Source of the DNA: Lachnospiraceae bacterium
GTDB taxonomy: Bacteria > Bacillota > Clostridia > Lachnospirales > Lachnospiraceae
DNA length: 64,000 bases
Assembly: GCA_017525525.1 (NCBI GenBank)
Contig: JAFXSQ010000070.1
Coordinates: 1-64,000 of the forward strand
Reading direction: 5' to 3'
Shown here: positions 1 through 64,000 of the stretch, piece by piece
Layout of the letters: the number at the start of each line of letters is the position of its first letter
Numbering within the stretch: the first letter of the stretch is position 1
Translations under genes and position numbers: made by a program
Notes under the pieces: model-generated
Databases searched by the model: none
Seen by the model: the letters and a program-made list of their open reading frames with translations, nothing else
Told to the model about the DNA's origin: nothing

Positions 1-14
1 AGGGCAAATAAAAA

Positions 15-133
15 GGCTCTTTAGAGCCAGCCCGTGACCGCAGTGCGGAAGGCGGATCTTCAGAGCCTCTTTAGAGGCAAGCAGGGAACAGCGGCTTATA
101 GCCGCAGAGCAAACCACCAGCTAAGCTGGTGGT
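15..133. repeat. Cluster of short perfect palindromes upstream of murE
   Basis: Five separate short hairpins follow one another: GGCTCTTTAGAGCC (15-28), CCGCAGTGCGG (38-48), GCCTCTTTAGAGGC (65-78), GCGGCTTATAGCCGC (91-105) and a 21-base palindrome at 113-133 (ACCACCAGC arm). None is followed by a clear T-tract, so a classical terminator is not evident. No coding frame is supported here. This may be the tail of an upstream gene region or a mosaic of intergenic repeats. Confidence 0.5.
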
Positions 134-151
134 GCTGATTTATGAATAAAA

Positions 152-221
152 AAGATTCTTCGGGCTAAAAGAGGTGGAATGAAACAAAGGTGTCATGTCT
201 TACGCAAAGCGAAGGATCTTT
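152..221. repeat. Dispersed GATTCTTCGG palindromic repeat, copy 1
   Basis: The left half starts GATTCTTCGGGCT and the right half ends CAAAGCGAAGGATCTT; the ends are near reverse complements. The same pattern recurs in at least seven other gaps of this window, always just ahead of a + strand ribosome site. Here it lies about 20 bases before murE. Confidence 0.7.
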
Positions 222-243
222 AGAGATAGGAGTGTAAAGGATT

Positions 244-1746
244 ATGAAACTGTCTTCATTACTTGAAGGACTTGATTATGATATATTATCCGGGGCGCCG
301 GATACTGAGATAAAGATGATAAGAAACGATTCCCGTAAGGTGGAGAAGGGGGATCTGTTCTTCTGTATAAAGGGCGCGGTAAGCGACGGACATACCTACG
401 CACCGCAGGTTTTGGAAAAGGGCGCGGCGGCAATCATCGTTGAGGATGAAATCGAGGCTGATAATTACGACTGCACTGTTGTAAGGGTTAAGGACTCGAG
501 ATACGCCATGGGCATGATAAGCAGCGCGTATTACGGGCATCCGTCAAAGAGTTTAAAGATAATAGGCATAACCGGAACCAAGGGCAAGACTACAACCACC
601 TATATGATAAAGGATATGCTCGACAAGGCGGGCATTAAGACAGGTCTTATAGGAACCATAGAGATAATAACCGGCAGCGAAACTATACATGCAGAGCATA
701 CCACTCCCGAGTCTACAGAGTTGCACAAGTACCTCGCGGATATGGTTGAAAGCGGAATGGACGCCTGCGTCATGGAGGTAAGCTCACAGGGCTTGATGCT
801 TGACAGAGTTGCAGGGGTTGATTTTGATTATGGCATATTCACCAATCTTTCGGAGGACCATATCGGTCCGAACGAGCACAAGAGCTTTGATGAGTACATG
901 GGCTGGAAGGCAAAGCTATTCACTCTTGTCAAGACGGGTATATTCAACATAGACGACGAGCATGCGGAGAATATGACTGAGTACGCATCCTGCGACATAG
1001 TATCCTTCGGAGTCAGTGAGGATGCTGACTACCGCGCGGACAATATAAGGCTTTACAACAAGGGCGGTGTACTCGGAACAGAGTTTGATCTTAAGGGTAA
1101 GATGTCGGGAGATATAATTGTCGACCTTCCGGGACATTTTTCGGTGATGAACTCACTCGCGGCTATTGCTATCGCAAGTGAGATGGGAGTAGCCAAGGAC
1201 GTTATAGCCGATATATTAAAGACCATCAAGGTAAGGGGCAGGGTTGAGATGATACCAATCTCCGATGCATTTACCCTGCTTATAGATTATGCGCACAACG
1301 GAGTTGCTTTAGAGAGCCTGCTTACTTCGCTGGCAGATTACAAGCCTACGAGGATTGTGTGTCTGTTCGGCTGCGGAGGAAACCGCGCAAAGGACAGAAG
1401 ATACACCATGGGTGAGGCTTCGGGCAAGTTCGCCGACCTTTCCATAATAACGAGCGATAATCCGAGAAACGAGGATCCGCAGGCAATAATAGACGACATA
1501 AAGGTCGGAATTGCCAAAACCGACGGAGAGTATGTGGAGATTATCGACCGTAAGGAAGCTATAAGATATGCGATAATGAACGCCAAGGAGGGCGATCTGA
1601 TCGTGCTTGCCGGCAAGGGGCACGAGGATTATCAGGAGATTAAGGGCGTCAAGCACCATATGGACGAGCGCGACCTGATAAGAGAGATTCTGGAGGAAGA
1701 GGATGTCACAAAGATATGCGGATATAATAATCAATATTTCGCATGA
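244..1746 (+). CDS. murE: UDP-N-acetylmuramoyl-tripeptide synthetase (MurE)
   Basis: This cytoplasmic ligase adds the third amino acid of the peptidoglycan stem to UDP-MurNAc-L-Ala-D-Glu using ATP. The 500-residue length fits the family. The Mur ligase P-loop GTKGKTTTT is at residues 111-119, and the DNPR motif at about 405-408 is the signature of enzymes that add meso-diaminopimelate rather than lysine. The N-terminal domain with NDSRKVEKGDLFF matches the MurE substrate-binding domain. The ATG at 244 follows a purine-rich GGAGTGTAAAGG segment. The 3' end overlaps priA by 44 bases, so the two are translationally linked. The substrate choice is inferred from DNPR only. Confidence 0.95.
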   Translation: MKLSSLLEGLDYDILSGAPDTEIKMIRNDSRKVEKGDLFFCIKGAVSDGHTYAPQVLEKGAAAIIVEDEIEADNYDCTVVRVKDSRYAMGMISSAYYGHPSKSLKIIGITGTKGKTTTTYMIKDMLDKAGIKTGLIGTIEIITGSETIHAEHTTPESTELHKYLADMVESGMDACVMEVSSQGLMLDRVAGVDFDYGIFTNLSEDHIGPNEHKSFDEYMGWKAKLFTLVKTGIFNIDDEHAENMTEYASCDIVSFGVSEDADYRADNIRLYNKGGVLGTEFDLKGKMSGDIIVDLPGHFSVMNSLAAIAIASEMGVAKDVIADILKTIKVRGRVEMIPISDAFTLLIDYAHNGVALESLLTSLADYKPTRIVCLFGCGGNRAKDRRYTMGEASGKFADLSIITSDNPRNEDPQAIIDDIKVGIAKTDGEYVEIIDRKEAIRYAIMNAKEGDLIVLAGKGHEDYQEIKGVKHHMDERDLIREILEEEDVTKICGYNNQYFA

Positions 1747-3721
1747 GGCGATAGACAGAACCTTTGAATATATACTGCCTGAGGCGCTTTATGATTACGT
1801 TACGGTGGGAAGCTTAGTCGAGGTTCCCTTCGGCAATGCGAAGGCGCCGAGGAAGGGCTACGTGGTAGGCATTCACGATGAGCCGGAGTTTGATCCGGAT
1901 AAGCTTAAATGTATCATCGGAACTCCGTCTAACGCATTAGTCTGCGAGGGAAAGCTGGTAAGGCTTGCAGCGTGGATGAAGGAAACCTACGGCTCGACCA
2001 TGATAAATGCATTAAACACGGTAATGCCCGTAAAGGCCAGCGTAAGGGCGGTCAAGCCCAAGAAAGAGGCGGAGGAGTATGAATTAAGCCGACCGCCGGT
2101 AACGGAACTTAACGACAGACAGCAGGCAATAGTCACGGAATTTGGTTATGACTATGAGGCCGGTGAAAAGCCGGTTTATCTGCTTCACGGAGTGACCGGA
2201 AGCGGAAAGACCGAGGTATATATCGAGTGTATAAAAAGAGTTGTTAAGGACGGCGGACAGGCGATAGTCCTGATCCCCGAGATAGGTCTTACCTATCAGA
2301 ATGTTGCAAGGTTTAAACAGCATTTCGGTAAAAGGGTTGCGGTCATAAGCTCGGCTCTTTCAAAAGGAGAAAAGTACAGGGAGTTTATGAGGCTTAAAAA
2401 CCACGAAGCGGATGTGGTAATAGGTCCGCGCTCGGCGCTCTTTGCACCCTGTGAGAACCTAAAGCTGATAATCGTGGATGAGGAGCATGACAGCGCATAT
2501 AAAAGCGAGCTTTCGCCGAAGTACCACGCAAGGGAAACAGCAATAAAGAGGGGCGAGCTTGAAGGAGCGGCGGTTATACTCGGAAGCGCAACTCCTTCTA
2601 TGGAAAGTTATACAAAGGCTCTTGATGGAGAATATGTCCTCTGGACACTGCCCGACAGGGCGGGCGAAGGAGATTTGAGCGAAGTTGAGCTTGTGGACAT
2701 GCGCGAGGAACTAAAAAGCGGTAACCGCACCATGGTTTCAAACAGACTGTATGAGCTGATAGAGGACAGGCTTTCGAAAAATGAGCAGGTCATGCTCTTT
2801 ATAAACCGCAGAGGCTATTCAAGCTTTGTATCATGCAGGGAATGCGGTGAGGTGGTAAAGTGCCCTAGGTGCGATGTCTCGCTTACGCTTCACAACGGGG
2901 GCAGGCTGATGTGCCACTACTGCGGACACACTGAGCCTGAAATCAAGGTATGCAAGAAATGCGGCTCGAAGCTGATAGGAGGCTTCGGAACCGGAACAGA
3001 GAAGGTTGAGGCCGAGATGAAGAGGATGTTCCCCGGAGCGAAGACTACCAGATTAGACAGAGATACGGTAAAGAAGAAGGGCGACCATGCAAGGATACTA
3101 AATTCATTCCTTAAGCATGAGTACGATATACTTATAGGAACACAGATGATAGTCAAGGGTCATGACTTTCACAACGTGACCTTGGTCGGTATAATGCTCG
3201 CGGACCTTTCTCTCTTTGATAATGATTTCAGAGCTGGCGAGAGGACATTTGACCTTATAACGCAGGCGGCGGGCAGGGCAGGAAGAGGCGAGAACCCGGG
3301 AACAGTGGTGGTTCAGACCTACAAGCCCGAGCATTACGCCATAGCGGCTGCGGCAGAGCAGGATTACGAGGGCTTCTATGAGTTGGAGATGGCTTACAGA
3401 AGGCTGCTTCACTATCCGCCCGGAGTGCATATGTTGGTGGCGCTTATTCAGTCGGAGGACTACGGGAAGGCGAGCGCATTTTCGGAGAAGCTTAAAGGGC
3501 AATTCGCGGAAGGCATCAGGCAGGCGGGAAACGAGAAACCCGTGTCCCTTGTGGGGCCCTGCGACTGCACCATAGCAAGGATAAATAACGTGTACCGCAG
3601 GGTAATATATATCAAGACGGAAGAGATGAAAATAATACGGATCTCAAGACAGCTTGCCGAGAGCATGGACGAAGAAGGCGTGAGTGTGTCGGTGGACTTA
3701 GATCCTATAATGGCATATTAA
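1703..3721 (+). CDS. priA: Primosomal protein N' / replication restart helicase PriA
   Basis: PriA reloads the replisome at stalled forks and is a 3'-5' superfamily 2 helicase. Visible are the N-terminal 3'-DNA-binding region, Walker A GVTGSGKT (163-170), the DEEH box (259-262), a cysteine-rich zinc-binding insertion starting CRECG at about 378 with further CxxC pairs to about 421, and helicase motifs ending QAAGRAGR. At 672 residues it is shorter than the 730-800 residues usual in E. coli and Bacillus, but all landmarks are present. The ATG lies inside the end of murE, preceded by GGAGGAAGAGG. A dispersed repeat separates it from def. Confidence 0.96.
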   Translation: MSQRYADIIINISHEAIDRTFEYILPEALYDYVTVGSLVEVPFGNAKAPRKGYVVGIHDEPEFDPDKLKCIIGTPSNALVCEGKLVRLAAWMKETYGSTMINALNTVMPVKASVRAVKPKKEAEEYELSRPPVTELNDRQQAIVTEFGYDYEAGEKPVYLLHGVTGSGKTEVYIECIKRVVKDGGQAIVLIPEIGLTYQNVARFKQHFGKRVAVISSALSKGEKYREFMRLKNHEADVVIGPRSALFAPCENLKLIIVDEEHDSAYKSELSPKYHARETAIKRGELEGAAVILGSATPSMESYTKALDGEYVLWTLPDRAGEGDLSEVELVDMREELKSGNRTMVSNRLYELIEDRLSKNEQVMLFINRRGYSSFVSCRECGEVVKCPRCDVSLTLHNGGRLMCHYCGHTEPEIKVCKKCGSKLIGGFGTGTEKVEAEMKRMFPGAKTTRLDRDTVKKKGDHARILNSFLKHEYDILIGTQMIVKGHDFHNVTLVGIMLADLSLFDNDFRAGERTFDLITQAAGRAGRGENPGTVVVQTYKPEHYAIAAAAEQDYEGFYELEMAYRRLLHYPPGVHMLVALIQSEDYGKASAFSEKLKGQFAEGIRQAGNEKPVSLVGPCDCTIARINNVYRRVIYIKTEEMKIIRISRQLAESMDEEGVSVSVDLDPIMAY

Positions 3722-3744
3722 GTAGTGTAAAGTATATTATGAAA

Positions 3745-3809
3745 AAGATTCTTCGGGCCCAGCCCTCAGAATGACACGGGGTGGTGTCTTATGTGAGACG
3801 AAGAATCTT
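3745..3809. repeat. Dispersed GATTCTTCGG palindromic repeat, copy 2
   Basis: Complete two-half copy: GATTCTTCGGGC with CAGAATGACAC, then a right half ending GACGAAGAATCTTA. It ends about 10 bases before the AGGAGG ribosome site of def, so it would form a hairpin in the leader of that gene. Confidence 0.75.
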
Positions 3810-3829
3810 AGTAGCAGGAGGATTATAAA

Positions 3830-4321
3830 ATGGCAATCAGGAAGGTTAGAGAAGACGGAGACGATGTATTAAGGAAGGTGTGCAAGCCTGTGGAGAAGCT
3901 GACGGACAGGCTGCAGACACTTATTGACGATATGTTCGACACCATGTATGAAGCAAACGGTGTGGGACTTGCGGCGCCGCAGGTGGGCATACTGAAGAGG
4001 ATTGTGGTTATTGACATCGATGACGGTGATGCATACACCCTTATCAATCCGCACATTGTCAGCATGGACGGTGAGCAGATAGGCGACGAGGGCTGTCTTT
4101 CGCTTCCGGGACTTGTGGGAACGGTTGCGCGTCCCGAGCATGTGGTATGCGAGGCTTACGACAGGAACATGGAGAAGTATACGATAGATGCGCATGGGCT
4201 TCTTGCGAGGGCTATATGCCATGAGCTCGACCACTTAGACGGAATACTTTACAAGGACCTCGCGGTAGACGGTTTAAGACGCGTCGAGAGGGAAGAAATC
4301 GATGAAGAGGATGAAGAGTAG
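3830..4321 (+). CDS. def: Peptide deformylase
   Basis: A metalloenzyme that removes the N-formyl group from nascent proteins. All three family motifs are present: GVGLAAPQ (44-51), EGCLS (87-91, metal-binding Cys89) and HELDH (131-135, two metal-binding His and the catalytic Glu). The 163-residue length fits the short type 1 enzymes. The C-terminus is acidic (EEIDEEDEE). The start is an ATG after AGCAGGAGGATTATAAA. It is followed 50 bases later by fmt, which supplies the formyl group it removes, the usual def-fmt pairing. The gap carries a half copy of the dispersed repeat. Confidence 0.97.
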   Translation: MAIRKVREDGDDVLRKVCKPVEKLTDRLQTLIDDMFDTMYEANGVGLAAPQVGILKRIVVIDIDDGDAYTLINPHIVSMDGEQIGDEGCLSLPGLVGTVARPEHVVCEAYDRNMEKYTIDAHGLLARAICHELDHLDGILYKDLAVDGLRRVEREEIDEEDEE

Positions 4322-4356
4322 TGTCATCCTGAGGAGCTTTAGCGACGAAGGATCTT
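4322..4356. repeat. Dispersed repeat, half copy (right half only)
   Basis: TGTCATCCTGAGG...CGACGAAGGATCTTA begins immediately after the def stop codon and runs into the AAAAGGAG ribosome site of fmt. Only the right half of the palindromic unit is present. Confidence 0.7.
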
Positions 4357-4371
4357 AAAAGGAGAAACCAA

Positions 4372-5292
4372 ATGAAAGTAATATACATGGGTACGCCCGA
4401 CTTTGCTGTACCTGCGGCAGATGCAATCCTTAAAGCGGGGCACAAGATTCTTGCGGTATTCACCCAGCCCGACAAGGCAAAGGGCAGAAGCGGAAAGCTT
4501 ATCTTCCCGCCGGTCAAGGAGTGGGCAGTATCAAACAAAATAGATGTATATCAGCCCGTTAAGCTCCGCGATAAGGAGAACGTGTCGCTTATAAAGAAAC
4601 TCTCACCCGATGTGATAGTAGTAGCGGCTTACGGACAGATATTATCAAAGGACATACTTGATATCCCCAAGTATGGCTGTGTAAATATACATGCGTCACT
4701 GTTGCCTGAGTACAGGGGTGCTGCGCCTATCGCAAGATGTATCATAGACGGTAAGACCGAGACCGGCGTGACTACGATGCAGATGGCGGAAGGCCTTGAC
4801 ACCGGAGATATACTCGAGGTGGCAAAGACCGTTATAGAGGATACGGACAACGCCGACACGCTTGAGACAAAGCTTGCGCGGTCGGGTGCGGGGCTTATCT
4901 TAAGCACATTAAACGGGCTTGAAAGCGGAAGCATAACCCCTGTAAAGCAGGATGACAGTAAGAGCACCTACGCAGCCAAACTCACAAAGGAGATGGGGCT
5001 GATGGACTTTACCAAGCCCGCTGCGGAGCTTGAAAGGCTGACAAGGGGACTTTATCCCTGGCCCTGCGCATTTACAAAAATAGCCGGTAAGACGGCGAAG
5101 ATTTATGCGGCTTCCGTGATTGATGCAACGGGAACACCGGGTGAGATAATCGAAGTGACAAAGAAGAGCTTTACCGTTGCCTGCGGCAAGGGAGCGCTTG
5201 TGATAAAGAACCTCCAGCCGGAAGGAAAGGGCAGGATGGATGCTGCCGCTTACTTAAACGGAAATAAACTGACTGTCGGGACAATGTTGTAA
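4372..5292 (+). CDS. fmt: Methionyl-tRNA formyltransferase
   Basis: It formylates Met-tRNA-fMet with 10-formyltetrahydrofolate for translation initiation. The N-terminal catalytic domain shows NIHASLLPEYRG (105-116; Asn106 and His108 are the catalytic pair of the family) and LDTGDIL (142-148) with the conserved Asp. The C-terminal OB-like domain is present. The 306-residue length is typical. The start ATG follows AAAAGGAGAAACCAA. It sits downstream of def. An extended hairpin lies after the stop. Confidence 0.96.
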   Translation: MKVIYMGTPDFAVPAADAILKAGHKILAVFTQPDKAKGRSGKLIFPPVKEWAVSNKIDVYQPVKLRDKENVSLIKKLSPDVIVVAAYGQILSKDILDIPKYGCVNIHASLLPEYRGAAPIARCIIDGKTETGVTTMQMAEGLDTGDILEVAKTVIEDTDNADTLETKLARSGAGLILSTLNGLESGSITPVKQDDSKSTYAAKLTKEMGLMDFTKPAAELERLTRGLYPWPCAFTKIAGKTAKIYAASVIDATGTPGEIIEVTKKSFTVACGKGALVIKNLQPEGKGRMDAAAYLNGNKLTVGTML

Positions 5293-5325
5293 ATAGTGAC
5301 ATTCAGCGGCAACGATATTACTGGA

Positions 5326-5397
5326 TCGACTGCCTGGGACACGTTTTTTTCAGAGGGATATTGTGATACCCTCTGAAAAAACGTCCTGGCGCGTCGA
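5326..5397. other. Long imperfect hairpin between fmt and rsmB
   Basis: Inner arms ACGTTTTTTTCAGAGGG (from 5341) and CCCTCTGAAAAAACGT (to 5384) pair around a short loop. Outer arms TCGACTGCCTGGGAC (5326-5340) and the GTCCTGGCGCGTCGA side (to 5397) extend the stem with mismatches. It may end fmt transcription, but it lacks a trailing T-tract. A structurally similar hairpin lies after rseP (23462-23582). Confidence 0.5.
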
Positions 5398-5448
5398 GTT
5401 GAAGATTGTAGACGGGATTGCAGCTGGATTGTGTGGTAAAATAATAAT

Positions 5449-6771
5449 ATGGGAGTGCAGAGTAACTCTAAAAAAAAGAATAATGAAAGAGATATTGCGC
5501 TTGGATGTCTCATGGATATAGAGGGCGGGACATTCTCGGATAAGGCGCTTGAGAATGCGCTAAGGAGAGTGCAGTTTTCCGAAAAGCGTGAGCGAAGCCT
5601 GATAAGCAGGCTGGTCAAGGGGGTTACCGAAAGAAGGATAACCCTCGACTTTTGTATAGACTTGTTTTCGAAGACCAAGACGACGAAGCAGAAACCTCTT
5701 ATTAAGAATGCGCTGCGGCTGGGTGTGTACCAGCTGCTTTACATGGAGAACATTCCTGCGTCGGCGGCGGTAAATGAGACTGTAAAGCTTGTGAGAAAGC
5801 ATGGCTTTAATTCACTTGCCGGCTTCGTAAACGGAGTTCTTCGGAGTGTCGAGAGAAGTAAGGACAGCATAGCCTGGCCTGAGAAGAACGATATGGTGAA
5901 ATACCTGTCCGTGATGTACTCAACTCCCGAGTGGCTGGTTAAGCTTATCAGTGAGCAGTATCCTGATGAGGCAGAAAAAATCCTTGCGTCTAACATAGTA
6001 GACAGAAAGCTCTCTGTCAGAGTAAACGGTACTATGCTTGACAGGCAGGCGCTTATCTCGGAGCTTGAGGATGAGGGGATAAAGGCGGAACCAAGCACTT
6101 ATTCCGAGAATGCACTGACCATATCGGATATAGACTTCCTGATGCGATTGAGCAGCTTCCGTGACGGTCACTTTACCGTGCAGGATGTGAGCTCACAGTG
6201 CGCAATCGAAGCGCTTGGTATACAGCCGGATGATGTGGTGTGGGATATATGCTCCGCACCGGGCGGAAAGTCTACGGCTGCAGCGGAACGGGTTAAGAAC
6301 GGAAAGGGCCATATCTATTCCATGGACCTCTCGGAAGATAAGCTTCCGCTTATAGAGGATAACGCGGATCGCCTCGACCTCTCGGATTGCATGAGCATAT
6401 CCGCTCACGACGCGACTACACCTTATCCTGATGATCTGCCAAAACCGGATGTGATCATTGCGGATCTTCCGTGCTCCGGACTCGGAGTCATGGCACGAAA
6501 GAGTGATATCCGTTACCGTCTTACCCTGGAGAGCATGGACGAGCTCGTCGAGCTCCAGCACGCCATCCTCGACAACACCATACATGAATTAAAACCCGGC
6601 GGCAAACTTCTCTTCTCAACCTGCACGATCAACAAGAACGAGAATGAAGCCGGCCGCGACTATATACTCAAAACCCACCCGGAGCTGTCGTTTGTAACCG
6701 AGCGCCTCTTTCTTCAGGGAGTAGAACCCTGCGACGGATTCTATTACTCAATCTTTGTTAAAGAAAAATGA
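5449..6771 (+). CDS. rsmB: 16S rRNA m5C methyltransferase RsmB (Sun family)
   Basis: It methylates a cytosine of 16S rRNA (C967 in E. coli numbering) using S-adenosylmethionine. The N-terminal NusB-like helical domain spans about residues 15-140. It is followed by the Rossmann methyltransferase domain with SAM-binding CSAPGGKS, LPCSG (Cys342) and STCTI (Cys392, the nucleophile by family rule). The 440-residue length is normal. No strong ribosome site precedes the ATG at 5449, so the exact start is less sure. In many Firmicutes the next gene is rlmN, as here, but with a 550-base repeat-filled gap between them. Confidence 0.94.
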   Translation: MGVQSNSKKKNNERDIALGCLMDIEGGTFSDKALENALRRVQFSEKRERSLISRLVKGVTERRITLDFCIDLFSKTKTTKQKPLIKNALRLGVYQLLYMENIPASAAVNETVKLVRKHGFNSLAGFVNGVLRSVERSKDSIAWPEKNDMVKYLSVMYSTPEWLVKLISEQYPDEAEKILASNIVDRKLSVRVNGTMLDRQALISELEDEGIKAEPSTYSENALTISDIDFLMRLSSFRDGHFTVQDVSSQCAIEALGIQPDDVVWDICSAPGGKSTAAAERVKNGKGHIYSMDLSEDKLPLIEDNADRLDLSDCMSISAHDATTPYPDDLPKPDVIIADLPCSGLGVMARKSDIRYRLTLESMDELVELQHAILDNTIHELKPGGKLLFSTCTINKNENEAGRDYILKTHPELSFVTERLFLQGVEPCDGFYYSIFVKEK

Positions 6772-6799
6772 TGCATGACGCCGAAACAGCGTCGTCGGC

Positions 6800-7045
6800 T
6801 ACCAAAAGCAAGGAAAAAGCAGAAAAAGGTAGCCAAACATGCGGAAAAACGCGCAAAAAATCCGGGAATGACTACCAAAAGCGTGAAAAAAGCAGAAAAA
6901 GGTAGCCAAACATGTGGAAAAACGCGCAAAAAATCCGGGAATGACTACCAAAAGCGTGAAAAAAGCAGAAAAAGGTAGCCAAACATGCGGAAAAACACAT
7001 GAAAAATCCGAAAATATTTACCAAAGCGGTGAAAAGCAGAAAACA
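6800..7045. repeat. 73-bp tandem repeat, three copies plus a decayed fourth
   Basis: The unit beginning TACCAAAAGC starts at 6800, 6873, 6946 and, degraded, 7019; every step is 73 bases. Internal landmarks such as AGCCAAACAT recur at 6831, 6904 and 6977. Because 73 is not a multiple of three, each copy is read in a different frame, so the lysine-rich open frames that cross it are not a repeated protein. This fills the first half of the rsmB-rlmN gap. Confidence 0.85.
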
Positions 7046-7090
7046 GCGTCGCCCACCCTTACACAACTCATCCGTCGATATTCGGACGAA

Positions 7091-7235
7091 GCTTAGAATT
7101 TCTTAGACCTTCATCTACCTACAAGCCATGCGGCGCCACGGATGGCGCAGCAAGGCCGTAATGAGCCATGGATGGCGAATTGCGGCCGGTGGCGGTAAAT
7201 TGCTCTATCCCCCGGAAGGTCTTAGAAATTCAAGC
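7091..7235. repeat. Inverted repeat (about 22-bp arms) before rlmN
   Basis: The left arm at 7091-7112 (GCTTAGAATTTCTTAGACC core) and the right arm at 7214-7235 (GGTCTTAGAAATTCAAGC core) are near-perfect reverse complements separated by about 100 bases rich in GGCC/GGATGGCG words. The second half of the rsmB-rlmN gap contains only this. It could be a small mobile-element remnant or a structured leader. Confidence 0.55.
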
Positions 7236-7322
7236 TGAGTGAGCTTGAGGCGGATGTGTTGTGTGAAGGGGCGCGACGCGTTAACGGATGACGCCGCGTC
7301 AACGAAGAAAGATATAACAGAT

Positions 7323-8381
7323 ATGATCGACATTAAATCAATGACAATAGAAGAACTAACCGACTGGGTTGTGCAAAACGGCGAGCCGAAGTTCCGCGCG
7401 GCCCAGCTTTTTTCGTGGCTTCACGAAAAGCATGCGAGAAGCCTCGATGAGATGACCAATCTTCCGAAGTCCCTGCGGGAAAAGCTTGCGGGACAGGTAA
7501 CCTTCGTGAAGGAAATAACCCGCCAGCAGTCAAAGAGTGACGGAACTATAAAATTCCTCTATGCCATGGAGGACGGGCAGATGATCGAGACGGTATGGAT
7601 GCCGCATGACTACGGCAATTCGATATGCATATCCTCGCAGGCAGGATGCCGCATGGGCTGCAGGTTCTGTGCCTCGACCATAGGCGGGCTGGTGCGCAAC
7701 CTTACAGCGGCCGAGATGCTCGAGCAGGTGTACGCTTCTTTAAGCGCAACGAGCGAGAGATTGTCTAATCTTGTAGTCATGGGTACGGGCGAGCCGCTTG
7801 ACAACTACGACAACCTTATCAGGTTTATACATCTGATAAGCCACGAGAAGGGCTATAACCTTTCGACGCGAAGTATAACTGTGTCAACCTGCGGCCTGGT
7901 TCCGGAGATTAAAAGATTAAGCAACGAGAATCTTCCCATAACTTTAGCGCTTTCTCTTCACGCTACAACCGACGAGGAAAGAAAAGCCCTGATGCCGATT
8001 GCAAATAAATATTCGATAGACGAGGTACTGAAGGCCTGCGACTATTACTTTGAGAAGACGGGCAGGCGCGTGTCCTACGAATACAGCCTTGTTAAAGGGG
8101 TAAATGACAGTCCCGAGCACGCAAAAAGGCTTTCAAAACTGCTTAAAGGACGTAACGCGCATGTGAATCTGATACCCGTAAACCCCGTAAAAGAACGGGA
8201 TTTCAAGGCTTCGGACAATAATTCTGTAAAAGAATTCAAATTTATACTTGAAAAAAATTCAATAAATGGTACTATTAGGAGGAGTGTGGGTAGCGATATT
8301 GACGCTGCGTGCGGACAACTTCGCCGTAAAATGACCCGCGCTATGGAGGAAGATACTGATGAAGTCTTACGGAAAGACTGA
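7323..8381 (+). CDS. rlmN: Dual-specificity 23S rRNA/tRNA A2 methyltransferase RlmN
   Basis: A radical-SAM enzyme making m2A in 23S rRNA and in some tRNAs. The CxxxCxxC iron-sulfur motif is at Cys109/113/116 (CRMGCRFC). The C-terminal SDIDAACGQLR segment carries the cysteine used for methyl transfer in the family. I chose the ATG at 7323 (product starts MIDIKSMT) because family members begin there; an in-frame GTG at 7239 would add 28 residues read from the inverted repeat. The length is then 352 residues, normal for RlmN. It overlaps the phosphatase gene by 23 bases. Confidence 0.93.
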   Translation: MIDIKSMTIEELTDWVVQNGEPKFRAAQLFSWLHEKHARSLDEMTNLPKSLREKLAGQVTFVKEITRQQSKSDGTIKFLYAMEDGQMIETVWMPHDYGNSICISSQAGCRMGCRFCASTIGGLVRNLTAAEMLEQVYASLSATSERLSNLVVMGTGEPLDNYDNLIRFIHLISHEKGYNLSTRSITVSTCGLVPEIKRLSNENLPITLALSLHATTDEERKALMPIANKYSIDEVLKACDYYFEKTGRRVSYEYSLVKGVNDSPEHAKRLSKLLKGRNAHVNLIPVNPVKERDFKASDNNSVKEFKFILEKNSINGTIRRSVGSDIDAACGQLRRKMTRAMEEDTDEVLRKD

Positions 8382-9078
8382 CAAGGGCAGCAAGCGCTCG
8401 AGTAATCAGGATTCTATATTTACAAGTGACACTCCGGTCGGGCCGCTTCCGAACCTGTACATAGTTGCGGACGGAATGGGCGGACACAGGGCAGGCGATA
8501 AGGCATCGAAGATGGCGGTTGATATAACCGTTGATTTCGTCAGCCGGTCGACGCTTGAGAATCCTGTAGCCATATTGAAGAGGGCTATCATATACGCCAA
8601 TAACGAGATTTATAAAGCTGCGTCACAGGACCCTGACCTGAACGGTATGGGAACAACACTTGTGTGTGCCTGTGCGTATGACGACAAGCTCTTTGTGGCG
8701 AATGTAGGCGACTCGAGATTGTACGCTGTGGATCAGGATATAAAACAGATTACCATGGACCACTCTTTGGTGGAGGAACTCATACGAAGCGGGGAGCTTG
8801 AAAGAAAGCGCGGAAGAAATCATCCCGAGAGGAATATCATCACGAGAGCTCTCGGCTCAAAGGATGAGGTAATACCGGATTTCTTTGAGATAGACATCAA
8901 TGCCGGTGAGCGGTTCCTGCTTTGTTCGGACGGTCTGTCCAACATGGTGGAAAATGATGAGATAAGAGATATAATGGTTCAGGACAAGAGCCTGATGGAT
9001 ATAGCAAATGAGCTCGTGGAGAGAGCAAATTATTACGGCGGTTCGGATAATATATCCGCTATCGTTGTCGGAAAGTAG
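8359..9078 (+). CDS. prpC: PP2C-family Ser/Thr protein phosphatase (PrpC/Stp)
   Basis: A metal-dependent phosphatase that reverses phosphorylation by the adjacent PASTA kinase. Family motifs are visible: ADGMGGH (metal ligand Asp38), GTTL, NVGDSRLY, LCSDGLSNMV and GGSDNISAIVV. The 239-residue length is typical of bacterial PP2C. It overlaps the end of rlmN and precedes the kinase gene by 10 bases, the conserved rlmN-prpC-prkC order of Firmicutes. It is expected to be cytoplasmic. Confidence 0.95.
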   Translation: MKSYGKTDKGSKRSSNQDSIFTSDTPVGPLPNLYIVADGMGGHRAGDKASKMAVDITVDFVSRSTLENPVAILKRAIIYANNEIYKAASQDPDLNGMGTTLVCACAYDDKLFVANVGDSRLYAVDQDIKQITMDHSLVEELIRSGELERKRGRNHPERNIITRALGSKDEVIPDFFEIDINAGERFLLCSDGLSNMVENDEIRDIMVQDKSLMDIANELVERANYYGGSDNISAIVVGK

Positions 9079-9088
9079 GTAAGGGATT

Positions 9089-11443
9089 ATGTTAAAACCG
9101 GGAACACTGTTGTGTGACAGGTATAAGGTATTAGAGGAGATAGGCTCCGGCGGTATGTCGAATGTGTACAAATCGCAAGATATGAAGCTTAACAGATATG
9201 TAGCTGTAAAGGTATTAAAGCCTGAATTTTCAAGAGACAGGAATTTCGTGACCAAGTTCCGTATAGAAGCGCAGGCTTCGGCGGGGCTCTCACACCCCAA
9301 TATCGTAAATGTATACGATGTCGTGGAAGAAGACGGCATGTATTTTATTGTAATGGAGTTTGTGGACGGCATCACGCTTAAGGAGTACATCGAGGAGAAC
9401 GGAAGGCTTTCCATGGACAAGGCTCTTGATGTGTCGATTCAGATAGCGGCAGGACTCGAAGAGGCTCACGAGCATCACATTATTCACAGAGATATTAAAC
9501 CCCAGAATATTATTGTATCAAGAAACGGCAATATTAAGGTGACCGATTTCGGTATCGCGAAGGCGGCTACTTCAAATACTTTGACTTCGGGCCAGATGGG
9601 CAGTGTGCATTACATTTCCCCGGAGCAGGCAAGAGGCGGTTATTCGGATGAGAAGAGCGACATCTACTCGCTCGGCATAACCATGTATGAGATGGTTACA
9701 GGCAGGGTTCCCTTTGAGGGCGAGAACAATGTATCGGTTGCGCTGATGCATATCCAGAATGAGATAATCCCGCCGAGACAGTACTATCCGGATGATATTT
9801 ATTCAAGCTTTGAGAAGATTATCTTAAAGGCTACACAGAAGAAGCCGGAGCGCAGGTACCTTACCGCAAGCGCGCTTATTGCTGACTTAAAGAGAGTTCA
9901 GAACAATCCGAATATAGATGCCGTGGGCGCGACAAATAATCAGAGCCCCAAGAACGGCAACACCAAGGAGTTTACAAAAGAGGATATGGAGGAGATCAGG
10001 AATAAGAGCCAGGTTAAGCCCAGCTATATCCCTGAGCAGCCGATTGTAAATAACAATGTAAGACATCCTGATCAGCCCGTTTCATCGTTCTCAAATGAGA
10101 TGGAGGAGCTTACTCCGGTGGGAACCAACTCTACTCCGCAGGTAGATAACAGCAGACTTGAGGAGCTGATGAATGAGGAGGATTCCTGGGAGCGTGAGCT
10201 TGCCGAAGAGGAAGAGTATGAGGCAAGACGCGAGGAGGAAAGAAGGGCTGAGGCTCAAAGAAGAAGGAACAGCATAAAGAAGGTTCCGGATTATGAGGAT
10301 GATGGTTACGCTCCTGCAAGACGCAGGGATGACGATGATGATGAGGGTGGCATAGATCCGAACTTAAAGCTTGCGGTGACTATCGCAGGTGTGGCAACGG
10401 CTCTTATCATAATGATTATTCTCTTCGTTATCATAGGTAACACTACCGGTCTTTTCAAGTTCGGAGGCGGAAGCGACAATAAGACGACCACCGAGACGAC
10501 CGCTTCTCAGGAAGGAATTTCCACCGAGAAGGTTGAGACTTTCGAGATGATCGATGTTGTCGGCGACAGAGAGGACGGCGCAAAGAAGAGACTTGAGCAG
10601 GCAGGCTTCACGAACGTTACATTTGTTCATGTCAAGGACGATAAGACACAGGAAGGCTATGTAATCTCACAGAATTATGAGGAAGGCAGGAAGATTCCTG
10701 CTGATTCCGATATCGAGATCAAGGTAAGCGCAGGTGTTGAGGAGATACCGGTTCCGGATGTTACCGGACAGGCTGACGACAGGGCGGTTACAATCCTGAC
10801 CGAGGCAGGCTTCCATCCGATACACGGCTATGAATTCTCTGAGACTGTAGAGAAGGATAAGGTAATTAAGACAGTTCCCGCTGCGGGCTCAATGCTCGGT
10901 AAGGGACAGGATATAACTGTAGTTGTAAGTAACGGTTCCGAGAAGAAGGAGGTTTCGGCTCCTAAACTTGCGGGACTTACAGAGGTTCAGGCAAGGAATA
11001 AGCTTTCGGAGGTTAAGCTTAATACAGGTTCAGTATCACATCAGTACAGCGATTCTGTTACAGAGGGACTGGTTATAAGCCAGAGCATACCTGAGGGAAC
11101 AAATATGGACGAGGGCAGCGCTATTGACTTCGTAATAAGCGACGGCCCCGAGCCGAAGCCGATAACCTATACCGCTTCGATTGCGGGTGACATCACTCTC
11201 AACGATGAGAGCTTAGACGGCACGGCAGTTTCCGTAAGAGTCATCTTCAACGGAAATGTGGTCGCTTCAAGAGATGTTACCGTTACCTCGGGAGGAACCT
11301 ACAGCATATCTGCCAGTGTTCCTGAGCTTTCAGAGCAGAGCGGCTCGGCAGACTTTGAGATAGTTGATGCAAACGGAGCCAATGTTACCGGTGCATTTAC
11401 AAAGGGCGAGATAGGCGTTACTTTCGCGGAGGATGCTCAGTAA
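9089..11443 (+). CDS. prkC: PASTA-domain Ser/Thr protein kinase (PrkC/StkP type)
   Basis: A membrane kinase that senses muropeptides or lipid II through extracellular PASTA domains. The kinase domain spans about residues 10-270, with Lys41, HRDIKPQN (Asp135) and DFG (153-155). A long charged linker follows, then one transmembrane helix at about 427-450 and three PASTA repeats at about 487-690 (segments starting with FEMIDVVG, IPVPDVTG and SAPKLAGL). A C-terminal domain of about 90 residues follows that looks beta-rich and Ig-like. The 784-residue length is longer than B. subtilis PrkC because of the linker and this tail. It is co-transcribed with prpC, rsgA and rpe. Confidence 0.95.
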   Translation: MLKPGTLLCDRYKVLEEIGSGGMSNVYKSQDMKLNRYVAVKVLKPEFSRDRNFVTKFRIEAQASAGLSHPNIVNVYDVVEEDGMYFIVMEFVDGITLKEYIEENGRLSMDKALDVSIQIAAGLEEAHEHHIIHRDIKPQNIIVSRNGNIKVTDFGIAKAATSNTLTSGQMGSVHYISPEQARGGYSDEKSDIYSLGITMYEMVTGRVPFEGENNVSVALMHIQNEIIPPRQYYPDDIYSSFEKIILKATQKKPERRYLTASALIADLKRVQNNPNIDAVGATNNQSPKNGNTKEFTKEDMEEIRNKSQVKPSYIPEQPIVNNNVRHPDQPVSSFSNEMEELTPVGTNSTPQVDNSRLEELMNEEDSWERELAEEEEYEARREEERRAEAQRRRNSIKKVPDYEDDGYAPARRRDDDDDEGGIDPNLKLAVTIAGVATALIIMIILFVIIGNTTGLFKFGGGSDNKTTTETTASQEGISTEKVETFEMIDVVGDREDGAKKRLEQAGFTNVTFVHVKDDKTQEGYVISQNYEEGRKIPADSDIEIKVSAGVEEIPVPDVTGQADDRAVTILTEAGFHPIHGYEFSETVEKDKVIKTVPAAGSMLGKGQDITVVVSNGSEKKEVSAPKLAGLTEVQARNKLSEVKLNTGSVSHQYSDSVTEGLVISQSIPEGTNMDEGSAIDFVISDGPEPKPITYTASIAGDITLNDESLDGTAVSVRVIFNGNVVASRDVTVTSGGTYSISASVPELSEQSGSADFEIVDANGANVTGAFTKGEIGVTFAEDAQ

Positions 11444-11445
11444 GC

Positions 11446-12348
11446 ATGGCGGAAAAAGAGCAGATAAAAGGAAAGATTGTCAAAGGTTTGGGCGGATTTT
11501 ACTATGTCCGCCCATATACTTTGAATACGGAATATGAGTGCAGGGCCAGGGGGCTCTTCAGAAAGGACGGAGTTAAGCCTTTGGTGGGCGATGACTGCGT
11601 GATCGAGGTTATAAGCCATGAAGAGAAGACCGGCTATCTGACGGAGATAATAAACAGAAAAAACAGATTATTAAGGCCTGAGGTTGCAAATGTGGATCAG
11701 GCCATAATTATCATGGCATTAAGCCGGCCGGAGCCGAATTTCAATCTGCTTGACCGGCTTTTGGTAAGTATAGAGTTAAACGGTGTCGAGCCTGTGATAA
11801 TTTTCAATAAGGATGATACCGTAAGTGCGGATAGGACAGACTATTGTGTGAATGCATATCTTCCCTCGGGTTACGAGGTTGTCTGCGCGGCCTTCTCCGA
11901 GGGCAGGGGCGTGGACAGGATAAAGGAAATCGTCGGGGGCAAGACCTCGGCTCTGTGCGGTCCTTCGGGCGTAGGCAAGTCAACTCTGTTCAATATCTTG
12001 AGCCCGGAAAAAAAGAGTGAAACCGGAGAGGTAAGCGAGAAGATAAAGAGGGGAAGACATACGACGAGACAAAGTGAGCTTATCTGTATAGGCGAGGATA
12101 CATATCTTTTTGACACTCCCGGCTTTTCGTCTATCCTGATAGACAGTAATACAGAGGCGGAGGATTTAAAGTATTACTATCCGGAGCTTTCCGCATGTGA
12201 GGGCAGATGCAGGTTTAACGGTTGCACCCACATATCGGAGCCTGACTGCTACAAGGATGAGCTTCTTGCATCAGGTGGGATGTCCGTCTTAAGATACGAG
12301 AATTATAAGGCGCTTTTTACTGAACTGAAAAACAGGAGGAAATGGTAA
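11446..12348 (+). CDS. rsgA: Small ribosomal subunit biogenesis GTPase RsgA
   Basis: A circularly permuted GTPase acting in late 30S maturation. The N-terminal OB fold is followed by NKDD (G4, 121-124), then GPSGVGKS (G1, 172-179) and DTPGF (G3, 223-227), the permuted order diagnostic of the family. The C-terminal zinc site is Cys255, Cys260, His262, Cys268. Length is 300 residues. The gene starts two bases after the prkC stop and ends one base before rpe, so it is part of one tight operon. Confidence 0.97.
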   Translation: MAEKEQIKGKIVKGLGGFYYVRPYTLNTEYECRARGLFRKDGVKPLVGDDCVIEVISHEEKTGYLTEIINRKNRLLRPEVANVDQAIIIMALSRPEPNFNLLDRLLVSIELNGVEPVIIFNKDDTVSADRTDYCVNAYLPSGYEVVCAAFSEGRGVDRIKEIVGGKTSALCGPSGVGKSTLFNILSPEKKSETGEVSEKIKRGRHTTRQSELICIGEDTYLFDTPGFSSILIDSNTEAEDLKYYYPELSACEGRCRFNGCTHISEPDCYKDELLASGGMSVLRYENYKALFTELKNRRKW

Positions 12349-12349
12349 G

Positions 12350-13000
12350 ATGTACATACTTGCTCCGTCGCTTCTTGCGGCAGATTTCGGCAGAATAAAG
12401 GAACAGCTTAATATCCTTGAGGAGGAGAACATAAGCTGGCTTCATTTGGATATAATGGATGGTATGTTCGTGCCCAACATCTCCTTCGGTCAGCCTTTGA
12501 TCAAGAGCATAAGGAAGGATACAAAGCTCTTTTTTGACATACACATGATGGTTCATGATCCGATAAGATATGTGTCGGATTTTGCGGCCTGCGGCGCGGA
12601 CAGCATAACATTTCACTATGAGGCTGCACGCAAGCCGGACAAGGTTATCGACATGATAAAGGAGCTTGGGGTAAAGGTTGGCATGGCGGTAAAGCCTGCA
12701 ACTCCGGTTGATGTGTTAAAGCCCTTTATCGATGACCTGGATATGATACTGGTGATGAGCGTGGAGCCGGGCTTCGGCGGACAGAAGTTCATGCCTGCAG
12801 CGTATGACAAGCTTAAAACTACAAAAGAGATGATAACCGCCTCGGGCAGGGATATAAGGCTTGAGGTGGATGGCGGTGTTGTCGTGGACAACATAAAGTC
12901 TATAGAACAGTCCGGAGCCGATGTTCTGGTTGCGGGCTCAAGTGTGTTCGGCGGAGATATAGCCGGAAATATAAGATTGCTTACGGAGAGGTTGAAGTGA
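12350..13000 (+). CDS. rpe: Ribulose-phosphate 3-epimerase
   Basis: It interconverts ribulose 5-phosphate and xylulose 5-phosphate in the pentose phosphate pathway. The TIM-barrel signatures are clear: APSLLAADF at the N-terminus, HLDIMDGMFVPNISFG, DIHMMV, MSVEPGFGGQKF, VDGG and GSSVFGG. The 216-residue length is typical. AGGAGG lies 14 bases upstream inside the end of rsgA. The rsgA-rpe pairing is standard in Firmicutes. The stop overlaps the GTG of the next gene in GTGA. Confidence 0.96.
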   Translation: MYILAPSLLAADFGRIKEQLNILEEENISWLHLDIMDGMFVPNISFGQPLIKSIRKDTKLFFDIHMMVHDPIRYVSDFAACGADSITFHYEAARKPDKVIDMIKELGVKVGMAVKPATPVDVLKPFIDDLDMILVMSVEPGFGGQKFMPAAYDKLKTTKEMITASGRDIRLEVDGGVVVDNIKSIEQSGADVLVAGSSVFGGDIAGNIRLLTERLK

Positions 13001-14421
13001 AAAGTAAGACCGGGTATCTTGCGGGAAGAAGGCTTAACGGAATAATCGGCGCTATGTGTTACATATCCGCAATCACAAGCGGGGTTGTATTTTCTGTTGT
13101 TCCCGGAGAGCTTTATGTGCACGGGGCTGGCCGCGCGTGGTTTGTGATAGGCCTGCTTTTTTCGTTGTCGTTGTCATGGCTCTTCATACCTGTGAAGCTT
13201 AATGACTACTGTATAAAGACGGGAACGGTTTCACTTCCGCTTTTTTTGTCAAAGAGATATAAAGAAAAAAAGCATACGGTCAGAAGGCTTGCGGCAGTGA
13301 TTATAATAGGCGTAACGCTGCTAACTACGGTGTGGATAGTTTCGGACTGTGCAAAGTCTCTGGTGATTCTTTCAGGTGAAAAGCTCTCCTATCAACCGGC
13401 GGTGTTTATCGTGGTCGTGATACTTATGGCTTATGTGGTGCCCTTTGGCTTTAAGGGCGTAAATTCGGTTGGTGTTTTTGGATTTGCTTTAATGATGTGT
13501 ATTCTCGTTGCCGTGCCCGTATTGATTGTAATCGCTATGGGCGGACATGGTTTTGTGGCGGGGATATCCTCGTCAAGACCGGGCTGTACGGTAAGTGATT
13601 TTCTGAATATCGCAAAAAGCGGAACTGAAAGCATAGAGGTAGGCAGCTTAATCTCAAGGCTTACGCAGGGGCTTGCGTTCTTTGCGCTTCCGATATTGAT
13701 TCTTTATTATACAACCTACAGAAATGAAAAGAAGCTTTTATTGTCAAGAAGGCTTTCGGTATCACTGCTTTTGGTTATGGTGGTTGCAGCCTGTGTCATA
13801 GGCGTGATGGGCAGGGCTTACCTGGCACCGAAGGTGTATATATCAGGTGAGAACCCGGGCATGATCATATACAGGGAGATAGCGGATAAGCTTTCGGCAG
13901 ACGGACTGCTTCCCTTTGTGGTAAAGCTGCTTGTGTATGCCGGACTTCCTGTTGCATATATTACCACAGCGGACAAGTGTGTCTATCTTACAGCGATGAC
14001 GATATCGGATGAGATAAATGACGATAACGGCAAGGGAAAGAAAAGGCTTACTCAGATGGTTTTGAGTTTTATTATTCTTGTCGTTGCTGCGATTGCGGCA
14101 GTCGGCCTCGAGGAAAAAATTAGGGGATGGAGTGAGATAAGTCTTGAATTCATGGCGGTAACCCTTGCTCCCGTGATAATAACCGCGCTTTATTCAAAGC
14201 ATATGAACAAACAGGGAGTTGTGGTCGGAGTTCTCCTTGGGGCAGCGGTCCTGGTGGCATGGAAGACGGTGGGGCTTGATGCAAAGCTCGGTGTAAATTG
14301 CATGCCTGCCGGCTTTTTGATGAATCTTCTTGCTTCGGTTGTGACCGCGCGCTTAACCGGCGGCCCCGGCGAAGAAGTGGAGAAGGAGTTCGAGGATGTC
14401 AAGTATGGGTTGATAGATTAA
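12997..14421 (+). CDS. Sodium:solute symporter family protein (PutP-like)
   Basis: A polytopic membrane protein of 474 residues with roughly 12-13 hydrophobic segments. The overall pattern and the C-terminal PAGFLMNLLASVVTA region followed by an acidic EEVEKEFE tail resemble the sodium:proline symporters of the SSS family. The substrate cannot be deduced. It begins with a GTG that overlaps the rpe stop (GTGA), so it is translationally coupled to the prkC-rsgA-rpe operon, where a thiamine pyrophosphokinase gene (thiN) is common in Firmicutes instead. It is followed by the 88-bp tandem repeat and a terminator. Confidence 0.7.
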   Translation: MKSKTGYLAGRRLNGIIGAMCYISAITSGVVFSVVPGELYVHGAGRAWFVIGLLFSLSLSWLFIPVKLNDYCIKTGTVSLPLFLSKRYKEKKHTVRRLAAVIIIGVTLLTTVWIVSDCAKSLVILSGEKLSYQPAVFIVVVILMAYVVPFGFKGVNSVGVFGFALMMCILVAVPVLIVIAMGGHGFVAGISSSRPGCTVSDFLNIAKSGTESIEVGSLISRLTQGLAFFALPILILYYTTYRNEKKLLLSRRLSVSLLLVMVVAACVIGVMGRAYLAPKVYISGENPGMIIYREIADKLSADGLLPFVVKLLVYAGLPVAYITTADKCVYLTAMTISDEINDDNGKGKKRLTQMVLSFIILVVAAIAAVGLEEKIRGWSEISLEFMAVTLAPVIITALYSKHMNKQGVVVGVLLGAAVLVAWKTVGLDAKLGVNCMPAGFLMNLLASVVTARLTGGPGEEVEKEFEDVKYGLID

Positions 14422-14596
14422 TCGAGTATGGAAGACGAAGTCGCACCATACTCGCCGCGCCGCACGCGTATCACGAAGTGACAAATTACAATACGCGTGC
14501 ATGCTTAAATCGAGTATGGAAGACGAAGTCGCACCATACTCGCCGCGCCGCACGCGTGTCACGAAGTGACAAATTACAATACGCGTGCGTGCGCAT
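14421..14596. repeat. 88-bp direct repeat, two tandem copies
   Basis: Two nearly identical units start at 14421 and 14509 with ATCGAGTATGGAAGACGAAG. Each unit holds two hairpins: GAGTATGG with CCATACTC, and GCACGCGT with ACGCGTGC. They differ at only a few positions. The first base overlaps the symporter stop codon. A diverged third copy is at 53583-53668, and both loci lie directly before a terminator hairpin. Confidence 0.85.
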
Positions 14597-14608
14597 ACAA
14601 AAAAATAA

Positions 14609-14636
14609 AATAAGCCGACATCCTTGTCGGCTTATT
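14609..14636. terminator. Terminator hairpin after the symporter gene
   Basis: A perfect 12-bp stem (AATAAGCCGACA with TGTCGGCTTATT) closes a TCCT loop. An A-rich run precedes it, and the pairing includes TTATT on the 3' side, as in a rho-independent terminator, although the T-run is broken. It closes the rlmN-to-symporter unit. The rest of the gap up to 14752 shows nothing else that I recognise. Confidence 0.65.
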
Positions 14637-14752
14637 CTATGGTATATCGTTAAGAGAGGATTTATGAAAAAAACTATGGTTATAATATAAAGTATAAATA
14701 TGAACAGAATATGAATAACAAGATAACAATAAGTAAACAAGAGTTGAATTCA

Positions 14753-14782
14753 TTGACACTTAAAACAAAGATACAGTAAAAT
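14753..14782 (+). promoter_or_regulatory. Promoter for the 14813 gene
   Basis: TTGACA at 14753-14758 and TAAAAT at 14777-14782 are separated by 18 bases. The downstream gene's ATG at 14813 follows a GGGGGG run that can act as its ribosome site. Confidence 0.6.
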
Positions 14783-14812
14783 ACCGACTATGACGGATAC
14801 TATGGGGGGCAT

Positions 14813-16342
14813 ATGGAACAGGTAAGATTTTACGGTAAGGTAAGAACAAGGGACTCTGTAATGAAGAGGCCTTATTATGTTATAAAGTTCAGGTTTGCTG
14901 AGGACGATGAGAACAGTCCTTACAGAGAGAAATGGATCGCAGGAAACGCATCAAGGGAATTTCTTGATGAGGGATTTCTTGCGCTTTTTTTTGCAATTAA
15001 AAATGTGGAATGCATGTACGAGAGCGCGGAGGTGCTGGAGATCAAGTTCAGGGTGACGGTGGATAACAAGGCTGTAATCGAGGATATAAAGCCTGTCCGC
15101 ATTGCAACGGAGTGGCCGTACTCCATGACGGATAAGGATTTCTACGATACGAAGTCTTATGCCAAGTGCGCATACCTGGATCATAATGACGTATTATCAA
15201 GCAAGGTTTATCCGAATCCCGAAGGTACTATAGGTTCAAATCCGAGGCCGCTGGAGTTTTCCATATACAGTGAGCTTTTTACAAACCGTATCTGGACCGA
15301 CAGCATAGCGGGCTTGGGGTACAGAAGAGTTGAGGGAGAGCTTATGGAAAAGGTGGGCAATAAGCCCTATATATCCATACGATCCACCATAGAGGGGTAC
15401 ACGCCGAGCGCCATATCTGACAGGCTTTATGACAAGCTTGAGGCGTACTACACCCAGGTTATCAAAAATACCGACCGATACACAAAGGGAGAGGTAGTGT
15501 TAAAGAGCTTAGGGATGCATACCGACGAGGGCTTAAGGCTTATAAAGGAGCAGGAGTTTACTGAGGACACCTACTCGGACGAAGAACTTTCGTCGCTCAG
15601 GGATGCGTTAAAGATGATAACTGACTATACGGTTAGACATTTTGACGAACTGTGTGAACAGGATGATGAGTGTATGGGAAAGCTTATAGCTGCCAGGGAA
15701 GAGGTGCTGTCAAAGAACCCTCTTGATGACACCAATGTTATGAAGCTTTACAAATACATTGAAGAGCTTATAGAAGCCGACAAAAGGTACGGCACGCTTC
15801 CGTACTTAAGACAGACACGTATAGGCGGAATTCTGGGAGAGCTTCTAGGAGTGCCTTATCTGAACGATCACTTAAACCACTATGTGTATGATATAAGAGA
15901 AAAAGAGAATACAGAAAGATACAAGGATGAAACATCCTGTGAGATAAAGGATATCAGAGATTACATAGAGGAACATTTGGACAGAAACAGTGTTGAAGAG
16001 TTCCTGAAAAAAGAGGGCTTTGAAGTAAGCATTGACAGTCTGATTGACATGGGACTTAATGTGTGGGAGAGAAAGCAAAGGTTCAGATATGAATATACGA
16101 AGACCTTGAGTCTTGTGCTTGCCTGTATCTCCGTGTCGGGAAATATTTTGGGAATTGAGCAGGAGGACCTCTCGTACCTTGAGCTTTCGGATTTTTTAAG
16201 CTACCATAGCAGGGACGCATACATGGGCATGATAGAGGAGAGAAGAAATGTATATCATTCTTACTACTCGCTCATGCTGCCCAATCTGATAAGAGGCGTT
16301 GGGGACATAGATGTTATCGATTTTGAACAGGAGGTGCGCTGA
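14813..16342 (+). CDS. Uncharacterised 509-residue protein
   Basis: I do not recognise a family. The product is soluble, acidic and mixed alpha/beta in its first 200 residues (starts MEQVRFYGKV), then largely helical, with a KYIEELIEADKRYG segment and many charged residues. There is no signal peptide, membrane span, P-loop or obvious catalytic motif. It has its own promoter and is followed two bases later by an alpha/beta-hydrolase-like gene, so the two probably work together. Codon use matches neighbours, which argues against recent transfer. Confidence 0.6.
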   Translation: MEQVRFYGKVRTRDSVMKRPYYVIKFRFAEDDENSPYREKWIAGNASREFLDEGFLALFFAIKNVECMYESAEVLEIKFRVTVDNKAVIEDIKPVRIATEWPYSMTDKDFYDTKSYAKCAYLDHNDVLSSKVYPNPEGTIGSNPRPLEFSIYSELFTNRIWTDSIAGLGYRRVEGELMEKVGNKPYISIRSTIEGYTPSAISDRLYDKLEAYYTQVIKNTDRYTKGEVVLKSLGMHTDEGLRLIKEQEFTEDTYSDEELSSLRDALKMITDYTVRHFDELCEQDDECMGKLIAAREEVLSKNPLDDTNVMKLYKYIEELIEADKRYGTLPYLRQTRIGGILGELLGVPYLNDHLNHYVYDIREKENTERYKDETSCEIKDIRDYIEEHLDRNSVEEFLKKEGFEVSIDSLIDMGLNVWERKQRFRYEYTKTLSLVLACISVSGNILGIEQEDLSYLELSDFLSYHSRDAYMGMIEERRNVYHSYYSLMLPNLIRGVGDIDVIDFEQEVR

Positions 16343-16344
16343 GT

Positions 16345-16896
16345 ATGGCAGAAAAAAAGAATAAGCTCTGCGTGCTTTTCCCGGGAAGAAATTACAGCTG
16401 TGACAAGCCGCTTCTGTACTATGCAGGAAGAGCATTTTCTCTGAGGGGATATGAGATAATAAATCTTGATTATAATTCCGTGCTTAAGGGAGACAAGGAG
16501 GATATCCCTTCGCTGATAGAACAGGCATGGGCTTATACACGGGAGGCGCTCAAGGAAATCATTTTTTCGGATTATGAGGATGTGGTCTTTGTCTCGAAGA
16601 GCATCGGAACGGCTGTTGCCGGAAAGACTGCGGCCGAGTTTTACAAGAGAGCGCGACATATATATCTTACCCCTGTTGCGGAGGCACTTGTCTACATGAA
16701 GAGAGGGACCTGTCTCGTAGTCGCGGGCAAGGAGGATAAGATACTCGAGGCGAGAAAGCTAAAGATATACTGTGCCGGTGAGGATATTGCCTTAAAACAG
16801 TTTGATGATGTGGGGCATTCGCTGGAGGATTTCAAGGACATGAGCAAGACACTGGCTATACTTACGGTGATAATAAGGATGTACGGCGAATTTTGA
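16345..16896 (+). CDS. Alpha/beta-hydrolase-like protein, function unknown
   Basis: A 183-residue cytoplasmic protein with a hydrolase-like outline: an N-terminal strand CVLFPGRNYSC, a nucleophile-elbow candidate VSKSIG (S-x-S-x-G) near residue 86, a GKEDKI segment that could hold the acid, and a late GHSLED histidine. The missing first Gly of the classical GxSxG and the short length make it divergent, and the substrate is unknown. It starts two bases after the stop of the 509-residue protein gene. A non-catalytic member of the fold is an alternative. Confidence 0.6.
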   Translation: MAEKKNKLCVLFPGRNYSCDKPLLYYAGRAFSLRGYEIINLDYNSVLKGDKEDIPSLIEQAWAYTREALKEIIFSDYEDVVFVSKSIGTAVAGKTAAEFYKRARHIYLTPVAEALVYMKRGTCLVVAGKEDKILEARKLKIYCAGEDIALKQFDDVGHSLEDFKDMSKTLAILTVIIRMYGEF

Positions 16897-16941
16897 TTCG
16901 TACGGGAAGCTGAATGGAAATCCGAACGGGAATAATAAGAC

Positions 16942-16970
16942 TATACAATGAGTTGTAAAAGTATTATAAT
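16942..16970 (+). promoter_or_regulatory. Candidate promoter for the bactofilin gene
   Basis: A consensus TATAAT at 16965-16970 has a weak TATACA -35 box at 16942-16947 with a 17-base spacer. The ribosome site AAAGGAGGAG precedes the ATG at 17011. Confidence 0.45.
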
Positions 16971-17010
16971 ATAACGAGTTTGCTACGGAGTTGCATAAAG
17001 GAGGAGACCT

Positions 17011-18174
17011 ATGGGTTTTTTCAAGGATTTTAAGAGGGATTTCGCTCAGGCTGTGAATGAAATGATGCCGGAGGACGGAGAAATCTCAAGTGAATATGAT
17101 GACGAGGATATGGTTAACACCTTTGACGATGACCTTGATACAGACACGGAAATAGATCCGGATGACCTTCTCGACGAGGTGGAAGAGGATGCGGCTGACG
17201 GGGATGAAGCGGCAGAAGCTATGACGGGCAATATGGCGAAAGCATTTGACAGCGTTCCGGACGAAGCTTTGAATGATTCTATGATGGATACTATGATAGA
17301 AACTCTTGCGCCCGATGACGATTTGGAGGAGGATGAATTCATAGGACCGGCGCCTGAAACCGAAGAGGAGTCCGACGAAGAAGAGGAGCTCTACGAGGAA
17401 AACGAAGACGACGATTCTTATGAAGAGGAGCCGGATGAGGAGGATGACCGCTCCGAAGAGGAAGAAGAGGACGAAGAAATCGAGGATTCGGAATACGAGG
17501 ATACTGACGGGGAAGCTGAGATAGAGACTGATATAGAGGCTGCCGAAGACATGAGTATAGACGCAGCGGTGCGTGACACTCTGACCAAGGAAGCTGATGA
17601 TGAAGCGGCAGATGAGGTGGATGATATGGATGATATGGATGATATGGATGATATGGAAGCTACAGGCATCAGGACAAAGGATGTTATGACGGAAAAGAAG
17701 GAAAGCATCGACAGTGTTATGTCCGACGACACTACTTATATTACCAAGGGAACGAAGATAACCGGTGACATAGAAACTGACGGAGGAGTAGATGTCTTAG
17801 GCTCGGTAACGGGCAATATCAAGTGCATGGGCAAGCTCATCTTAGGAGGTCAGGTAAAGGGAAATGTAAATGCCGGCGAGATATATGCCAATGCCGCAAA
17901 GCTTGAGGGCGAGGTTACCACGGACGGCGGAGTGAAGATAGGCGTCGGTTCGGTGGTTATCGGAAATATAACCGCGACCTCGGCTGTTATCGCGGGCGCC
18001 GTAAACGGCGACATAGATATAAAGGGACCGGTAATAGTGGATTCCACAGCGGTTGTGATGGGCAATATCAAATCCCGTTCCGTACAGATAAACAACGGAG
18101 CCGTAATAGAGGGCTTCTGCTCACAGTGCTATTCCGAGATAGATGTGAAGAGCTTCTTCGGAAACGCTGATTAA
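17011..18174 (+). CDS. Bactofilin with a long acidic N-terminal arm
   Basis: Bactofilins are polymer-forming cytoskeletal proteins with a right-handed beta-helix. The last 145 residues show the family's short beta rungs with regular Gly and hydrophobic spacing (ITGDIETDGG, VLGSVTGNIK, KLILGGQVKGNV, GAVIEGFC). The first 240 residues are an Asp/Glu-rich arm beginning with a basic, possibly membrane-binding segment MGFFKDFKRDF. The arm includes a four-fold DDM repeat coded by a 9-base tandem repeat near 17620-17655. Most bactofilins are 100-200 residues, so this arm is unusual. It likely acts in cell shape or wall placement. AGGAGG precedes the ATG. Confidence 0.85.
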   Translation: MGFFKDFKRDFAQAVNEMMPEDGEISSEYDDEDMVNTFDDDLDTDTEIDPDDLLDEVEEDAADGDEAAEAMTGNMAKAFDSVPDEALNDSMMDTMIETLAPDDDLEEDEFIGPAPETEEESDEEEELYEENEDDDSYEEEPDEEDDRSEEEEEDEEIEDSEYEDTDGEAEIETDIEAAEDMSIDAAVRDTLTKEADDEAADEVDDMDDMDDMDDMEATGIRTKDVMTEKKESIDSVMSDDTTYITKGTKITGDIETDGGVDVLGSVTGNIKCMGKLILGGQVKGNVNAGEIYANAAKLEGEVTTDGGVKIGVGSVVIGNITATSAVIAGAVNGDIDIKGPVIVDSTAVVMGNIKSRSVQINNGAVIEGFCSQCYSEIDVKSFFGNAD

Positions 18175-18179
18175 ATAAA

Positions 18180-18240
18180 AGCTTCTTCGGGCTGCGCCCT
18201 CTTAAGTGACACAGTGTCATCCAAAGCGAAGCGATGAATC
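18180..18240. repeat. Dispersed GATTCTTCGG palindromic repeat, copy 4
   Basis: AGCTTCTTCGGGCTGCGCCC, then AAGTGACACAGTGTCATCC and AAGCGAAGCGATGAATC: a full two-half copy with the central GTGACAC/GTGTCAT junction intact. It ends a few bases before the GGAGG of pyrH. Confidence 0.75.
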
Positions 18241-18260
18241 ATAAAAGGAGGAAATAATTG

Positions 18261-18965
18261 ATGGAGATAAAGAGAATTCTTCTTAAGCTTTCAGGTGAGG
18301 CTCTTGCGGGAGAAAAGCATACGGGCTTTGACCAGACAACGGTTGACGATGTGGCTCGCCAGATAGCGGAGGTTGTAAAAAAAGGAATACAGGTAAGCGT
18401 GGTCATAGGAGGAGGAAACTTCTGGAGAGGCAGAACCTCCGAGGCTATGGACCGGGTAAAGGCGGATCAGATAGGGATGCTTGCCACGGTAATGAATGCA
18501 ATATTTACCTCGGATGCTGTAAGGCGCGCGGGGGTTAAGACTCATGTTATGACTCCCTTTGCGGTGGGCGCCATGACGGAACCCTTCAACAGGGACAAGG
18601 CCATAGAGTATCTCGAAGCCGGAGAGGTGTGCTTCTTTGCGGGAGGAACCGGACATCCGTATTTCTCCACGGATACCGCTACGGTGCTTCGCGCGGTTGA
18701 AACACAGTCGGACGCCATGCTTTTTGCAAAGGCGATAGACGGAGTGTACGACAGCGATCCGAATGTCAATCCGGATGCCAAGAAGTATGATAAGATATCC
18801 TACAAGCAGATAATCGAGAACAAGCTTGGGGTTATCGACCTTGCTTCGGCGGTTCTTGCCGAGGAAAATAAGATGCCGATGCTGCTCTTTGGCTTAAGCG
18901 GTGAGAATAGCATTGTGAATGCGCTGACCGGTACATTTACCGGCACAGAGGTAACGGTAGAGTAA
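18261..18965 (+). CDS. pyrH: Uridylate kinase (UMP kinase)
   Basis: It phosphorylates UMP to UDP and belongs to the amino-acid-kinase fold. Signatures are KLSGEAL at the N-terminus, GGGNFWRG, and GTGHPYFSTDTA in the nucleotide-binding region. I chose the ATG at 18261, nine bases after GGAGG; an in-frame TTG immediately before it (18258) is less favourable. The length is 234 residues, typical. It is followed by frr after a 74-base gap holding a half copy of the dispersed repeat, the usual pyrH-frr order. Confidence 0.97.
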   Translation: MEIKRILLKLSGEALAGEKHTGFDQTTVDDVARQIAEVVKKGIQVSVVIGGGNFWRGRTSEAMDRVKADQIGMLATVMNAIFTSDAVRRAGVKTHVMTPFAVGAMTEPFNRDKAIEYLEAGEVCFFAGGTGHPYFSTDTATVLRAVETQSDAMLFAKAIDGVYDSDPNVNPDAKKYDKISYKQIIENKLGVIDLASAVLAEENKMPMLLFGLSGENSIVNALTGTFTGTEVTVE

Positions 18966-18971
18966 GATACA

Positions 18972-19000
18972 TGTCATCCTGAGCGTTAGCGAAGGATCTT
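18972..19000. repeat. Dispersed repeat, half copy in the pyrH-frr gap
   Basis: TGTCATCCTGAGCGTTAGCGAAGGATCTT is a right-half copy, followed by the ACGGAGGAAG ribosome site region of frr. Confidence 0.7.
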
Positions 19001-19039
19001 ATAATAATAATCAAACAACGATTAACGGAGGAAGAAACT

Positions 19040-19585
19040 ATGTTACAGGAATATGAGAACAAGATGCAGAAGACGGTTGACGGCCTTAATGCCGAGTTTG
19101 CTTCAATAAGGGCGGGACGCGCAAATCCGCACATATTAGATAAGCTCAGAGTTGATTACTACGGAACTCCCACACCTATTCAGCAGGTTGCAAATGTAAG
19201 CGTTCCCGAAGCGAGAACCCTTATGATAGCGCCATGGGAGCCGAGTCTTATCAAGGAAATCCAGAAGGCAATCATGAATTCCGATCTCGGAATTAATCCC
19301 AACAATGACGGAAAGAGCGTTATCCTTAACTTCCCGGAGCTTACCGAGGACAGACGTAAGGAGATTGCCAAGGACATCAAGAAGAAGGGCGAGGAGGCAA
19401 AGGTTGCCATAAGAAATATTCGTCGTGACGCCAATGAGGCAGTGAAGAAGCAGAATAAGGCCGGCGAAATATCAGAGGATGAGATGAAGAACGCAGAAAC
19501 TGATATCCAGGAGCTTACAGATAAATTCGTAGGCGTAGTCGAGAAGGCTGTTGAGGCCAAGACAAAGGAAATCATGACGGTATAA
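19040..19585 (+). CDS. frr: Ribosome recycling factor
   Basis: With EF-G it splits post-termination ribosomes. The 181-residue protein carries family landmarks: SIRAGRANPHILDKLRVDYYG near the N-terminus, PIQQVANVSVPEARTL, and NNDGKSVILNFPELTEDRRKE. It forms the three-helix bundle plus beta domain. GGAGGAAG precedes the ATG by a good distance. The next gene, uppS, begins three bases after the stop. Confidence 0.98.
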   Translation: MLQEYENKMQKTVDGLNAEFASIRAGRANPHILDKLRVDYYGTPTPIQQVANVSVPEARTLMIAPWEPSLIKEIQKAIMNSDLGINPNNDGKSVILNFPELTEDRRKEIAKDIKKKGEEAKVAIRNIRRDANEAVKKQNKAGEISEDEMKNAETDIQELTDKFVGVVEKAVEAKTKEIMTV

Positions 19586-19588
19586 GAT

Positions 19589-20323
19589 ATGGCTAAGAAG
19601 AGTGAAGAAGTTGATTTGTCCGAATTGAAGATACCTCAGCATGTGGCGATAATCATGGACGGCAACGGACGCTGGGCGAAGAAGCGCATGCTGCCACGCA
19701 ATATGGGACACAGGGCCGGCGCTAAAACCATGGAGGATATATGCGAGGATGCCTGGGATCTCGGGATTAAGTACCTTACGTTATACGCTTTCTCAACCGA
19801 GAACTGGAAACGGTCGGAGGAAGAGGTTTCGGGAATTATGGATTTGCTGCGCAAGTACCTCGTCGACTGCATCGAGCGCTCGGCAAAGAACAATATGCGC
19901 GTGCGCATAATCGGAGACAGGACAGCCCTTGCCCCTGACATTCAGGAGAAGATTGTCAATCTCGAGGAGGCGTCGAAGGGGTACACGGGTCTTAATCTTA
20001 CGATTGCCATCAACTACGGCGGACGGGATGAATTAAGGCGCGCCGTCAGAGGAATGGTTGAGGAGGCATCAAGGGGAGAGTTGGATGCGGATAAGGTTAC
20101 GGAGGATTTTATCTCTTCGAGACTTGACACGAGAGAGCTTCCCGACCCCGATCTTTTGATAAGGACGAGCGGCGAGGAGAGATTGTCGAATTATCTCATC
20201 TGGCAGCTTGCCTATACCGAATTTTACTTTACGGATTGTCTGTGGCCCGACTTTGATAAGAAGGAGCTTATAAAAGCGGTCAGGTATTTTAACGGGCGTG
20301 ACAGACGGTTTGGCGGAGTCTGA
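19589..20323 (+). CDS. uppS: Undecaprenyl diphosphate synthase
   Basis: A cis-prenyltransferase that builds the C55 carrier for peptidoglycan and other glycans. It shows IIMDGNGRWAK (catalytic Asp24), GHRAGA, TLYAFSTENWKR, and the C-terminal RTSGEERLSNYLIWQ and TEFYFTDCLWPDF blocks. Length is 244 residues. It is coupled to frr upstream and to cdsA downstream with 3-base gaps, forming the conserved frr-uppS-cdsA-dxr-rseP order. Confidence 0.98.
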   Translation: MAKKSEEVDLSELKIPQHVAIIMDGNGRWAKKRMLPRNMGHRAGAKTMEDICEDAWDLGIKYLTLYAFSTENWKRSEEEVSGIMDLLRKYLVDCIERSAKNNMRVRIIGDRTALAPDIQEKIVNLEEASKGYTGLNLTIAINYGGRDELRRAVRGMVEEASRGELDADKVTEDFISSRLDTRELPDPDLLIRTSGEERLSNYLIWQLAYTEFYFTDCLWPDFDKKELIKAVRYFNGRDRRFGGV

Positions 20324-20326
20324 CTT

Positions 20327-21127
20327 ATGTTTAAAACAAGGTTACTTAGCGGAATAGTTTTGGTAATACTTATAGCTGCGGCGCTTATACCCGGCGGATA
20401 TGTTACGCTTGCTGCCATGCTTATCATCTCCTATATAGGGGTGTTCGAGCTGCTCAGAGTGTATGGTTTGGAGACAAGGCCCATAGGCTGGGTTTCTTAT
20501 GTGGCAACGGGTGTGTTATATGTGCTGCTTGCCTGTGACTGGGGCGCTTATGTATTACCGCTTATAATTGCATTTATCATAGTTTTATTGGGTGTGTATG
20601 TTTTCGCTTACCCGAGCTATACGGACAAGGAGGTCATGGTAGCGCTCTTTTCGTTCATGTACGTGGCGCTCATGCTTTCTTACGTCTACCGTATCAGGCA
20701 GCTTGCCAACGGCGGAGCACTGGTGGTAATGGTCTTCATATGTTCGTGGGTAAATGACACGCTTGCGTACTGTGCCGGCGTTACCATGGGCAAGCATAAA
20801 ATGTCACCGAAGCTTTCTCCGAAGAAGAGCATCGAGGGGCTTATCGGAGGGCTGCTTGGCTCGTTTCTTGTGGGCCTCGGCTACGGCTTTTTCTTCGCAA
20901 AGCAGGTTGAAGCCATAGACCATGCGCCGATAATCTTCGCTGTTGCGGGACTTCTTGGGGCGGCCGTATCAGTTATAGGCGATCTGGCAGCATCGGCCAT
21001 AAAGAGAAATAATGATATAAAGGACTACGGTACATTGATACCGGGGCACGGCGGGATACTCGACAGGTTTGACAGTATCATAATCACAGCGCCGATTGTT
21101 TATTACTGTTTTGCGTATATGCTGTAA
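20327..21127 (+). CDS. cdsA: Phosphatidate cytidylyltransferase
   Basis: A membrane enzyme making CDP-diacylglycerol from phosphatidic acid and CTP. The product has 266 residues with about seven hydrophobic segments. The family signature near the C-terminus is SVIGDLAASAIKR followed by DYGTLIPGHGGILDRFDS. A MGKHKMSPKLSPKKSIEG stretch is also characteristic. It starts three bases after uppS. The ribosome site is weak, suggesting translational coupling. Confidence 0.95.
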   Translation: MFKTRLLSGIVLVILIAAALIPGGYVTLAAMLIISYIGVFELLRVYGLETRPIGWVSYVATGVLYVLLACDWGAYVLPLIIAFIIVLLGVYVFAYPSYTDKEVMVALFSFMYVALMLSYVYRIRQLANGGALVVMVFICSWVNDTLAYCAGVTMGKHKMSPKLSPKKSIEGLIGGLLGSFLVGLGYGFFFAKQVEAIDHAPIIFAVAGLLGAAVSVIGDLAASAIKRNNDIKDYGTLIPGHGGILDRFDSIIITAPIVYYCFAYML

Positions 21128-21196
21128 ATAAGAGTGGTAATTAAGGGGATGGTTACATATTGCGGCTGTCCTCTTTTTGACTATAGAAATAAATCA

Positions 21197-21225
21197 TTGA
21201 AATAAAATCCGGTAAAGGATATAAT
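21197..21225 (+). promoter_or_regulatory. Promoter for dxr-rseP
   Basis: TTGAAA (21197-21202) and TATAAT (21220-21225) are separated by 17 bases, about 30 bases before the dxr ATG. It allows dxr-rseP expression apart from the upstream pyrH-cdsA genes. Confidence 0.7.
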
Positions 21226-21254
21226 GGCTTGCATATTAATTCGGAGGTGCCGTC

Positions 21255-22397
21255 GTGAAAAGAATAGCTATTTTGGGTTCTACAGGTTCGATAGGGACGC
21301 AGACGCTCGATGTGGTAAGGGAGCAAGGCGACCTTGAGGTTGTTGCCCTTGCAGCAGGACATAACATAAGGCTGTTGGAAAAGCAGGCGAGGGAATTCAA
21401 GCCTGCCATAGTTGCCGTGTGGGATAAGAAGGCTGCGGAGGACTTAAAGGCGAATCTTGCAGATACCGATATAAAGGTGGCAGCAGGGCTTTCGGGGCTC
21501 GTTGAGGCGGCAACCTATATAAGGAGCGATATAGTCGTCACAGCCGTGGTAGGAATGATAGGCATTAGACCTACAATAGAGGCCATAAAGGCGGGCAAGG
21601 ATATCGCGCTTGCCAACAAGGAAACGCTTGTTACGGCCGGGCATATAATCATGCCTCTTGCCAAAAAATGCGGAGTAAGGATACTTCCGGTGGACAGCGA
21701 GCATTCGGCTATATTTCAGTGCCTGCACGGAGAGAGAGCCAATAAGATTTCGAGACTTCTGATTACGGCTTCGGGCGGCCCTTTCTTCGGAAAGGACAGG
21801 GAATACTTAAAAAGCGTTACGGTAAGCGATGCCTTAAAGCACCCGAACTGGAGCATGGGCAGAAAGATAACCATAGATTCAGCGACACTTGTCAACAAGG
21901 GTCTTGAGGTAATCGAGGCAAGGTGGCTCTTTGATGTTCTTCCCGAGAAGATAGATGTGGTGGTTCAGAGAGAGAGCATAATTCATTCCATGATAGAGTT
22001 TGAGGACGGTTCGATAAAGGCGCAGCTCGGAACTCCGGATATGAGGCTTCCGATACAGTATGCGCTCTATTATCCGAGGAGGCTTCCGCTTTCGGGTGAC
22101 AGGCTTGATTTCAAGGAGATAAAAAAGATTAGCATAGACGAGCCGGACCGCGAGACATTTAAGGGTCTTGACCTTGCGTATCTTGCCCTGCATATAGGCG
22201 GTTCGATGCCGACGGTATTAAATGCGGCCAATGAAAAAGCAGTTTCACTTTTTCTCGACGAGAACATACAATTTTTACAAATATATGATATCATAGAGGA
22301 GTGCATGAAAGCGCACAAGACCATCAGCGACCCGAGTTTAAGGGATATCTTAAACACGGAGGAGTGGGTATATAATAAGATAGAGGAGATGCTTTAA
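21255..22397 (+). CDS. dxr: 1-deoxy-D-xylulose 5-phosphate reductoisomerase
   Basis: The second step of the MEP isoprenoid pathway, NADPH-dependent. The N-terminal Rossmann motif is ILGSTGSIGTQTL. ANKETLV, LPVDSEHSAIFQCL, ASGGPFF and HPNWSMGRKITIDSATLVNKGLE are conserved substrate and metal blocks. Length is 380 residues. TCGGAGGTG precedes the ATG. It supplies precursors for UppS upstream and shares the pathway with ispG at 29.5 kb. Confidence 0.98.
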   Translation: MKRIAILGSTGSIGTQTLDVVREQGDLEVVALAAGHNIRLLEKQAREFKPAIVAVWDKKAAEDLKANLADTDIKVAAGLSGLVEAATYIRSDIVVTAVVGMIGIRPTIEAIKAGKDIALANKETLVTAGHIIMPLAKKCGVRILPVDSEHSAIFQCLHGERANKISRLLITASGGPFFGKDREYLKSVTVSDALKHPNWSMGRKITIDSATLVNKGLEVIEARWLFDVLPEKIDVVVQRESIIHSMIEFEDGSIKAQLGTPDMRLPIQYALYYPRRLPLSGDRLDFKEIKKISIDEPDRETFKGLDLAYLALHIGGSMPTVLNAANEKAVSLFLDENIQFLQIYDIIEECMKAHKTISDPSLRDILNTEEWVYNKIEEML

Positions 22398-22400
22398 AGG

Positions 22401-23450
22401 ATGAATATTATATTTATCATACTTATTTTCGGAGTGATTGTATCATTCCACGAGTTCGGACACTTTATAGTTGCCAAGGCCTGCGGTGTGGGCGTAATTG
22501 AGTTTGCGATAGGAATGGGACCGAAGATAGTTTCCTTCACAAAAAAGGAAACCAGGTATTCGCTAAGACTACTTCCCATAGGAGGCTTCTGTATGATGGT
22601 CGGCGAGGATGAGGATGTCGATGCTCCGAACTCATTTTCAAGGAAGCCGGTGTGGAAGAGATTCCTTATTGTGGCTGCGGGTCCGGTGTTCAACTTTATA
22701 CTTGCCTTTATCTTCGGCGTGATACTGATTCACTTTTCGGGCTGTGATCCGGCTTATGTAGATGGTCTGACAGAGGGCGGCGCCGCGCAGGAGGCCGGAA
22801 TCGAAGCGGGCGACAGGATCACATCCATAAACGGAAGTCATATATACAACTACCGCGAGGTTCTGCTTCATATGCAGATCTCAAAGGGACTTGAGCCCGT
22901 GGAGCTCGGTGTTGAGAAGCCGGACGGCTCTACATATACAGTGACAATTACACCGAAGCTCAACGAGAAGGGAGAGTACAAGCTCGGAGTAATGGGAGGC
23001 TATCGGAAGTCGGAAGGCATCCTTAATGATATTAAGTACGGCGCCCTGGAGCTGAGGTACTGGATGAAGGCGACAGTGGTGTCGCTTAAGATGATATTTA
23101 CCGGCAAGGTCAGCGGAAATGATATTATGGGGCCTGTCGGAGTGGGCGGTGCCATCAATGACGTGATCGAAGAGGTTAAGGAGGAGAGCCCCAAGGGGCA
23201 GGTTGCGATAAATGTGCTCCTCAACCTTATGAACTGGTGCGTGCTGCTCTCGGTTAACTTAGGAATAATGAATCTGCTTCCGATACCGGCACTTGACGGC
23301 GGACGTATATTTTTCCTGCTTATCGAGGCTATAAGCAGGAAGAGGATACCGCAGGACAAAGAGGCGCTTGTGAACGCCATCGGATTCGCGCTTCTTATGT
23401 GTCTTATGGTTGTGGTATTCTTCAATGATATCAAGAATGTATTTTTCTGA
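22401..23450 (+). CDS. rseP: RIP metalloprotease RseP (site-2 protease)
   Basis: An intramembrane zinc protease. The HEFGH motif (His17-His21) lies in the first transmembrane helix. A PDZ domain with GGAAQEAGIEAGDRI follows at about residues 115-200. The C-terminal NLLPIPALDGGRI (LDG motif) supplies the third zinc ligand. Length is 349 residues. It starts three bases after dxr. In most Clostridia ispG follows directly; here a 6-kb interval with minus-strand genes intervenes. Confidence 0.96.
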   Translation: MNIIFIILIFGVIVSFHEFGHFIVAKACGVGVIEFAIGMGPKIVSFTKKETRYSLRLLPIGGFCMMVGEDEDVDAPNSFSRKPVWKRFLIVAAGPVFNFILAFIFGVILIHFSGCDPAYVDGLTEGGAAQEAGIEAGDRITSINGSHIYNYREVLLHMQISKGLEPVELGVEKPDGSTYTVTITPKLNEKGEYKLGVMGGYRKSEGILNDIKYGALELRYWMKATVVSLKMIFTGKVSGNDIMGPVGVGGAINDVIEEVKEESPKGQVAINVLLNLMNWCVLLSVNLGIMNLLPIPALDGGRIFFLLIEAISRKRIPQDKEALVNAIGFALLMCLMVVVFFNDIKNVFF

Positions 23451-23461
23451 TGATGAATGAT

Positions 23462-23582
23462 GCGGTCAGCCGCAATGGAAAAATTGACCCGGCTCCCGGA
23501 CATGTATTATAAGATGCTTTGAAATGCATCTTATAATACATGATCCTCGCGCCGGGTTTTTAATATGTAGGCGGCTGACCGC
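23462..23582. terminator. Nested inverted repeat / probable terminator after rseP
   Basis: The outer arms GCGGTCAGCCGC (23462-23473) and GCGGCTGACCGC are perfect reverse complements. Inside them, ACCCGGC pairs with GCCGGGT, and the core ATGTATTATAAGATGC pairs with GCATCTTATAATACAT. A T-run (GGGTTTTTAAT) follows the GCCGGGT arm, so the inner hairpin can act as the terminator of the pyrH-rseP unit. Confidence 0.65.
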
Positions 23583-23629
23583 TGATATTGGGTTAAACAG
23601 GGTAGTAAAGTGCCATCATGAGCAAAGCA

Positions 23630-23790
23630 TGTCATGACTTACGCGAAGCGACGCTGACCGCAATACGAAGTGTTGCGGTGCCGGCCTTCGATGTCATAAG
23701 GAATCCACCGCAAGCGGTACCCCTTATGATGAAATGCGAGGGCTTGCGAAGCAAACAGTATGAAAACAGATTTCGCTTTTCATATTTATG
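23630..23790. repeat. Palindrome-rich non-coding stretch with a truncated dispersed repeat
   Basis: TGTCATGACTTACGCGAAGCGACG (from 23630) resembles the right half of the dispersed GATTCTTCGG repeat. It is followed by CCGCAATACGAAGTGTTGCGG, a CATAAGG...CCTTATG palindrome (about 23695-23731) and a TGAAAA/TTTTCA hairpin near 23759-23782. An open frame of 94 codons crosses the region but has no ribosome site and runs into the opposite gene. I see no gene here. Confidence 0.5.
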
Positions 23791-23816
23791 TGATGAGGTT
23801 AAAAAGGGGATTGACA

Positions 23817-24557
23817 TTAAGCCTGAGGAACAACCTCGCTGTCGTCTACATACACATAGACAACTGTGTCATCCGAGCCGTCCGCTTTCTTTAATCCGAT
23901 AAGCCACTTCTCCGCATTTCTTAAGTAAGCCTTCTCGGTGGAGACGACCATATAATCAGAGCCCATGTATTCTATGGCATTGTTCATGGCTGACTGTTCC
24001 CACAGACCGGCATATATCTTGTCTTCGGAGATATCAGCACCTTCACCCGAGGGAAGCTCTGACTGAGGCACAACCTCTTTGTCGTCCACATACAGATAGT
24101 AGACTGTGTCGTCCGAACCGTCAATCTTCTGGACTCCGACAAGCCACTTCTCCACATTTCTCAAGTAAGCCTTCTCAGTGGAAACGACCATATAACTCGA
24201 ACCTGCGTATTCCAAAGCGCTGTTCATGGCTGACTGTTCCCAGATGCCGGCGTAAATCTTATCGTCTGAAACAAGAGGCTCCTCGGTCTCGGTCTGCTGA
24301 GCCTCAGTGTCCTGGCTTTCCGTATCAGCAGCGGTCGTATCCGCAGCCTCTGTCGCAGCATTCTCTTGCGTGTCTTTTTTTCCGGTCTCCTCGGTAGTAT
24401 CCTTTTTGCTTTCTTTGTTGCTTTCCTTTGTGTCTTTTGACGCTGCCTCAGTTGTTTCCTTGGAAGCAGTGGTATCCTTGCCGCTGCCACCGCAGCCGCA
24501 AAGCAGGCACGCTCCTAATGCAACAGTGACCAGTGCAGCAGATCCCTTGAATTTCAT
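23817..24557 (-). CDS. Lipoprotein with two tandem copies of a 68-residue domain
   Basis: A 246-residue product with a lipoprotein signal peptide: hydrophobic ALVTVALGACLL then the lipobox LLCGC, so it is likely anchored outside the membrane. A Ser/Thr/Lys/Glu-rich linker of about 80 residues follows. Two repeats then begin DDKIYAGIWEQSAMN and EDKIYAGLWEQSAMN and each ends YVDD-EVVPQ; they are about 75% identical. I do not recognise the domain. The ribosome site AAGGAGG is 8 bases before the ATG. It is the last gene of a minus-strand island. Confidence 0.8.
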   Translation of the reverse strand: MKFKGSAALVTVALGACLLCGCGGSGKDTTASKETTEAASKDTKESNKESKKDTTEETGKKDTQENAATEAADTTAADTESQDTEAQQTETEEPLVSDDKIYAGIWEQSAMNSALEYAGSSYMVVSTEKAYLRNVEKWLVGVQKIDGSDDTVYYLYVDDKEVVPQSELPSGEGADISEDKIYAGLWEQSAMNNAIEYMGSDYMVVSTEKAYLRNAEKWLIGLKKADGSDDTVVYVYVDDSEVVPQA

Positions 24558-24627
24558 GTTGATTTCCTCCTTAATTAAAGCATTGTGATGCTTCTTTTGA
24601 TAATATCGGGTATACCGACCTCAATCA

Positions 24628-24656
24628 TTTTTACCACTTTTGTACACAAAAAGCAA
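24628..24656 (-). promoter_or_regulatory. Candidate promoter for the duplicated-domain lipoprotein
   Basis: Read on the minus strand: TTGCTT (24656-24651), a 17-base spacer, then TAAAAA (24633-24628), about 70 bases before the ATG. The -10 box is a weak match. Confidence 0.35.
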
Positions 24657-24744
24657 CATATAAATGCGCCGGGCTGATGACAGGATGCCGGCAAGTTCTG
24701 TTCCATGTCTTACCCTCCGGTTTAGGTATGAGGAGTAAGTTCCT

Positions 24745-25584
24745 CTATCTTTTTCTGCGGGTCCAGACCGTGAGGTTACCCTTATCGGTCATCTCCCCGT
24801 CGGTGAGCTTATCTAAAAGCTCGGTTATCACGTTGCTTAAGGAAACGGTCTGTATCTTTGTATTCGGCGGCAGATCAAGCTCGCCGGTCTGCTGCTGTAC
24901 GGTACTGATAAGCCCGAGGAGAGACTTTATGTCGTTGTTGCTGTCGTAGATATAATCGACGTTGACCAATTCATATCGGCTTGAGTCGGCAAGTCTGACA
25001 AGAATGAAGGAACATACCTTGTTGTCCCTGACACGTACAAAGCTTAAACCTGAGGATTTCCAGGAACTGAATTCTTCATCAGTTACGGTTACGCCGAAGG
25101 TCTGGTTCAGGATATCCCGTATCATGTGTTCCTCTCTTGAGAGGATGGAGGAAAGCGGCCTTATATCGGTCTTATCTGCCCCTTTTAAGATGTTTGTATC
25201 CACGCTGCTCAGCCTGAAGCTTAAAAGTCTGCCCACGTCGTCGAACTCTCTTACGAAGCCGGTCTTTGCCTCAAGAAAGCTTACAAAGGTTGATGTACTC
25301 TCGGCTTCATTCAGTGTGAAGAAGCCAAGAGGGATAGAGAGTTCATCGGTCATGGAAGTAAATGCAGACATTAAAAGCTCTCCACAGCCCATGTTTCTGT
25401 GCTTTTCATCCACGAAGAACCACAGAAGCTCAGCGTCTTTTTCGCCTACATCCGCGAGCAGCACACCGCACGCTGTTCCGTTATGAACGGCGCCCAGGCA
25501 AAGTGTGGAACGCATCAGCAGAGAATCCGGGATTACAGGCTTAAAGAATGCTATATTATCATCGGTTATCTTTGTTATCTCCAT
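24745..25584 (-). CDS. GNAT-family N-acetyltransferase
   Basis: A 279-residue protein. The N-terminal half has the GNAT core: a central strand LLWFFVDEKHRN followed by the acetyl-CoA loop RNMGCGELL (R-x-x-G-x-G type) and helix. The C-terminal half (from about residue 140) has a similar outline (YELVNVDYIYDS, then KSLLGLIS) but no clear acetyl-CoA loop, suggesting a degenerate second GNAT domain. The substrate is unknown. CGGAGGATATAAT precedes the ATG. It lies 61 bases downstream of the calpain-like gene on the same strand, so the two may be co-transcribed. Confidence 0.75.
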   Translation of the reverse strand: MEITKITDDNIAFFKPVIPDSLLMRSTLCLGAVHNGTACGVLLADVGEKDAELLWFFVDEKHRNMGCGELLMSAFTSMTDELSIPLGFFTLNEAESTSTFVSFLEAKTGFVREFDDVGRLLSFRLSSVDTNILKGADKTDIRPLSSILSREEHMIRDILNQTFGVTVTDEEFSSWKSSGLSFVRVRDNKVCSFILVRLADSSRYELVNVDYIYDSNNDIKSLLGLISTVQQQTGELDLPPNTKIQTVSLSNVITELLDKLTDGEMTDKGNLTVWTRRKR

Positions 25585-25645
25585 ATATTATATCCTCCGG
25601 TTTAGTTATCGTGGCGTATTTATTACAAATCCTTCGGTTTGATTA

Positions 25646-28600
25646 TTAGTTTGAGGTTGTTACAAATCCACATCCCTTGCCGCATTCCTTGTAGAAGTGC
25701 TCAAAGGTCCACCAGCTTAATCCTCTGAAGCCTGCTTTTATGTTTGCATTGTCATCGTTCTCGATGAGGTGTCTCTTCGACTTGTAATAGCTCGGTCTGA
25801 AAACAGTGCCAAGTCCCTGACTCTTACATACGAGGCGACCATTTTTTTCGGTATATTTTCGGTTATAAATGTTGAATGGGTCGCGTAAGAGCACAAACCA
25901 GTGTCCATCTTTGTATTTCAGATCAAGTGCAGTTAAGCAGTGTCCGTTGAATGCTACAGCCACACCTCCGCCGCTTTTATTTAAAGCGTCCTGCAGCTCG
26001 ATGAGTGTCTGGGTCTGTGCGGCGTTGTAATTCTTCATATCGTACTTAAGCTTAAGTGCCATATGACGGGTCTTAAACACAAGAGCTTCTTTTTCGTCTT
26101 TATCTTTATATACTGATCTAAGGATTCCTTTGAGCTGTTTATCACGTTCACCGCCTGTTGCTTTAAGCTTATTGCTTACAGTGGCAATTTCAATCCCCAT
26201 GTCAATCAGAGCTTTCTTGAACCCGGCTATGTTTTTGTTGGTGATGGCCGTCTTTACGTTATTAATAAGATATTGACACTGTTGAACTACGCCGTTTGTA
26301 TTTAAGTCATCCCTCAGAGTTGCCTCCGGAAGACCGCCTGCAGCTATTTTGTTCAGGTTTCCTTTGACAAAGTCCTCAAATTTGCCGATGTCTTCATAGC
26401 ATACATTTCCTTTTATCATATCTAAGATATCGTCAAAATTCAGAGGCGGCATATTTTTAAGTTCTTTTTCATTGGATTTGGCAAAATCCCTGATGAGCAC
26501 CTGCATCTCACTGTAAGAGGCGAGCATCTTATCACAATCTGCCTTGTATGCCTGTTCTTTCCGGCGTACAAGTGTAAGTATGTACTCCTCGGCGGGGACA
26601 AAGTCAGGATTATCCTTCCTTTGCGTATCTATCTCTTCGCATACTTCATTCTTGATCCTGAAAGGAAGACCGGAAAGTATGTAGTGATAATCTGTCATTG
26701 CATCTTTATTGTTAAATGTTACTTCTTTTCTTCGTGGTTTAAGTTCATGGAACTGACCGGTCATAATGGACATTGCAATCTCCGGAGATCCGTTGGTGAG
26801 CTCGTCAGTAGTATTCTCAACCTGTCCGTTCTTGATCTTTACAGTGTGCTGACCGTTTAAGCCTGAGGCTGCAATCGCGCGCTCTAAAAGCTGCACCCAA
26901 AGAGAGTCGTTGTTGTAACCGTCACTTTCTTCGTAATCCTTGCTCAGTCTGATAAAGACCGGCTTGAATTTGAACCTGTCAGCATGCTCTGAGGCATAAG
27001 AATACTGCGTTGAGGGTTCACCGGTGACAGAGTCTGTAAGCTGGAAGAGCCTTACAACCACGCTTCCGTCTCCGAGATCAAGGAACATGTTTTTTATGGC
27101 CTCGGGATTGCTTGCCACTACTGCCTGAACACTGCCTAAAAGCCAGCAATCGCCGACGGCTGACTGCTTGATATCATTGAGGCAGGGACCGTGCATGAAA
27201 AGAGGGATATCCTTTACATTGCTTTCCTCAGTATTCTTGAGGTAGGTGTTGTTCTCCTTTAATATGGGGAGATGCTCCTTCAGGTAATCTACGGTATAAT
27301 CCCCTCCAAGATGCTGGTCGAGCTTTCCGTTCATCTCCAATCTGATGACCTCGTTCATGTTATGGAGGAAATTGTACTGTTCAACCTCGTAGGGATCGTT
27401 TGAATTTTGTGCTTCAGGGTGCTTTTCAAGCCAGCTCTTCGAAGCTTTTATAAATGTATCGGAGAAAGACATCTCCATTCTGGTGGTATCCTGATTTACG
27501 ATACCTCTGACTGAGGTCCAGTTCTTCAGTGCCTCGTAGGCAAGCTTATAATCAGGATCGGCATTTGGCGCCGGTGCGCTGTTAAGCTTCTCCCTCATGA
27601 TATCCTTTACATCGTCTTTAAGGTATTCTTTAAGGTCGATATCCGGAGCCACGCCGTGCTGCTTGAGCAATGGAGGCTGATAGTTAGCATCCTTGATGGA
27701 ATCCGGAAGAAGGTTAAGCTTTTCCACACTTTTTTCATACATGGGCTTTCCGAAATCAGTTCTTCTTTTGGATCTTATAAGCCAATTGACGAACTGCAGT
27801 ACAGAGCCGTAGAGCCCCGAACCTCCGCCATCTAAGCTGAGGGAGCTGTTTACTATGCTGTCCATGGCTGAGAGCTTTTCCTTCTCAGAGAGTTTTTTCG
27901 CATAAAGCTTATTAAACTCTTTCTCACCGGCGTTGTCATCTTCATTGTAACCATGGCGGAAGAAGTATGATGTCATCTCGACCGTATATATAAGATTGGA
28001 AACCTTCTGGCGCTCGCGGTTGGTCTTATCGAGCTTTTTGGTGGCCTCGGATCTGGTATCTTCCTTAGGATCTTCAGGCTCTTCGACAGGGTCTTTTTTG
28101 GCGAGGTATGAGAGCTCGTCGTTATAATGAGTGATGTAGTAATTGTTCAAAAGCAGATTGCCTCTTGCAGTACAGTAGCCTGACAGACGCTTCAGGTGCT
28201 CTACCTTCTCCAAAAATTCAGGACCGGCTGCCTTTACGAGCTCAGGATGCCTGCGGATGAAGTCTCTCATGGCTTCAGTCTTGTCCATGATGCTCCTAAT
28301 AGTCTTGGTTGATTTTGCAAAATCGGTATCCGATTCAAGCTTAAGATCTGTTACATCTATCTTCATGTACTCCTTTACGCAGTCCATGAGGGCACCTTCG
28401 GGATTCGAGGCATACTTCCTCATGAGATCCTTATCCGAGGCTTTTTTGCCTGTCTTCATGAAAAGCACCATGAGCGCTATGTCCTGTTCCTGAGTGGCTG
28501 AAAGCTGAAGGTGCCTGTCGCCTGTGAAGTCGCGGAGCTTTGATCTGGCGTATTTCCTTGCGATACTTGAACGTTCCTTACAGGTTTTGGAATACTCCCT

Positions 28601-28993
28601 TGTATCTTCTATTATCTGTGTGGCATTCTCCGCCTTCTGACGCAGACGGGAGCCTCTTAAGTCGCTTCTGAAGAATCTCTTGTTGGAACTGAGCTGGGTA
28701 TTGAATGCAGTTGCAAAGCCGGCGCTGTTTATGTAGCTTTCCGGCATGCTTACCGGGATGTTGTTCAAAAGCAGAGCCTTCTTTGCTTCCTTTTTCTTCT
28801 CTGTAAAAACAGCGGGATTCACGAAAGCTTCTTCATTTTCTTCGGCGAGTCTCGCGTTCACGGTATTAAAGTCTAAGAGGATTTCCTGCTCATTTACCTT
28901 GTTCTCAGTTACCTTGTTTTGTGCATTGGTTGTTGTGTTATTTAATGTAGTGTTTGTATTGTTCCTTACAAGCTTTTTGCTGTTTTCGTCCAT
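25646..28993 (-). CDS. Large protein with C-terminal calpain-like (C2) cysteine protease domain
   Basis: A 1115-residue product. The last half matches the calpain protease core: QSAVGDCWLLGSV with the nucleophile Cys616, LWVQLLERAIAASGLNG and EIAMSIMTGQ (counterparts of the calpain W-LLEKAYAKLNG and DLTGG blocks), FNGHCLTALDL with His1018, and LLRDPFN where calpains have RNPWG, so the third triad position reads Asp1038. About 240 extra, mainly helical residues lie between the Cys and His blocks compared with animal calpains. The first 600 residues are charged and helical after an Asn/Thr-rich head. There is no signal peptide or membrane span. I chose the ATG at 28993 (MDENSKK) because GGAAGGAAGAG lies before it; an upstream ATG (29062) has none. 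Confidence 0.78.
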   Translation of the reverse strand: MDENSKKLVRNNTNTTLNNTTTNAQNKVTENKVNEQEILLDFNTVNARLAEENEEAFVNPAVFTEKKKEAKKALLLNNIPVSMPESYINSAGFATAFNTQLSSNKRFFRSDLRGSRLRQKAENATQIIEDTREYSKTCKERSSIARKYARSKLRDFTGDRHLQLSATQEQDIALMVLFMKTGKKASDKDLMRKYASNPEGALMDCVKEYMKIDVTDLKLESDTDFAKSTKTIRSIMDKTEAMRDFIRRHPELVKAAGPEFLEKVEHLKRLSGYCTARGNLLLNNYYITHYNDELSYLAKKDPVEEPEDPKEDTRSEATKKLDKTNRERQKVSNLIYTVEMTSYFFRHGYNEDDNAGEKEFNKLYAKKLSEKEKLSAMDSIVNSSLSLDGGGSGLYGSVLQFVNWLIRSKRRTDFGKPMYEKSVEKLNLLPDSIKDANYQPPLLKQHGVAPDIDLKEYLKDDVKDIMREKLNSAPAPNADPDYKLAYEALKNWTSVRGIVNQDTTRMEMSFSDTFIKASKSWLEKHPEAQNSNDPYEVEQYNFLHNMNEVIRLEMNGKLDQHLGGDYTVDYLKEHLPILKENNTYLKNTEESNVKDIPLFMHGPCLNDIKQSAVGDCWLLGSVQAVVASNPEAIKNMFLDLGDGSVVVRLFQLTDSVTGEPSTQYSYASEHADRFKFKPVFIRLSKDYEESDGYNNDSLWVQLLERAIAASGLNGQHTVKIKNGQVENTTDELTNGSPEIAMSIMTGQFHELKPRRKEVTFNNKDAMTDYHYILSGLPFRIKNEVCEEIDTQRKDNPDFVPAEEYILTLVRRKEQAYKADCDKMLASYSEMQVLIRDFAKSNEKELKNMPPLNFDDILDMIKGNVCYEDIGKFEDFVKGNLNKIAAGGLPEATLRDDLNTNGVVQQCQYLINNVKTAITNKNIAGFKKALIDMGIEIATVSNKLKATGGERDKQLKGILRSVYKDKDEKEALVFKTRHMALKLKYDMKNYNAAQTQTLIELQDALNKSGGGVAVAFNGHCLTALDLKYKDGHWFVLLRDPFNIYNRKYTEKNGRLVCKSQGLGTVFRPSYYKSKRHLIENDDNANIKAGFRGLSWWTFEHFYKECGKGCGFVTTSN

Positions 28994-29197
28994 GGTTATA
29001 AACTCTTCCTTCCGCGTTTTTTTTTGCATTATGTCACAAGATTTGTCACAGAATACACACACTGAGTTACATTTTCGGTCGAATGGTCTTATGCTTTACT
29101 GAGCGTGGTGCACATGACGCCGGTTTTCGAGTGTGTCACCGGTCGGGGGAAAATGCATTTTGCCCCCGATATCATCACAAGGATAAGATATAATATT

Positions 29198-29368
29198 ATG
29201 TGTGGAGTGTCAAGAAAAAGGAGTGCTTACTGCAGGGATTATTTTGTGGACAAGAGAGTCGGTAGCGAGTGGTTTAACGAGTTAAATGAGGATGACTCCG
29301 TGAGGGAAAACAAGGAGATCGCAGGTGAGTGGAAGTGCCCGTATCATGGGCGGCAGGATGTGTTTTGA
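29198..29368 (+). CDS. Possible small protein of 56 residues
   Basis: A short frame starting MCGVSRKR and ending KCPYHGRQDVF, with codon use like its neighbours (AGA/AGG, GAG, AAG) and three Cys plus a His. The ribosome site is poor and a longer frame without support extends upstream to 29105. It could be real, a remnant of a lost gene, or chance. Apart from this and the ispG promoter, the 28994-29507 gap holds only a TGTCACA direct repeat just before the calpain-like gene. Confidence 0.25.
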   Translation: MCGVSRKRSAYCRDYFVDKRVGSEWFNELNEDDSVRENKEIAGEWKCPYHGRQDVF

Positions 29369-29416
29369 GATCATAAAAAGAAATGTGGGTTAAGCTCAAA
29401 AACTCGTTTGTGTCGG

Positions 29417-29445
29417 TTGACTGAAAGGAGCATTTGAGTTACAAT
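29417..29445 (+). promoter_or_regulatory. Promoter for ispG
   Basis: TTGACT (29417-29422), a 17-base spacer and TACAAT (29440-29445) lie about 60 bases upstream of the ispG ATG, giving ispG its own promoter, as expected if it has been cut off from the rseP operon. Confidence 0.6.
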
Positions 29446-29507
29446 AAATTTTATAAGTGTCGTTAAGAAAACGGACGATAAATACATTATAGGAGAATGA
29501 ATAATGT

Positions 29508-30569
29508 ATGATTACAAGAAATAACACCCGTAAGGTGCATATAGGCAGCGTTACCATAGGCGGGGGCGAGAAGATTGCGATACAGTCCATGACGAACACG
29601 GATACTGCGGATGTGGCGGCTACGGTTGCGCAGATTAAGGAGCTTGAGAAGGCCGGATGCGACATCATCAGGTGTACGGCAAATACCGAGGAGGCGGCTT
29701 ATGCCATCGGCAGGATAAAGGAGCAGGTGGGCATTCCTGTTGTTGCGGATATACATTTTGATTACAGGCTTGCGATACTTGCTATGGAGCACGGCGCGGA
29801 CAAGATAAGGATTAACCCGGGAAATATAGGCGGTGAGGACAGGTTTGCCGAGGTAGTTAAGGTTGCGAAGGAGAGAAATATACCCATAAGAGTGGGGGTT
29901 AATTCCGGCTCCCTTGAGAAGAACCTTGTCGAAAAGTACGGTGGCGTCACGGCGGAAGGAATAGTGGAGAGCGCTCTTGATAAGGTGCGCATGATAGAAA
30001 AAAACGGCTATGAGAACATGGTCATAAGCATAAAGTCATCGGATGTGATGATGTGCGTGAAGGCACATGAACTCATAGCCCAGAAGTCCGATTATCCGCT
30101 TCATGTGGGCATAACCGAGGCGGGCACCGTAAAGTCCGGCAGCATCAAATCCGCAGTCGGGCTTGCGCTAATCCTAAATCAGGGGATAGGAGATACCATC
30201 AGGGTTTCGCTTACGGGCGACCCGGTTGAAGAGATAGTTACCGCAAAGCACATCTTAAGAGACTTGGGACTTATGAAGAGCGGGATAGAGCTTGTGTCAT
30301 GTCCTACCTGCGGAAGGACTAAGATAGACCTTATAGGCCTTGCAAATGAAGTCGAGAAGATGATAACGGCCTACGATCACTTGAACATAAAGGTAGCCGT
30401 AATGGGCTGTGTGGTAAACGGTCCGGGAGAGGCGAGAGAGGCCGATATAGGAATAGCCGGAGGCGTAGGTGAAGGTCTTCTTATCAAGAAGGGGGAGATT
30501 GTCAAAAAACTTCCCGAACACGAGCTTTTGGCGGCTCTTAAAGCGGAGCTTGATAGCTGGGATAAATAA
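29508..30569 (+). CDS. ispG: 4-hydroxy-3-methylbut-2-en-1-yl diphosphate synthase (IspG/GcpE)
   Basis: An iron-sulfur enzyme of the MEP pathway. The 353-residue product begins with RKVHIGSVTIGGGEKIAIQSMTNTDT and contains PTCGRTKIDL plus CVVNGPGEAREADIGIAGG, which hold the cluster cysteines. It is normally the direct neighbour of dxr-rseP in Clostridia. AGGAG lies 12 bases before the ATG; a six-codon frame (ATG 29504) overlaps the start in another frame. A repeat element follows the stop. Confidence 0.97.
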   Translation: MITRNNTRKVHIGSVTIGGGEKIAIQSMTNTDTADVAATVAQIKELEKAGCDIIRCTANTEEAAYAIGRIKEQVGIPVVADIHFDYRLAILAMEHGADKIRINPGNIGGEDRFAEVVKVAKERNIPIRVGVNSGSLEKNLVEKYGGVTAEGIVESALDKVRMIEKNGYENMVISIKSSDVMMCVKAHELIAQKSDYPLHVGITEAGTVKSGSIKSAVGLALILNQGIGDTIRVSLTGDPVEEIVTAKHILRDLGLMKSGIELVSCPTCGRTKIDLIGLANEVEKMITAYDHLNIKVAVMGCVVNGPGEAREADIGIAGGVGEGLLIKKGEIVKKLPEHELLAALKAELDSWDK

Positions 30570-30581
30570 TGTTAAAAAACA

Positions 30582-30764
30582 GTTACTATTCACAGCCGCG
30601 TAACCCACGACCCGTCCGCTGCGCGTCCGTAGCGGCTGCGCCGCTTATGGTCATGGGTATGCGCGGAGTTACTGCTTCGCAGTATTTTCAAAAAAGCAAG
30701 TGTTGGTTCTTATGTGCAAGCACAACGAACATACACTTGCTTTTTAATAACTGTGAATAGTAAC
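30582..30764. mobile_element. 183-bp element with 14-bp perfect terminal inverted repeats (MITE-like)
   Basis: GTTACTATTCACAG (30582-30595) and its exact reverse complement CTGTGAATAGTAAC (30751-30764) bound the element. The interior contains GC-rich palindromes (GCGGCTGCGCCGC) and a hairpin with AAAGCAAGTGT and ACACTTGCTTT arms. There is no convincing coding frame. A-rich runs flank both ends, so a target duplication cannot be called clearly. Confidence 0.6.
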
Positions 30765-30783
30765 AAAAAATATAAAATATCGC

Positions 30784-30812
30784 TTGACAAAGATATTCAA
30801 TTCCGATATAAT
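30784..30812 (+). promoter_or_regulatory. Consensus promoter of the tRNA genes
   Basis: TTGACA (30784-30789), exactly 17 bases, then TATAAT (30807-30812), perfect consensus in both boxes, 20 bases before the first tRNA. Confidence 0.9.
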
Positions 30813-30831
30813 AACGACTTGTTGAACGAAT

Positions 30832-30904
30832 GGGATCTTAGCTCAGCTGGGAGAGCATCTGCCTTACAAGCAGAGGGTCATAGGTTCGAGCCCTATAGGT
30901 CCCA
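30832..30904 (+). tRNA. tRNA-Val (anticodon TAC)
   Basis: A 73-base cloverleaf: acceptor GGGATCT pairs with AGGTCCC plus discriminator A; D-arm GCTC...GAGC; anticodon stem TCTGC/GCAGA with loop CTTACAA; T-arm with GGTTCGAGCCC. No CCA is encoded. It reads GUA and related valine codons. Confidence 0.95.
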
Positions 30905-30909
30905 TTTTT

Positions 30910-30983
30910 GGCGGGATAGCTCAGTTGGCTAGAGCACACGGTTCATACCCGTGGTGTCGGGAGTTCGAATCTCCCTCCCGCTA
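30910..30983 (+). tRNA. tRNA-Met, elongator (anticodon CAT)
   Basis: A 74-base cloverleaf starting GGCGGGA, paired with TCCCGCT and discriminator A; anticodon stem CACGG/CCGTG with loop TTCATAC; T-loop GTTCGAATC. The paired first base (G1-T72) argues for the elongator form rather than initiator tRNA. A T-run follows directly and may terminate the transcript. Confidence 0.93.
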
Positions 30984-31088
30984 CTATTTTTTTGTCCTAA
31001 TTTCAAACGATAGTGAACACAATACCAATTTATACAGAATAATAAGATTCTTCCTGAACGAAGCGCAGGAGCTTTTGGAGGGGTGCAA

Positions 31089-31844
31089 ATGTCTACGAAA
31101 GAGCGAGTAATATACGAGTTAGAAAAAAACAAGGGAAGCTTTGTGTCCGGAGAAAAGCTTGCTGAGGAGCTTGCCGTATCGAGAAATGCGGTATGGAAGG
31201 CTGTGTCGGATCTCAAGAAGAAGGGATATAACATTATCTCGGTGCAGAACAAAGGGCACATGCTTGAGGTTGACAGCGACATAATATCCATCCAGGGCAT
31301 AGAGGGCTTTCTCGACTGCGAGAAGCTTAACCTTGTGATACATGTCTATGATATAGTTACTTCGACCAACGCCGAGGCCAAGAGATTTCTTCCGGAAAGC
31401 TTTATTTCTCACGGCGATAACCACGATAAGAGGATGCTTTTTGTAGCAAAGAAGCAGACCGAGGGCCGCGGACATGAGGATACGAGCTTTGCTTCGCCTG
31501 AAGGCGGTATCTACATGAGTATCATGATCAACGCTGCGGAGGTAGGCAGGGATAAGATACTTGAAACTGCGGAGAATATTGCGGCCACTGTATCCGACCT
31601 GTTCGGAACAGAAATAATCGCGCCCGACAACAGAAGCCTCACGCTTAACGAGAGCAAGGTCGGCGGTATATTTACCGAGGCTCTCACCGATGTAGAGCTT
31701 AGGAAGGCTTTATACTATATTGTGGGAATAGGCTTAAGAAACGATCTGATTAAAAAAATAACCGCATTCGACGATGCGTCTCTTTCCAAAAACCGCATTA
31801 TTGCGGAGCTTGTGAAAAGACTTTTTGCCGAATACGGTATATAG
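31089..31844 (+). CDS. birA: Biotin-protein ligase / biotin repressor (BirA-like), atypical biotin loop
   Basis: It attaches biotin to carboxylase carrier proteins and can repress biotin genes. A winged helix at residues 1-60 (KLAEELAVSRNAVWKAVSDLKKKGY) precedes the ligase domain. STNAEAKR, SPEGGIYMS and SKVGGI (Lys190) are conserved, but the biotin loop reads GRGHED (126-131) where the family usually has GRGRRG, and the KWPND block reads IAPDN. Activity may be altered, or this may be a second paralogue. The start is the ATG at 31089, after GGAGGGG; a GTG two codons earlier overlaps that site. Length 251 residues. The stop lies 3 bases from the convergent pfp stop. Confidence 0.85.
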   Translation: MSTKERVIYELEKNKGSFVSGEKLAEELAVSRNAVWKAVSDLKKKGYNIISVQNKGHMLEVDSDIISIQGIEGFLDCEKLNLVIHVYDIVTSTNAEAKRFLPESFISHGDNHDKRMLFVAKKQTEGRGHEDTSFASPEGGIYMSIMINAAEVGRDKILETAENIAATVSDLFGTEIIAPDNRSLTLNESKVGGIFTEALTDVELRKALYYIVGIGLRNDLIKKITAFDDASLSKNRIIAELVKRLFAEYGI

Positions 31845-31847
31845 TAG

Positions 31848-33083
31848 TTACTGTACTTTGTGGTGAACCAGGTGTGACACCGGAAGGTAATCGACGACAC
31901 CGCCATCATAGTCCGCCGGAACCTCGCCCTGAATAAGGGGAGTGAGGTAGTCCGTTGCGGACTTTGTTATATTATTTCCGAATTCGTTGATGAAGGATTC
32001 CGGAACCGGCTTAGCTTTGTTGGCGACGTCATTTACATCGACAGTGAAAAGCTCCGTAGTGTAAGGCATGTCGGACAGACGCCTGATGGCGCTCATAAAG
32101 CCGGTGGCGCCTTCGACGGCCTGCGTAACCGCGTATTCGCCCTGGGCAAATGCTTCGTCAAAATCAGTCTTTGAGATTATGTGTCCCGCGCAGCGCTGCA
32201 GTACATTTAACTCGATTGAACGAACCTTTACGCCGAGCTTGTCCTTAACGAGATGCTCCAATACCTTTCCCGCGCCGGAGAGCTGGCTGTGTCCGAATTT
32301 GTCAGCATAGGTCGTGTCGGCCGAAACATAGCTGCCGGACTTGTCATGTATTCCCTCTGATACGGCGACAACGATGTTCTTATAACGCTCAAGATTCTTT
32401 TTTACGTCTTCTATGAAATTCTCTTTGGAAAATGCTACCTCGGGGAGGTAGATAAGGTGCGGCGCCGGACTTGATTTTGTTCTTGAAAGTCCCGAAGCGG
32501 CCGTGAGCCAGCCGGCGTCACGTCCCATAACCTCGACGATGGTCACGCTCTGTGTGTCATAGATATATGTGTCGTAGGCTATCTCCCTTATGGTGCTTGC
32601 TACGTACTTGGCGGCGGAGCCGAAGCCCGGGGTGTGATCCGTGATTATCAGATCGTTGTCTATGGTCTTGGGCACGCCTGCGATTTTAACGGGATGGTTG
32701 TGGAGCCGTGCGTACTCGGAGAGCTTTACAACCGTGTCCATGGAATCGTTTCCGCCTATATAGACAAAAAAACCGACCTTCATGGCGTTAAAGCGGTCAA
32801 ATATGCTCTTGTAAAGCTCCTCGTCCTCGGATATCTCCGGAAGCTTGAAGCGGCAGGAGCCAAGGTACATGGCCGGGGTTTTTGAAAGCTTGGTTATGTC
32901 CTCGCTTTTCCAATCGGTAAATTCGATAAACTGATCCTTTATCACGCCCTGTATGCCGTGCACTGAGCCGTATACGCGGTCGATGTCGCTTATTTTTACG
33001 GCCTGATTTATAACACCGGCAAGAGATGAGTTGATGGCGGCTGTCGGCCCGCCGGATTGTGCTACTATAAGATTATTGTTCAT
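31848..33083 (-). CDS. pfp: Pyrophosphate-dependent 6-phosphofructokinase
   Basis: It phosphorylates fructose 6-phosphate, probably with PPi in place of ATP. The family blocks are QSGGPTAAIN, GGNDSMDT, PKTIDNDL, EVMGRDAGWL and LGSCR. The GGNDS and PKTIDND forms (Asp or Asn instead of Gly, Lys instead of Gly) are typical of PPi-dependent enzymes, whereas ATP-dependent ones have GGDGS and PGTIDND. Length is 411 residues. It is transcribed against birA with only three bases between the stops. A perfect inverted repeat lies upstream. Confidence 0.9.
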   Translation of the reverse strand: MNNNLIVAQSGGPTAAINSSLAGVINQAVKISDIDRVYGSVHGIQGVIKDQFIEFTDWKSEDITKLSKTPAMYLGSCRFKLPEISEDEELYKSIFDRFNAMKVGFFVYIGGNDSMDTVVKLSEYARLHNHPVKIAGVPKTIDNDLIITDHTPGFGSAAKYVASTIREIAYDTYIYDTQSVTIVEVMGRDAGWLTAASGLSRTKSSPAPHLIYLPEVAFSKENFIEDVKKNLERYKNIVVAVSEGIHDKSGSYVSADTTYADKFGHSQLSGAGKVLEHLVKDKLGVKVRSIELNVLQRCAGHIISKTDFDEAFAQGEYAVTQAVEGATGFMSAIRRLSDMPYTTELFTVDVNDVANKAKPVPESFINEFGNNITKSATDYLTPLIQGEVPADYDGGVVDYLPVSHLVHHKVQ

Positions 33084-33160
33084 AATAATGATCTCCCGAT
33101 TATAGTCTATCTTGTAAAAGCCACCTCATAGAATATCACACACTTTGTTAAAAATCTATT

Positions 33161-33188
33161 TGTCACATTCTTTTTGTGGAATGTGACA
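33161..33188. promoter_or_regulatory. Perfect 10-bp inverted repeat upstream of pfp (operator candidate)
   Basis: TGTCACATTC and GAATGTGACA are exact reverse complements with an 8-base T/G spacer, located between pfp (minus) and the 6S RNA promoter (plus). No T-run follows, so an operator is more likely than a terminator. The half-site TGTCACA also occurs twice just before the calpain-like gene. Confidence 0.5.
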
Positions 33189-33239
33189 TAATTTACGCGG
33201 GTATTAAGGAAAATGTATAAAAAATTCACAAAATAACTA

Positions 33240-33268
33240 TTGAAATATAAGGGTTCATAAGGTATAAT
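33240..33268 (+). promoter_or_regulatory. Promoter of the 6S RNA
   Basis: TTGAAA (33240-33245), 17-base spacer, TATAAT (33263-33268). Transcription would start close to 33275, consistent with a slightly longer precursor of the structured RNA. Confidence 0.75.
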
Positions 33269-33298
33269 CTTAACTGTAAACAACGAATACAAAACATG

Positions 33299-33502
33299 AA
33301 AATATCTGGAATGTTCGATAACTCCTGTTTATTTTGAACCTACATTTACTTTAAACGGGATTCCTATAGCATAGACGGATGTCAGGCCTCCGGTCCGGTA
33401 ACGGATTAAGCAGTGGAAGGCAGAAAGCTATGTGCGGTTGCCCACCTAGCATTGGCTAGGAGTCAAAAGGCAGGAGCCGGCATTTCGGATATCTTCTTTT
33501 TT
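33299..33502 (+). ncRNA. ssrS: 6S RNA
   Basis: About 200 bases with closed ends: AATATCTGGAATG (33301-33313) pairs with CATTTCGGATATC near 33481-33493, followed by CTTCTTTTTT as the terminator. The 3' half has the 6S pattern CACCT-hairpin-AGG, then GGCAGGAGCCGGCATTTC, closely parallel to the E. coli 6S 3' arm (CACCTTG...GGCGGCATCTCGGA). An internal CCTCCGGTCCGG segment is compatible with the long rod structure. 6S RNA binds RNA polymerase holoenzyme. The region looks like part of a longer open frame of the YihY gene but is not coding. Exact ends are approximate. Confidence 0.8.
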
Positions 33503-33568
33503 AGAATAGTATTAAGCATAATCATTAAGATTTATTTAGAGGTTATAATACATATTAAGGGGTTCACA

Positions 33569-34504
33569 GTGAAGCAGTTTCTTAAGAGATTGGCAGCGGG
33601 AATAGGAGCCTTTTTTAACAAGTCTTCGGAGGACAGCCTGCCGGCATATGCCGCACAGGCCACTTTTTTTGTTATCATGTCGTTTTTTCCGTTCATGATG
33701 CTTCTTCTGATGTTTATCTCCAAGCTTTCGTTTATGAATACGGATATAGTAAACAGTATTATGGATATAGTTCCGGAAGGGCTTTCGGACTATATCCTTT
33801 TCATTATCAACGATATTGCTTATTCGAATTCGGCCTCCTTTACCGTGGTTTCGATAGTTGTGTCGCTCTGGTCCGCGGCAAAGGGCATGCAGACCCTGAC
33901 TATTGCGTTGGACAAGATATACAAGCTCGAGAAGAGAAAGAACTTTATCTTAGCGAGGATTATCTGCTCGCTTTATACTCTTGTATTCCTTATCCTGTGC
34001 ATAGTGGTAATGGTGGTTCAAGCCTTTGCGGAGCCGATTATCAAGGAGGTTATGGAGTATTTCCCGCAGTTCTTAAGTGAGGCAATGCTTATCTCGAGCT
34101 TAAAGAACGTATTCACATTTTTGGTTATATTCATTTTCCTGGTGCTTATTTATTACCAGCTTCCGGACAGAAAGGGGCAGGTAAAGTATGAGGCTGTGGG
34201 AGCTGCAATCGCTGCGTTACTCTGGGTATTTATTACGAAGGCATTTTCTTTATATATAGGTCGTGTGGCCGGAGCTTCGGCCATGTACGGAAGCCTTACA
34301 TCGGTAATACTTGTATTTATGTGGCTATACATAAGCATGCAGGTTGTGCTTTATGGGGCGGAGATAAACTACTTTTTAACCGATGACGTAAACAAATTTA
34401 CCAGAAGGCGGAAGGCAAAGAAGAGACTGAAAAAAGACAGGCGCATACGTAAGAAAACCGAGAGAGAGGTTGAGCCTAATTCCCTTGACACAACTGATGT
34501 TTAG
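33569..34504 (+). CDS. YihY/BrkB-family inner membrane protein
   Basis: A polytopic membrane protein of about 311 residues with six hydrophobic segments. SLPAYAAQATFFVIMSFFPFMMLLL at the start of the membrane part, LWSAAKGMQTLTIALDKIY and the YGAEINYF block near the end are family features. It was once annotated as RNase BN, but its function is not established. I chose the GTG at 33569 (AAGGGG upstream) because a longer frame from 33413 would read through the 6S RNA. The C-terminus is highly basic then acidic. It is followed by atpB after 56 bases. Confidence 0.85.
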   Translation: MKQFLKRLAAGIGAFFNKSSEDSLPAYAAQATFFVIMSFFPFMMLLLMFISKLSFMNTDIVNSIMDIVPEGLSDYILFIINDIAYSNSASFTVVSIVVSLWSAAKGMQTLTIALDKIYKLEKRKNFILARIICSLYTLVFLILCIVVMVVQAFAEPIIKEVMEYFPQFLSEAMLISSLKNVFTFLVIFIFLVLIYYQLPDRKGQVKYEAVGAAIAALLWVFITKAFSLYIGRVAGASAMYGSLTSVILVFMWLYISMQVVLYGAEINYFLTDDVNKFTRRRKAKKRLKKDRRIRKKTEREVEPNSLDTTDV

Positions 34505-34560
34505 GGCTAAAATGATAGTTTGATAGTTTAAGAAAAATCAAGAAGGGAGAGGTGCTTGTT

Positions 34561-35469
34561 TTGGATAAAAAGAAAAGAATGACTGCCATTATCGTATTGA
34601 TAATTGCTGAGGCGGTCATTTCCATAGGAGTGTTCGTGACTAACGGCATGGTCGAAAAGCATGAGACCATAAAGGAGGTCATGAAGGATGCGGTTCTCCA
34701 CGAGGATAACAGGATAAGCCTGTTTGGCTTAGCGGAGGTTAATCCTTCGCTGATTTCAGGCTTCGTCGTGACGGCTTTGCTGCTTTTGTTCGCGGCGATT
34801 ATGCGAATCTTCGTGATACCGAAATTCTCGTATGTGCCGGGAAAGATGCAGATTCTGCTTGAAGAGTGGGTCGGCTTCTTCAAGAAGCTTGCGGAGACGA
34901 ACAGTCACCACAGAAACAAATTCCTCGGCGCATATATCTTCGCGGCGGGCTCGTACATCTTCTTCGGAACGATGTTTGAGCTGATAGGCCTTGAGGCGAT
35001 TACAACCGAGGGCCATCCGATTTCGCTGCCTGCGCCGTTGGCCGATATAAACGGCGCCATATGCATGGGCTGCCTTTCCTACCTGGTCATTTTATCCGGA
35101 GGAATAGCCGAGAACAAGCTTCGAGGCGTGGCGCTGACGTTAAAGGAGTTCTCGCTCCCGATATCCATGAGCTTCCGTCTCTTCGGTGCATTGCTCTCGG
35201 GTATGCTGGTTACGGAGCTCATCTACTTCTATATGGGGCTTTCGATAGTGCTTCCGGTTATAGTCGGGGTGCTTTTCACACTGATACATGCTTTGGTTCA
35301 GGCATACGTCCTGACCATGCTTGTGTCCATGTTCTACGGTGAGGTAACGGAGCCACCCAAAAAGAAGGAGAAAAAGAAGAAACCACATGATCAGGATCCG
35401 GAGAATACGCCGGAAGATACATCGGATGACAGTGATGTCGCAGAGGAAAGCAGCGAGCAGGCTGCATAA
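34561..35469 (+). CDS. atpB: F0F1 ATP synthase subunit a
   Basis: The membrane stator subunit that forms the ion half-channels. Five to six hydrophobic helices; the essential arginine is Arg206 in SFRLFGALLSG; the C-terminal HALVQAYVLTMLVSMFYGE block is conserved. Uncommon features are an N-terminal soluble stretch between helices 1 and 2 and a charged 40-residue C-terminal tail (KKKEKKKKPHDQDPE onward). I chose the TTG at 34561, 9-10 bases after GGGAG; an upstream GTG (34552) sits too close to it. It opens an a-c-b-(delta)alpha-gamma-beta-epsilon operon. Confidence 0.93.
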   Translation: MDKKKRMTAIIVLIIAEAVISIGVFVTNGMVEKHETIKEVMKDAVLHEDNRISLFGLAEVNPSLISGFVVTALLLLFAAIMRIFVIPKFSYVPGKMQILLEEWVGFFKKLAETNSHHRNKFLGAYIFAAGSYIFFGTMFELIGLEAITTEGHPISLPAPLADINGAICMGCLSYLVILSGGIAENKLRGVALTLKEFSLPISMSFRLFGALLSGMLVTELIYFYMGLSIVLPVIVGVLFTLIHALVQAYVLTMLVSMFYGEVTEPPKKKEKKKKPHDQDPENTPEDTSDDSDVAEESSEQAA

Positions 35470-35495
35470 AAAATATTATTCAGGAGAGTAAAAAA

Positions 35496-35921
35496 ATGAC
35501 AATTAAGATTTCAAAGAAATTACCCATAATACTCGGAGTTATCATCATACTGATGGGCTTGTTCGTGGTTGTCGGACCGCAGCTTATAAAGGCTGAGGGA
35601 AACGATGCATCGCTTACTGTAAATAACGGAATAAACACAGCTATAGCGCGAGATGCCGAGGATGTGGCGCTTGAAGCTTCCGCTGAAGCATCCGACTCAA
35701 CCGGCAGCAGAGCTATTGCGGCTGCGATAGCAATCGGACTAGCGGCTTTAGGCGGCGCCATAGCGATGGGTATGGCTATCTCAAAGGCAGCAGAGGGGAT
35801 GTCGAGACAACCTGAGGCAAGCGGTAAGATACAGGGTATGGTAATGCTTGGTCTTGTGTTTATAGAGACGGCTATTATCTATGCTCTTGTAACGGCGATA
35901 CTGATTATATTCGTAATGTAG
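35496..35921 (+). CDS. atpE: F0F1 ATP synthase subunit c with N-terminal extension
   Basis: The rotor ring subunit. The last 70 residues are the normal two-helix hairpin with loop RQPE (104-107) and the ion-binding Glu124 in FIETAIIY. Upstream lies an extra 70 residues: a hydrophobic segment (10-26), then QLIKAEG and an Asp/Ala/Ser-rich stretch. This resembles a cleavable signal peptide plus propeptide or a third helix; most c subunits are 70-90 residues in total, against 141 here. The Gln that Na+-binding c subunits carry in helix 1 is replaced by Met91, so H+ coupling is more likely (inference). It lies between atpB and atpF. Confidence 0.92.
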   Translation: MTIKISKKLPIILGVIIILMGLFVVVGPQLIKAEGNDASLTVNNGINTAIARDAEDVALEASAEASDSTGSRAIAAAIAIGLAALGGAIAMGMAISKAAEGMSRQPEASGKIQGMVMLGLVFIETAIIYALVTAILIIFVM

Positions 35922-35949
35922 CAGATTATATGAATAAGAGGTGCAGATT

Positions 35950-36453
35950 ATGGTACTTACCGGATTACCGCTTAATATAGACTTTCAGCAGATACTGCTT
36001 CACTTAGCGAACTTTGCTATACTCTTCTTCGGGCTTTACATCCTCTTGTACAAGCCGGTTGTAGACTTCATGAAGAAGCGTGAGGAGCATTACAAAGCCA
36101 TCGATGATGAGGCTATGGGGAAGCTTGCAGAGGCGGAGAATAAAGAAAAGGAATACAGTAACAGGTTAGAGACCTGTGACGCGGAGATAGCAGCCAAGAT
36201 GAAGAAGGCTGAGGATGAGATGAATGAGGCCAGACTTGCAAGCCAGAAGGCTGCAAAGGATAAGGCGGACAAGCTGATAGAGGAGGCTCGTGAGGCGGCT
36301 GAAGCCGAGAAGAAGGGCATCCTGAAGAGGGCCGAGAAGGAGATTACGGATATGGTTTCCGCAGCAGCCGAGAAGATTATGCTTTCGGATGACATAACAA
36401 AGGCCTATGATGAATTCCTCTCAGACGCCGAAAGGAGCGCAAAGCATGGATAA
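35950..36453 (+). CDS. atpF: F0F1 ATP synthase subunit b
   Basis: The peripheral stalk subunit. One N-terminal membrane helix ([13 protein letters not shown]) is followed by a long charged helix rich in Ala, Glu and Lys ending near [20 protein letters not shown] chose the ATG at 35950 (AAGAGG upstream) giving 167 residues; a GTG three codons earlier overlaps the ribosome site. The stop overlaps the start of the next gene by eight bases. The position normally taken by atpH (delta) is empty. Confidence 0.93.
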
Positions 36454-38191
36454 AAAGGCGTATCTCTATGCTGCGAAGGCCCCGGACGGCGCGCAGCAGA
36501 TTCGTTTTTTACGGTTTCTGAAAAATAAATACGGTGACGATATCGAGCTCTGCTTTGTAGAGGACTCATCTTTAAAGGGCGGCTTCAAGCTTACCTGCGG
36601 GGAGGATGTCTACAACTGGACGGCAGAGGGAAGGTTAAGACAGCTCAAGGACATGCTTGCCGACATGGAGAGCGGCAGGGGGCTTAAGGCCTCCGAATCC
36701 GGAGAGCTGCTTGCCCTTATCAAAAAGTCCATAGATGATTTTCACCTGAACACGGTTCCCGAGGAAGAGGGAAGAGTCAAGACCGTCGGAGACGGAATAG
36801 TCGTTGCAAGCGGCCTTGAATCCGTGACCTACGGCGAGATAGTCGTATTCGAATCCGGCGTAAAGGGCATGGTTCAGGATTTAAGAAAGGGCGAGATCGG
36901 TGTTATCCTTTTCGGTGACGATGAGGATATAACAGAGGGAAGCCTAGTAAGGCGCACGAAGAAAACCGCGGGTATTCCCGTCGGTGACGGTTACCTCGGA
37001 AGAGTTGTGGACGCCCTCGGCAATCCTTTGGACGGTCTCGGAGATATAGAGGACGACGGCTACAGGGCGGTCGAAGCTCCCGCGCCCGGCATCATAGAGA
37101 GGCAGCCTGTCAACGAGCCGATGGATACGGGACTCCTCTCGATAGACTCCATGTTCCCTATAGGAAGGGGCCAGAGAGAGCTTATTATCGGCGACAGACA
37201 GACGGGCAAAACGACTATTGCGATAGACACCATATTAAACCAGCAGGACAAGGGAGTGTTGTGCATATACGTGGCCATAGGTCAGAAGGCAAGCTCCGTT
37301 GCAAGGACGGTGGGAATCCTGAAGAAGAGGGATGCCATGAAGTACACGGTTGTGGTCAATGCTTCGGCTTCGGACCCGGCTCCCCTGCAGTACATAGCTC
37401 CCTATGCGGGAACTGCCATAGGCGAGTATTTTATGGCAAAGGGCAAGGACGTGCTCATCATATATGATGATCTTTCAAAGCATGCCATAGCCTACAGAGC
37501 GCTTTCGCTGCTGCTTGAGCGTTCGCCCGGACGTGAGGCTTACCCCGGAGATGTATTCTATTTGCATTCAAGATTGCTTGAGCGTTCGGCTCATCTTTCG
37601 GATGAATTGGGCGGCGGCTCGCTTACAGCGCTTCCGATAGTCGAAACCCAGGCGGGTGATGTGTCAGCTTACATTCCGACGAATATAATATCCATAACAG
37701 ATGGTCAGATATTCTTGGAAAGCGATCTTTTCTTCGCGGGCCAGCGTCCTGCGGTAAATGTCGGTCTTTCGGTATCCCGTGTGGGCGGCGCCGCGCAGAC
37801 GAAGGCCATGAAGAAGGCCTGCGGAAGCTTGAGGCTTGACCTTGCGCAGTACCGTGAGATGGAGGTATTTACACAGTTTTCAAGCGACTTGGACGAAGCT
37901 ACGAGAAAGCAGCTTGCCTACGGTCAGGGACTTATGAGGTTACTAAGACAGCATTCGAGCAGTCCGCTTTCGTTGTGCGAACAGGTTATTGTTCTTGTTT
38001 CGGCGACGGCGCACTGCTTTGCGGATGTTGAAATAGAGAAAATCCTTGATGTGAGAAATGAGCTTTTGGAGCATTTTCACCGCGAGGAGAGCGGTCTGTG
38101 CGCAACCATAGAGAATACCGGTATCCTGAGCGACACAGACAAGGAAAGAATTATAACGGTTGCTAAGGAGTTTATGAAGAATAAAGCATAA
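36446..38191 (+). CDS. atpA: F0F1 ATP synthase alpha subunit with fused delta C-terminal domain
   Basis: The catalytic-head alpha subunit: Walker A GDRQTGKT (249-256), [12 protein letters not shown], and [12 protein letters not shown] and [12 protein letters not shown] blocks. The first 75 residues are not alpha: they match the C-terminal domain of the delta/OSCP subunit ([20 protein letters not shown], then [26 protein letters not shown], i.e. the L-GG-x-V...GRL pattern). No other delta gene is present in the operon and the delta N-terminal helical domain is missing. Length 581 residues against about 500 normally. The ATG at 36446 follows AAAGGAGCGC and overlaps atpF by 8 bases. Confidence 0.93.
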
Positions 38192-38211
38192 CAGGGTTAA
38201 GGTGGTCTTAA

Positions 38212-40539
<2,328 letters not shown>

Positions 40540-40540
<1 letters not shown>

Positions 40541-40968
40541 TGGCAGCAGTTTTTAATGCTAAAATATACGAGGCGGACAGCGAGTTTTATAACGGCGAGG
40601 TAGTCTCCCTTGTGGTTCCGGCATCGGACGGAATGTACGGCATACTCGCACATCACAGAAATGTGGTTCTGAATATAGTTCCGGGACAGATGCACTTTGA
40701 GAAGCCGGACGGAACCGTGGTTAACGCGCTTATTTCCGAGGGCATGCTTAGGGTGAAAAACGGTGAAGCCCTGATACTCGCCACCTCCGTCATAAAGCCG
40801 GAGGATGAAGAGGCAAGGCGCAAAAAGGAACTCAAAGAGGAGCGGGAGGAAGCGCAAATCCAAAAGAAGAGCATGCAGGAGTACAAGGAGGCTGAGGTTA
40901 TGCTTGCAAAGGCGATACACGGCCTTAAGGTTAACCTACACAACCATGAGGATGGAAAACAGTTGTAG
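40540..40968 (+). CDS. atpC: F0F1 ATP synthase epsilon subunit
   Basis: It links the rotor and the head and can inhibit ATP hydrolysis. The N-terminal beta domain (VVSLVVPASDGMYGILAHH, then MRVKNGEALIL-like strand) is followed by a helical hairpin with a very charged EEARRKKELKEEREEAQ segment. Length is 142 residues. It closes the operon; the next gene begins 40 bases later without a visible terminator. Confidence 0.95.
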
Positions 40969-41008
40969 CTTGTGGCAATTATATAATAAATGCATATAGG
41001 ATTATAAA

Positions 41009-41614
41009 ATGAGTGAGATGAGCATTTACGGCGATCATGTGCCGGCCATGGAGCAGATCAAGGATGAGCTGCTTAAGAGAATAAATGAATTGAGAGTAAG
41101 GCTTACGCAGAAGTACGGGAGCGATCCTGTAGATCACTGCTTAGCAAGGATAAAGTCCGATGAGAGCATGCGTGAAAAGTGCAGGAGAAACGGGCTTCCC
41201 GAGACTACGGAGAATGCGTTAACCTTCTTTCGCGACGCAATAGGCTTAAGGATAGTCTGCTCTTTTTTGAGCGATGTCTATACCATAAGGAATTACCTTG
41301 TGAGATTTAACGACCTTGAGCTTGTGGAGGAAAAGGATTATATTAAGAAGGCTAAAGACAACGGTTACAGAAGCCTGCATCTTATTGTTAAGACAGAGCA
41401 GGGCTATTATGTGGAGATACAGCTCAGGACCATATCCATGGATACCTGGGCGGCATTGGAGCATCAGATGAAATACAAGAAGGACAAGATGGCCAGCGAG
41501 GAGCTGATAGTTAGCGAATTAAAGCGCTGCGCGGACGAGCTTGCTTCGACGGATGTGTCCATGCAGACCATAAGAGATATGATATTTACGGAGGAAGGAG
41601 CTTCGGTACTATGA
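41009..41614 (+). CDS. Small alarmone synthetase (RelQ/YjbM-like)
   Basis: A single-domain (p)ppGpp synthetase of 201 residues. RelA/SpoT synthetase motifs are RDAIGLRIVCSFLSDVY, DYIKKAKDNGYRSLHLIV and VEIQLRTISMDTWAALEHQMKYK; no hydrolase, TGS or ACT domain is attached. By family rule it transfers pyrophosphate from ATP to GDP/GTP. The stop overlaps the response regulator ATG (ATGA), so alarmone synthesis and the two-component system are translationally coupled. It follows the ATP synthase operon without a clear terminator. Confidence 0.9.
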   Translation: MSEMSIYGDHVPAMEQIKDELLKRINELRVRLTQKYGSDPVDHCLARIKSDESMREKCRRNGLPETTENALTFFRDAIGLRIVCSFLSDVYTIRNYLVRFNDLELVEEKDYIKKAKDNGYRSLHLIVKTEQGYYVEIQLRTISMDTWAALEHQMKYKKDKMASEELIVSELKRCADELASTDVSMQTIRDMIFTEEGASVL

Positions 41615-42279
41615 AGATTCTTATAGCCGAGGATACGGCGGATTTAAACAGGGCGATAACGGCGGTTCTTAAGCACGAGGGCTATGACGTGACCTCGGCT
41701 TTGGACGGGCAGGAGGCCATGGATTACATCGAGAGCGACAGCTTTGACTGTATGGTGCTGGACATCATGATGCCAAAGAAGAGCGGGCTTGAGGTGTTGA
41801 CCGAATTGAGGAGCAGGCACATACTTACGCCTGTTCTTTTACTTACGGCTAAGGTGGAGATTGACGACAGGGTTGCGGGTCTTGACGCGGGGGCCGATGA
41901 TTATCTGACAAAGCCCTTTGCCATGAAGGAACTGCTCGCGAGATTAAGGGCGCTTATCAGGAGAAGAGAGGGTTACAGCGAGGATACCCTAAGCTTCGCA
42001 GACTTCATCCTCAATGCCAAGGAGTCCGAGCTTACGGCGGGCAATACGGTAAGGCTTTCAATCAAGGAATTCGAGCTTATGCAGTTCCTGATAAGAAATT
42101 CGGACAAGGAGCTTGCAACGGAGTATCTGCTCGAGTCCGTGTGGAGAAATGAACCGGATGCCCATGCGGATACGGTTTGGCTTTACATTTCCTACTTAAG
42201 GGGGAAGCTGAGCTCCGTAGGTTCCTGCGCCGTAATCAACGGAGAAAAGGGCGGAGCCTACAAATTGGCGGAAGGTTAG
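41611..42279 (+). CDS. OmpR/PhoB-family response regulator
   Basis: 222 residues: receiver domain with phospho-acceptor Asp51 (LDIMMPKKSG) and Lys101 (TKPF), then a winged-helix DNA-binding domain ending with WLYISYLRGKL and GEKGGAYKL. The ATG overlaps the alarmone synthetase stop. It pairs with the downstream histidine kinase. Targets are unknown. Confidence 0.95.
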   Translation: MKILIAEDTADLNRAITAVLKHEGYDVTSALDGQEAMDYIESDSFDCMVLDIMMPKKSGLEVLTELRSRHILTPVLLLTAKVEIDDRVAGLDAGADDYLTKPFAMKELLARLRALIRRREGYSEDTLSFADFILNAKESELTAGNTVRLSIKEFELMQFLIRNSDKELATEYLLESVWRNEPDAHADTVWLYISYLRGKLSSVGSCAVINGEKGGAYKLAEG

Positions 42280-42338
42280 CAAGGTGACAGCGACATGATG
42301 ACAATATGATGGTTATGCGATAGCAATGGGTAAGGCCT

Positions 42339-43646
42339 ATGAACGAGAAATCCATTAAAAGACTGAGAAGGAAGATAATACTGACGGTTATGCTGTCTCT
42401 TTTTCTTGTCATGGTTTTTATGGGCGTGACTATAAATGCCGTCAGTTATTTCTCGTCGCACAGGGTTATAAACAGGGTTCTCGACGACATAGCAAACAAC
42501 GACGGAGAGCCGGTTATGGCAGTCGTTATTGATGATGACGATGACGGCCTCAGAGGCGGCAATTTCAATATAAATCTTTTTGATACAGGTTTTATTTCGA
42601 GAGTTTTTGATCCGGATTTCACGAATTACGCAAGATACTTTGTTGTGTACTATGACGACGAAGGGAACATAAGGCAGCTCAAGACTATGTACGATGCCAT
42701 GTTCAATACAGAGGAGATGACACAGCTCGGTGAGCGGGCTTACAAAAGGCTGTTAAGCTACGGAAGAATCGGCACATATTACTATAAGCTGACCGACAAC
42801 GCCTTCGGCGAGGGAAAGATAGCTGTATTTCTGGATTGCTCGAGGGAGCTTGCATCGATTTACAGAACCATGTACCTGACCATGATCATATGCTTTGTGG
42901 GGCTGGTGCTTACATTTATAATCTCGGTATTCTTCTCCAAAAGCCTTATTGCGCCGGAGGTTGAGAATTCCAGGAAGCAGAGAGAGTTCATCACGAATGC
43001 GGGGCACGAATTAAAAACCCCTCTTGCCGTGATAAAGGCCAATACGGAGCTTATAGAGATGATGGGCGAGTCCAACGAGTGGACGCAGTCGACCTTAAAG
43101 CAGGTTGACCATATGGACGGGCTTATCAAGAATCTTGTCATGATCTCGAGGGCCGAAGAAAAGGCCGACAAGAGCGGCCTAGTCAAGGTAAATGTATCGG
43201 ATGCCGTGAAGGAGGCCTGCGGAAACTTCGAGTCCGTGGCTAAGGCAGACGGCAAGACCTTAAAGAGCGAGATAGAGCCGGATGTGCATATGATGATAGA
43301 GGAGGGGCGCATGAGACAGCTTTCGGGGCTTCTTCTCGACAACGCCATGAAGTACTGCGACGATGGAGGTACAGTGTCGGTGGTGCTTGCTGCGCCGAAA
43401 AAGGGCAGGCTTATAAGGCTTACCGTGTCCAACAGCTTTGCGTCAGGAGCGGGGATTGATTATAACCGTTTCTTTGAGCGTTTCTACCGCGCCGACGAGT
43501 CACACAAGCAGGAGAAGGCAAAGAGTGGCTACGGCATAGGGCTTTCCATGGCGGAGAGCATATGCAAGCAGTACGGTGGCAATATCAAGGCATACTGGAA
43601 GGACGGCGTTATATCCTTCACATGCATGCTTTCATCAGGGCTTTAA
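42339..43646 (+). CDS. Sensor histidine kinase
   Basis: 435 residues. Transmembrane helices at about 13-35 and 177-199 enclose an extracellular sensor of about 140 residues with a DDDDDG stretch. The cytoplasmic part has the H-box NAGHELKTPLAV (His223), the N-box LLDNAMKYC and the G-box GYGIGLSMAE; no HAMP is obvious between helix 2 and the H-box. It partners the regulator gene 59 bases upstream. The signal is unknown. Confidence 0.95.
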   Translation: MNEKSIKRLRRKIILTVMLSLFLVMVFMGVTINAVSYFSSHRVINRVLDDIANNDGEPVMAVVIDDDDDGLRGGNFNINLFDTGFISRVFDPDFTNYARYFVVYYDDEGNIRQLKTMYDAMFNTEEMTQLGERAYKRLLSYGRIGTYYYKLTDNAFGEGKIAVFLDCSRELASIYRTMYLTMIICFVGLVLTFIISVFFSKSLIAPEVENSRKQREFITNAGHELKTPLAVIKANTELIEMMGESNEWTQSTLKQVDHMDGLIKNLVMISRAEEKADKSGLVKVNVSDAVKEACGNFESVAKADGKTLKSEIEPDVHMMIEEGRMRQLSGLLLDNAMKYCDDGGTVSVVLAAPKKGRLIRLTVSNSFASGAGIDYNRFFERFYRADESHKQEKAKSGYGIGLSMAESICKQYGGNIKAYWKDGVISFTCMLSSGL

Positions 43647-43694
43647 TTCTATGACAGAGACGGCTTTTTGTCGTACGATGTGCTTATCAAAAGA

Positions 43695-43762
43695 GTGACA
43701 GAATAAGAAAAATGTGTTATAATACCCCTGTTCATTTTATTTGGAAAGGACAGGGGTATTAT
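43695..43762 (+). promoter_or_regulatory. Promoter with overlapping palindrome before the rhomboid gene
   Basis: GTGACA (43695-43700), 17-base spacer and TATAAT (43718-43723). A perfect 13-bp inverted repeat, ATAATACCCCTGT (43719-43731) with ACAGGGGTATTAT (43750-43762), has its left arm on the -10 box and its right arm over the last bases before, and the first two of, the start codon. It could be an operator or a translation-blocking hairpin. Confidence 0.65.
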
Positions 43763-44342
43763 GGCTCAGGAAGCAAGAAAAAAACTCGTATTTTCGTACA
43801 ACGCACCGGTAACTCTTACATTTGCGTTAATCTCGCTTATTGTACTCGGCGTAAACAATCTTACCGACGGCAGGAGCAATGAGCTTTTCTTCTCGGTTTA
43901 CAGATCACCGATTTCGGTTCCGTTTGTTATAAGACTTTTCGGACATGTTTTGGGACATTCGAATTTAGCGCATTATACGGGAAACATGACCCTGTTTTTG
44001 CTGCTCGGCCCCGTGCTTGAAGAAAAGTACGGAAGCAAGAGACTGCTTGCCATGCTGACTACGGTTGCATTGATATCCGGACTGGTGAATGTGATATTCT
44101 TTCCGGGAATAGCGCTCCTTGGCGCAAGCGGTGAGGTCTTCATGATGATAGTTTTGGTTTCCGCAACGGACATGAAGCGGGGAGAGATACCGATAACCAT
44201 GATTCTTGTGATGGTCATCTACCTTGGTTCGGAGATATGGAACATGATTACGGTTAAGGACAATATATCACAGCTCACACATATAATCGGCGGTATCTGC
44301 GGCTCCTTCTTCGGCTTTACGGAGAAGAAAAAAAGCGCTTAG
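43761..44342 (+). CDS. Rhomboid-family intramembrane serine protease
   Basis: 193 residues with six hydrophobic helices. HYTGN (HxxxN type) in helix 2, LLGASGEVF with catalytic Ser123 in helix 4 and THIIGG with catalytic His174 in helix 6 fit an active rhomboid. The substrate is unknown. A weak AAAGGA precedes the ATG, partly inside the palindrome stem. It has its own promoter, and repeat sequence follows it. Confidence 0.88.
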   Translation: MAQEARKKLVFSYNAPVTLTFALISLIVLGVNNLTDGRSNELFFSVYRSPISVPFVIRLFGHVLGHSNLAHYTGNMTLFLLLGPVLEEKYGSKRLLAMLTTVALISGLVNVIFFPGIALLGASGEVFMMIVLVSATDMKRGEIPITMILVMVIYLGSEIWNMITVKDNISQLTHIIGGICGSFFGFTEKKKSA

Positions 44343-44368
44343 TTCCTGTGATGATGTGATGAAACTTT

Positions 44369-44454
44369 AGATTCTTTGGACTGCGTCCTCAGAATGACAC
44401 TAAAAGCTAAGATTCTTCGGACTGCGTCCTATCTTACGCGAAGCGAAGGATCTT
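44369..44454. repeat. Dispersed GATTCTTCGG repeat, compound copy
   Basis: Two left halves (GATTCTTTGGACTGCGTCC at about 44370 and GATTCTTCGGACTGCGTCC at 44411) followed by one right half, TTACGCGAAGCGAAGGATCTT. This looks like nested or tandem insertion of the same unit, located just before the YitT gene. Confidence 0.75.
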
Positions 44455-44489
44455 AATAATATAATCTTGTAGATACGAAAGGACAGCGG

Positions 44490-45461
44490 ATGAGAGGTGC
44501 CAACGCAGAAGGACACGCGGTAAGAGGGCGTGCTTTAAAGGAACACGGAAAGCTTGAGATGGCTGTAAGGGAGCATTTGATGAGGATAATCTTTATCATC
44601 ATCGGAAGCGTTATAGCCGCGTTTTCAATTGAGAAAATACTCCTTCCCGTGACTATCCTTGACGGCGGCATAGTCGGCGTGAGCATCATCATCAATAAGC
44701 TTGTCCCGGTGATTCCGCTCGGAACGCTTACGATACTGCTCAATCTTCCCTTTGTCATAATAGGTGGAAGAAAGCTCGGAAAATCATTTTTCATATATAC
44801 GGGCACCGGCATGGCGCTCTTTTCCATATTTTTATCCATATTTGCAAGAGTTGAATTCGAGGTTACCGAAGATGCGCTTTTAGCGACCGTTTTCGGAGGC
44901 GCGTTGCTGGGCGTAGGTGTCGGAATGATCATAAAGAACGGTGGCTGCCTGGACGGAACCGAAGCGACGGCCATCCTTCTTTCACACAGGACACATATAC
45001 CTGTAGGTACCTTGGTGCTTGTGATGAATGTGGTTATCTTTTCGGTGGCTGGCGTGCTTTTCGGGCCGGACAGGGCGATGTATAGTCTGCTTACGTACTT
45101 CATAACCTCGAGGGTTATAGATTATATTGATTTCGGAATAGATCAGGCGAAGTCCGTGATGATCATCACGGATCAGGCGCCGCAGATAGCGGAGGATATC
45201 TACAATACCCTCGGGCGCACCGTTACATTTATCAAGGGAGAGGGACTGATCTCGGGTGAGAAGACCGTGCTCTACTGCGTGATCACGAGGCTTGAGCTCT
45301 CGACCTTAAGAAGAATAATCGAAAAAGACGACTATCAGGCCTTTATGACCGTTGCGGATGTAAAGGAGATAGTCGGAAGGCATATAAAGACAAGTGAGGC
45401 AATGGACGAAGTGAAAAAACGCACCAAGGCAAAGGGTGCTGATGATAATCAGGAGGTGTAG
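44490..45461 (+). CDS. YitT-family membrane protein (DUF161 plus DUF2179)
   Basis: 323 residues. A 30-residue charged N-terminal piece precedes five to six membrane helices (IIFIIIGSVIAAFSIEKILLP, DGGIVGVSIIINK, GVGVGMIIKNGGCLDGTEATA), then a soluble C-terminal domain with DQAKSVMIITDQ and FIKGEGLISGEKTVLYCVI, the DUF2179 pattern. It is probably a transporter of unknown substrate. GAAAGGACAGCGG precedes the ATG. The diacylglycerol-kinase-like gene starts three bases later. Confidence 0.88.
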   Translation: MRGANAEGHAVRGRALKEHGKLEMAVREHLMRIIFIIIGSVIAAFSIEKILLPVTILDGGIVGVSIIINKLVPVIPLGTLTILLNLPFVIIGGRKLGKSFFIYTGTGMALFSIFLSIFARVEFEVTEDALLATVFGGALLGVGVGMIIKNGGCLDGTEATAILLSHRTHIPVGTLVLVMNVVIFSVAGVLFGPDRAMYSLLTYFITSRVIDYIDFGIDQAKSVMIITDQAPQIAEDIYNTLGRTVTFIKGEGLISGEKTVLYCVITRLELSTLRRIIEKDDYQAFMTVADVKEIVGRHIKTSEAMDEVKKRTKAKGADDNQEV

Positions 45462-45464
45462 AAG

Positions 45465-46397
45465 TTGTATTACTTTATTGTCAACATGAAGTCGGGAAGC
45501 GGATCGGCGTCTTACTGCTGGAGTGAGATAAGAAGCGTGCTCGCGAGAAGAAAGGTGGAGTATAAGGCTTTCAGGACCAAGCGCAAGGGTCACGCCACCG
45601 TGCTTGCCAAGAAGATAAGCCGCTTAGAGGGCAGGGTAATAAACCTTATTGTGGTAGGCGGTGACGGCACAATAAATGAGGTTATAAACGGAATAGAGGA
45701 TTTTAAGAAGGTAAGGGTAGGAATTATACCGACAGGATCGGGCAATGACTGCGTGAGAGGATTGAACATAAGCGGCAGCCCGGGGGATATCTTGGAGAGC
45801 ATACTCGATAACGATGATTATATGAACATCGACTTAGGACGTGTGAAGTCTAATTCCATGAGGAAGCCGAGGTATTATGTCATAAGCTCCGGAGTGGGAA
45901 TGGATGCTATAGTGTGCAAGAAGACTATAGGTTCAAAGCAGAAGAGGTTTTTGAACAGGTTCGGCATGGGCAAGCTGGTATACCTGTTGATTACCATTGA
46001 GACGCTGCTTTCAATGCGTACGGTAAGGGGAACCATAAGCTTTGACGGTGAGAAGTCCAAGGAGTTTGACAGACTGATATTCGCGGCGGCCATGAACTTA
46101 AAGGCTGAGGGAGGCGGAGTTCCCATGGCGCCCACGGCGCTGCCTGATGACGGAAGGTTATCGATGTGCCTTGCGCATGACATTTCAAGGATAATGTGCT
46201 TTGTAAAGCTTCCGGTTTTGGTATGCGGCAGGCATGACATGCTTAAAGGCTTTGTCTTAAGGGATTTCGGAAGCTGCGTTATCCATCTGGAGAGACCGGT
46301 TACGCTTCACGCGGACGGTGAGTACTTGGGCGAGGCAACGGACATATACTTCGAGATACAGAAGAACAGACTGAAGCTATTGAACGAGATCGTATAA
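45465..46397 (+). CDS. Diacylglycerol/lipid kinase family protein (DgkB-like)
   Basis: 310 residues. The catalytic domain shows VGGDGTINEVINGI and IPTGSGNDCVRGL; a C-terminal beta domain ends with HADGEYL. These are the hallmarks of the DAG kinase catalytic fold; the true substrate (diacylglycerol or another lipid) is inferred. It begins with a TTG after AGGAGGTG, directly behind the YitT gene, so the two are co-transcribed. Confidence 0.9.
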   Translation: MYYFIVNMKSGSGSASYCWSEIRSVLARRKVEYKAFRTKRKGHATVLAKKISRLEGRVINLIVVGGDGTINEVINGIEDFKKVRVGIIPTGSGNDCVRGLNISGSPGDILESILDNDDYMNIDLGRVKSNSMRKPRYYVISSGVGMDAIVCKKTIGSKQKRFLNRFGMGKLVYLLITIETLLSMRTVRGTISFDGEKSKEFDRLIFAAAMNLKAEGGGVPMAPTALPDDGRLSMCLAHDISRIMCFVKLPVLVCGRHDMLKGFVLRDFGSCVIHLERPVTLHADGEYLGEATDIYFEIQKNRLKLLNEIV

Positions 46398-46416
46398 TAC
46401 GGTTATCTTAACGGGG

Positions 46417-46444
46417 TGTCATTCTGAGCGAAGCGAAGAATCTT
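46417..46444. repeat. Dispersed repeat, half copy before the GH2 gene
   Basis: TGTCATTCTGAGCGAAGCGAAGAATCTT is the cleanest right-half copy in the window. The AATAAGGAGG ribosome site follows directly. Confidence 0.75.
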
Positions 46445-46460
46445 AAATAAGGAGGTTACT

Positions 46461-48899
46461 ATGGCAGAAAGAATATATATCGACAACGACTGGTATTTCA
46501 GTAAAAACTATAAGGAGAGCATGGCTTCCGAGTCGCCGTCGCTTTCGGGTATGAAGAAGGTTCGCATACCCCATACGGTAAAGGAGCTCGACTATCACTA
46601 TTTTGACGAGAGCGAGTATCAGATGCTTTCGGGCTATATAAGGAAGCTCAAGGCGGACAAGAGCTGGGAGGGCAAGACGGTTCTGCTTACCTTTGAGGGC
46701 GTGGCTCACGACAGCGTGGTCTATGTGAACGGTAAGGAGGTCGGCCTGCACCACTGCGGCTATACCGCATTTACCATGGATATATCCGAGGAGCTTAATT
46801 ATGGCAAGGATAATTACATAACCGTTAAGTGCGACAGCAGGGAAAATGAGATGAACATCCCGCCCTTCGGTTTCGTGATCGACTACATGACTTACGGCGG
46901 CATATACAGAGATGTGTATCTTGAGATAAAAGAGAATTCATATATATCGGACTGCTTCCTGGCTTCAAGGCTTTCGGACAGGTATGTGGATCCCGAGGAG
47001 GAGAAGGGCGTGCTAAGGTGTAAAAAGTCACAGCTCTTTACCTCGGTCAAGGTGTCTAACCCAGTAGACGGAATGTCTATCGTGCAGTACATCAGAAGGA
47101 AGGATGAGGGAGAGTATGCCGAAATTGGCTCTCTTGAGTTAAGTGATACTTCCGAGCAAGTTGAGCTGTCCTTCTTTACCGGAGATGTGGAGCTTTGGGA
47201 TATAGAGAATCCTGCGCTTTACGAGATTAAGACAGCGCTTATGAAGAGCGGCGCCGTGGTTGATCAGAGAGTTGACATCTTCGGCTTCAGAAAGGCAGTA
47301 TTTAAGGAAAGAGGCTTCTACCTGAACGGAAGAAAGGTTAAGATAAGAGGCTTAAACCGTCATCAGAGCTATGCATATGCGGGCTACGCGATGCCTGCTT
47401 CCATGCAGAAGCTTGACGCGGATATATGCAAGTTTGAGCTGGGGCTTAATGCCGTGAGGACGTCACATTATCCTCAGGCTCACAGCTTTATCTCGAGGTG
47501 TGATGAACTCGGACTTCTGGTATTTACCGAGTTCCCGGGCTGGCAACACATCGGAGACGAGGACTGGAAGGCTCAGGCAGTTGAGAATGTAAAGGATATG
47601 ATAATCGAATACAGAAACCATCCGTCCATTATACTCTGGGGCGTGAGAATCAACGAATCGGTGGATGATGACGAGCTTTATACCAAGACCAACGAGCTTG
47701 CTCATCAGCTTGATCCGTACAGACAGACGGGCGGCGTGCGCTGCTACAAGAAGGGAAGCTTCTTAGAGGATGTATTTACCTATAATGATTTCTCGCACAC
47801 GGGGGCAAATGCGGGTTGCGAGAGAAAACAGGACATCACCACGGATGCAAAGAGGCCTTATCTTGTGAGTGAGTATAACGGACATATGTATCCCACGAAG
47901 GCATTTGACTGGGAGGAGCACAGGCAGGAGCATATGCTCAGACATGCAAATGTGCTCAACTCCGTGGCAGGTTACCATGATATAGCGGGAAGCTTCGGCT
48001 GGTGCATGTTTGATTACAATACACATAAGGACTTCGGAAGCGGAGACAGAATATGCTACCACGGCGTGATGGATATGTTCCGCAATCCCAAGCTTGCGGC
48101 TTATGTCTACGCTATACAACAGGAGGAGACGCCTGTATTAAAGCTTTCCTCTACGATGGATATAGGCGAGCATCCGGGCTCGAACAGGGGAAGCATATAC
48201 ATCCTTACGAACGCTGACTCCGTGAAGATGTATAAGAACGATGTGTTCATAAAGGAGTACACACAGGAGAATTCAAAGTGGGGCAACCTGGCTCATGGGC
48301 CGATACTTGTGGATGACTATATAGGTTACGCGCTTGAGGAGAACGAGAACATGCCTCCGAAGCAGGCAGCGGATGTAAAGAACCTGCTCAATTCTGCGGC
48401 GCGCTACGGGCTCTACAAAATGCCGAAGCTTATGTATGTGAAGGCAGTGAAGATGATCTTAGGATACCACATGAGCATGAGCGACGCGGTTGCGCTTTAC
48501 AACAAATACATCGGCGACTGGGGCGGAGCCTCAAAGAGCTACCGCTTCGAGGCTTATAAGGACGGCGAGCTGGTGAAGGAGCTTACAGTATCCACGGCAG
48601 CCAAATACAGTCTTGAATTACAGGCTTCTTCAACGGAGCTTAAGGAAGACCACACTTATGATGTGGCGGAGGTAAGGATTAATGCGGTCGACGAGTTCGG
48701 CAATGTTCTGCCCTTTGCAAATGATGCCGTAAGCTTTAAGGTTACAGGCCCGATAGAGCTGATAGGGCCTTCGGTTACGGCTCTTGCAGGCGGAATGGGC
48801 GGTGTGTATGTAAGAACCACCGGCAAGAAGGGCAAGGCAAAGCTCACCGTAACGGATATGAAGGGGAAGGATTATACGGTTGAGTTTAATGTAATGTAA
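46461..48899 (+). CDS. Glycoside hydrolase family 2 beta-galactosidase
   Basis: 812 residues, a cytoplasmic enzyme (no signal peptide). The order is GH2 sugar-binding domain, Ig-like domain, TIM barrel, then further beta domains. Catalytic residues by homology: acid/base Glu399 in the ILWGVRINES block and nucleophile Glu471 in YLVSEY. RGLNRHQ and NAVRTSHYP are typical GH2 blocks. It likely hydrolyses beta-galactosides brought in by the adjacent GPH symporter. Another GH2 activity cannot be excluded. GGAGG precedes the ATG. Confidence 0.88.
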   Translation: MAERIYIDNDWYFSKNYKESMASESPSLSGMKKVRIPHTVKELDYHYFDESEYQMLSGYIRKLKADKSWEGKTVLLTFEGVAHDSVVYVNGKEVGLHHCGYTAFTMDISEELNYGKDNYITVKCDSRENEMNIPPFGFVIDYMTYGGIYRDVYLEIKENSYISDCFLASRLSDRYVDPEEEKGVLRCKKSQLFTSVKVSNPVDGMSIVQYIRRKDEGEYAEIGSLELSDTSEQVELSFFTGDVELWDIENPALYEIKTALMKSGAVVDQRVDIFGFRKAVFKERGFYLNGRKVKIRGLNRHQSYAYAGYAMPASMQKLDADICKFELGLNAVRTSHYPQAHSFISRCDELGLLVFTEFPGWQHIGDEDWKAQAVENVKDMIIEYRNHPSIILWGVRINESVDDDELYTKTNELAHQLDPYRQTGGVRCYKKGSFLEDVFTYNDFSHTGANAGCERKQDITTDAKRPYLVSEYNGHMYPTKAFDWEEHRQEHMLRHANVLNSVAGYHDIAGSFGWCMFDYNTHKDFGSGDRICYHGVMDMFRNPKLAAYVYAIQQEETPVLKLSSTMDIGEHPGSNRGSIYILTNADSVKMYKNDVFIKEYTQENSKWGNLAHGPILVDDYIGYALEENENMPPKQAADVKNLLNSAARYGLYKMPKLMYVKAVKMILGYHMSMSDAVALYNKYIGDWGGASKSYRFEAYKDGELVKELTVSTAAKYSLELQASSTELKEDHTYDVAEVRINAVDEFGNVLPFANDAVSFKVTGPIELIGPSVTALAGGMGGVYVRTTGKKGKAKLTVTDMKGKDYTVEFNVM

Positions 48900-48927
48900 C
48901 GGACTGATAGAGTATGGCAGATATAAA

Positions 48928-48989
48928 AGATTCTTCGGGTTAAAGCACTTAGACATGAGGTGTCACTCTGAGCAGAGCGAAGAGTCTTA
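48928..48989. repeat. Dispersed GATTCTTCGG palindromic repeat, copy before the symporter
   Basis: GATTCTTCGGGTTAAAGC, then TGTCACTCTGAGCAGAGCGAAGAGTCTTA; two-half copy abutting the GAGGAGGG ribosome site. Confidence 0.7.
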
Positions 48990-49006
48990 ATGAGGAGGGT
49001 TACGAT

Positions 49007-50437
49007 ATGGAGTTAAGGTTTAAGGAAAAGCTTGCTTACGGTCTCGGAGCTGTAGGCAAGGATATGGTGTACATGCTTTCGGCAAGCTATGTGCTTTACT
49101 ACTTCCAGGATGTGCTGGGAGTAAGCGCCGCGGCCATGGGCGTAATACTTTTGGTTGCGAGGATATTTGATGCGTTCAACGACCCGATTATGGGTATTAT
49201 AGTAGCGAAGACCAAAACCAGATGGGGCAAGTTCAGACCCTGGCTTTTCATCGGAACGTTGACTAATGCAGTAGTCCTCTTCCTTATGTTTGCTGCTCCG
49301 CCGGCACTTGACGGAGGAGGCCTTGTGGCTTACGCCGCAGTCACCTATATAGTCTGGGGCGTGACCTATACCATGATGGACATCCCCTACTGGTCCATGA
49401 TTCCCGCATTTACCAAGGGAGGTAAGGAGAGAGAAGGACTTACGACCTTAGCGCGTTCCTGCGCGGGCGTCGGCTCGGCTTTGGTAACCATATTCACTGT
49501 TATGATAGTCGACAGGCTCGGACGCATCTTTGCAGGTGACAGTGCGACCCAGCACGATATAGAGGTGCAGGGCTTCAAATATTTTGCGCTGATCGTGGCC
49601 ATACTTTTCGTGGTATTTATAACCATAACCTGTGTGGCTATAAAGGAGAAGGCTACGGTTGATATGGAGTCGCCTTCGGTGGGGCAGATGTTCAAGGCTC
49701 TGCTTTCAAATGACCAGGCTATGACCATAGTTATAGCCATTGTGCTTATCAATTGTTCTATCTACATCACATCAAATCTTGTTATCTATTTCTTCAAGTA
49801 TGATTTCGGTGGCACGGGCTGGAAGGGAAGCTATACGCTCTTTAACATGTTCGGTGGAGCGATACAGATCCTTTCGATGATGATATTCTACCCGGTGCTC
49901 AGAAAGTTCGCTTCAAATGTCAAGGTGTTCTATATCTGTCTTGCAAGCGCGATGATCGGGTATGCGGTGCTTTTCGGAATAGCATTTACCGGCATGTCAA
50001 ATGTGTACATACTCTTTATTCCGGGCTTCTTCATCTTTGCGGCCAACGGAGTGCTTCAGGTGCTCACGACAGTGTTCCTGGCGAACACGGTAGACTACGG
50101 AGAACTCAAAAACGGACGACGTGATGAGAGTGTCATCTTCTCTATGCAGACCTTCGTGGTAAAGCTTGCTTCGGGAGTGGCGGCTATGATCGCATCCATC
50201 TGCCTTACCATCAACAGTCTTAAGGCAGAGTCCGCAGATGAAGTCGAAGAAGCAATCGATTACGCTGCGAGCGTAGCGGCATCCTCAAAGCTCGGACTCC
50301 GCATGACGATGACGATCATACCGATCGTGGGATTGTTCGTCGCTGTAATGCTCTTTAAGAAGAAGTTTATTCTTTCGGATGAGAAGATGGAAGAGATTAA
50401 TGCACAGCTGAAGGCTAAGAAAGCAACATTGAATTGA
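49007..50437 (+). CDS. GPH-family sugar:cation symporter (MelB-like)
   Basis: 476 residues with about 12 membrane helices. The family motif KTRWGKFRPW follows helix 2, and FNDPIMGII in helix 2 is the MelB-type NDP block. It probably imports a galactoside with H+ or Na+. It lies between the GH2 beta-galactosidase and GH36 alpha-galactosidase genes, all on the same strand, separated by structured repeats. GAGGAGGG lies before the ATG. Confidence 0.9.
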   Translation: MELRFKEKLAYGLGAVGKDMVYMLSASYVLYYFQDVLGVSAAAMGVILLVARIFDAFNDPIMGIIVAKTKTRWGKFRPWLFIGTLTNAVVLFLMFAAPPALDGGGLVAYAAVTYIVWGVTYTMMDIPYWSMIPAFTKGGKEREGLTTLARSCAGVGSALVTIFTVMIVDRLGRIFAGDSATQHDIEVQGFKYFALIVAILFVVFITITCVAIKEKATVDMESPSVGQMFKALLSNDQAMTIVIAIVLINCSIYITSNLVIYFFKYDFGGTGWKGSYTLFNMFGGAIQILSMMIFYPVLRKFASNVKVFYICLASAMIGYAVLFGIAFTGMSNVYILFIPGFFIFAANGVLQVLTTVFLANTVDYGELKNGRRDESVIFSMQTFVVKLASGVAAMIASICLTINSLKAESADEVEEAIDYAASVAASSKLGLRMTMTIIPIVGLFVAVMLFKKKFILSDEKMEEINAQLKAKKATLN

Positions 50438-50446
50438 CAAAGTGAC

Positions 50447-50719
50447 GCGCTTCGGGCGCAGATACGAAAAGTACGCAGTACGCTCGCGGTTAGCTGAGAC
50501 CTTAGCGAACGTAGTGAGCTTAGTTCGAAGCTACACAGAGTGCTATTTCGCGACTTGCGGTTCGGGCTTAACCTCCTCGCAAGCTCGTCGGAGCCCTGTC
50601 GCATGGGCGGTATCAACGACTCACTTCGTTCGTCGGATACACGCTCCAGCCCTTCTAAGCTCGTGAGGGACCTCGCTAAGAAGGGACGTCGCTCTATAGC
50701 CTGCTTAACTTTTGTATCT
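50447..50719. repeat. Large palindromic element A in the symporter-galactosidase gap
   Basis: Outer arms AGATACGAAAAGT (50460-50472) and ACTTTTGTATCT (50708-50719) pair with a one-base bulge. Inside are hairpins such as GCGCTTCGGGCGC (50447-50459), TGCGGTTCGGGCT with AGCCCTGTCGCA, and ACGACTCACTTCGTTCGTCG. The open frames crossing it lack ribosome sites and known features. Confidence 0.55.
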
Positions 50720-50765
50720 GACCCTTCAGCGCTGGTATTTGGTGTGTTTCTTTGAACAGTTAACA

Positions 50766-51068
50766 GCGAGAGCAAGGACGTGTGCGGTTCCTCAAATCTT
50801 TTCGCGGAGATTTTGTTGAAATCAGCAGTGGTGGCTCGGTGTTACCCACCTCGTGAAAAACCTCGGTGGACACCTGCACATGGGCGGTTCTACACAGAGC
50901 AAAGAACGTTCTGTAAGAACCGCCTCAAACGGTCCGAAGTTCCACGCTCAGAAATCGATTGTTTGAGCGAAGCGAGTCATCGATTTCGTGCGATGGAACG
51001 AGGACTTGAACGCACTGATTTCCAAAATCGGAGTGTGATTTGAGGAACTGCAAAACGCCTGCTCTCGC
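50766..51068. repeat. Large palindromic element B (303 bp) in the symporter-galactosidase gap
   Basis: Outer arms 50766-50798 (GCGAGAGCA... GTTCCTCAAATC) and 51037-51068 (GATTTGAGGAAC... TGCTCTCGC) are about 32 bases each and near-complementary. Inner hairpins include GGCGGTTCT with AGAACCGCC, AGAAATCGAT with ATCGATTTCG, and GTTCCACGC with GCGATGGAAC. It ends about 25 bases before the GAGGTG ribosome site of the alpha-galactosidase. It is non-coding. Confidence 0.65.
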
Positions 51069-51100
51069 GTCATTTACAGCCATTTACGAGGTGACAAACT

Positions 51101-53497
51101 ATGATAGATATAAACGAAAACTATATAGCATTACATACGAAGAGTACATCCCTCATCATGCGAGTGATGGATACGGGCCATGTGGAGCAGCTTTACTACG
51201 GCAAGAGGATCGATGTGTCTAACGGAGTAGACAATATAATCGAGCGCCATCAGTTCGCGCCAGGTAATACGAATAACTATGATAACGAGCACCCTGCCAT
51301 CGTCATGCAGGATATATGCCAGATCTTTGGCACGCAGGGCAAGGGCGATAACAGAGAGCCTGCGTTTGCCGGAGTGAATACGGACGGCAGCAGAACCTTT
51401 GACTTTGTCTTTGAGAGCGTTGAGATCGAGGACGAGAAAGCGACGAGACTTAAGACCTTGCCGTGCTCGTATGATGACGAGGGTGGTACGCAGTCCCTTG
51501 TGATAAAGCTTAAGGAGAAAGCAGGCCTGATCGCAGCAGAGCTGTGCTTTACAGTATTCGAGGACTGCGATGTTATAACCAGAAGGGTTAAGATTGTCGA
51601 TGTTGAGCACGCTGTCAGGATCGAGCGCCTGATGTCCGGTCAGCTTGACCTGTATGACAGCGATTATGTGATGACCACCTTCAACGGTGCCTGGGCGCGA
51701 GAGATGCGCAGAGTAGATGTTTCCCTTGTTCAGGGGAAGCACGTGGGCGGAAGCAATGCCGGCGCATCGTCGAGCAACGCCAACCCGTTCTTTATGCTGT
51801 CAAGGCCCTCGACTACCGAGGACTATGGCGAGGTGTATGGCTTTAACCTTGTCTACAGCGGTAATCATTATGAGGCTGCCGAGGTGAGTGAGTTCTTCAA
51901 GACCAGGGTGGTATGGGGCATAAATCCCGATACTTTTATATGGACGGTTGAAAAGGGTGAGACCTTCGAGGCGCCCGAGGCTGTGATGACTTACTCGGAT
52001 AAGGGCTTTAACGGAATGAGCGCGAATATGCACGCCTTTGTCAGAAAGCATATCGTGCGCGGCACGTGGAGAGATAAGGAAAGACCGGTGCTCTTGAACA
52101 GCTGGGAGGCTGCGTACTTTGATATAAACGAGAGAAAACTCTTGAAGCTTGCCGAGGCAGGAAGAGATGCGGGCATTGAGCTTTTTGTAATGGACGACGG
52201 CTGGTTCGGCGAGAGGGATGACGATAAGACCTCACTCGGCGATTGGTACCCGAACAAGAAGAAGCTCCCGAACGGAATCGGAGGCCTTGCGGAGAAGGTA
52301 AATGCTCTCGGCATGAAGTTCGGCATCTGGGTTGAGCCCGAGATGGTCAATGTTAAGTCCAAGCTTTACGAAAAACACCCTGACTGGACCTTGGAGATAC
52401 CAGGAAGGGAGCATACCGAGGGAAGAAACCAGAGGATACTCGACCTCTCGAAGAGGGAGGTTCAGGATTATATCATCAAGGCCATGGCCAAAGTTTTCAT
52501 GGCGGGAAATATAGAGTATGTAAAGTGGGACATGAACCGTACCATGACGGATGTGTACTCGCAGGGAACACCGGCAGCACAGCAGGGCGAGACGGCTCAC
52601 AGGTATATGCTCGGGCTTTACAGGGTTATGAAGATGCTCACGAAGAAGTTCCCGGACATACTCTTCGAGGGCTGCGCTTCGGGAGGAAACCGTTTTGACT
52701 TAGGCATACTTTCGTACTTCCCGCAGATTTGGGCAAGTGATGATACGGATGCTATCGCAAGAGCTGACATTCAGTGCGGCTATAGCTACGGCTATCCGCT
52801 TTCGACCGTAGCGGCTCATGTGTCCGGAGTGCCCAATCACCAGACTTTAAGGAATACTCAGCTTGAGACAAGGTTCAATGTAGCAACCTTCGGAGTGCTC
52901 GGCTATGAGCTTAATCTGTGCGACCTGTCCAAAGAGGAATTTGAAAAGGTAAGAGACCAGATAGCGCTTTACAAGGAGTGGAGAGGTGAATTCTTCCACA
53001 GCACCTTCTACCGTGGCAGAACATTTGCGGGAGAGTTCTCGGATATAAGGCAGACCTCGGTTATAGCGCCATCTGCGCAGAATATCATGGAATGGACTAT
53101 GGTTTCCGAGGACAAGGTTCACGCCGTGACCATGCTGCTCCAGAGACAGGTGGTACCTAACATGCAGAATCAGAGTGTAAGGCCGAAGGGACTCGATGAG
53201 GAGAAGACCTACAGATTTGTAAACAATGCATTTAAAATAAATATACGTGAGTTCGGAGATCTTGTGAACACAGTAACGCCTGTGCACATAAAGCAAAACG
53301 GCGTTGTCCACTCACTGCTCTCAAAATTCGTGAAGTTCGACGGAGAGAAGGAGGATATGACGGTAAAGGGCTCGTCCCTTATGAACGCCGGTGTAAGGCT
53401 TACACCCGCCTACGGCGGCACGGGCTTCGACGACAAGGTTCGTAGTTTCCCGGACTATGCGTCGCGCTTGTATTTTATGGAGGAGATAGAGGGATAA
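51101..53497 (+). CDS. Glycoside hydrolase family 36 alpha-galactosidase
   Basis: 798 residues, cytoplasmic. A large N-terminal beta domain is followed by a TIM barrel with MDDGWFG, GIWVEPEMV and YVKWDMNR (nucleophile Asp477 by homology) and WASDDTDA (acid/base Asp547). CASGGNRFDLG is another GH36 block. It removes alpha-galactose from raffinose-type oligosaccharides or melibiose. It is somewhat longer than the 720-740 residues of well-studied members. GAGGTG precedes the ATG. It completes a galactoside-use locus; I see no regulator gene nearby. Confidence 0.93.
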   Translation: MIDINENYIALHTKSTSLIMRVMDTGHVEQLYYGKRIDVSNGVDNIIERHQFAPGNTNNYDNEHPAIVMQDICQIFGTQGKGDNREPAFAGVNTDGSRTFDFVFESVEIEDEKATRLKTLPCSYDDEGGTQSLVIKLKEKAGLIAAELCFTVFEDCDVITRRVKIVDVEHAVRIERLMSGQLDLYDSDYVMTTFNGAWAREMRRVDVSLVQGKHVGGSNAGASSSNANPFFMLSRPSTTEDYGEVYGFNLVYSGNHYEAAEVSEFFKTRVVWGINPDTFIWTVEKGETFEAPEAVMTYSDKGFNGMSANMHAFVRKHIVRGTWRDKERPVLLNSWEAAYFDINERKLLKLAEAGRDAGIELFVMDDGWFGERDDDKTSLGDWYPNKKKLPNGIGGLAEKVNALGMKFGIWVEPEMVNVKSKLYEKHPDWTLEIPGREHTEGRNQRILDLSKREVQDYIIKAMAKVFMAGNIEYVKWDMNRTMTDVYSQGTPAAQQGETAHRYMLGLYRVMKMLTKKFPDILFEGCASGGNRFDLGILSYFPQIWASDDTDAIARADIQCGYSYGYPLSTVAAHVSGVPNHQTLRNTQLETRFNVATFGVLGYELNLCDLSKEEFEKVRDQIALYKEWRGEFFHSTFYRGRTFAGEFSDIRQTSVIAPSAQNIMEWTMVSEDKVHAVTMLLQRQVVPNMQNQSVRPKGLDEEKTYRFVNNAFKINIREFGDLVNTVTPVHIKQNGVVHSLLSKFVKFDGEKEDMTVKGSSLMNAGVRLTPAYGGTGFDDKVRSFPDYASRLYFMEEIEG

Positions 53498-53582
53498 AGA
53501 ACAATATTTTGAAACAAAATATGATAAAGGAGAAGTTTTTTGCTAAGGGCAGTTCGTCACCATTCCGGTACATGTTTTATTT

Positions 53583-53668
53583 CGATTAGTGAAGACGCAG
53601 TCGCACCCTACTCGCCGTGCCGACCGCGTGCCGCAAAGCGGCTGATTACATTACGCGGTCGTGCACAT
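53583..53668. repeat. Third, diverged copy of the 88-bp repeat
   Basis: GTGAAGACGCAGTCGCACC...CTACTCGCCGTGCCGACCGCGT...TTACGCGGTCGTGC parallels each part of the tandem units at 14421-14596, with compensating changes in the second stem (GACCGCGT with ACGCGGTC). It again lies directly before a terminator. Confidence 0.75.
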
Positions 53669-53702
53669 AAAAAAGGGAACCCCGCTATGGGATTCCCTTT
53701 TT
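53669..53702. terminator. Bidirectional terminator between GH36 and lipoprotein genes
   Basis: AAAAGGGAACCCC pairs with GGGATTCCCTTTT around GCTAT with one mismatch; A-run on the left and T-run on the right let it work for both converging genes. Confidence 0.85.
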
Positions 53703-53705
53703 GAA

Positions 53706-54416
53706 TTATTCTTCTGTTGTGCTCTGAGGCGCCTCGGTTACAATTACGTTTGTATTGAACATGCAGGCATCGATGTCCATCAGGTCGCGCTCACGTATGC
53801 TGTAGCTGCCGTTTTCCTCGACTATCTCCACGGTGAGGACTACGGGCTCGGCGTAGGACATGGTATCGGCTGCGCTGTTTAAGATCTCGAGCAGGCCTGT
53901 GGCGAATTCGGTCTCGTAGGCGGCAAGCTCGTAGTCATCGTATTTGCCGTTTGCAACAGATTCATTGAAGTCGTAGACATAAGCGGCAACCTCTGCCGAT
54001 GACTGTGAGAAGAGATCTATGGGGGAGATGGTTACATCCACTAAGTACACGCTTCCGTAGGGGTATGCCTTGGATACGGTGTAGTTGACCTTGCTGTATA
54101 TCTTCTTCGCAAGCTCCTTAAAGCCCTCACGCATCTCTGGAGCGTTGTCTATCATCACATTGTAGTAGGTAATGATGTTGTTCGCAAGGTAGTCGATGTT
54201 CTCCTCATAGACTGAAGTTGCGTCGGTATCTGTGGTGCCGGCAGCCTTTACATCTTCATCGGTCACACCGAGGTAGTTAAGCGCTATAAGGCTTTTGACG
54301 TAGTTCTGATAGCGTTTTGCGTACTTGTCCTCGCCGCAGGCGCAAAGCAGCATGGCAAAGGCGGTGAGCAGGCACAGCAGCCGTATTTTTTTATTCATCT
54401 TCATGGTATTGTTCAT
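53706..54416 (-). CDS. Uncharacterised lipoprotein (about 236 residues)
   Basis: The signal peptide (KKIRLLCLLTAFAMLL) ends in a lipobox LLCAC, so the mature protein is membrane-anchored outside the cell. The rest is soluble, mixed helix/strand, with EVAAYVYDFNESV and a Thr/Glu-rich end. I do not recognise the family. The start is unclear: three ATGs lie within the first seven codons (54416, 54404, 54398), and AAGGA is best spaced for 54404. It is divergent from the coiled-coil gene with back-to-back promoters. Confidence 0.75.
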   Translation of the reverse strand: MNNTMKMNKKIRLLCLLTAFAMLLCACGEDKYAKRYQNYVKSLIALNYLGVTDEDVKAAGTTDTDATSVYEENIDYLANNIITYYNVMIDNAPEMREGFKELAKKIYSKVNYTVSKAYPYGSVYLVDVTISPIDLFSQSSAEVAAYVYDFNESVANGKYDDYELAAYETEFATGLLEILNSAADTMSYAEPVVLTVEIVEENGSYSIRERDLMDIDACMFNTNVIVTEAPQSTTEE

Positions 54417-54483
54417 TCCTTACTTAGTTAAGTCTCTGTGCTTTTTGATGCTCGAAAAGTCATCCCGAAAAAAGTACAACGAC

Positions 54484-54512
54484 AGTATATCATAACCTTT
54501 GCGTTTGGTCAA
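54484..54512 (-). promoter_or_regulatory. Promoter for the lipoprotein gene
   Basis: On the minus strand, TTGACC (54512-54507), 17-base spacer and TATACT (54489-54484), about 70 bases before the start codon. Confidence 0.6.
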
Positions 54513-54519
54513 AAGATAA

Positions 54520-54548
54520 TTGCAGGATATATTTTATTGTGTTATAAT
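54520..54548 (+). promoter_or_regulatory. Promoter for the coiled-coil gene
   Basis: TTGCAG (54520-54525), 17-base spacer and TATAAT (54543-54548). Its -35 box lies 7 bases from that of the divergent lipoprotein promoter, so one regulator could control both. Confidence 0.65.
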
Positions 54549-54589
54549 TCAAATAACTTTGTAATTCTGTAAGAGGGAGGAACACAAAA

Positions 54590-55474
54590 ATGGAGCTTTC
54601 AATCAAGACAGCCAAGTTCGGTGGCTATGATAAATCGGCAGTAGAGGCTTATATTGAGGAGATAACGGAAAGTCACGATAAAGAAGTGGAGGACCTGAAA
54701 TCAAAGGTTGATAAGCTTTCTGAGACGGTAAAGAGTCTTCAGACTATGAGAGAGGTTAACCAGAACGAGGCAGAAACTACTATAGAGAATTTGAAAAAGG
54801 TAAACGAGAGCTTAGAGCTCGAGGTGTCTCAGCTTAAGGATGATTTGGCGGAGTACAGAAATAGGGAAGATGAGTCCGCATCGAGATATGAATCCATATC
54901 AAGAACTCTTCTTGAGGCAAGAGAGAGCGCCGACCAGCTTAAAAAGCAGACGGAGGATGAGTGCGCGGAGCTTAAAACCACTACTCAGGATGAGTGCAAC
55001 AGCATGAGGAGAGAGACCGAGAGCTATTGCAGCGAGTTAAGGGAGAATGCCGAGACTGAGTGTGAGAACTTAAAGAATAACACGATTGATGATCTTACGG
55101 CAAGGGAGGCACATACCAGGGAGGTATGCGAGAACCTTGAAGAGAATACCAAGAGGAACTGTCAGGAGTTAAAGGACAGCACTTATGCAACCTGTGATGA
55201 ATTAAAGAGGAACACGAAGGAAGAGACTGACTCTTTAAGGACCGAGACCGAGACCGAGTGTGCCAAGATGAGAGCCGAAACCCAGTATGAGTGCGACCAG
55301 CTGAGGCAGGAGGCAAGGGCAGAGGCTTACAACACCAGGGTGAAGATGAAGCGTGAGTGCGAGAGCGTGAGCGAGTACATGAAGCAATTATACGAGGCAG
55401 TTAACAATGTAACCGATTCGGTTCGGTCAGCTAAGGAAGTGGCGGATCAGGCATTTCCGGAGATAAGTGAGTAA
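54590..55474 (+). CDS. DivIVA-like coiled-coil protein with cysteine hendecad repeats
   Basis: 294 residues. The N-terminus (FGGYDKSAVEAYIEEI) resembles the DivIVA membrane-targeting domain, followed by a continuous coiled coil. From residue 125 to 257 ten cysteines (125, 136, 147, 158, 180, 191, 202, 224, 235, 257) fall at exact multiples of 11, with Leu/Met often three residues later and Thr seven later, a hendecad pattern. It is highly acidic and basic by turns, with no signal or membrane segment. A role in polar or septal organisation is inferred. AGGGAGGAAC precedes the ATG and a terminator follows. Confidence 0.8.
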   Translation: MELSIKTAKFGGYDKSAVEAYIEEITESHDKEVEDLKSKVDKLSETVKSLQTMREVNQNEAETTIENLKKVNESLELEVSQLKDDLAEYRNREDESASRYESISRTLLEARESADQLKKQTEDECAELKTTTQDECNSMRRETESYCSELRENAETECENLKNNTIDDLTAREAHTREVCENLEENTKRNCQELKDSTYATCDELKRNTKEETDSLRTETETECAKMRAETQYECDQLRQEARAEAYNTRVKMKRECESVSEYMKQLYEAVNNVTDSVRSAKEVADQAFPEISE

Positions 55475-55485
55475 AAGCATGATGA

Positions 55486-55513
55486 GGGACCGCCTTAATG
55501 GTGGTCCCGTTTT
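55486..55513 (+). terminator. Rho-independent terminator after the coiled-coil gene
   Basis: GGGACCGCC pairs with GGTGGTCCC (one G-T pair) around a TTAAT loop, followed by GTTTT. Confidence 0.8.
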
Positions 55514-55549
55514 ACGATAAGTTGCTAAAACAGTGGGGGTTATTTATAA

Positions 55550-57343
55550 ATGATAGTAGAGAATACTTATTTGAGAAAGGCGCTGGAGAAGTCGGGATAT
55601 GTGGTTATGGTGCTTTCGGGAAACGGCAAGGACAGATACAGAAGCCTTGATTATATATCTCCGAATGCGTCCATGCTCGGTATGAATGCGGAGCTTTTGA
55701 ACAAGGGACTGAAGCTTCCGTATGATTATATCCATCCCGAGGACAGGGAGAAGATGCTTCAGGTATTTCACGAGGCTTTTGACTCGGGACTGAATGACTA
55801 TGTGCATAAGTACCGTCTTGTGGGAGATGACGGGAAGATATACAGGATAGCGAATGAGGTCAATATAGTACGCGAGGAAGATGGGGTAGTTAAGGCCGAA
55901 TTCTACATGAAGGAGCGCAAGTCCAAGGAAGAGAAGGAAAAGCAGAAGGCTGAGGACAGAGAGAAAAAGAGAATAGTCGAGGCCAAGAACGAGAAAATCA
56001 ATTTAGACGACAGCGAGTATGCTTTTATCGGTGAGAAGAATAAGGCAAAGGAGCTTATGGATGCTTTTGCGGGCTTGACCGGCCTTTATTCTACCGTGTT
56101 AGACAAAGAGGGCAGAAATAAGTTCCAGCCCGTAGGCCCCGATACCAATATGGGAGATTTCTATGATTTGTTTCAGACACCGGGTTATCGTGACTTCTTC
56201 AATAAGGTGAGAGTATCGCTTGAGGGCGATGCATTTCCGGAGATAAAGGAGCGGCTCGAGGGCGGCGACGGAAGGCTGTCCATGGCTCCGATTTATTATA
56301 ATGACAGTTTGCAGGCCATATGGGTTCTCGGTTCCTATACGGCAAGCGAGTCAAGAAGACTTGAGAGAGTGTACAAGGCTCAGTGGGAATTTGCAGAGCT
56401 CGTGTCGGATTTCCTTGTGAAGAGCTTTGCTTTAGAGGTAGAGGCCGCAAGGGCTAAGGGCGCGGGCAAGAAGCTCAGGGAGGAGCTTGCGCGCCAGAAT
56501 ATCATCAATGAAGCACTTTCAAAGATTAACCTCAATATGGCCGGAGATACCGACATGGTTATAGATGAGACCATAAGAGATGTCGGAATCAATCTTAATC
56601 TGAGCAAGATTCTTTTGCTTACCGCAAACCACAGGAAGGGCAAGGGCTTTGAAATGCGCGCCTTCTATGATTCGGCCGGTGAGATGCCTTCTGTGATTCT
56701 TCAGCATTTTTCAGATGCGAAGATGAAGGTTGTCACGGATATAGTTGAGGCAAACGGCGGGAGAGCGGTGCTTGACAGTAACAACATTACCGAGGAGATC
56801 AAGATGATACTTATGAAATACAACTCTCTTTCGGTAATCATAGACCCGATTATTTTGAATGAACAGATTTACGGTTATATATTCTATTCGGAGGAAAAGG
56901 CAAACAGGAACTGGACCAAGGAGGAAGCGCGGTTCACAAGAAACATAAGCCTTATCATCCAGAATATGCTGGATAACGCCGACGGCAGCGCAAACGCGAA
57001 GACGGTAAGCTTGGAGCTGATAGAATCCTTCAACTATCTGAAGATAGGCGTATTTGTCAAGGATTCGGAAAGCGCGGAGGTTCTCTTCTCGAACAAGGCG
57101 CTGAACAATATGCTCGGTTATGACTTCACGGGCAAGGACAGCAGGGAGCTGATACAGGATTTGCACGACAGGTTCGATGATATAGGCGCCATGCGCAAGG
57201 GATTTGTGGACAAGGACAAGCATGTAACCTGGAGAAGCTACATCTCCGCGGTTGACTGCATAATGGAGATAGAAGAGATAAGGATAGAATGGCTTCAAGG
57301 CGAGCCGGCGTCATTGTTTTTCCTGAGAAAAGCTAATGAATAG
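55550..57343 (+). CDS. PAS-GAF-PAS sensory protein without an output domain
   Basis: 597 residues, cytoplasmic. A PAS fold at about 1-125 (LSGNGKDRYRSLDYIS, YDYIHPEDREKM) is followed by a charged coiled linker (130-160), a sensor-like block (about 165-300, FQPVGPDTNMGDFYDLF), a GAF-type domain (about 320-480, ILLLTANHRKGKGFEMRAF) and a second PAS at about 490-597 (GVFVKDSESAEVLFSNKALNNMLGYDF). No kinase, GGDEF, EAL, HTH or methyl-accepting domain is present. It sits 44 bases before mbl and the flagellar rod genes. It may signal by protein contact; a lost output domain is possible. Confidence 0.7.
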   Translation: MIVENTYLRKALEKSGYVVMVLSGNGKDRYRSLDYISPNASMLGMNAELLNKGLKLPYDYIHPEDREKMLQVFHEAFDSGLNDYVHKYRLVGDDGKIYRIANEVNIVREEDGVVKAEFYMKERKSKEEKEKQKAEDREKKRIVEAKNEKINLDDSEYAFIGEKNKAKELMDAFAGLTGLYSTVLDKEGRNKFQPVGPDTNMGDFYDLFQTPGYRDFFNKVRVSLEGDAFPEIKERLEGGDGRLSMAPIYYNDSLQAIWVLGSYTASESRRLERVYKAQWEFAELVSDFLVKSFALEVEAARAKGAGKKLREELARQNIINEALSKINLNMAGDTDMVIDETIRDVGINLNLSKILLLTANHRKGKGFEMRAFYDSAGEMPSVILQHFSDAKMKVVTDIVEANGGRAVLDSNNITEEIKMILMKYNSLSVIIDPIILNEQIYGYIFYSEEKANRNWTKEEARFTRNISLIIQNMLDNADGSANAKTVSLELIESFNYLKIGVFVKDSESAEVLFSNKALNNMLGYDFTGKDSRELIQDLHDRFDDIGAMRKGFVDKDKHVTWRSYISAVDCIMEIEEIRIEWLQGEPASLFFLRKANE

Positions 57344-57387
57344 CGCAAATTATGCCGATATAGAGGATAGCGAAAGGAGCACTTTAA

Positions 57388-58383
57388 ATGGCAAGTTCAG
57401 ACATAGGTATAGACTTGGGAACAGCCAGTGTTTTAGTTTACGTGAACGGCAAGGGTGTCGTGCTTAAGGAACCCTCCGTTGTAGCTTATGACAAGGATAC
57501 TAATCAGATAAAGGCGATAGGTGAGGAAGCGAGACTGATGCTCGGCCGTACGCCGGGGAATATAGTTGCGGTAAGGCCTTTGAGACAGGGCGTTATCTCG
57601 GATTACAGGATAACCGAGAAGATGCTCAAGTATTTTATACAGAAGGCAGTGGGCAAGAGCTTCTTCGGAAGAAGACCGAGGATAAGCGTATGTGTTCCGT
57701 CGGGCGCAACCGAGGTAGAGAAAAGAGCGGTTGAGGACGCAACCTATCAGGCAGGCGCAAGAGATGTGTATGTAATAGAGGAGCCTGTGGCGGCAGCCAT
57801 AGGAGCCGGAATAGACATATCCAGGGCATGCGGCAACATGATAGTGGACATAGGCGGCGGAACAACGGATGTGGCAATCATTTCTCTTAACGGAGTGGTC
57901 GTATCCGCTTCTATCAAGGTCGCGGGAGATGATTTTGATGAGGCGATACTTAAATTCATGAGAAGAAGGCACAACCTCCTTGTGGGAGAGCGTACCGCTG
58001 AGGACATAAAGATCAATATAGGAACCTGCTACAAGAGACCGGAGAATATCACCATGGATATCCGAGGAAGAAATCTTGTAACCGGACTTCCCAAAACGGT
58101 AACCATATCTTCGGATGAGACCGAAGAGGCTTTGAGAGAACCGACTTCACAGATAGTTGATACCATACATTCTGTTTTGGAGAAGACGCCGCCGGAGCTT
58201 GCGGCCGATATCGCCGACAGAGGCATAGTGTTGACGGGCGGAGGAGCATTGCTCCACGGTCTCGAGGATCTGATAGAGGAGAATACCGGCATAACCACCA
58301 TGACGGCAGAGGAGCCTTTAACTGCGGTTGCGGTAGGAACCGGGAAGTACATACAGTTCCTGAACGAGAAGAAAAAAGAGTAA
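57388..58383 (+). CDS. mbl: MreB/Mbl-family actin-like protein
   Basis: 331 residues. Actin-fold motifs: IDLGTASVLVYV (phosphate 1), DIGGGTTDVAIIS (phosphate 2) and VLTGGGALL (adenosine), with PVAAAIGAG. It polymerises under the membrane and directs lateral wall synthesis. The order mbl-flgF-flgG matches Bacillus mbl-flhO-flhP, which favours Mbl over MreB. AAAGGAGCAC precedes the ATG. Confidence 0.9.
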   Translation: MASSDIGIDLGTASVLVYVNGKGVVLKEPSVVAYDKDTNQIKAIGEEARLMLGRTPGNIVAVRPLRQGVISDYRITEKMLKYFIQKAVGKSFFGRRPRISVCVPSGATEVEKRAVEDATYQAGARDVYVIEEPVAAAIGAGIDISRACGNMIVDIGGGTTDVAIISLNGVVVSASIKVAGDDFDEAILKFMRRRHNLLVGERTAEDIKINIGTCYKRPENITMDIRGRNLVTGLPKTVTISSDETEEALREPTSQIVDTIHSVLEKTPPELAADIADRGIVLTGGGALLHGLEDLIEENTGITTMTAEEPLTAVAVGTGKYIQFLNEKKKE

Positions 58384-58406
58384 ATTTTATTTAAGGAGAG
58401 ACGCAG

Positions 58407-59189
58407 ATGGTAAGAGGACTATATACGGCATGGCTTGGTCTTCGCAATGAGGAAAGGCGCATGGATGTAGTCTCGAATAACATGGCAAATGCCGACACCA
58501 CCGGTTTCAAGAAGATTGATGCGACGGCCCAGTCATTTGACAGGCAGCTTGCGGTAAAAATCAACGATGAGACTGAAGGAGTGGATTTGATAAGAGGCAT
58601 AGGCGGTGTAACCCTTGGCGTGAAGATAGGTGAGACCTTCTTCGATATGTCGCAGGGTAACTTTCGGGCTACCGATAACCAGTACAATTTCGCGCTTGCA
58701 GGCAACGGATTCTTTACCATCAGCACGACCAATAAGGCGGGAGAAACCTCCACTAAGTACACCAGAGACGGAGATTTCACCGTAACCCAGGATGGATTTC
58801 TTGTGACCAAGGACGGCGATTTCGTGCTTGATAACGGTAACAACAGGATACAGATACCGGACGCCAACATTGTGGACATAAGCGTAAATGAGAACGGAGA
58901 GATATACTCCGGCAACAATTATGTAGCAAGGCTCGGGCTTGTGGATTTCGAAAGCTACGAGGCGCTTGAAAGCTACGGAGAGAATATGTACCAGCCGGTT
59001 GAAGGCGCGGTGCAGATTCCGGCAAATGCCAAGGTCACACAGGGATATCTTGAGATGTCAAATGTAAATATGGTAACCGAGATGGTTGATATGATACAGA
59101 TATCCAGAGCCTATGAGACTAACCAGAAGATGGTTCAGACCATAGACAAGGCGCTTGATAAGGCAGTTAACGAGATAGGCAGGATTTAG
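58407..59189 (+). CDS. flgF: Flagellar basal-body rod protein (FlgF/FlhO-like)
   Basis: 260 residues. N-terminal rod signature (MDVVSNNMANADTTGFKK) and C-terminal helix (NVNMVTEMVDMIQISRAYETNQKMVQTIDKAL), the flg rod/hook fold. It starts 23 bases after mbl with AAGGAGAG upstream. It forms part of the flagellar rod together with the next two genes; FlgF rather than FlgG is inferred from order. Confidence 0.88.
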   Translation: MVRGLYTAWLGLRNEERRMDVVSNNMANADTTGFKKIDATAQSFDRQLAVKINDETEGVDLIRGIGGVTLGVKIGETFFDMSQGNFRATDNQYNFALAGNGFFTISTTNKAGETSTKYTRDGDFTVTQDGFLVTKDGDFVLDNGNNRIQIPDANIVDISVNENGEIYSGNNYVARLGLVDFESYEALESYGENMYQPVEGAVQIPANAKVTQGYLEMSNVNMVTEMVDMIQISRAYETNQKMVQTIDKALDKAVNEIGRI

Positions 59190-59231
59190 CAATACTGCGA
59201 ATTTCGCATTGAATTAAGGAGGTAACTTAAT

Positions 59232-60068
59232 ATGATGAGATCACTCTGGACTGCCGCTTCAGGTATGAGAGCGCAGCAGTCAAATGTAGATACAATAGCG
59301 CACAATCTTTCAAATGTTAATACAATAGGATATAAGACCGAGCAGGCAAGCTTCAAGAGCCTGCTTTATCAGAACCTTCAGTCGACCTCGACCAACAACG
59401 CGGGCGAGGACAAGCCGGTTCCCGCACAGGTGGGTTTAGGTACAAGGGTAGCGGCTGTGACAAGCCAGTTCTCACAGGGCAATCTCTTGGCATCTACCAA
59501 TCCGCTTAACGTGGCGATGGACGGAGACGGCTTCTTCCAGGTAAGGAATATAGACGGAGAGGTACTCTATACCAGAGACGGAAGCTTTGCGGCTTCACCG
59601 CTTCCGGGTGACCAGGGCAACCTTTTGTGTACCGGTGACGGTTATCCGGTGCTGGATGCAAACGGCAATACCATTATCTTCCCGTCAGATAAGCTGTCTA
59701 CGAATGTTCGTATCGATGAGTGGGGAAGAATGGGCTTTGAAGGCGAGGACGGCAATACCGATTATTTAAGGGATGCCGCAGGTGAGCCGATACAGTTTGG
59801 TATAGTTCAGTTCAATAACCCGGCAGGACTTGAAAAAGTCGGCAACAATAATTATCGCATGACCGTTGCTTCAGGCAATCCCGTCGCAGAGCGAGGAAAC
59901 GATAACCTTATGACCAGTAAGGTTCATCAGTTCTATACAGAGGGGTCAAATGTTGACGTCGCCGAGGAGATGGTGAATCTCATAGTCGCGCAGCGCGCAT
60001 ACGAGATGAACTCAAAGGCTATTCAGACCACGGACGATATGATGCAGCAAGCCAACAATTTAAGGTAG
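59232..60068 (+). CDS. flgG: Flagellar basal-body rod protein (FlgG/FlhP-like)
   Basis: 278 residues. It begins MMRSLWTAASGMRAQQSNVDTIAHNLSNVNTIGYK and ends with VDVAEEMVNLIVAQRAYEMNSKAIQTTDDMM, canonical for the distal rod protein. The ribosome site AAGGAGG lies before the ATG. It follows flgF. Confidence 0.92.
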   Translation: MMRSLWTAASGMRAQQSNVDTIAHNLSNVNTIGYKTEQASFKSLLYQNLQSTSTNNAGEDKPVPAQVGLGTRVAAVTSQFSQGNLLASTNPLNVAMDGDGFFQVRNIDGEVLYTRDGSFAASPLPGDQGNLLCTGDGYPVLDANGNTIIFPSDKLSTNVRIDEWGRMGFEGEDGNTDYLRDAAGEPIQFGIVQFNNPAGLEKVGNNNYRMTVASGNPVAERGNDNLMTSKVHQFYTEGSNVDVAEEMVNLIVAQRAYEMNSKAIQTTDDMMQQANNLR

Positions 60069-60084
60069 TTTAGGGGGATAACCT

Positions 60085-60537
60085 ATGGATATTAACATTT
60101 CTTCTAAAGACTATAGTTCATATATAAACACCGCGAGCGCGGACTCCTTAAAGTCCAAACTCTCAAACGTGGATACAGAGGGCGATGAGAAGATGCTCGA
60201 GGCCTGCAAGGAATTCGAGGCTTACATGATAGAGCAGGTCTACAAGCAGATGGAGAAGACGACCAAGATGTTCTCGGATGACGAGGACAGCTCCACAAGC
60301 TACGAGTCCATGTTCGGTGATATGCGTGTGCAGGAGATGGCAAAGCGCGCCTCGGATCAGGGAGGTATAGGTCTCGCGCAGCAGCTCTATGACTCTATGA
60401 AGCGCCAGGCAAGCGGCATTACACCCGAGCAGCTGGCAAGTCAGAGGGAGGCTGAGGAATTGTCAAAGAAGGCAGAGCAGGAGGCGGCAAAAAACGCGCC
60501 GGCTCAGAGCTCTTCAATAAAGGTTGATGAGGCATAA
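60085..60537 (+). CDS. flgJ: Rod-binding protein (FlgJ N-terminal type)
   Basis: 150 residues, without the muramidase half of proteobacterial FlgJ. The rod-binding core ACKEFEAYMIEQVYKQMEKT and MFGDMRVQEMAKRASDQGGIGLAQQLYDSM is intact. It is a capping or assembly factor for the flagellar rod. The tail is Ala/Gln/Glu-rich. It directly follows flgG. Confidence 0.88.
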   Translation: MDINISSKDYSSYINTASADSLKSKLSNVDTEGDEKMLEACKEFEAYMIEQVYKQMEKTTKMFSDDEDSSTSYESMFGDMRVQEMAKRASDQGGIGLAQQLYDSMKRQASGITPEQLASQREAEELSKKAEQEAAKNAPAQSSSIKVDEA

Positions 60538-60543
60538 GGACGG

Positions 60544-62859
60544 ATGATTAGGGAAGGCCGTATAGAAAAGATAATATTTCATGCAGAGAACGGTACATAT
60601 ACAGTCTTGAGCGTTAGCTCCGATGACGGGGAGGAAATCTTCGTCGGTGATCTCTACGGAGCGGGCGAGGGGCTGTATATTATTGCGGAGGGAGAGTATG
60701 TCAATCACCCGAAGTATGAAGTGCAGTTCAAGTTTACCTCGTGCGAGGTTAAGCTTCCCGAGGATGTCTTCGGCATAGAAAGGTATCTTGCCTCGGGCAT
60801 CGTAAAGGGTATAGGTGAGGTTTTAGCTAAGCGAATAGTTAAGAAATTCAAGTCCGATACCTTAAGGATAATGGAAGAGGAACCTGAAAGACTCGCGGAG
60901 ATAAGCGGTATTTCCGAGAAAAAGGCACAGCGCATTGCGGCTTCCTTCATGGAGAAGAAGGAATTTCGTGATGTGCTTATTTTCCTTTCACGATATGGCG
61001 TCTCGGTTAACACCGCAATGAAGATATACAATAATTACGGGGACAAGGTATACGATATAGTTAAGGAAAACCCGTATCAGCTCGCAGAGGATATAACGGG
61101 AATAGGTTTCAAGGTGGCCGATTCCATCGCTATAAGGTCGGGAATAAAAGAAGACTCGGAATTCAGAGTGCGAAGCGCCGCAATCTATGCCTTAAGCAGG
61201 GCGCATAGTGAAGGACACATGTACCTTCCGGAGGCGCAGCTTATAAAGAATACTTACGGATACTTAAAGGGTACGGAATACGATGCTGATATGGATTACG
61301 GCTATGCGGAGTACGAGAGCGCCGAAAGCGCCGTATCGGTGTATGAGCAGTACTCGGAGCTTATACATGAGCAGATTATGGAGCTTACGCTTCAGGGAAA
61401 GCTTATGGTAAAGCAGGTGGAGGGCGAGCCCTGCGTATATCTTGCTTCGAGCTATTACGTGGAGCTGAACACCGCAAGGATGCTGTGTGACCTTCAGCTC
61501 AAATACGAGGTTCCCGAAGAAGAGATAGACGAGACAATCAAAAAAATACACGAAAAAGACGGAGTTGTTTTAGACGATATACAAATAAAGGCGGTAAAGG
61601 CTGCGATAAATGCGGGTGTGTGCGTGATTACCGGAGGTCCCGGAACAGGCAAGACAACCATAATAGACACGATCATCAAATACTTTGTGAGCAGCGGGAT
61701 GGAGATAAAGCTCTGCGCTCCGACAGGAAGAGCGGCTAAGAGGATGAATGAGCAGACCGGCTGGCCGGCGCAGACCATTCACAGACTGCTGGAGTTTTCG
61801 GGCGCTCCGGATGAAGACAGGAACGGAGTAAACTTCGGAAGAAATGCGGAAAACCCGCTGGATTGCGATGCGGTCATAGTTGACGAGATGTCTATGGCTG
61901 ACAGCTTTCTTTTTTATTCACTGCTTTGCGCCATTACCTACGGCACGAGGCTTATCCTGGTCGGCGACATAAACCAGCTTCCCTCTGTGGGGCCGGGAAA
62001 TGTATTGAAGGACATCATAGCTTCAAGCTGCTTTCCGGTAACGGTTCTGGATAAAATCTACAGGCAGGCGGACGGAAGTGACATAGTGTTCAACGCCCAT
62101 AAGATAAATAAGGGCGAACACCTGGTTATGGACAATAAATCAAAGGATTTCTTTTTCCTTAACAGACCGACATCGGCCAAGATTATCGAAGAGATAGAGG
62201 TGCTAATCTCGGATAATCTGCCGAAGTACCTTAATTTAAAACCCACCGACATCGAGGTGCTTGCCCCGATGCGAAGGTACGAAACCGGAGTCGAAAACTT
62301 AAATCGTCGTCTCCAAAAGCTCTTAAACCCGCAAAAGCCGGGTAAAAATGAATATGAGAAGCATGATGTGATCCTTCGCGAGGGGGATAAGGTCATGCAG
62401 ATTAAGAATAATTACAAGAAGGAATGGCGCCTGTTCGCAATCCGGCCGGACGGAAGTAAGGGAATGGAGATTGACGAGGGAGTCGGAGTATTCAACGGAG
62501 ATATGGGAGTTATCACCGGGATAAGCGATTTTGACGGCGAGATAACGGTGCTCTTTGACGATGGGCGCGAGGCAGTATATACCTACTCCGAATCCGATGA
62601 ACTCGAGCATTCATTTGCGATAACCATACACAAGTCCCAGGGAAGCGAGTACCCGGCTGTGATAATACCGCTCTTAAGCGGTTCGAAGAAATTCATGTCG
62701 AGAAACCTGCTTTACACCGCAGTGACAAGGGCAAAGCGTTTTGTGGTTATAGTCGGGAATATCGCCATGGTCAATCAGATGATAGACAACGCGGATGAGA
62801 TAAAAAGATATACGAGCTTAAGCTTAAGGATAGAGGAGTTATATGACGCGCTTAACTGA
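60544..62859 (+). CDS. recD2: RecD2-type SF1B DNA helicase
   Basis: 771 residues. An N-terminal OB-like region and helix-hairpin-helix tandem (YLASGIVKGIGEVLAKRIV, SGISEKKAQRI) precede Walker A GGPGTGKT (364-371), the DEMSM Walker B segment, GDINQLPSVGPGNVL and IHKSQGSEYPAV near the end. It is a 5'-3' helicase for DNA repair. The ribosome site AAGGA is close to the ATG. It overlaps comFC by 17 bases. Confidence 0.95.
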   Translation: MIREGRIEKIIFHAENGTYTVLSVSSDDGEEIFVGDLYGAGEGLYIIAEGEYVNHPKYEVQFKFTSCEVKLPEDVFGIERYLASGIVKGIGEVLAKRIVKKFKSDTLRIMEEEPERLAEISGISEKKAQRIAASFMEKKEFRDVLIFLSRYGVSVNTAMKIYNNYGDKVYDIVKENPYQLAEDITGIGFKVADSIAIRSGIKEDSEFRVRSAAIYALSRAHSEGHMYLPEAQLIKNTYGYLKGTEYDADMDYGYAEYESAESAVSVYEQYSELIHEQIMELTLQGKLMVKQVEGEPCVYLASSYYVELNTARMLCDLQLKYEVPEEEIDETIKKIHEKDGVVLDDIQIKAVKAAINAGVCVITGGPGTGKTTIIDTIIKYFVSSGMEIKLCAPTGRAAKRMNEQTGWPAQTIHRLLEFSGAPDEDRNGVNFGRNAENPLDCDAVIVDEMSMADSFLFYSLLCAITYGTRLILVGDINQLPSVGPGNVLKDIIASSCFPVTVLDKIYRQADGSDIVFNAHKINKGEHLVMDNKSKDFFFLNRPTSAKIIEEIEVLISDNLPKYLNLKPTDIEVLAPMRRYETGVENLNRRLQKLLNPQKPGKNEYEKHDVILREGDKVMQIKNNYKKEWRLFAIRPDGSKGMEIDEGVGVFNGDMGVITGISDFDGEITVLFDDGREAVYTYSESDELEHSFAITIHKSQGSEYPAVIIPLLSGSKKFMSRNLLYTAVTRAKRFVVIVGNIAMVNQMIDNADEIKRYTSLSLRIEELYDALN

Positions 62860-63568
62860 TACGCTTAACACGGCGCTCAAATACATATATCCGCCGTCGT
62901 GTCCTTACTGCGGTGAGGTGCTTGAGGCTTCGGAGACAGATGTGTGCGCCGCATGCAAACCACGGCTTTCTTATGTGAAGGAGCCGACCTGTTTTAAATG
63001 CGGTTGCGAGATTGAAGATGGAACCGAAGAGCTTTGCGCGGACTGCAGGAGGGTCGAACATGGCTTTGTAAGGGGCTTTTCGGCGTTTAACTATGTCGAT
63101 CCCGCGGACAAGGCGTGTGCCGCGTTCAAGTACAGAAACGGAAGGGAATACGCAGCATACTTTGCGGGGGAGATTATAAAAAAACACGGAAAGCACATCA
63201 AGGAGATTGCTCCCGAGGTGCTCGTTCCTGTTCCGATACATAAGCGCAAGTTGAATAAAAGAGGCTATAATCAGGCGGAGCTTTTGGCGCGTGAGCTGTC
63301 GCGCATAACCGGAATACCGGTCGACACGGAACTCATTATAAGAAAAGTGAACACTCCGCCGCAGAAGAAATACGATCCTGTAAAAAGAGCAAATAATGTG
63401 AAAACTGCTTTTATTTCTTCCGAAAAAATAGTACAATATAAAAGCGCGATGCTGGTGGATGACATCTATACCACCGGCGCCACCATAGATGCCTGTACGG
63501 CGGCGCTGAAAGGCATGGGAATAGAAAAAACATACTTTGTAAGTATTTGCATAGGAAAGGGGTATTAG
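62843..63568 (+). CDS. comFC: ComFC-family phosphoribosyltransferase-like competence protein
   Basis: 241 residues. N-terminal double zinc ribbon (CPYCG, CAAC, CFKCG, CADC) then a phosphoribosyltransferase fold with PIHKRKLNKRGYNQAELLAREL and the PRPP loop VDDIYTTGAT. It is needed for DNA uptake in competent Gram-positives, exact activity unclear. It starts inside recD2. The next gene begins 2 bases after its stop, as in Bacillus comFC-yvyF. Confidence 0.93.
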   Translation: MTRLTDTLNTALKYIYPPSCPYCGEVLEASETDVCAACKPRLSYVKEPTCFKCGCEIEDGTEELCADCRRVEHGFVRGFSAFNYVDPADKACAAFKYRNGREYAAYFAGEIIKKHGKHIKEIAPEVLVPVPIHKRKLNKRGYNQAELLARELSRITGIPVDTELIIRKVNTPPQKKYDPVKRANNVKTAFISSEKIVQYKSAMLVDDIYTTGATIDACTAALKGMGIEKTYFVSICIGKGY

Positions 63569-63570
63569 CT

Positions 63571-63966
63571 ATGGAGCTTATGAACTGCAGAAACTGCAAG
63601 AAGCTGTTTAACTATGTAACAGGAGAGAAGATATGTCCGAAATGCAAGGAGGAGCTTGAGGAGAAGTTCCAGGTGGTAAAGGAGTATATCCGTGATAACC
63701 CGGGCGCGAATGTTGACCAGGTTGCCGATGAGTGCGAGGTTACGGTTAAACAGATTAAGAAATGGGTAAGAGAGGCGAGACTTACCTTCGCCGACGATTC
63801 GCTTATCGGTCTCGAGTGCGAGCGTTGCGGAAGGATGATACATTGCGGACGTTTCTGTACCCAGTGCGCGGGCGGACTTGAGGAAGCCATGAACGGCATG
63901 TTCAAGCAGGAGATACAATTAAAGGGAAAGCCGCAGTCGGGCGGAAAGATGAGATTTCTCGAATAG
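63571..63966 (+). CDS. YvyF-like flagellar operon protein
   Basis: 131 residues. Two zinc-knuckle pairs (CRNCKKLF...CPKCKEE and CERCGRMIHCGRFCTQC) surround a helix-turn-helix-like segment (NVDQVADECEVTVKQIKKWVREARL). This is the layout of the YvyF/TIGR03826 flagellar operon family, thought to act in flagellar gene control or assembly. I chose the ATG at 63571 after GGAAAGGGG; a TTG 8 codons earlier lies inside comFC and is unlikely. flgM would be expected just beyond the window end. Confidence 0.88.
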   Translation: MELMNCRNCKKLFNYVTGEKICPKCKEELEEKFQVVKEYIRDNPGANVDQVADECEVTVKQIKKWVREARLTFADDSLIGLECERCGRMIHCGRFCTQCAGGLEEAMNGMFKQEIQLKGKPQSGGKMRFLE

Positions 63967-64000
63967 AATGTAAACCTCTGAGATAACAACTTTAAAATTG

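Follow-up and report, generated by a model that had tools for sequence, protein, structure and literature searches.

The alpha subunit of an F-type ATP synthase encoded in a Lachnospiraceae genome begins with the C-terminal domain of the delta subunit (deltaCTD), and the operon that encodes it holds no gene for a separate delta. The reading preferred here, held with somewhat more confidence than doubt and drawn by analogy with an engineered enzyme, is that this is a natural multi-stalk, H+-type enzyme suited to a low proton motive force (pmf), with the clamp built into the head. The operon lies in a stretch of 64,000 nucleotides, referred to below as the window (GenBank assembly GCA_017525525.1, contig JAFXSQ010000070.1), which is contig 28 (G000:C28) of the host genome G000, an assembly of 3.19 Mb in 75 contigs.

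Proteins of the deltaCTD-alpha kind are already known, since an engineered enzyme and natural cases were published in 2025 (PMC12229609). No other report of a natural delta-alpha fusion was found in the open-access literature, judged by titles and the openings of abstracts, a body that excludes most subscription papers. As far as these searches show, it has so far been undescribed how widely the fusion occurs among Lachnospiraceae and other Clostridia, that intermediates carry a full delta, that the N-terminal domain was lost repeatedly, and that a tandem form has a doubled b tail; the Lachnospiraceae radiation, the full-delta intermediates and the tandem form are absent from the account of natural fusions in PMC12229609, as far as the available parts of that paper go.

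Organization of the operon

The F-type operon occupies positions 34552-40968 of the + strand in the order a, c, b, alpha, gamma, beta, epsilon. An earlier note on this DNA had given that order with nothing between b and alpha, and both the open reading frames (ORFs) and a Pfam scan bear it out. Its parts are as follows.

34552..35469, + strand: atpB, subunit a, 305 aa (Pfam ATP-synt_A, a modest score of 59 bits)
35496..35921, + strand: atpE, subunit c, 141 aa, with an N-terminal extension (Pfam ATP-synt_C, 55 bits)
35941..36453, + strand: atpF, subunit b, 170 aa (Pfam ATP-synt_B, 52.7 bits)
36334..36432, + strand: C-terminal segment of b, residues 132-164 (bct profile, 47.3 bits, window b itself being among the rows of that profile)
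36431..36437, + strand: ribosome-binding site of the fused alpha, AAAGGAG, 8 bases upstream of the ATG at 36446
36446..36658, + strand: delta/OSCP C-terminal domain on alpha, residues 1-71 (Pfam PF00213 on residues 4-71)
36659..36694, + strand: linker between deltaCTD and alpha, approximate borders (from alignments)
36695..36739, + strand: alpha N-terminal helix, apparently kept (aligned with the conventional alpha start, MNLKPEEISSVIKEQI)
36740..38191, + strand: alpha core, comprising the barrel, nucleotide-binding (GDRQTGKT) and C-terminal domains
38212..39144, + strand: atpG, gamma (Pfam ATP-synt, 288.6 bits)
39137..40540, + strand: atpD, beta (Pfam ATP-synt_ab, 248.7 bits; GGAGVGKT)
40540..40968, + strand: atpC, epsilon (Pfam ATP-synt_DE_N, 57.5 bits)

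The ORFs of b and alpha overlap by 8 bases, and a and b are present as a single copy each. The whole fused alpha ORF (36446-38191) encodes 581 aa, and its core was assigned from matches to Pfam ATP-synt_ab_N, ATP-synt_ab and ATP-synt_ab_C and to TIGR00962 (736.3 bits). The nucleotide-binding motif of alpha showed no variation over 49 sequences. The alpha N-terminal helix appears from the alignment to be retained after a short linker, and the C-terminal segment of b is the presumed partner of the fused deltaCTD. Subunit a ends in a charged tail of about 45 residues that is probably disordered.

The delta C-terminal domain on alpha

That alpha starts with a delta/OSCP C-terminal domain, as the earlier note had proposed, is borne out by three kinds of comparison. 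Pfam OSCP aligns residues 4-71 of alpha with positions 104-172 of its 172-position profile, scoring 23.5 bits (E 6.7e-5) where the cut-off is 22.3, and a profile built from 40 separate deltas, none of them fused, gives 24.2 bits on the alpha N-terminus of the window. When a 55-row profile of fused N-termini was compared with the PDB, the top match was chain I of 9jc1 (E 3.5e-10), the alignment placing family-profile positions 9-117 on residues 4-112 and thus spanning the linker and the alpha helix. E. coli delta ranked behind 9jc1 (E 3.1e-6), and lower rows included weak proteasome matches (E of at least 0.0035). The window stretch alone also had 9jc1 first, though weakly (E 0.014). On these comparisons the deltaCTD match is evidently not due to chance.

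The rest of the OSCP profile, its N-terminal half, had no match on the eight proteins of the operon region in the Pfam scan, which detected only ATP-synt_B and no OSCP in window b. The idea that a delta N-terminal domain is concealed in b or in an ORF of its own was rejected, as none was detected by the Pfam scan or by an N-terminal-domain profile run on the ORFs of the locus, a profile that could miss a strongly diverged piece. In another fused deltaCTD (L038:3645-4019, also L145), an insertion of about 16 residues lies in the hairpin region (VGTALYDEKSGEVLDWKLSEVYDW).

A second operon in the same genome

Contig 27 of G000 holds a second, conventional F-type operon with the order a, c, b, full delta, alpha, gamma, beta, epsilon. 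The earlier claim that there is no separate atpH thus stands for the window operon and fails for the genome: searching the genome for a free atpH turned up a full-length one (G000:C27:4844-5359, 142 bits) in this separate, paralogous operon, a find of the kind that the earlier note had named as refuting its reading. TIGR00962 finds two copies of atpA in G000; PF01813 has no match there that would indicate a V/A-type ATPase. The cell has another delta in G000, and none was found in 16 related genomes described below. Lack of any other delta was not taken as a defining trait of the deltaDeltaN-alpha type, since the one in G000 sits in another complete operon.

Survey of related genomes

A profile of the fused N-terminus was searched against 299 genomes of the family, 155 of which match. 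Where the match fell in a frame of 576 aa or more without a stop, it was called a fusion, and at least 64 genomes qualified. PF00213 was then searched in 78 genomes, made up of these 64, 8 whose frame is broken by a stop, and 6 of the same genus. Among 70 genomes with an uninterrupted fusion, 21 have an OSCP match that reaches into the N-terminal half within the fused frame, that is, a full delta-alpha fusion. Sorted by OSCP content, the same 70 comprise 46 genomes with another OSCP match (G000 included), 6 with a full fusion only and 18 with the deltaCTD type only.

The last group bears directly on how dispensable the delta N-terminal domain is. In all 16 of the 18 genomes that were tested for atpA (G108 and G177 being left out), the deltaCTD-alpha is the only atpA (E up to 1e-100) and also the only OSCP match (E up to 0.01); completeness of these genomes ranges from 82 to 100%. 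The finding of a sole atpA and a sole OSCP domain in 16 of 16 genomes implies that the enzyme works without the delta N-terminal domain. A V/A-type ATPase is present in 14 of the 16 (PF01813), and none was found by the same search in G149 (98% complete) and G182 (94%).

In all of 96 locus entries of the deltaCTD-alpha kind, the window included, a search next to the fusion for ORFs of 60 aa or longer that match the delta N-terminal domain found none (86 distinct alphas; 75 entries of at least 7 kb). The N-terminal-domain profile used detects 21 of 31 full-fusion loci, so a strongly diverged N-terminal piece could be missed. In G102, a PF00213 match that extends upstream through a stop was rejected as such a piece; it is the b gene read in frame, with 1.5 bits from the N-terminal-domain profile. 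The earlier suggestion that the b-binding half of delta became covalently attached to alpha and the alpha-binding half dispensable gains support from the 16 genomes and from the recurrent loss seen in the tree.

Evolution of the fusion

A quick tree was built from 164 alpha cores, of which 50 come from enzymes with a separate delta, 29 from full fusions, 82 from deltaCTD fusions and 3 from tandem forms. L002, L040, L150, L151 and L153 were dropped from the trees under rules that removed copies, identical cores, 5'-truncated ORFs and cores below 430 aa. The Lachnospiraceae-type fusions adjoin separate-delta enzymes without the Na+ motif in this tree. A single branch (SH-aLRT 99) contains 67 deltaCTD and tandem rows, among them the window, and other deltaCTD rows are placed among full fusions. 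The 29 rows in which alpha carries a full delta show that fusion can coexist with the N-terminal domain.

A more careful tree used 62 of the 164 rows, a manual selection made once the first tree was known, with L171-L173 excluded. Eight changes of the deltaCTD label are needed in it; strongly supported branches by themselves force only two changes in this tree and five in the quick tree. A single deltaCTD clade is rejected (AU p 0.00016, 62 rows), and the trees indicate that the delta N-terminal domain was lost more than once. Every fusion of the careful tree falls in a branch of 50 rows with support of 100/94, and the separate-delta row L184 falls inside it. Because the fused branch also contains L184, a gene fission or a second fusion could have occurred; it is possible that the placement of L184 reflects gene fission or a long-branch error.

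One protein, L141, is apparently a deletion caught midway. It retains about 23 residues of the lost domain (VTQAITDHAQDLRNTGNSRDLLQ) and then goes straight to the C-terminal domain; its start resembles that of its neighbour L131, a full fusion (VTQAAMNYAQDLRNTEISKELLQ), with which it pairs in the tree. Together the sequences show a likely path from free delta through a full delta-alpha fusion to deltaCTD-alpha. Other families of the phylum contribute the deltaCTD-alpha fusions L171, L172 and L173, which are little like the rest; L171 and L172 have the classical delta motif D-A-S-x-R-G-R. These three may represent independent origins, and long branches make their position in the tree uncertain.

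The tandem domain and the doubled b tail

Three loci encode two deltaCTDs in tandem ahead of alpha (L122:5971-8004, L126:5971-8013 and L142:5956-8004), and they form one branch with support of 99. If every alpha carries both copies, the head of such an enzyme would bear six deltaCTDs. The b subunits of the tandem loci measure 232-235 aa from the conserved start, compared with 155-188 aa in the other 109 distinct b ORFs, and in all three loci the extra length is a second copy of the C-terminal segment. The second copies score 13.8 (L122), 13.5 (L126) and 12.0 bits (L142) with the profile, and the copy-to-copy score was reached by none of 2000 shuffles in each of the three loci. Among 111 distinct b subunits, only L126 and L142 have two segment matches above 8 bits, L122 having been filtered out of this count and tested separately. 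An additional fragment of 6 bits occurs in the b of L076.

As the deltaCTD was doubled along with its presumed partner segment in b, the co-duplication argues from sequence that the fused domain still holds the tail of b. It is one evolutionary event in one clade, not three. No further tandem case with a match across both copies in an uninterrupted fused frame was found among 391 class members. A match to positions 6-156 of the tandem profile occurs in a frame of 353 aa at G1080:C59:100539-100979.

Subunit c and the coupling ion

In Na+ rotors of the I. tartaricus type, the carboxylate of subunit c is flanked by Gln and by Ser/Thr-Thr. Window c has Met in place of Gln and reads ETAIIY at the carboxylate, so the Na+ ligand set of this general rule is incomplete; c of the free-delta operon in the same genome reads GQG...ETTGLY. 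By this motif the window enzyme appears to be H+-type, and the free-delta enzyme of the same genome appears to carry the Na+ set. The set occurs in 0 of 112 fused operons read versus 27 of 49 conventional ones.

Subunit c is a marker independent of alpha. All 29 full fusions and 15 deltaCTD rows have Ile, EAT and a short c, and Met occurs in c of 62 of the 80 deltaCTD rows read. The c ORFs of the large deltaCTD-fusion lineage are 105-190 aa long versus about 74, and the long N-terminus is missing from the full-fusion relatives. Where c is long (the window, L122, L126, L175 and L176), a hydrophobic start resembling a signal peptide and an acidic spacer precede the usual hairpin. The genome G000 contains rnfC and gives no match to PF00346, which served as a proxy for the large subunit of Ech. 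For rumen butyrivibrios, Rnf and an F-type ATP synthase are reported, together in most cases with Ech, and the available part of that account does not mention a delta-alpha fusion (PMC4478896).

Number of stalks on the head

The closest structural match, 9JC1, is the deltaDeltaN-alpha FoF1 engineered from the Bacillus PS3 enzyme (Ueno et al. 2025, PMC12229609). Deleting the N-terminal domain of delta and placing the rest on alpha gave an average of about two stalks by gel, and an a subunit accompanies every stalk, with a H+/ATP ratio raised to 5.8 (PMC12229609). The window protein is built alike, with a deltaCTD on the alpha N-terminus, no delta N-terminal domain and a length of 581 aa against 580; the engineered enzyme differs in being designed, in having the epsilon C-terminal domain removed and in having had its stalks counted, whereas the window enzyme is natural and known from its genes. 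Since this fusion design is that of an engineered enzyme with up to three stalks, natural multi-stalk machines may exist. The stator symmetry that the earlier note had questioned, given three tethers per head, is an apt concern for the same reason (PMC12229609).

In the proposed arrangement, the window operon encodes a complete second F-type ATP synthase in which each alpha would carry a deltaCTD on its N-terminus, the delta N-terminal domain being gone. Each deltaCTD, packed on the N-terminal helix of its own alpha, would bind the C-termini of a b2 stalk, and one head could bear up to three such stalks, each with its own a subunit. Room for up to three would come from the loss of the domain that otherwise occupies the threefold axis. 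Several stalks and a subunits would multiply the ion/ATP ratio, so that ATP could be made at low pmf.

The main rival is single-stalk use of one domain in three, in which one b2 and one a occupy one deltaCTD and the other two stay empty. This is possible but rather doubtful, and a similarly tentative standing is given to its corollary that the fusion merely makes up for the binding strength which the lost N-terminal domain supplied. In its favour, a and b are each encoded once in the window operon; full-delta fusions exist (29 of 164 tree rows), and the central domain there should limit stalks to one. The cryo-EM particles of the engineered enzyme had mostly no stalk or one (15% and 51%), with two in 26% and three in 8%, yet deletion and fusion alone gave about two stalks by gel in that enzyme (PMC12229609). 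The recurrent loss of the domain also suits removal of a stalk limit better than simple replacement. It is improbable that the free delta of the conventional operon caps the fused head and leaves the fused domain as an accessory. A free full delta is available in G000, 46 of the 70 fusion genomes hold a further OSCP match, and the alpha N-terminal helix is kept; however, each of the 16 genomes tested has a single atpA and an OSCP match in the fusion only, and the C-terminal part of delta in the Bacillus enzyme is touched by the N-terminus of one alpha (PMC12229609).

Heads could also be mixed, with an internal start or cleavage yielding free alpha and one alpha in three bearing a deltaCTD. The usual 1:3 stoichiometry would result. 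In the window, a Shine-Dalgarno-like match of 5 bases lies 13 bases upstream of an ATG at 36665 (Met74), and in some relatives a GTG or TTG at the junction has a 4- or 5-base match. However, among 81 of 105 fused ORFs (the other 24 lack the anchor motif and were omitted), 40 junction ATGs were counted and only 3 have a match of at least 4 bases, a rate below that of ATGs in the alpha body (205 of 943), while first starts have a match in 54 of 81. The window candidate is missing in the nearest row, L034, which is 93% identical. A conserved internal start at the delta/alpha junction was rejected, as it is not conserved in the 81 ORFs and the window candidate is weak; mixed heads are very improbable. 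Scarcely credible is an artefact, either a misassembly or a functionless truncated remnant. Many source records are metagenome assemblies, but full fusions occur in Pseudobutyrivibrio xylanivorans MZ8 and Agathobacter ruminis JK623, and deltaCTD fusions in Lachnospiraceae AC2029 and Acutalibacter sp. 1XD8-36, all in records whose titles carry no metagenome mark. These records, the invariant nucleotide-binding motif and the genomes in which the fusion is the sole atpA contradict a misassembly or a decaying gene.

Relation to other rotary ATPases

A conventional F-type operon differs from that of the window in having a separate delta gene. In the mycobacterial b-delta fusion, the partner of delta is b, the delta domain is C-terminal and there is one per enzyme. 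Like the window protein, b-delta (PDB 7JG5) joins delta to another stator subunit, and it gives a weak deltaCTD match (E 0.15); unlike it, the partner is b rather than alpha, and window b (170 aa) carries no delta. V/A-type ATPases have two or three EG stalks on the head, with stalk and a subunits of a different type. They resemble the proposed fused enzyme in bearing several stalks, whereas the window subunits all match F-type families. The N-type F-ATPase operon begins with beta and epsilon. This type resembles the window enzyme as an additional F-type enzyme whose operon holds no delta gene; it lacks delta and has a longer b (PMC5706428). The window enzyme differs in that it has an OSCP domain and its beta and epsilon genes lie at the end of the operon. 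The closest natural counterparts are Acidaminococcus fermentans and the UniProt entries G4Q3K6 and A0A1I2C5T3, for which similar features have been noted and which, compared by description, have the same domain layout as the window; the authors rate a multi-stalk structure in A. fermentans as highly likely (PMC12229609).

Biological significance

ATP synthases had hitherto been found with one a subunit per enzyme (PMC12229609), a rule under which the c-ring fixes the ion/ATP ratio. The engineered enzyme of 2025 departs from it, and many natural enzymes share its construction, those of named strains included. The evidence leaves it evenly poised whether natural F-type enzymes with several stalks and several a subunits have radiated widely among Lachnospiraceae and other Clostridia. 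Such a radiation would have begun with full fusions, from which the symmetry-breaking N-terminal domain was then lost repeatedly; its members would have a high H+/ATP ratio and serve at low pmf, some beside a single-stalk Na+ enzyme, and one sub-lineage would have strengthened the joints by doubling the deltaCTD and the b segment. The fusion is the only F-type alpha found in 16 genomes, and in two of these no other rotary ATPase was found. Two questions thereby become testable: whether several a subunits may serve ATP synthesis at low pmf, and what role the N-terminal domain of delta has.
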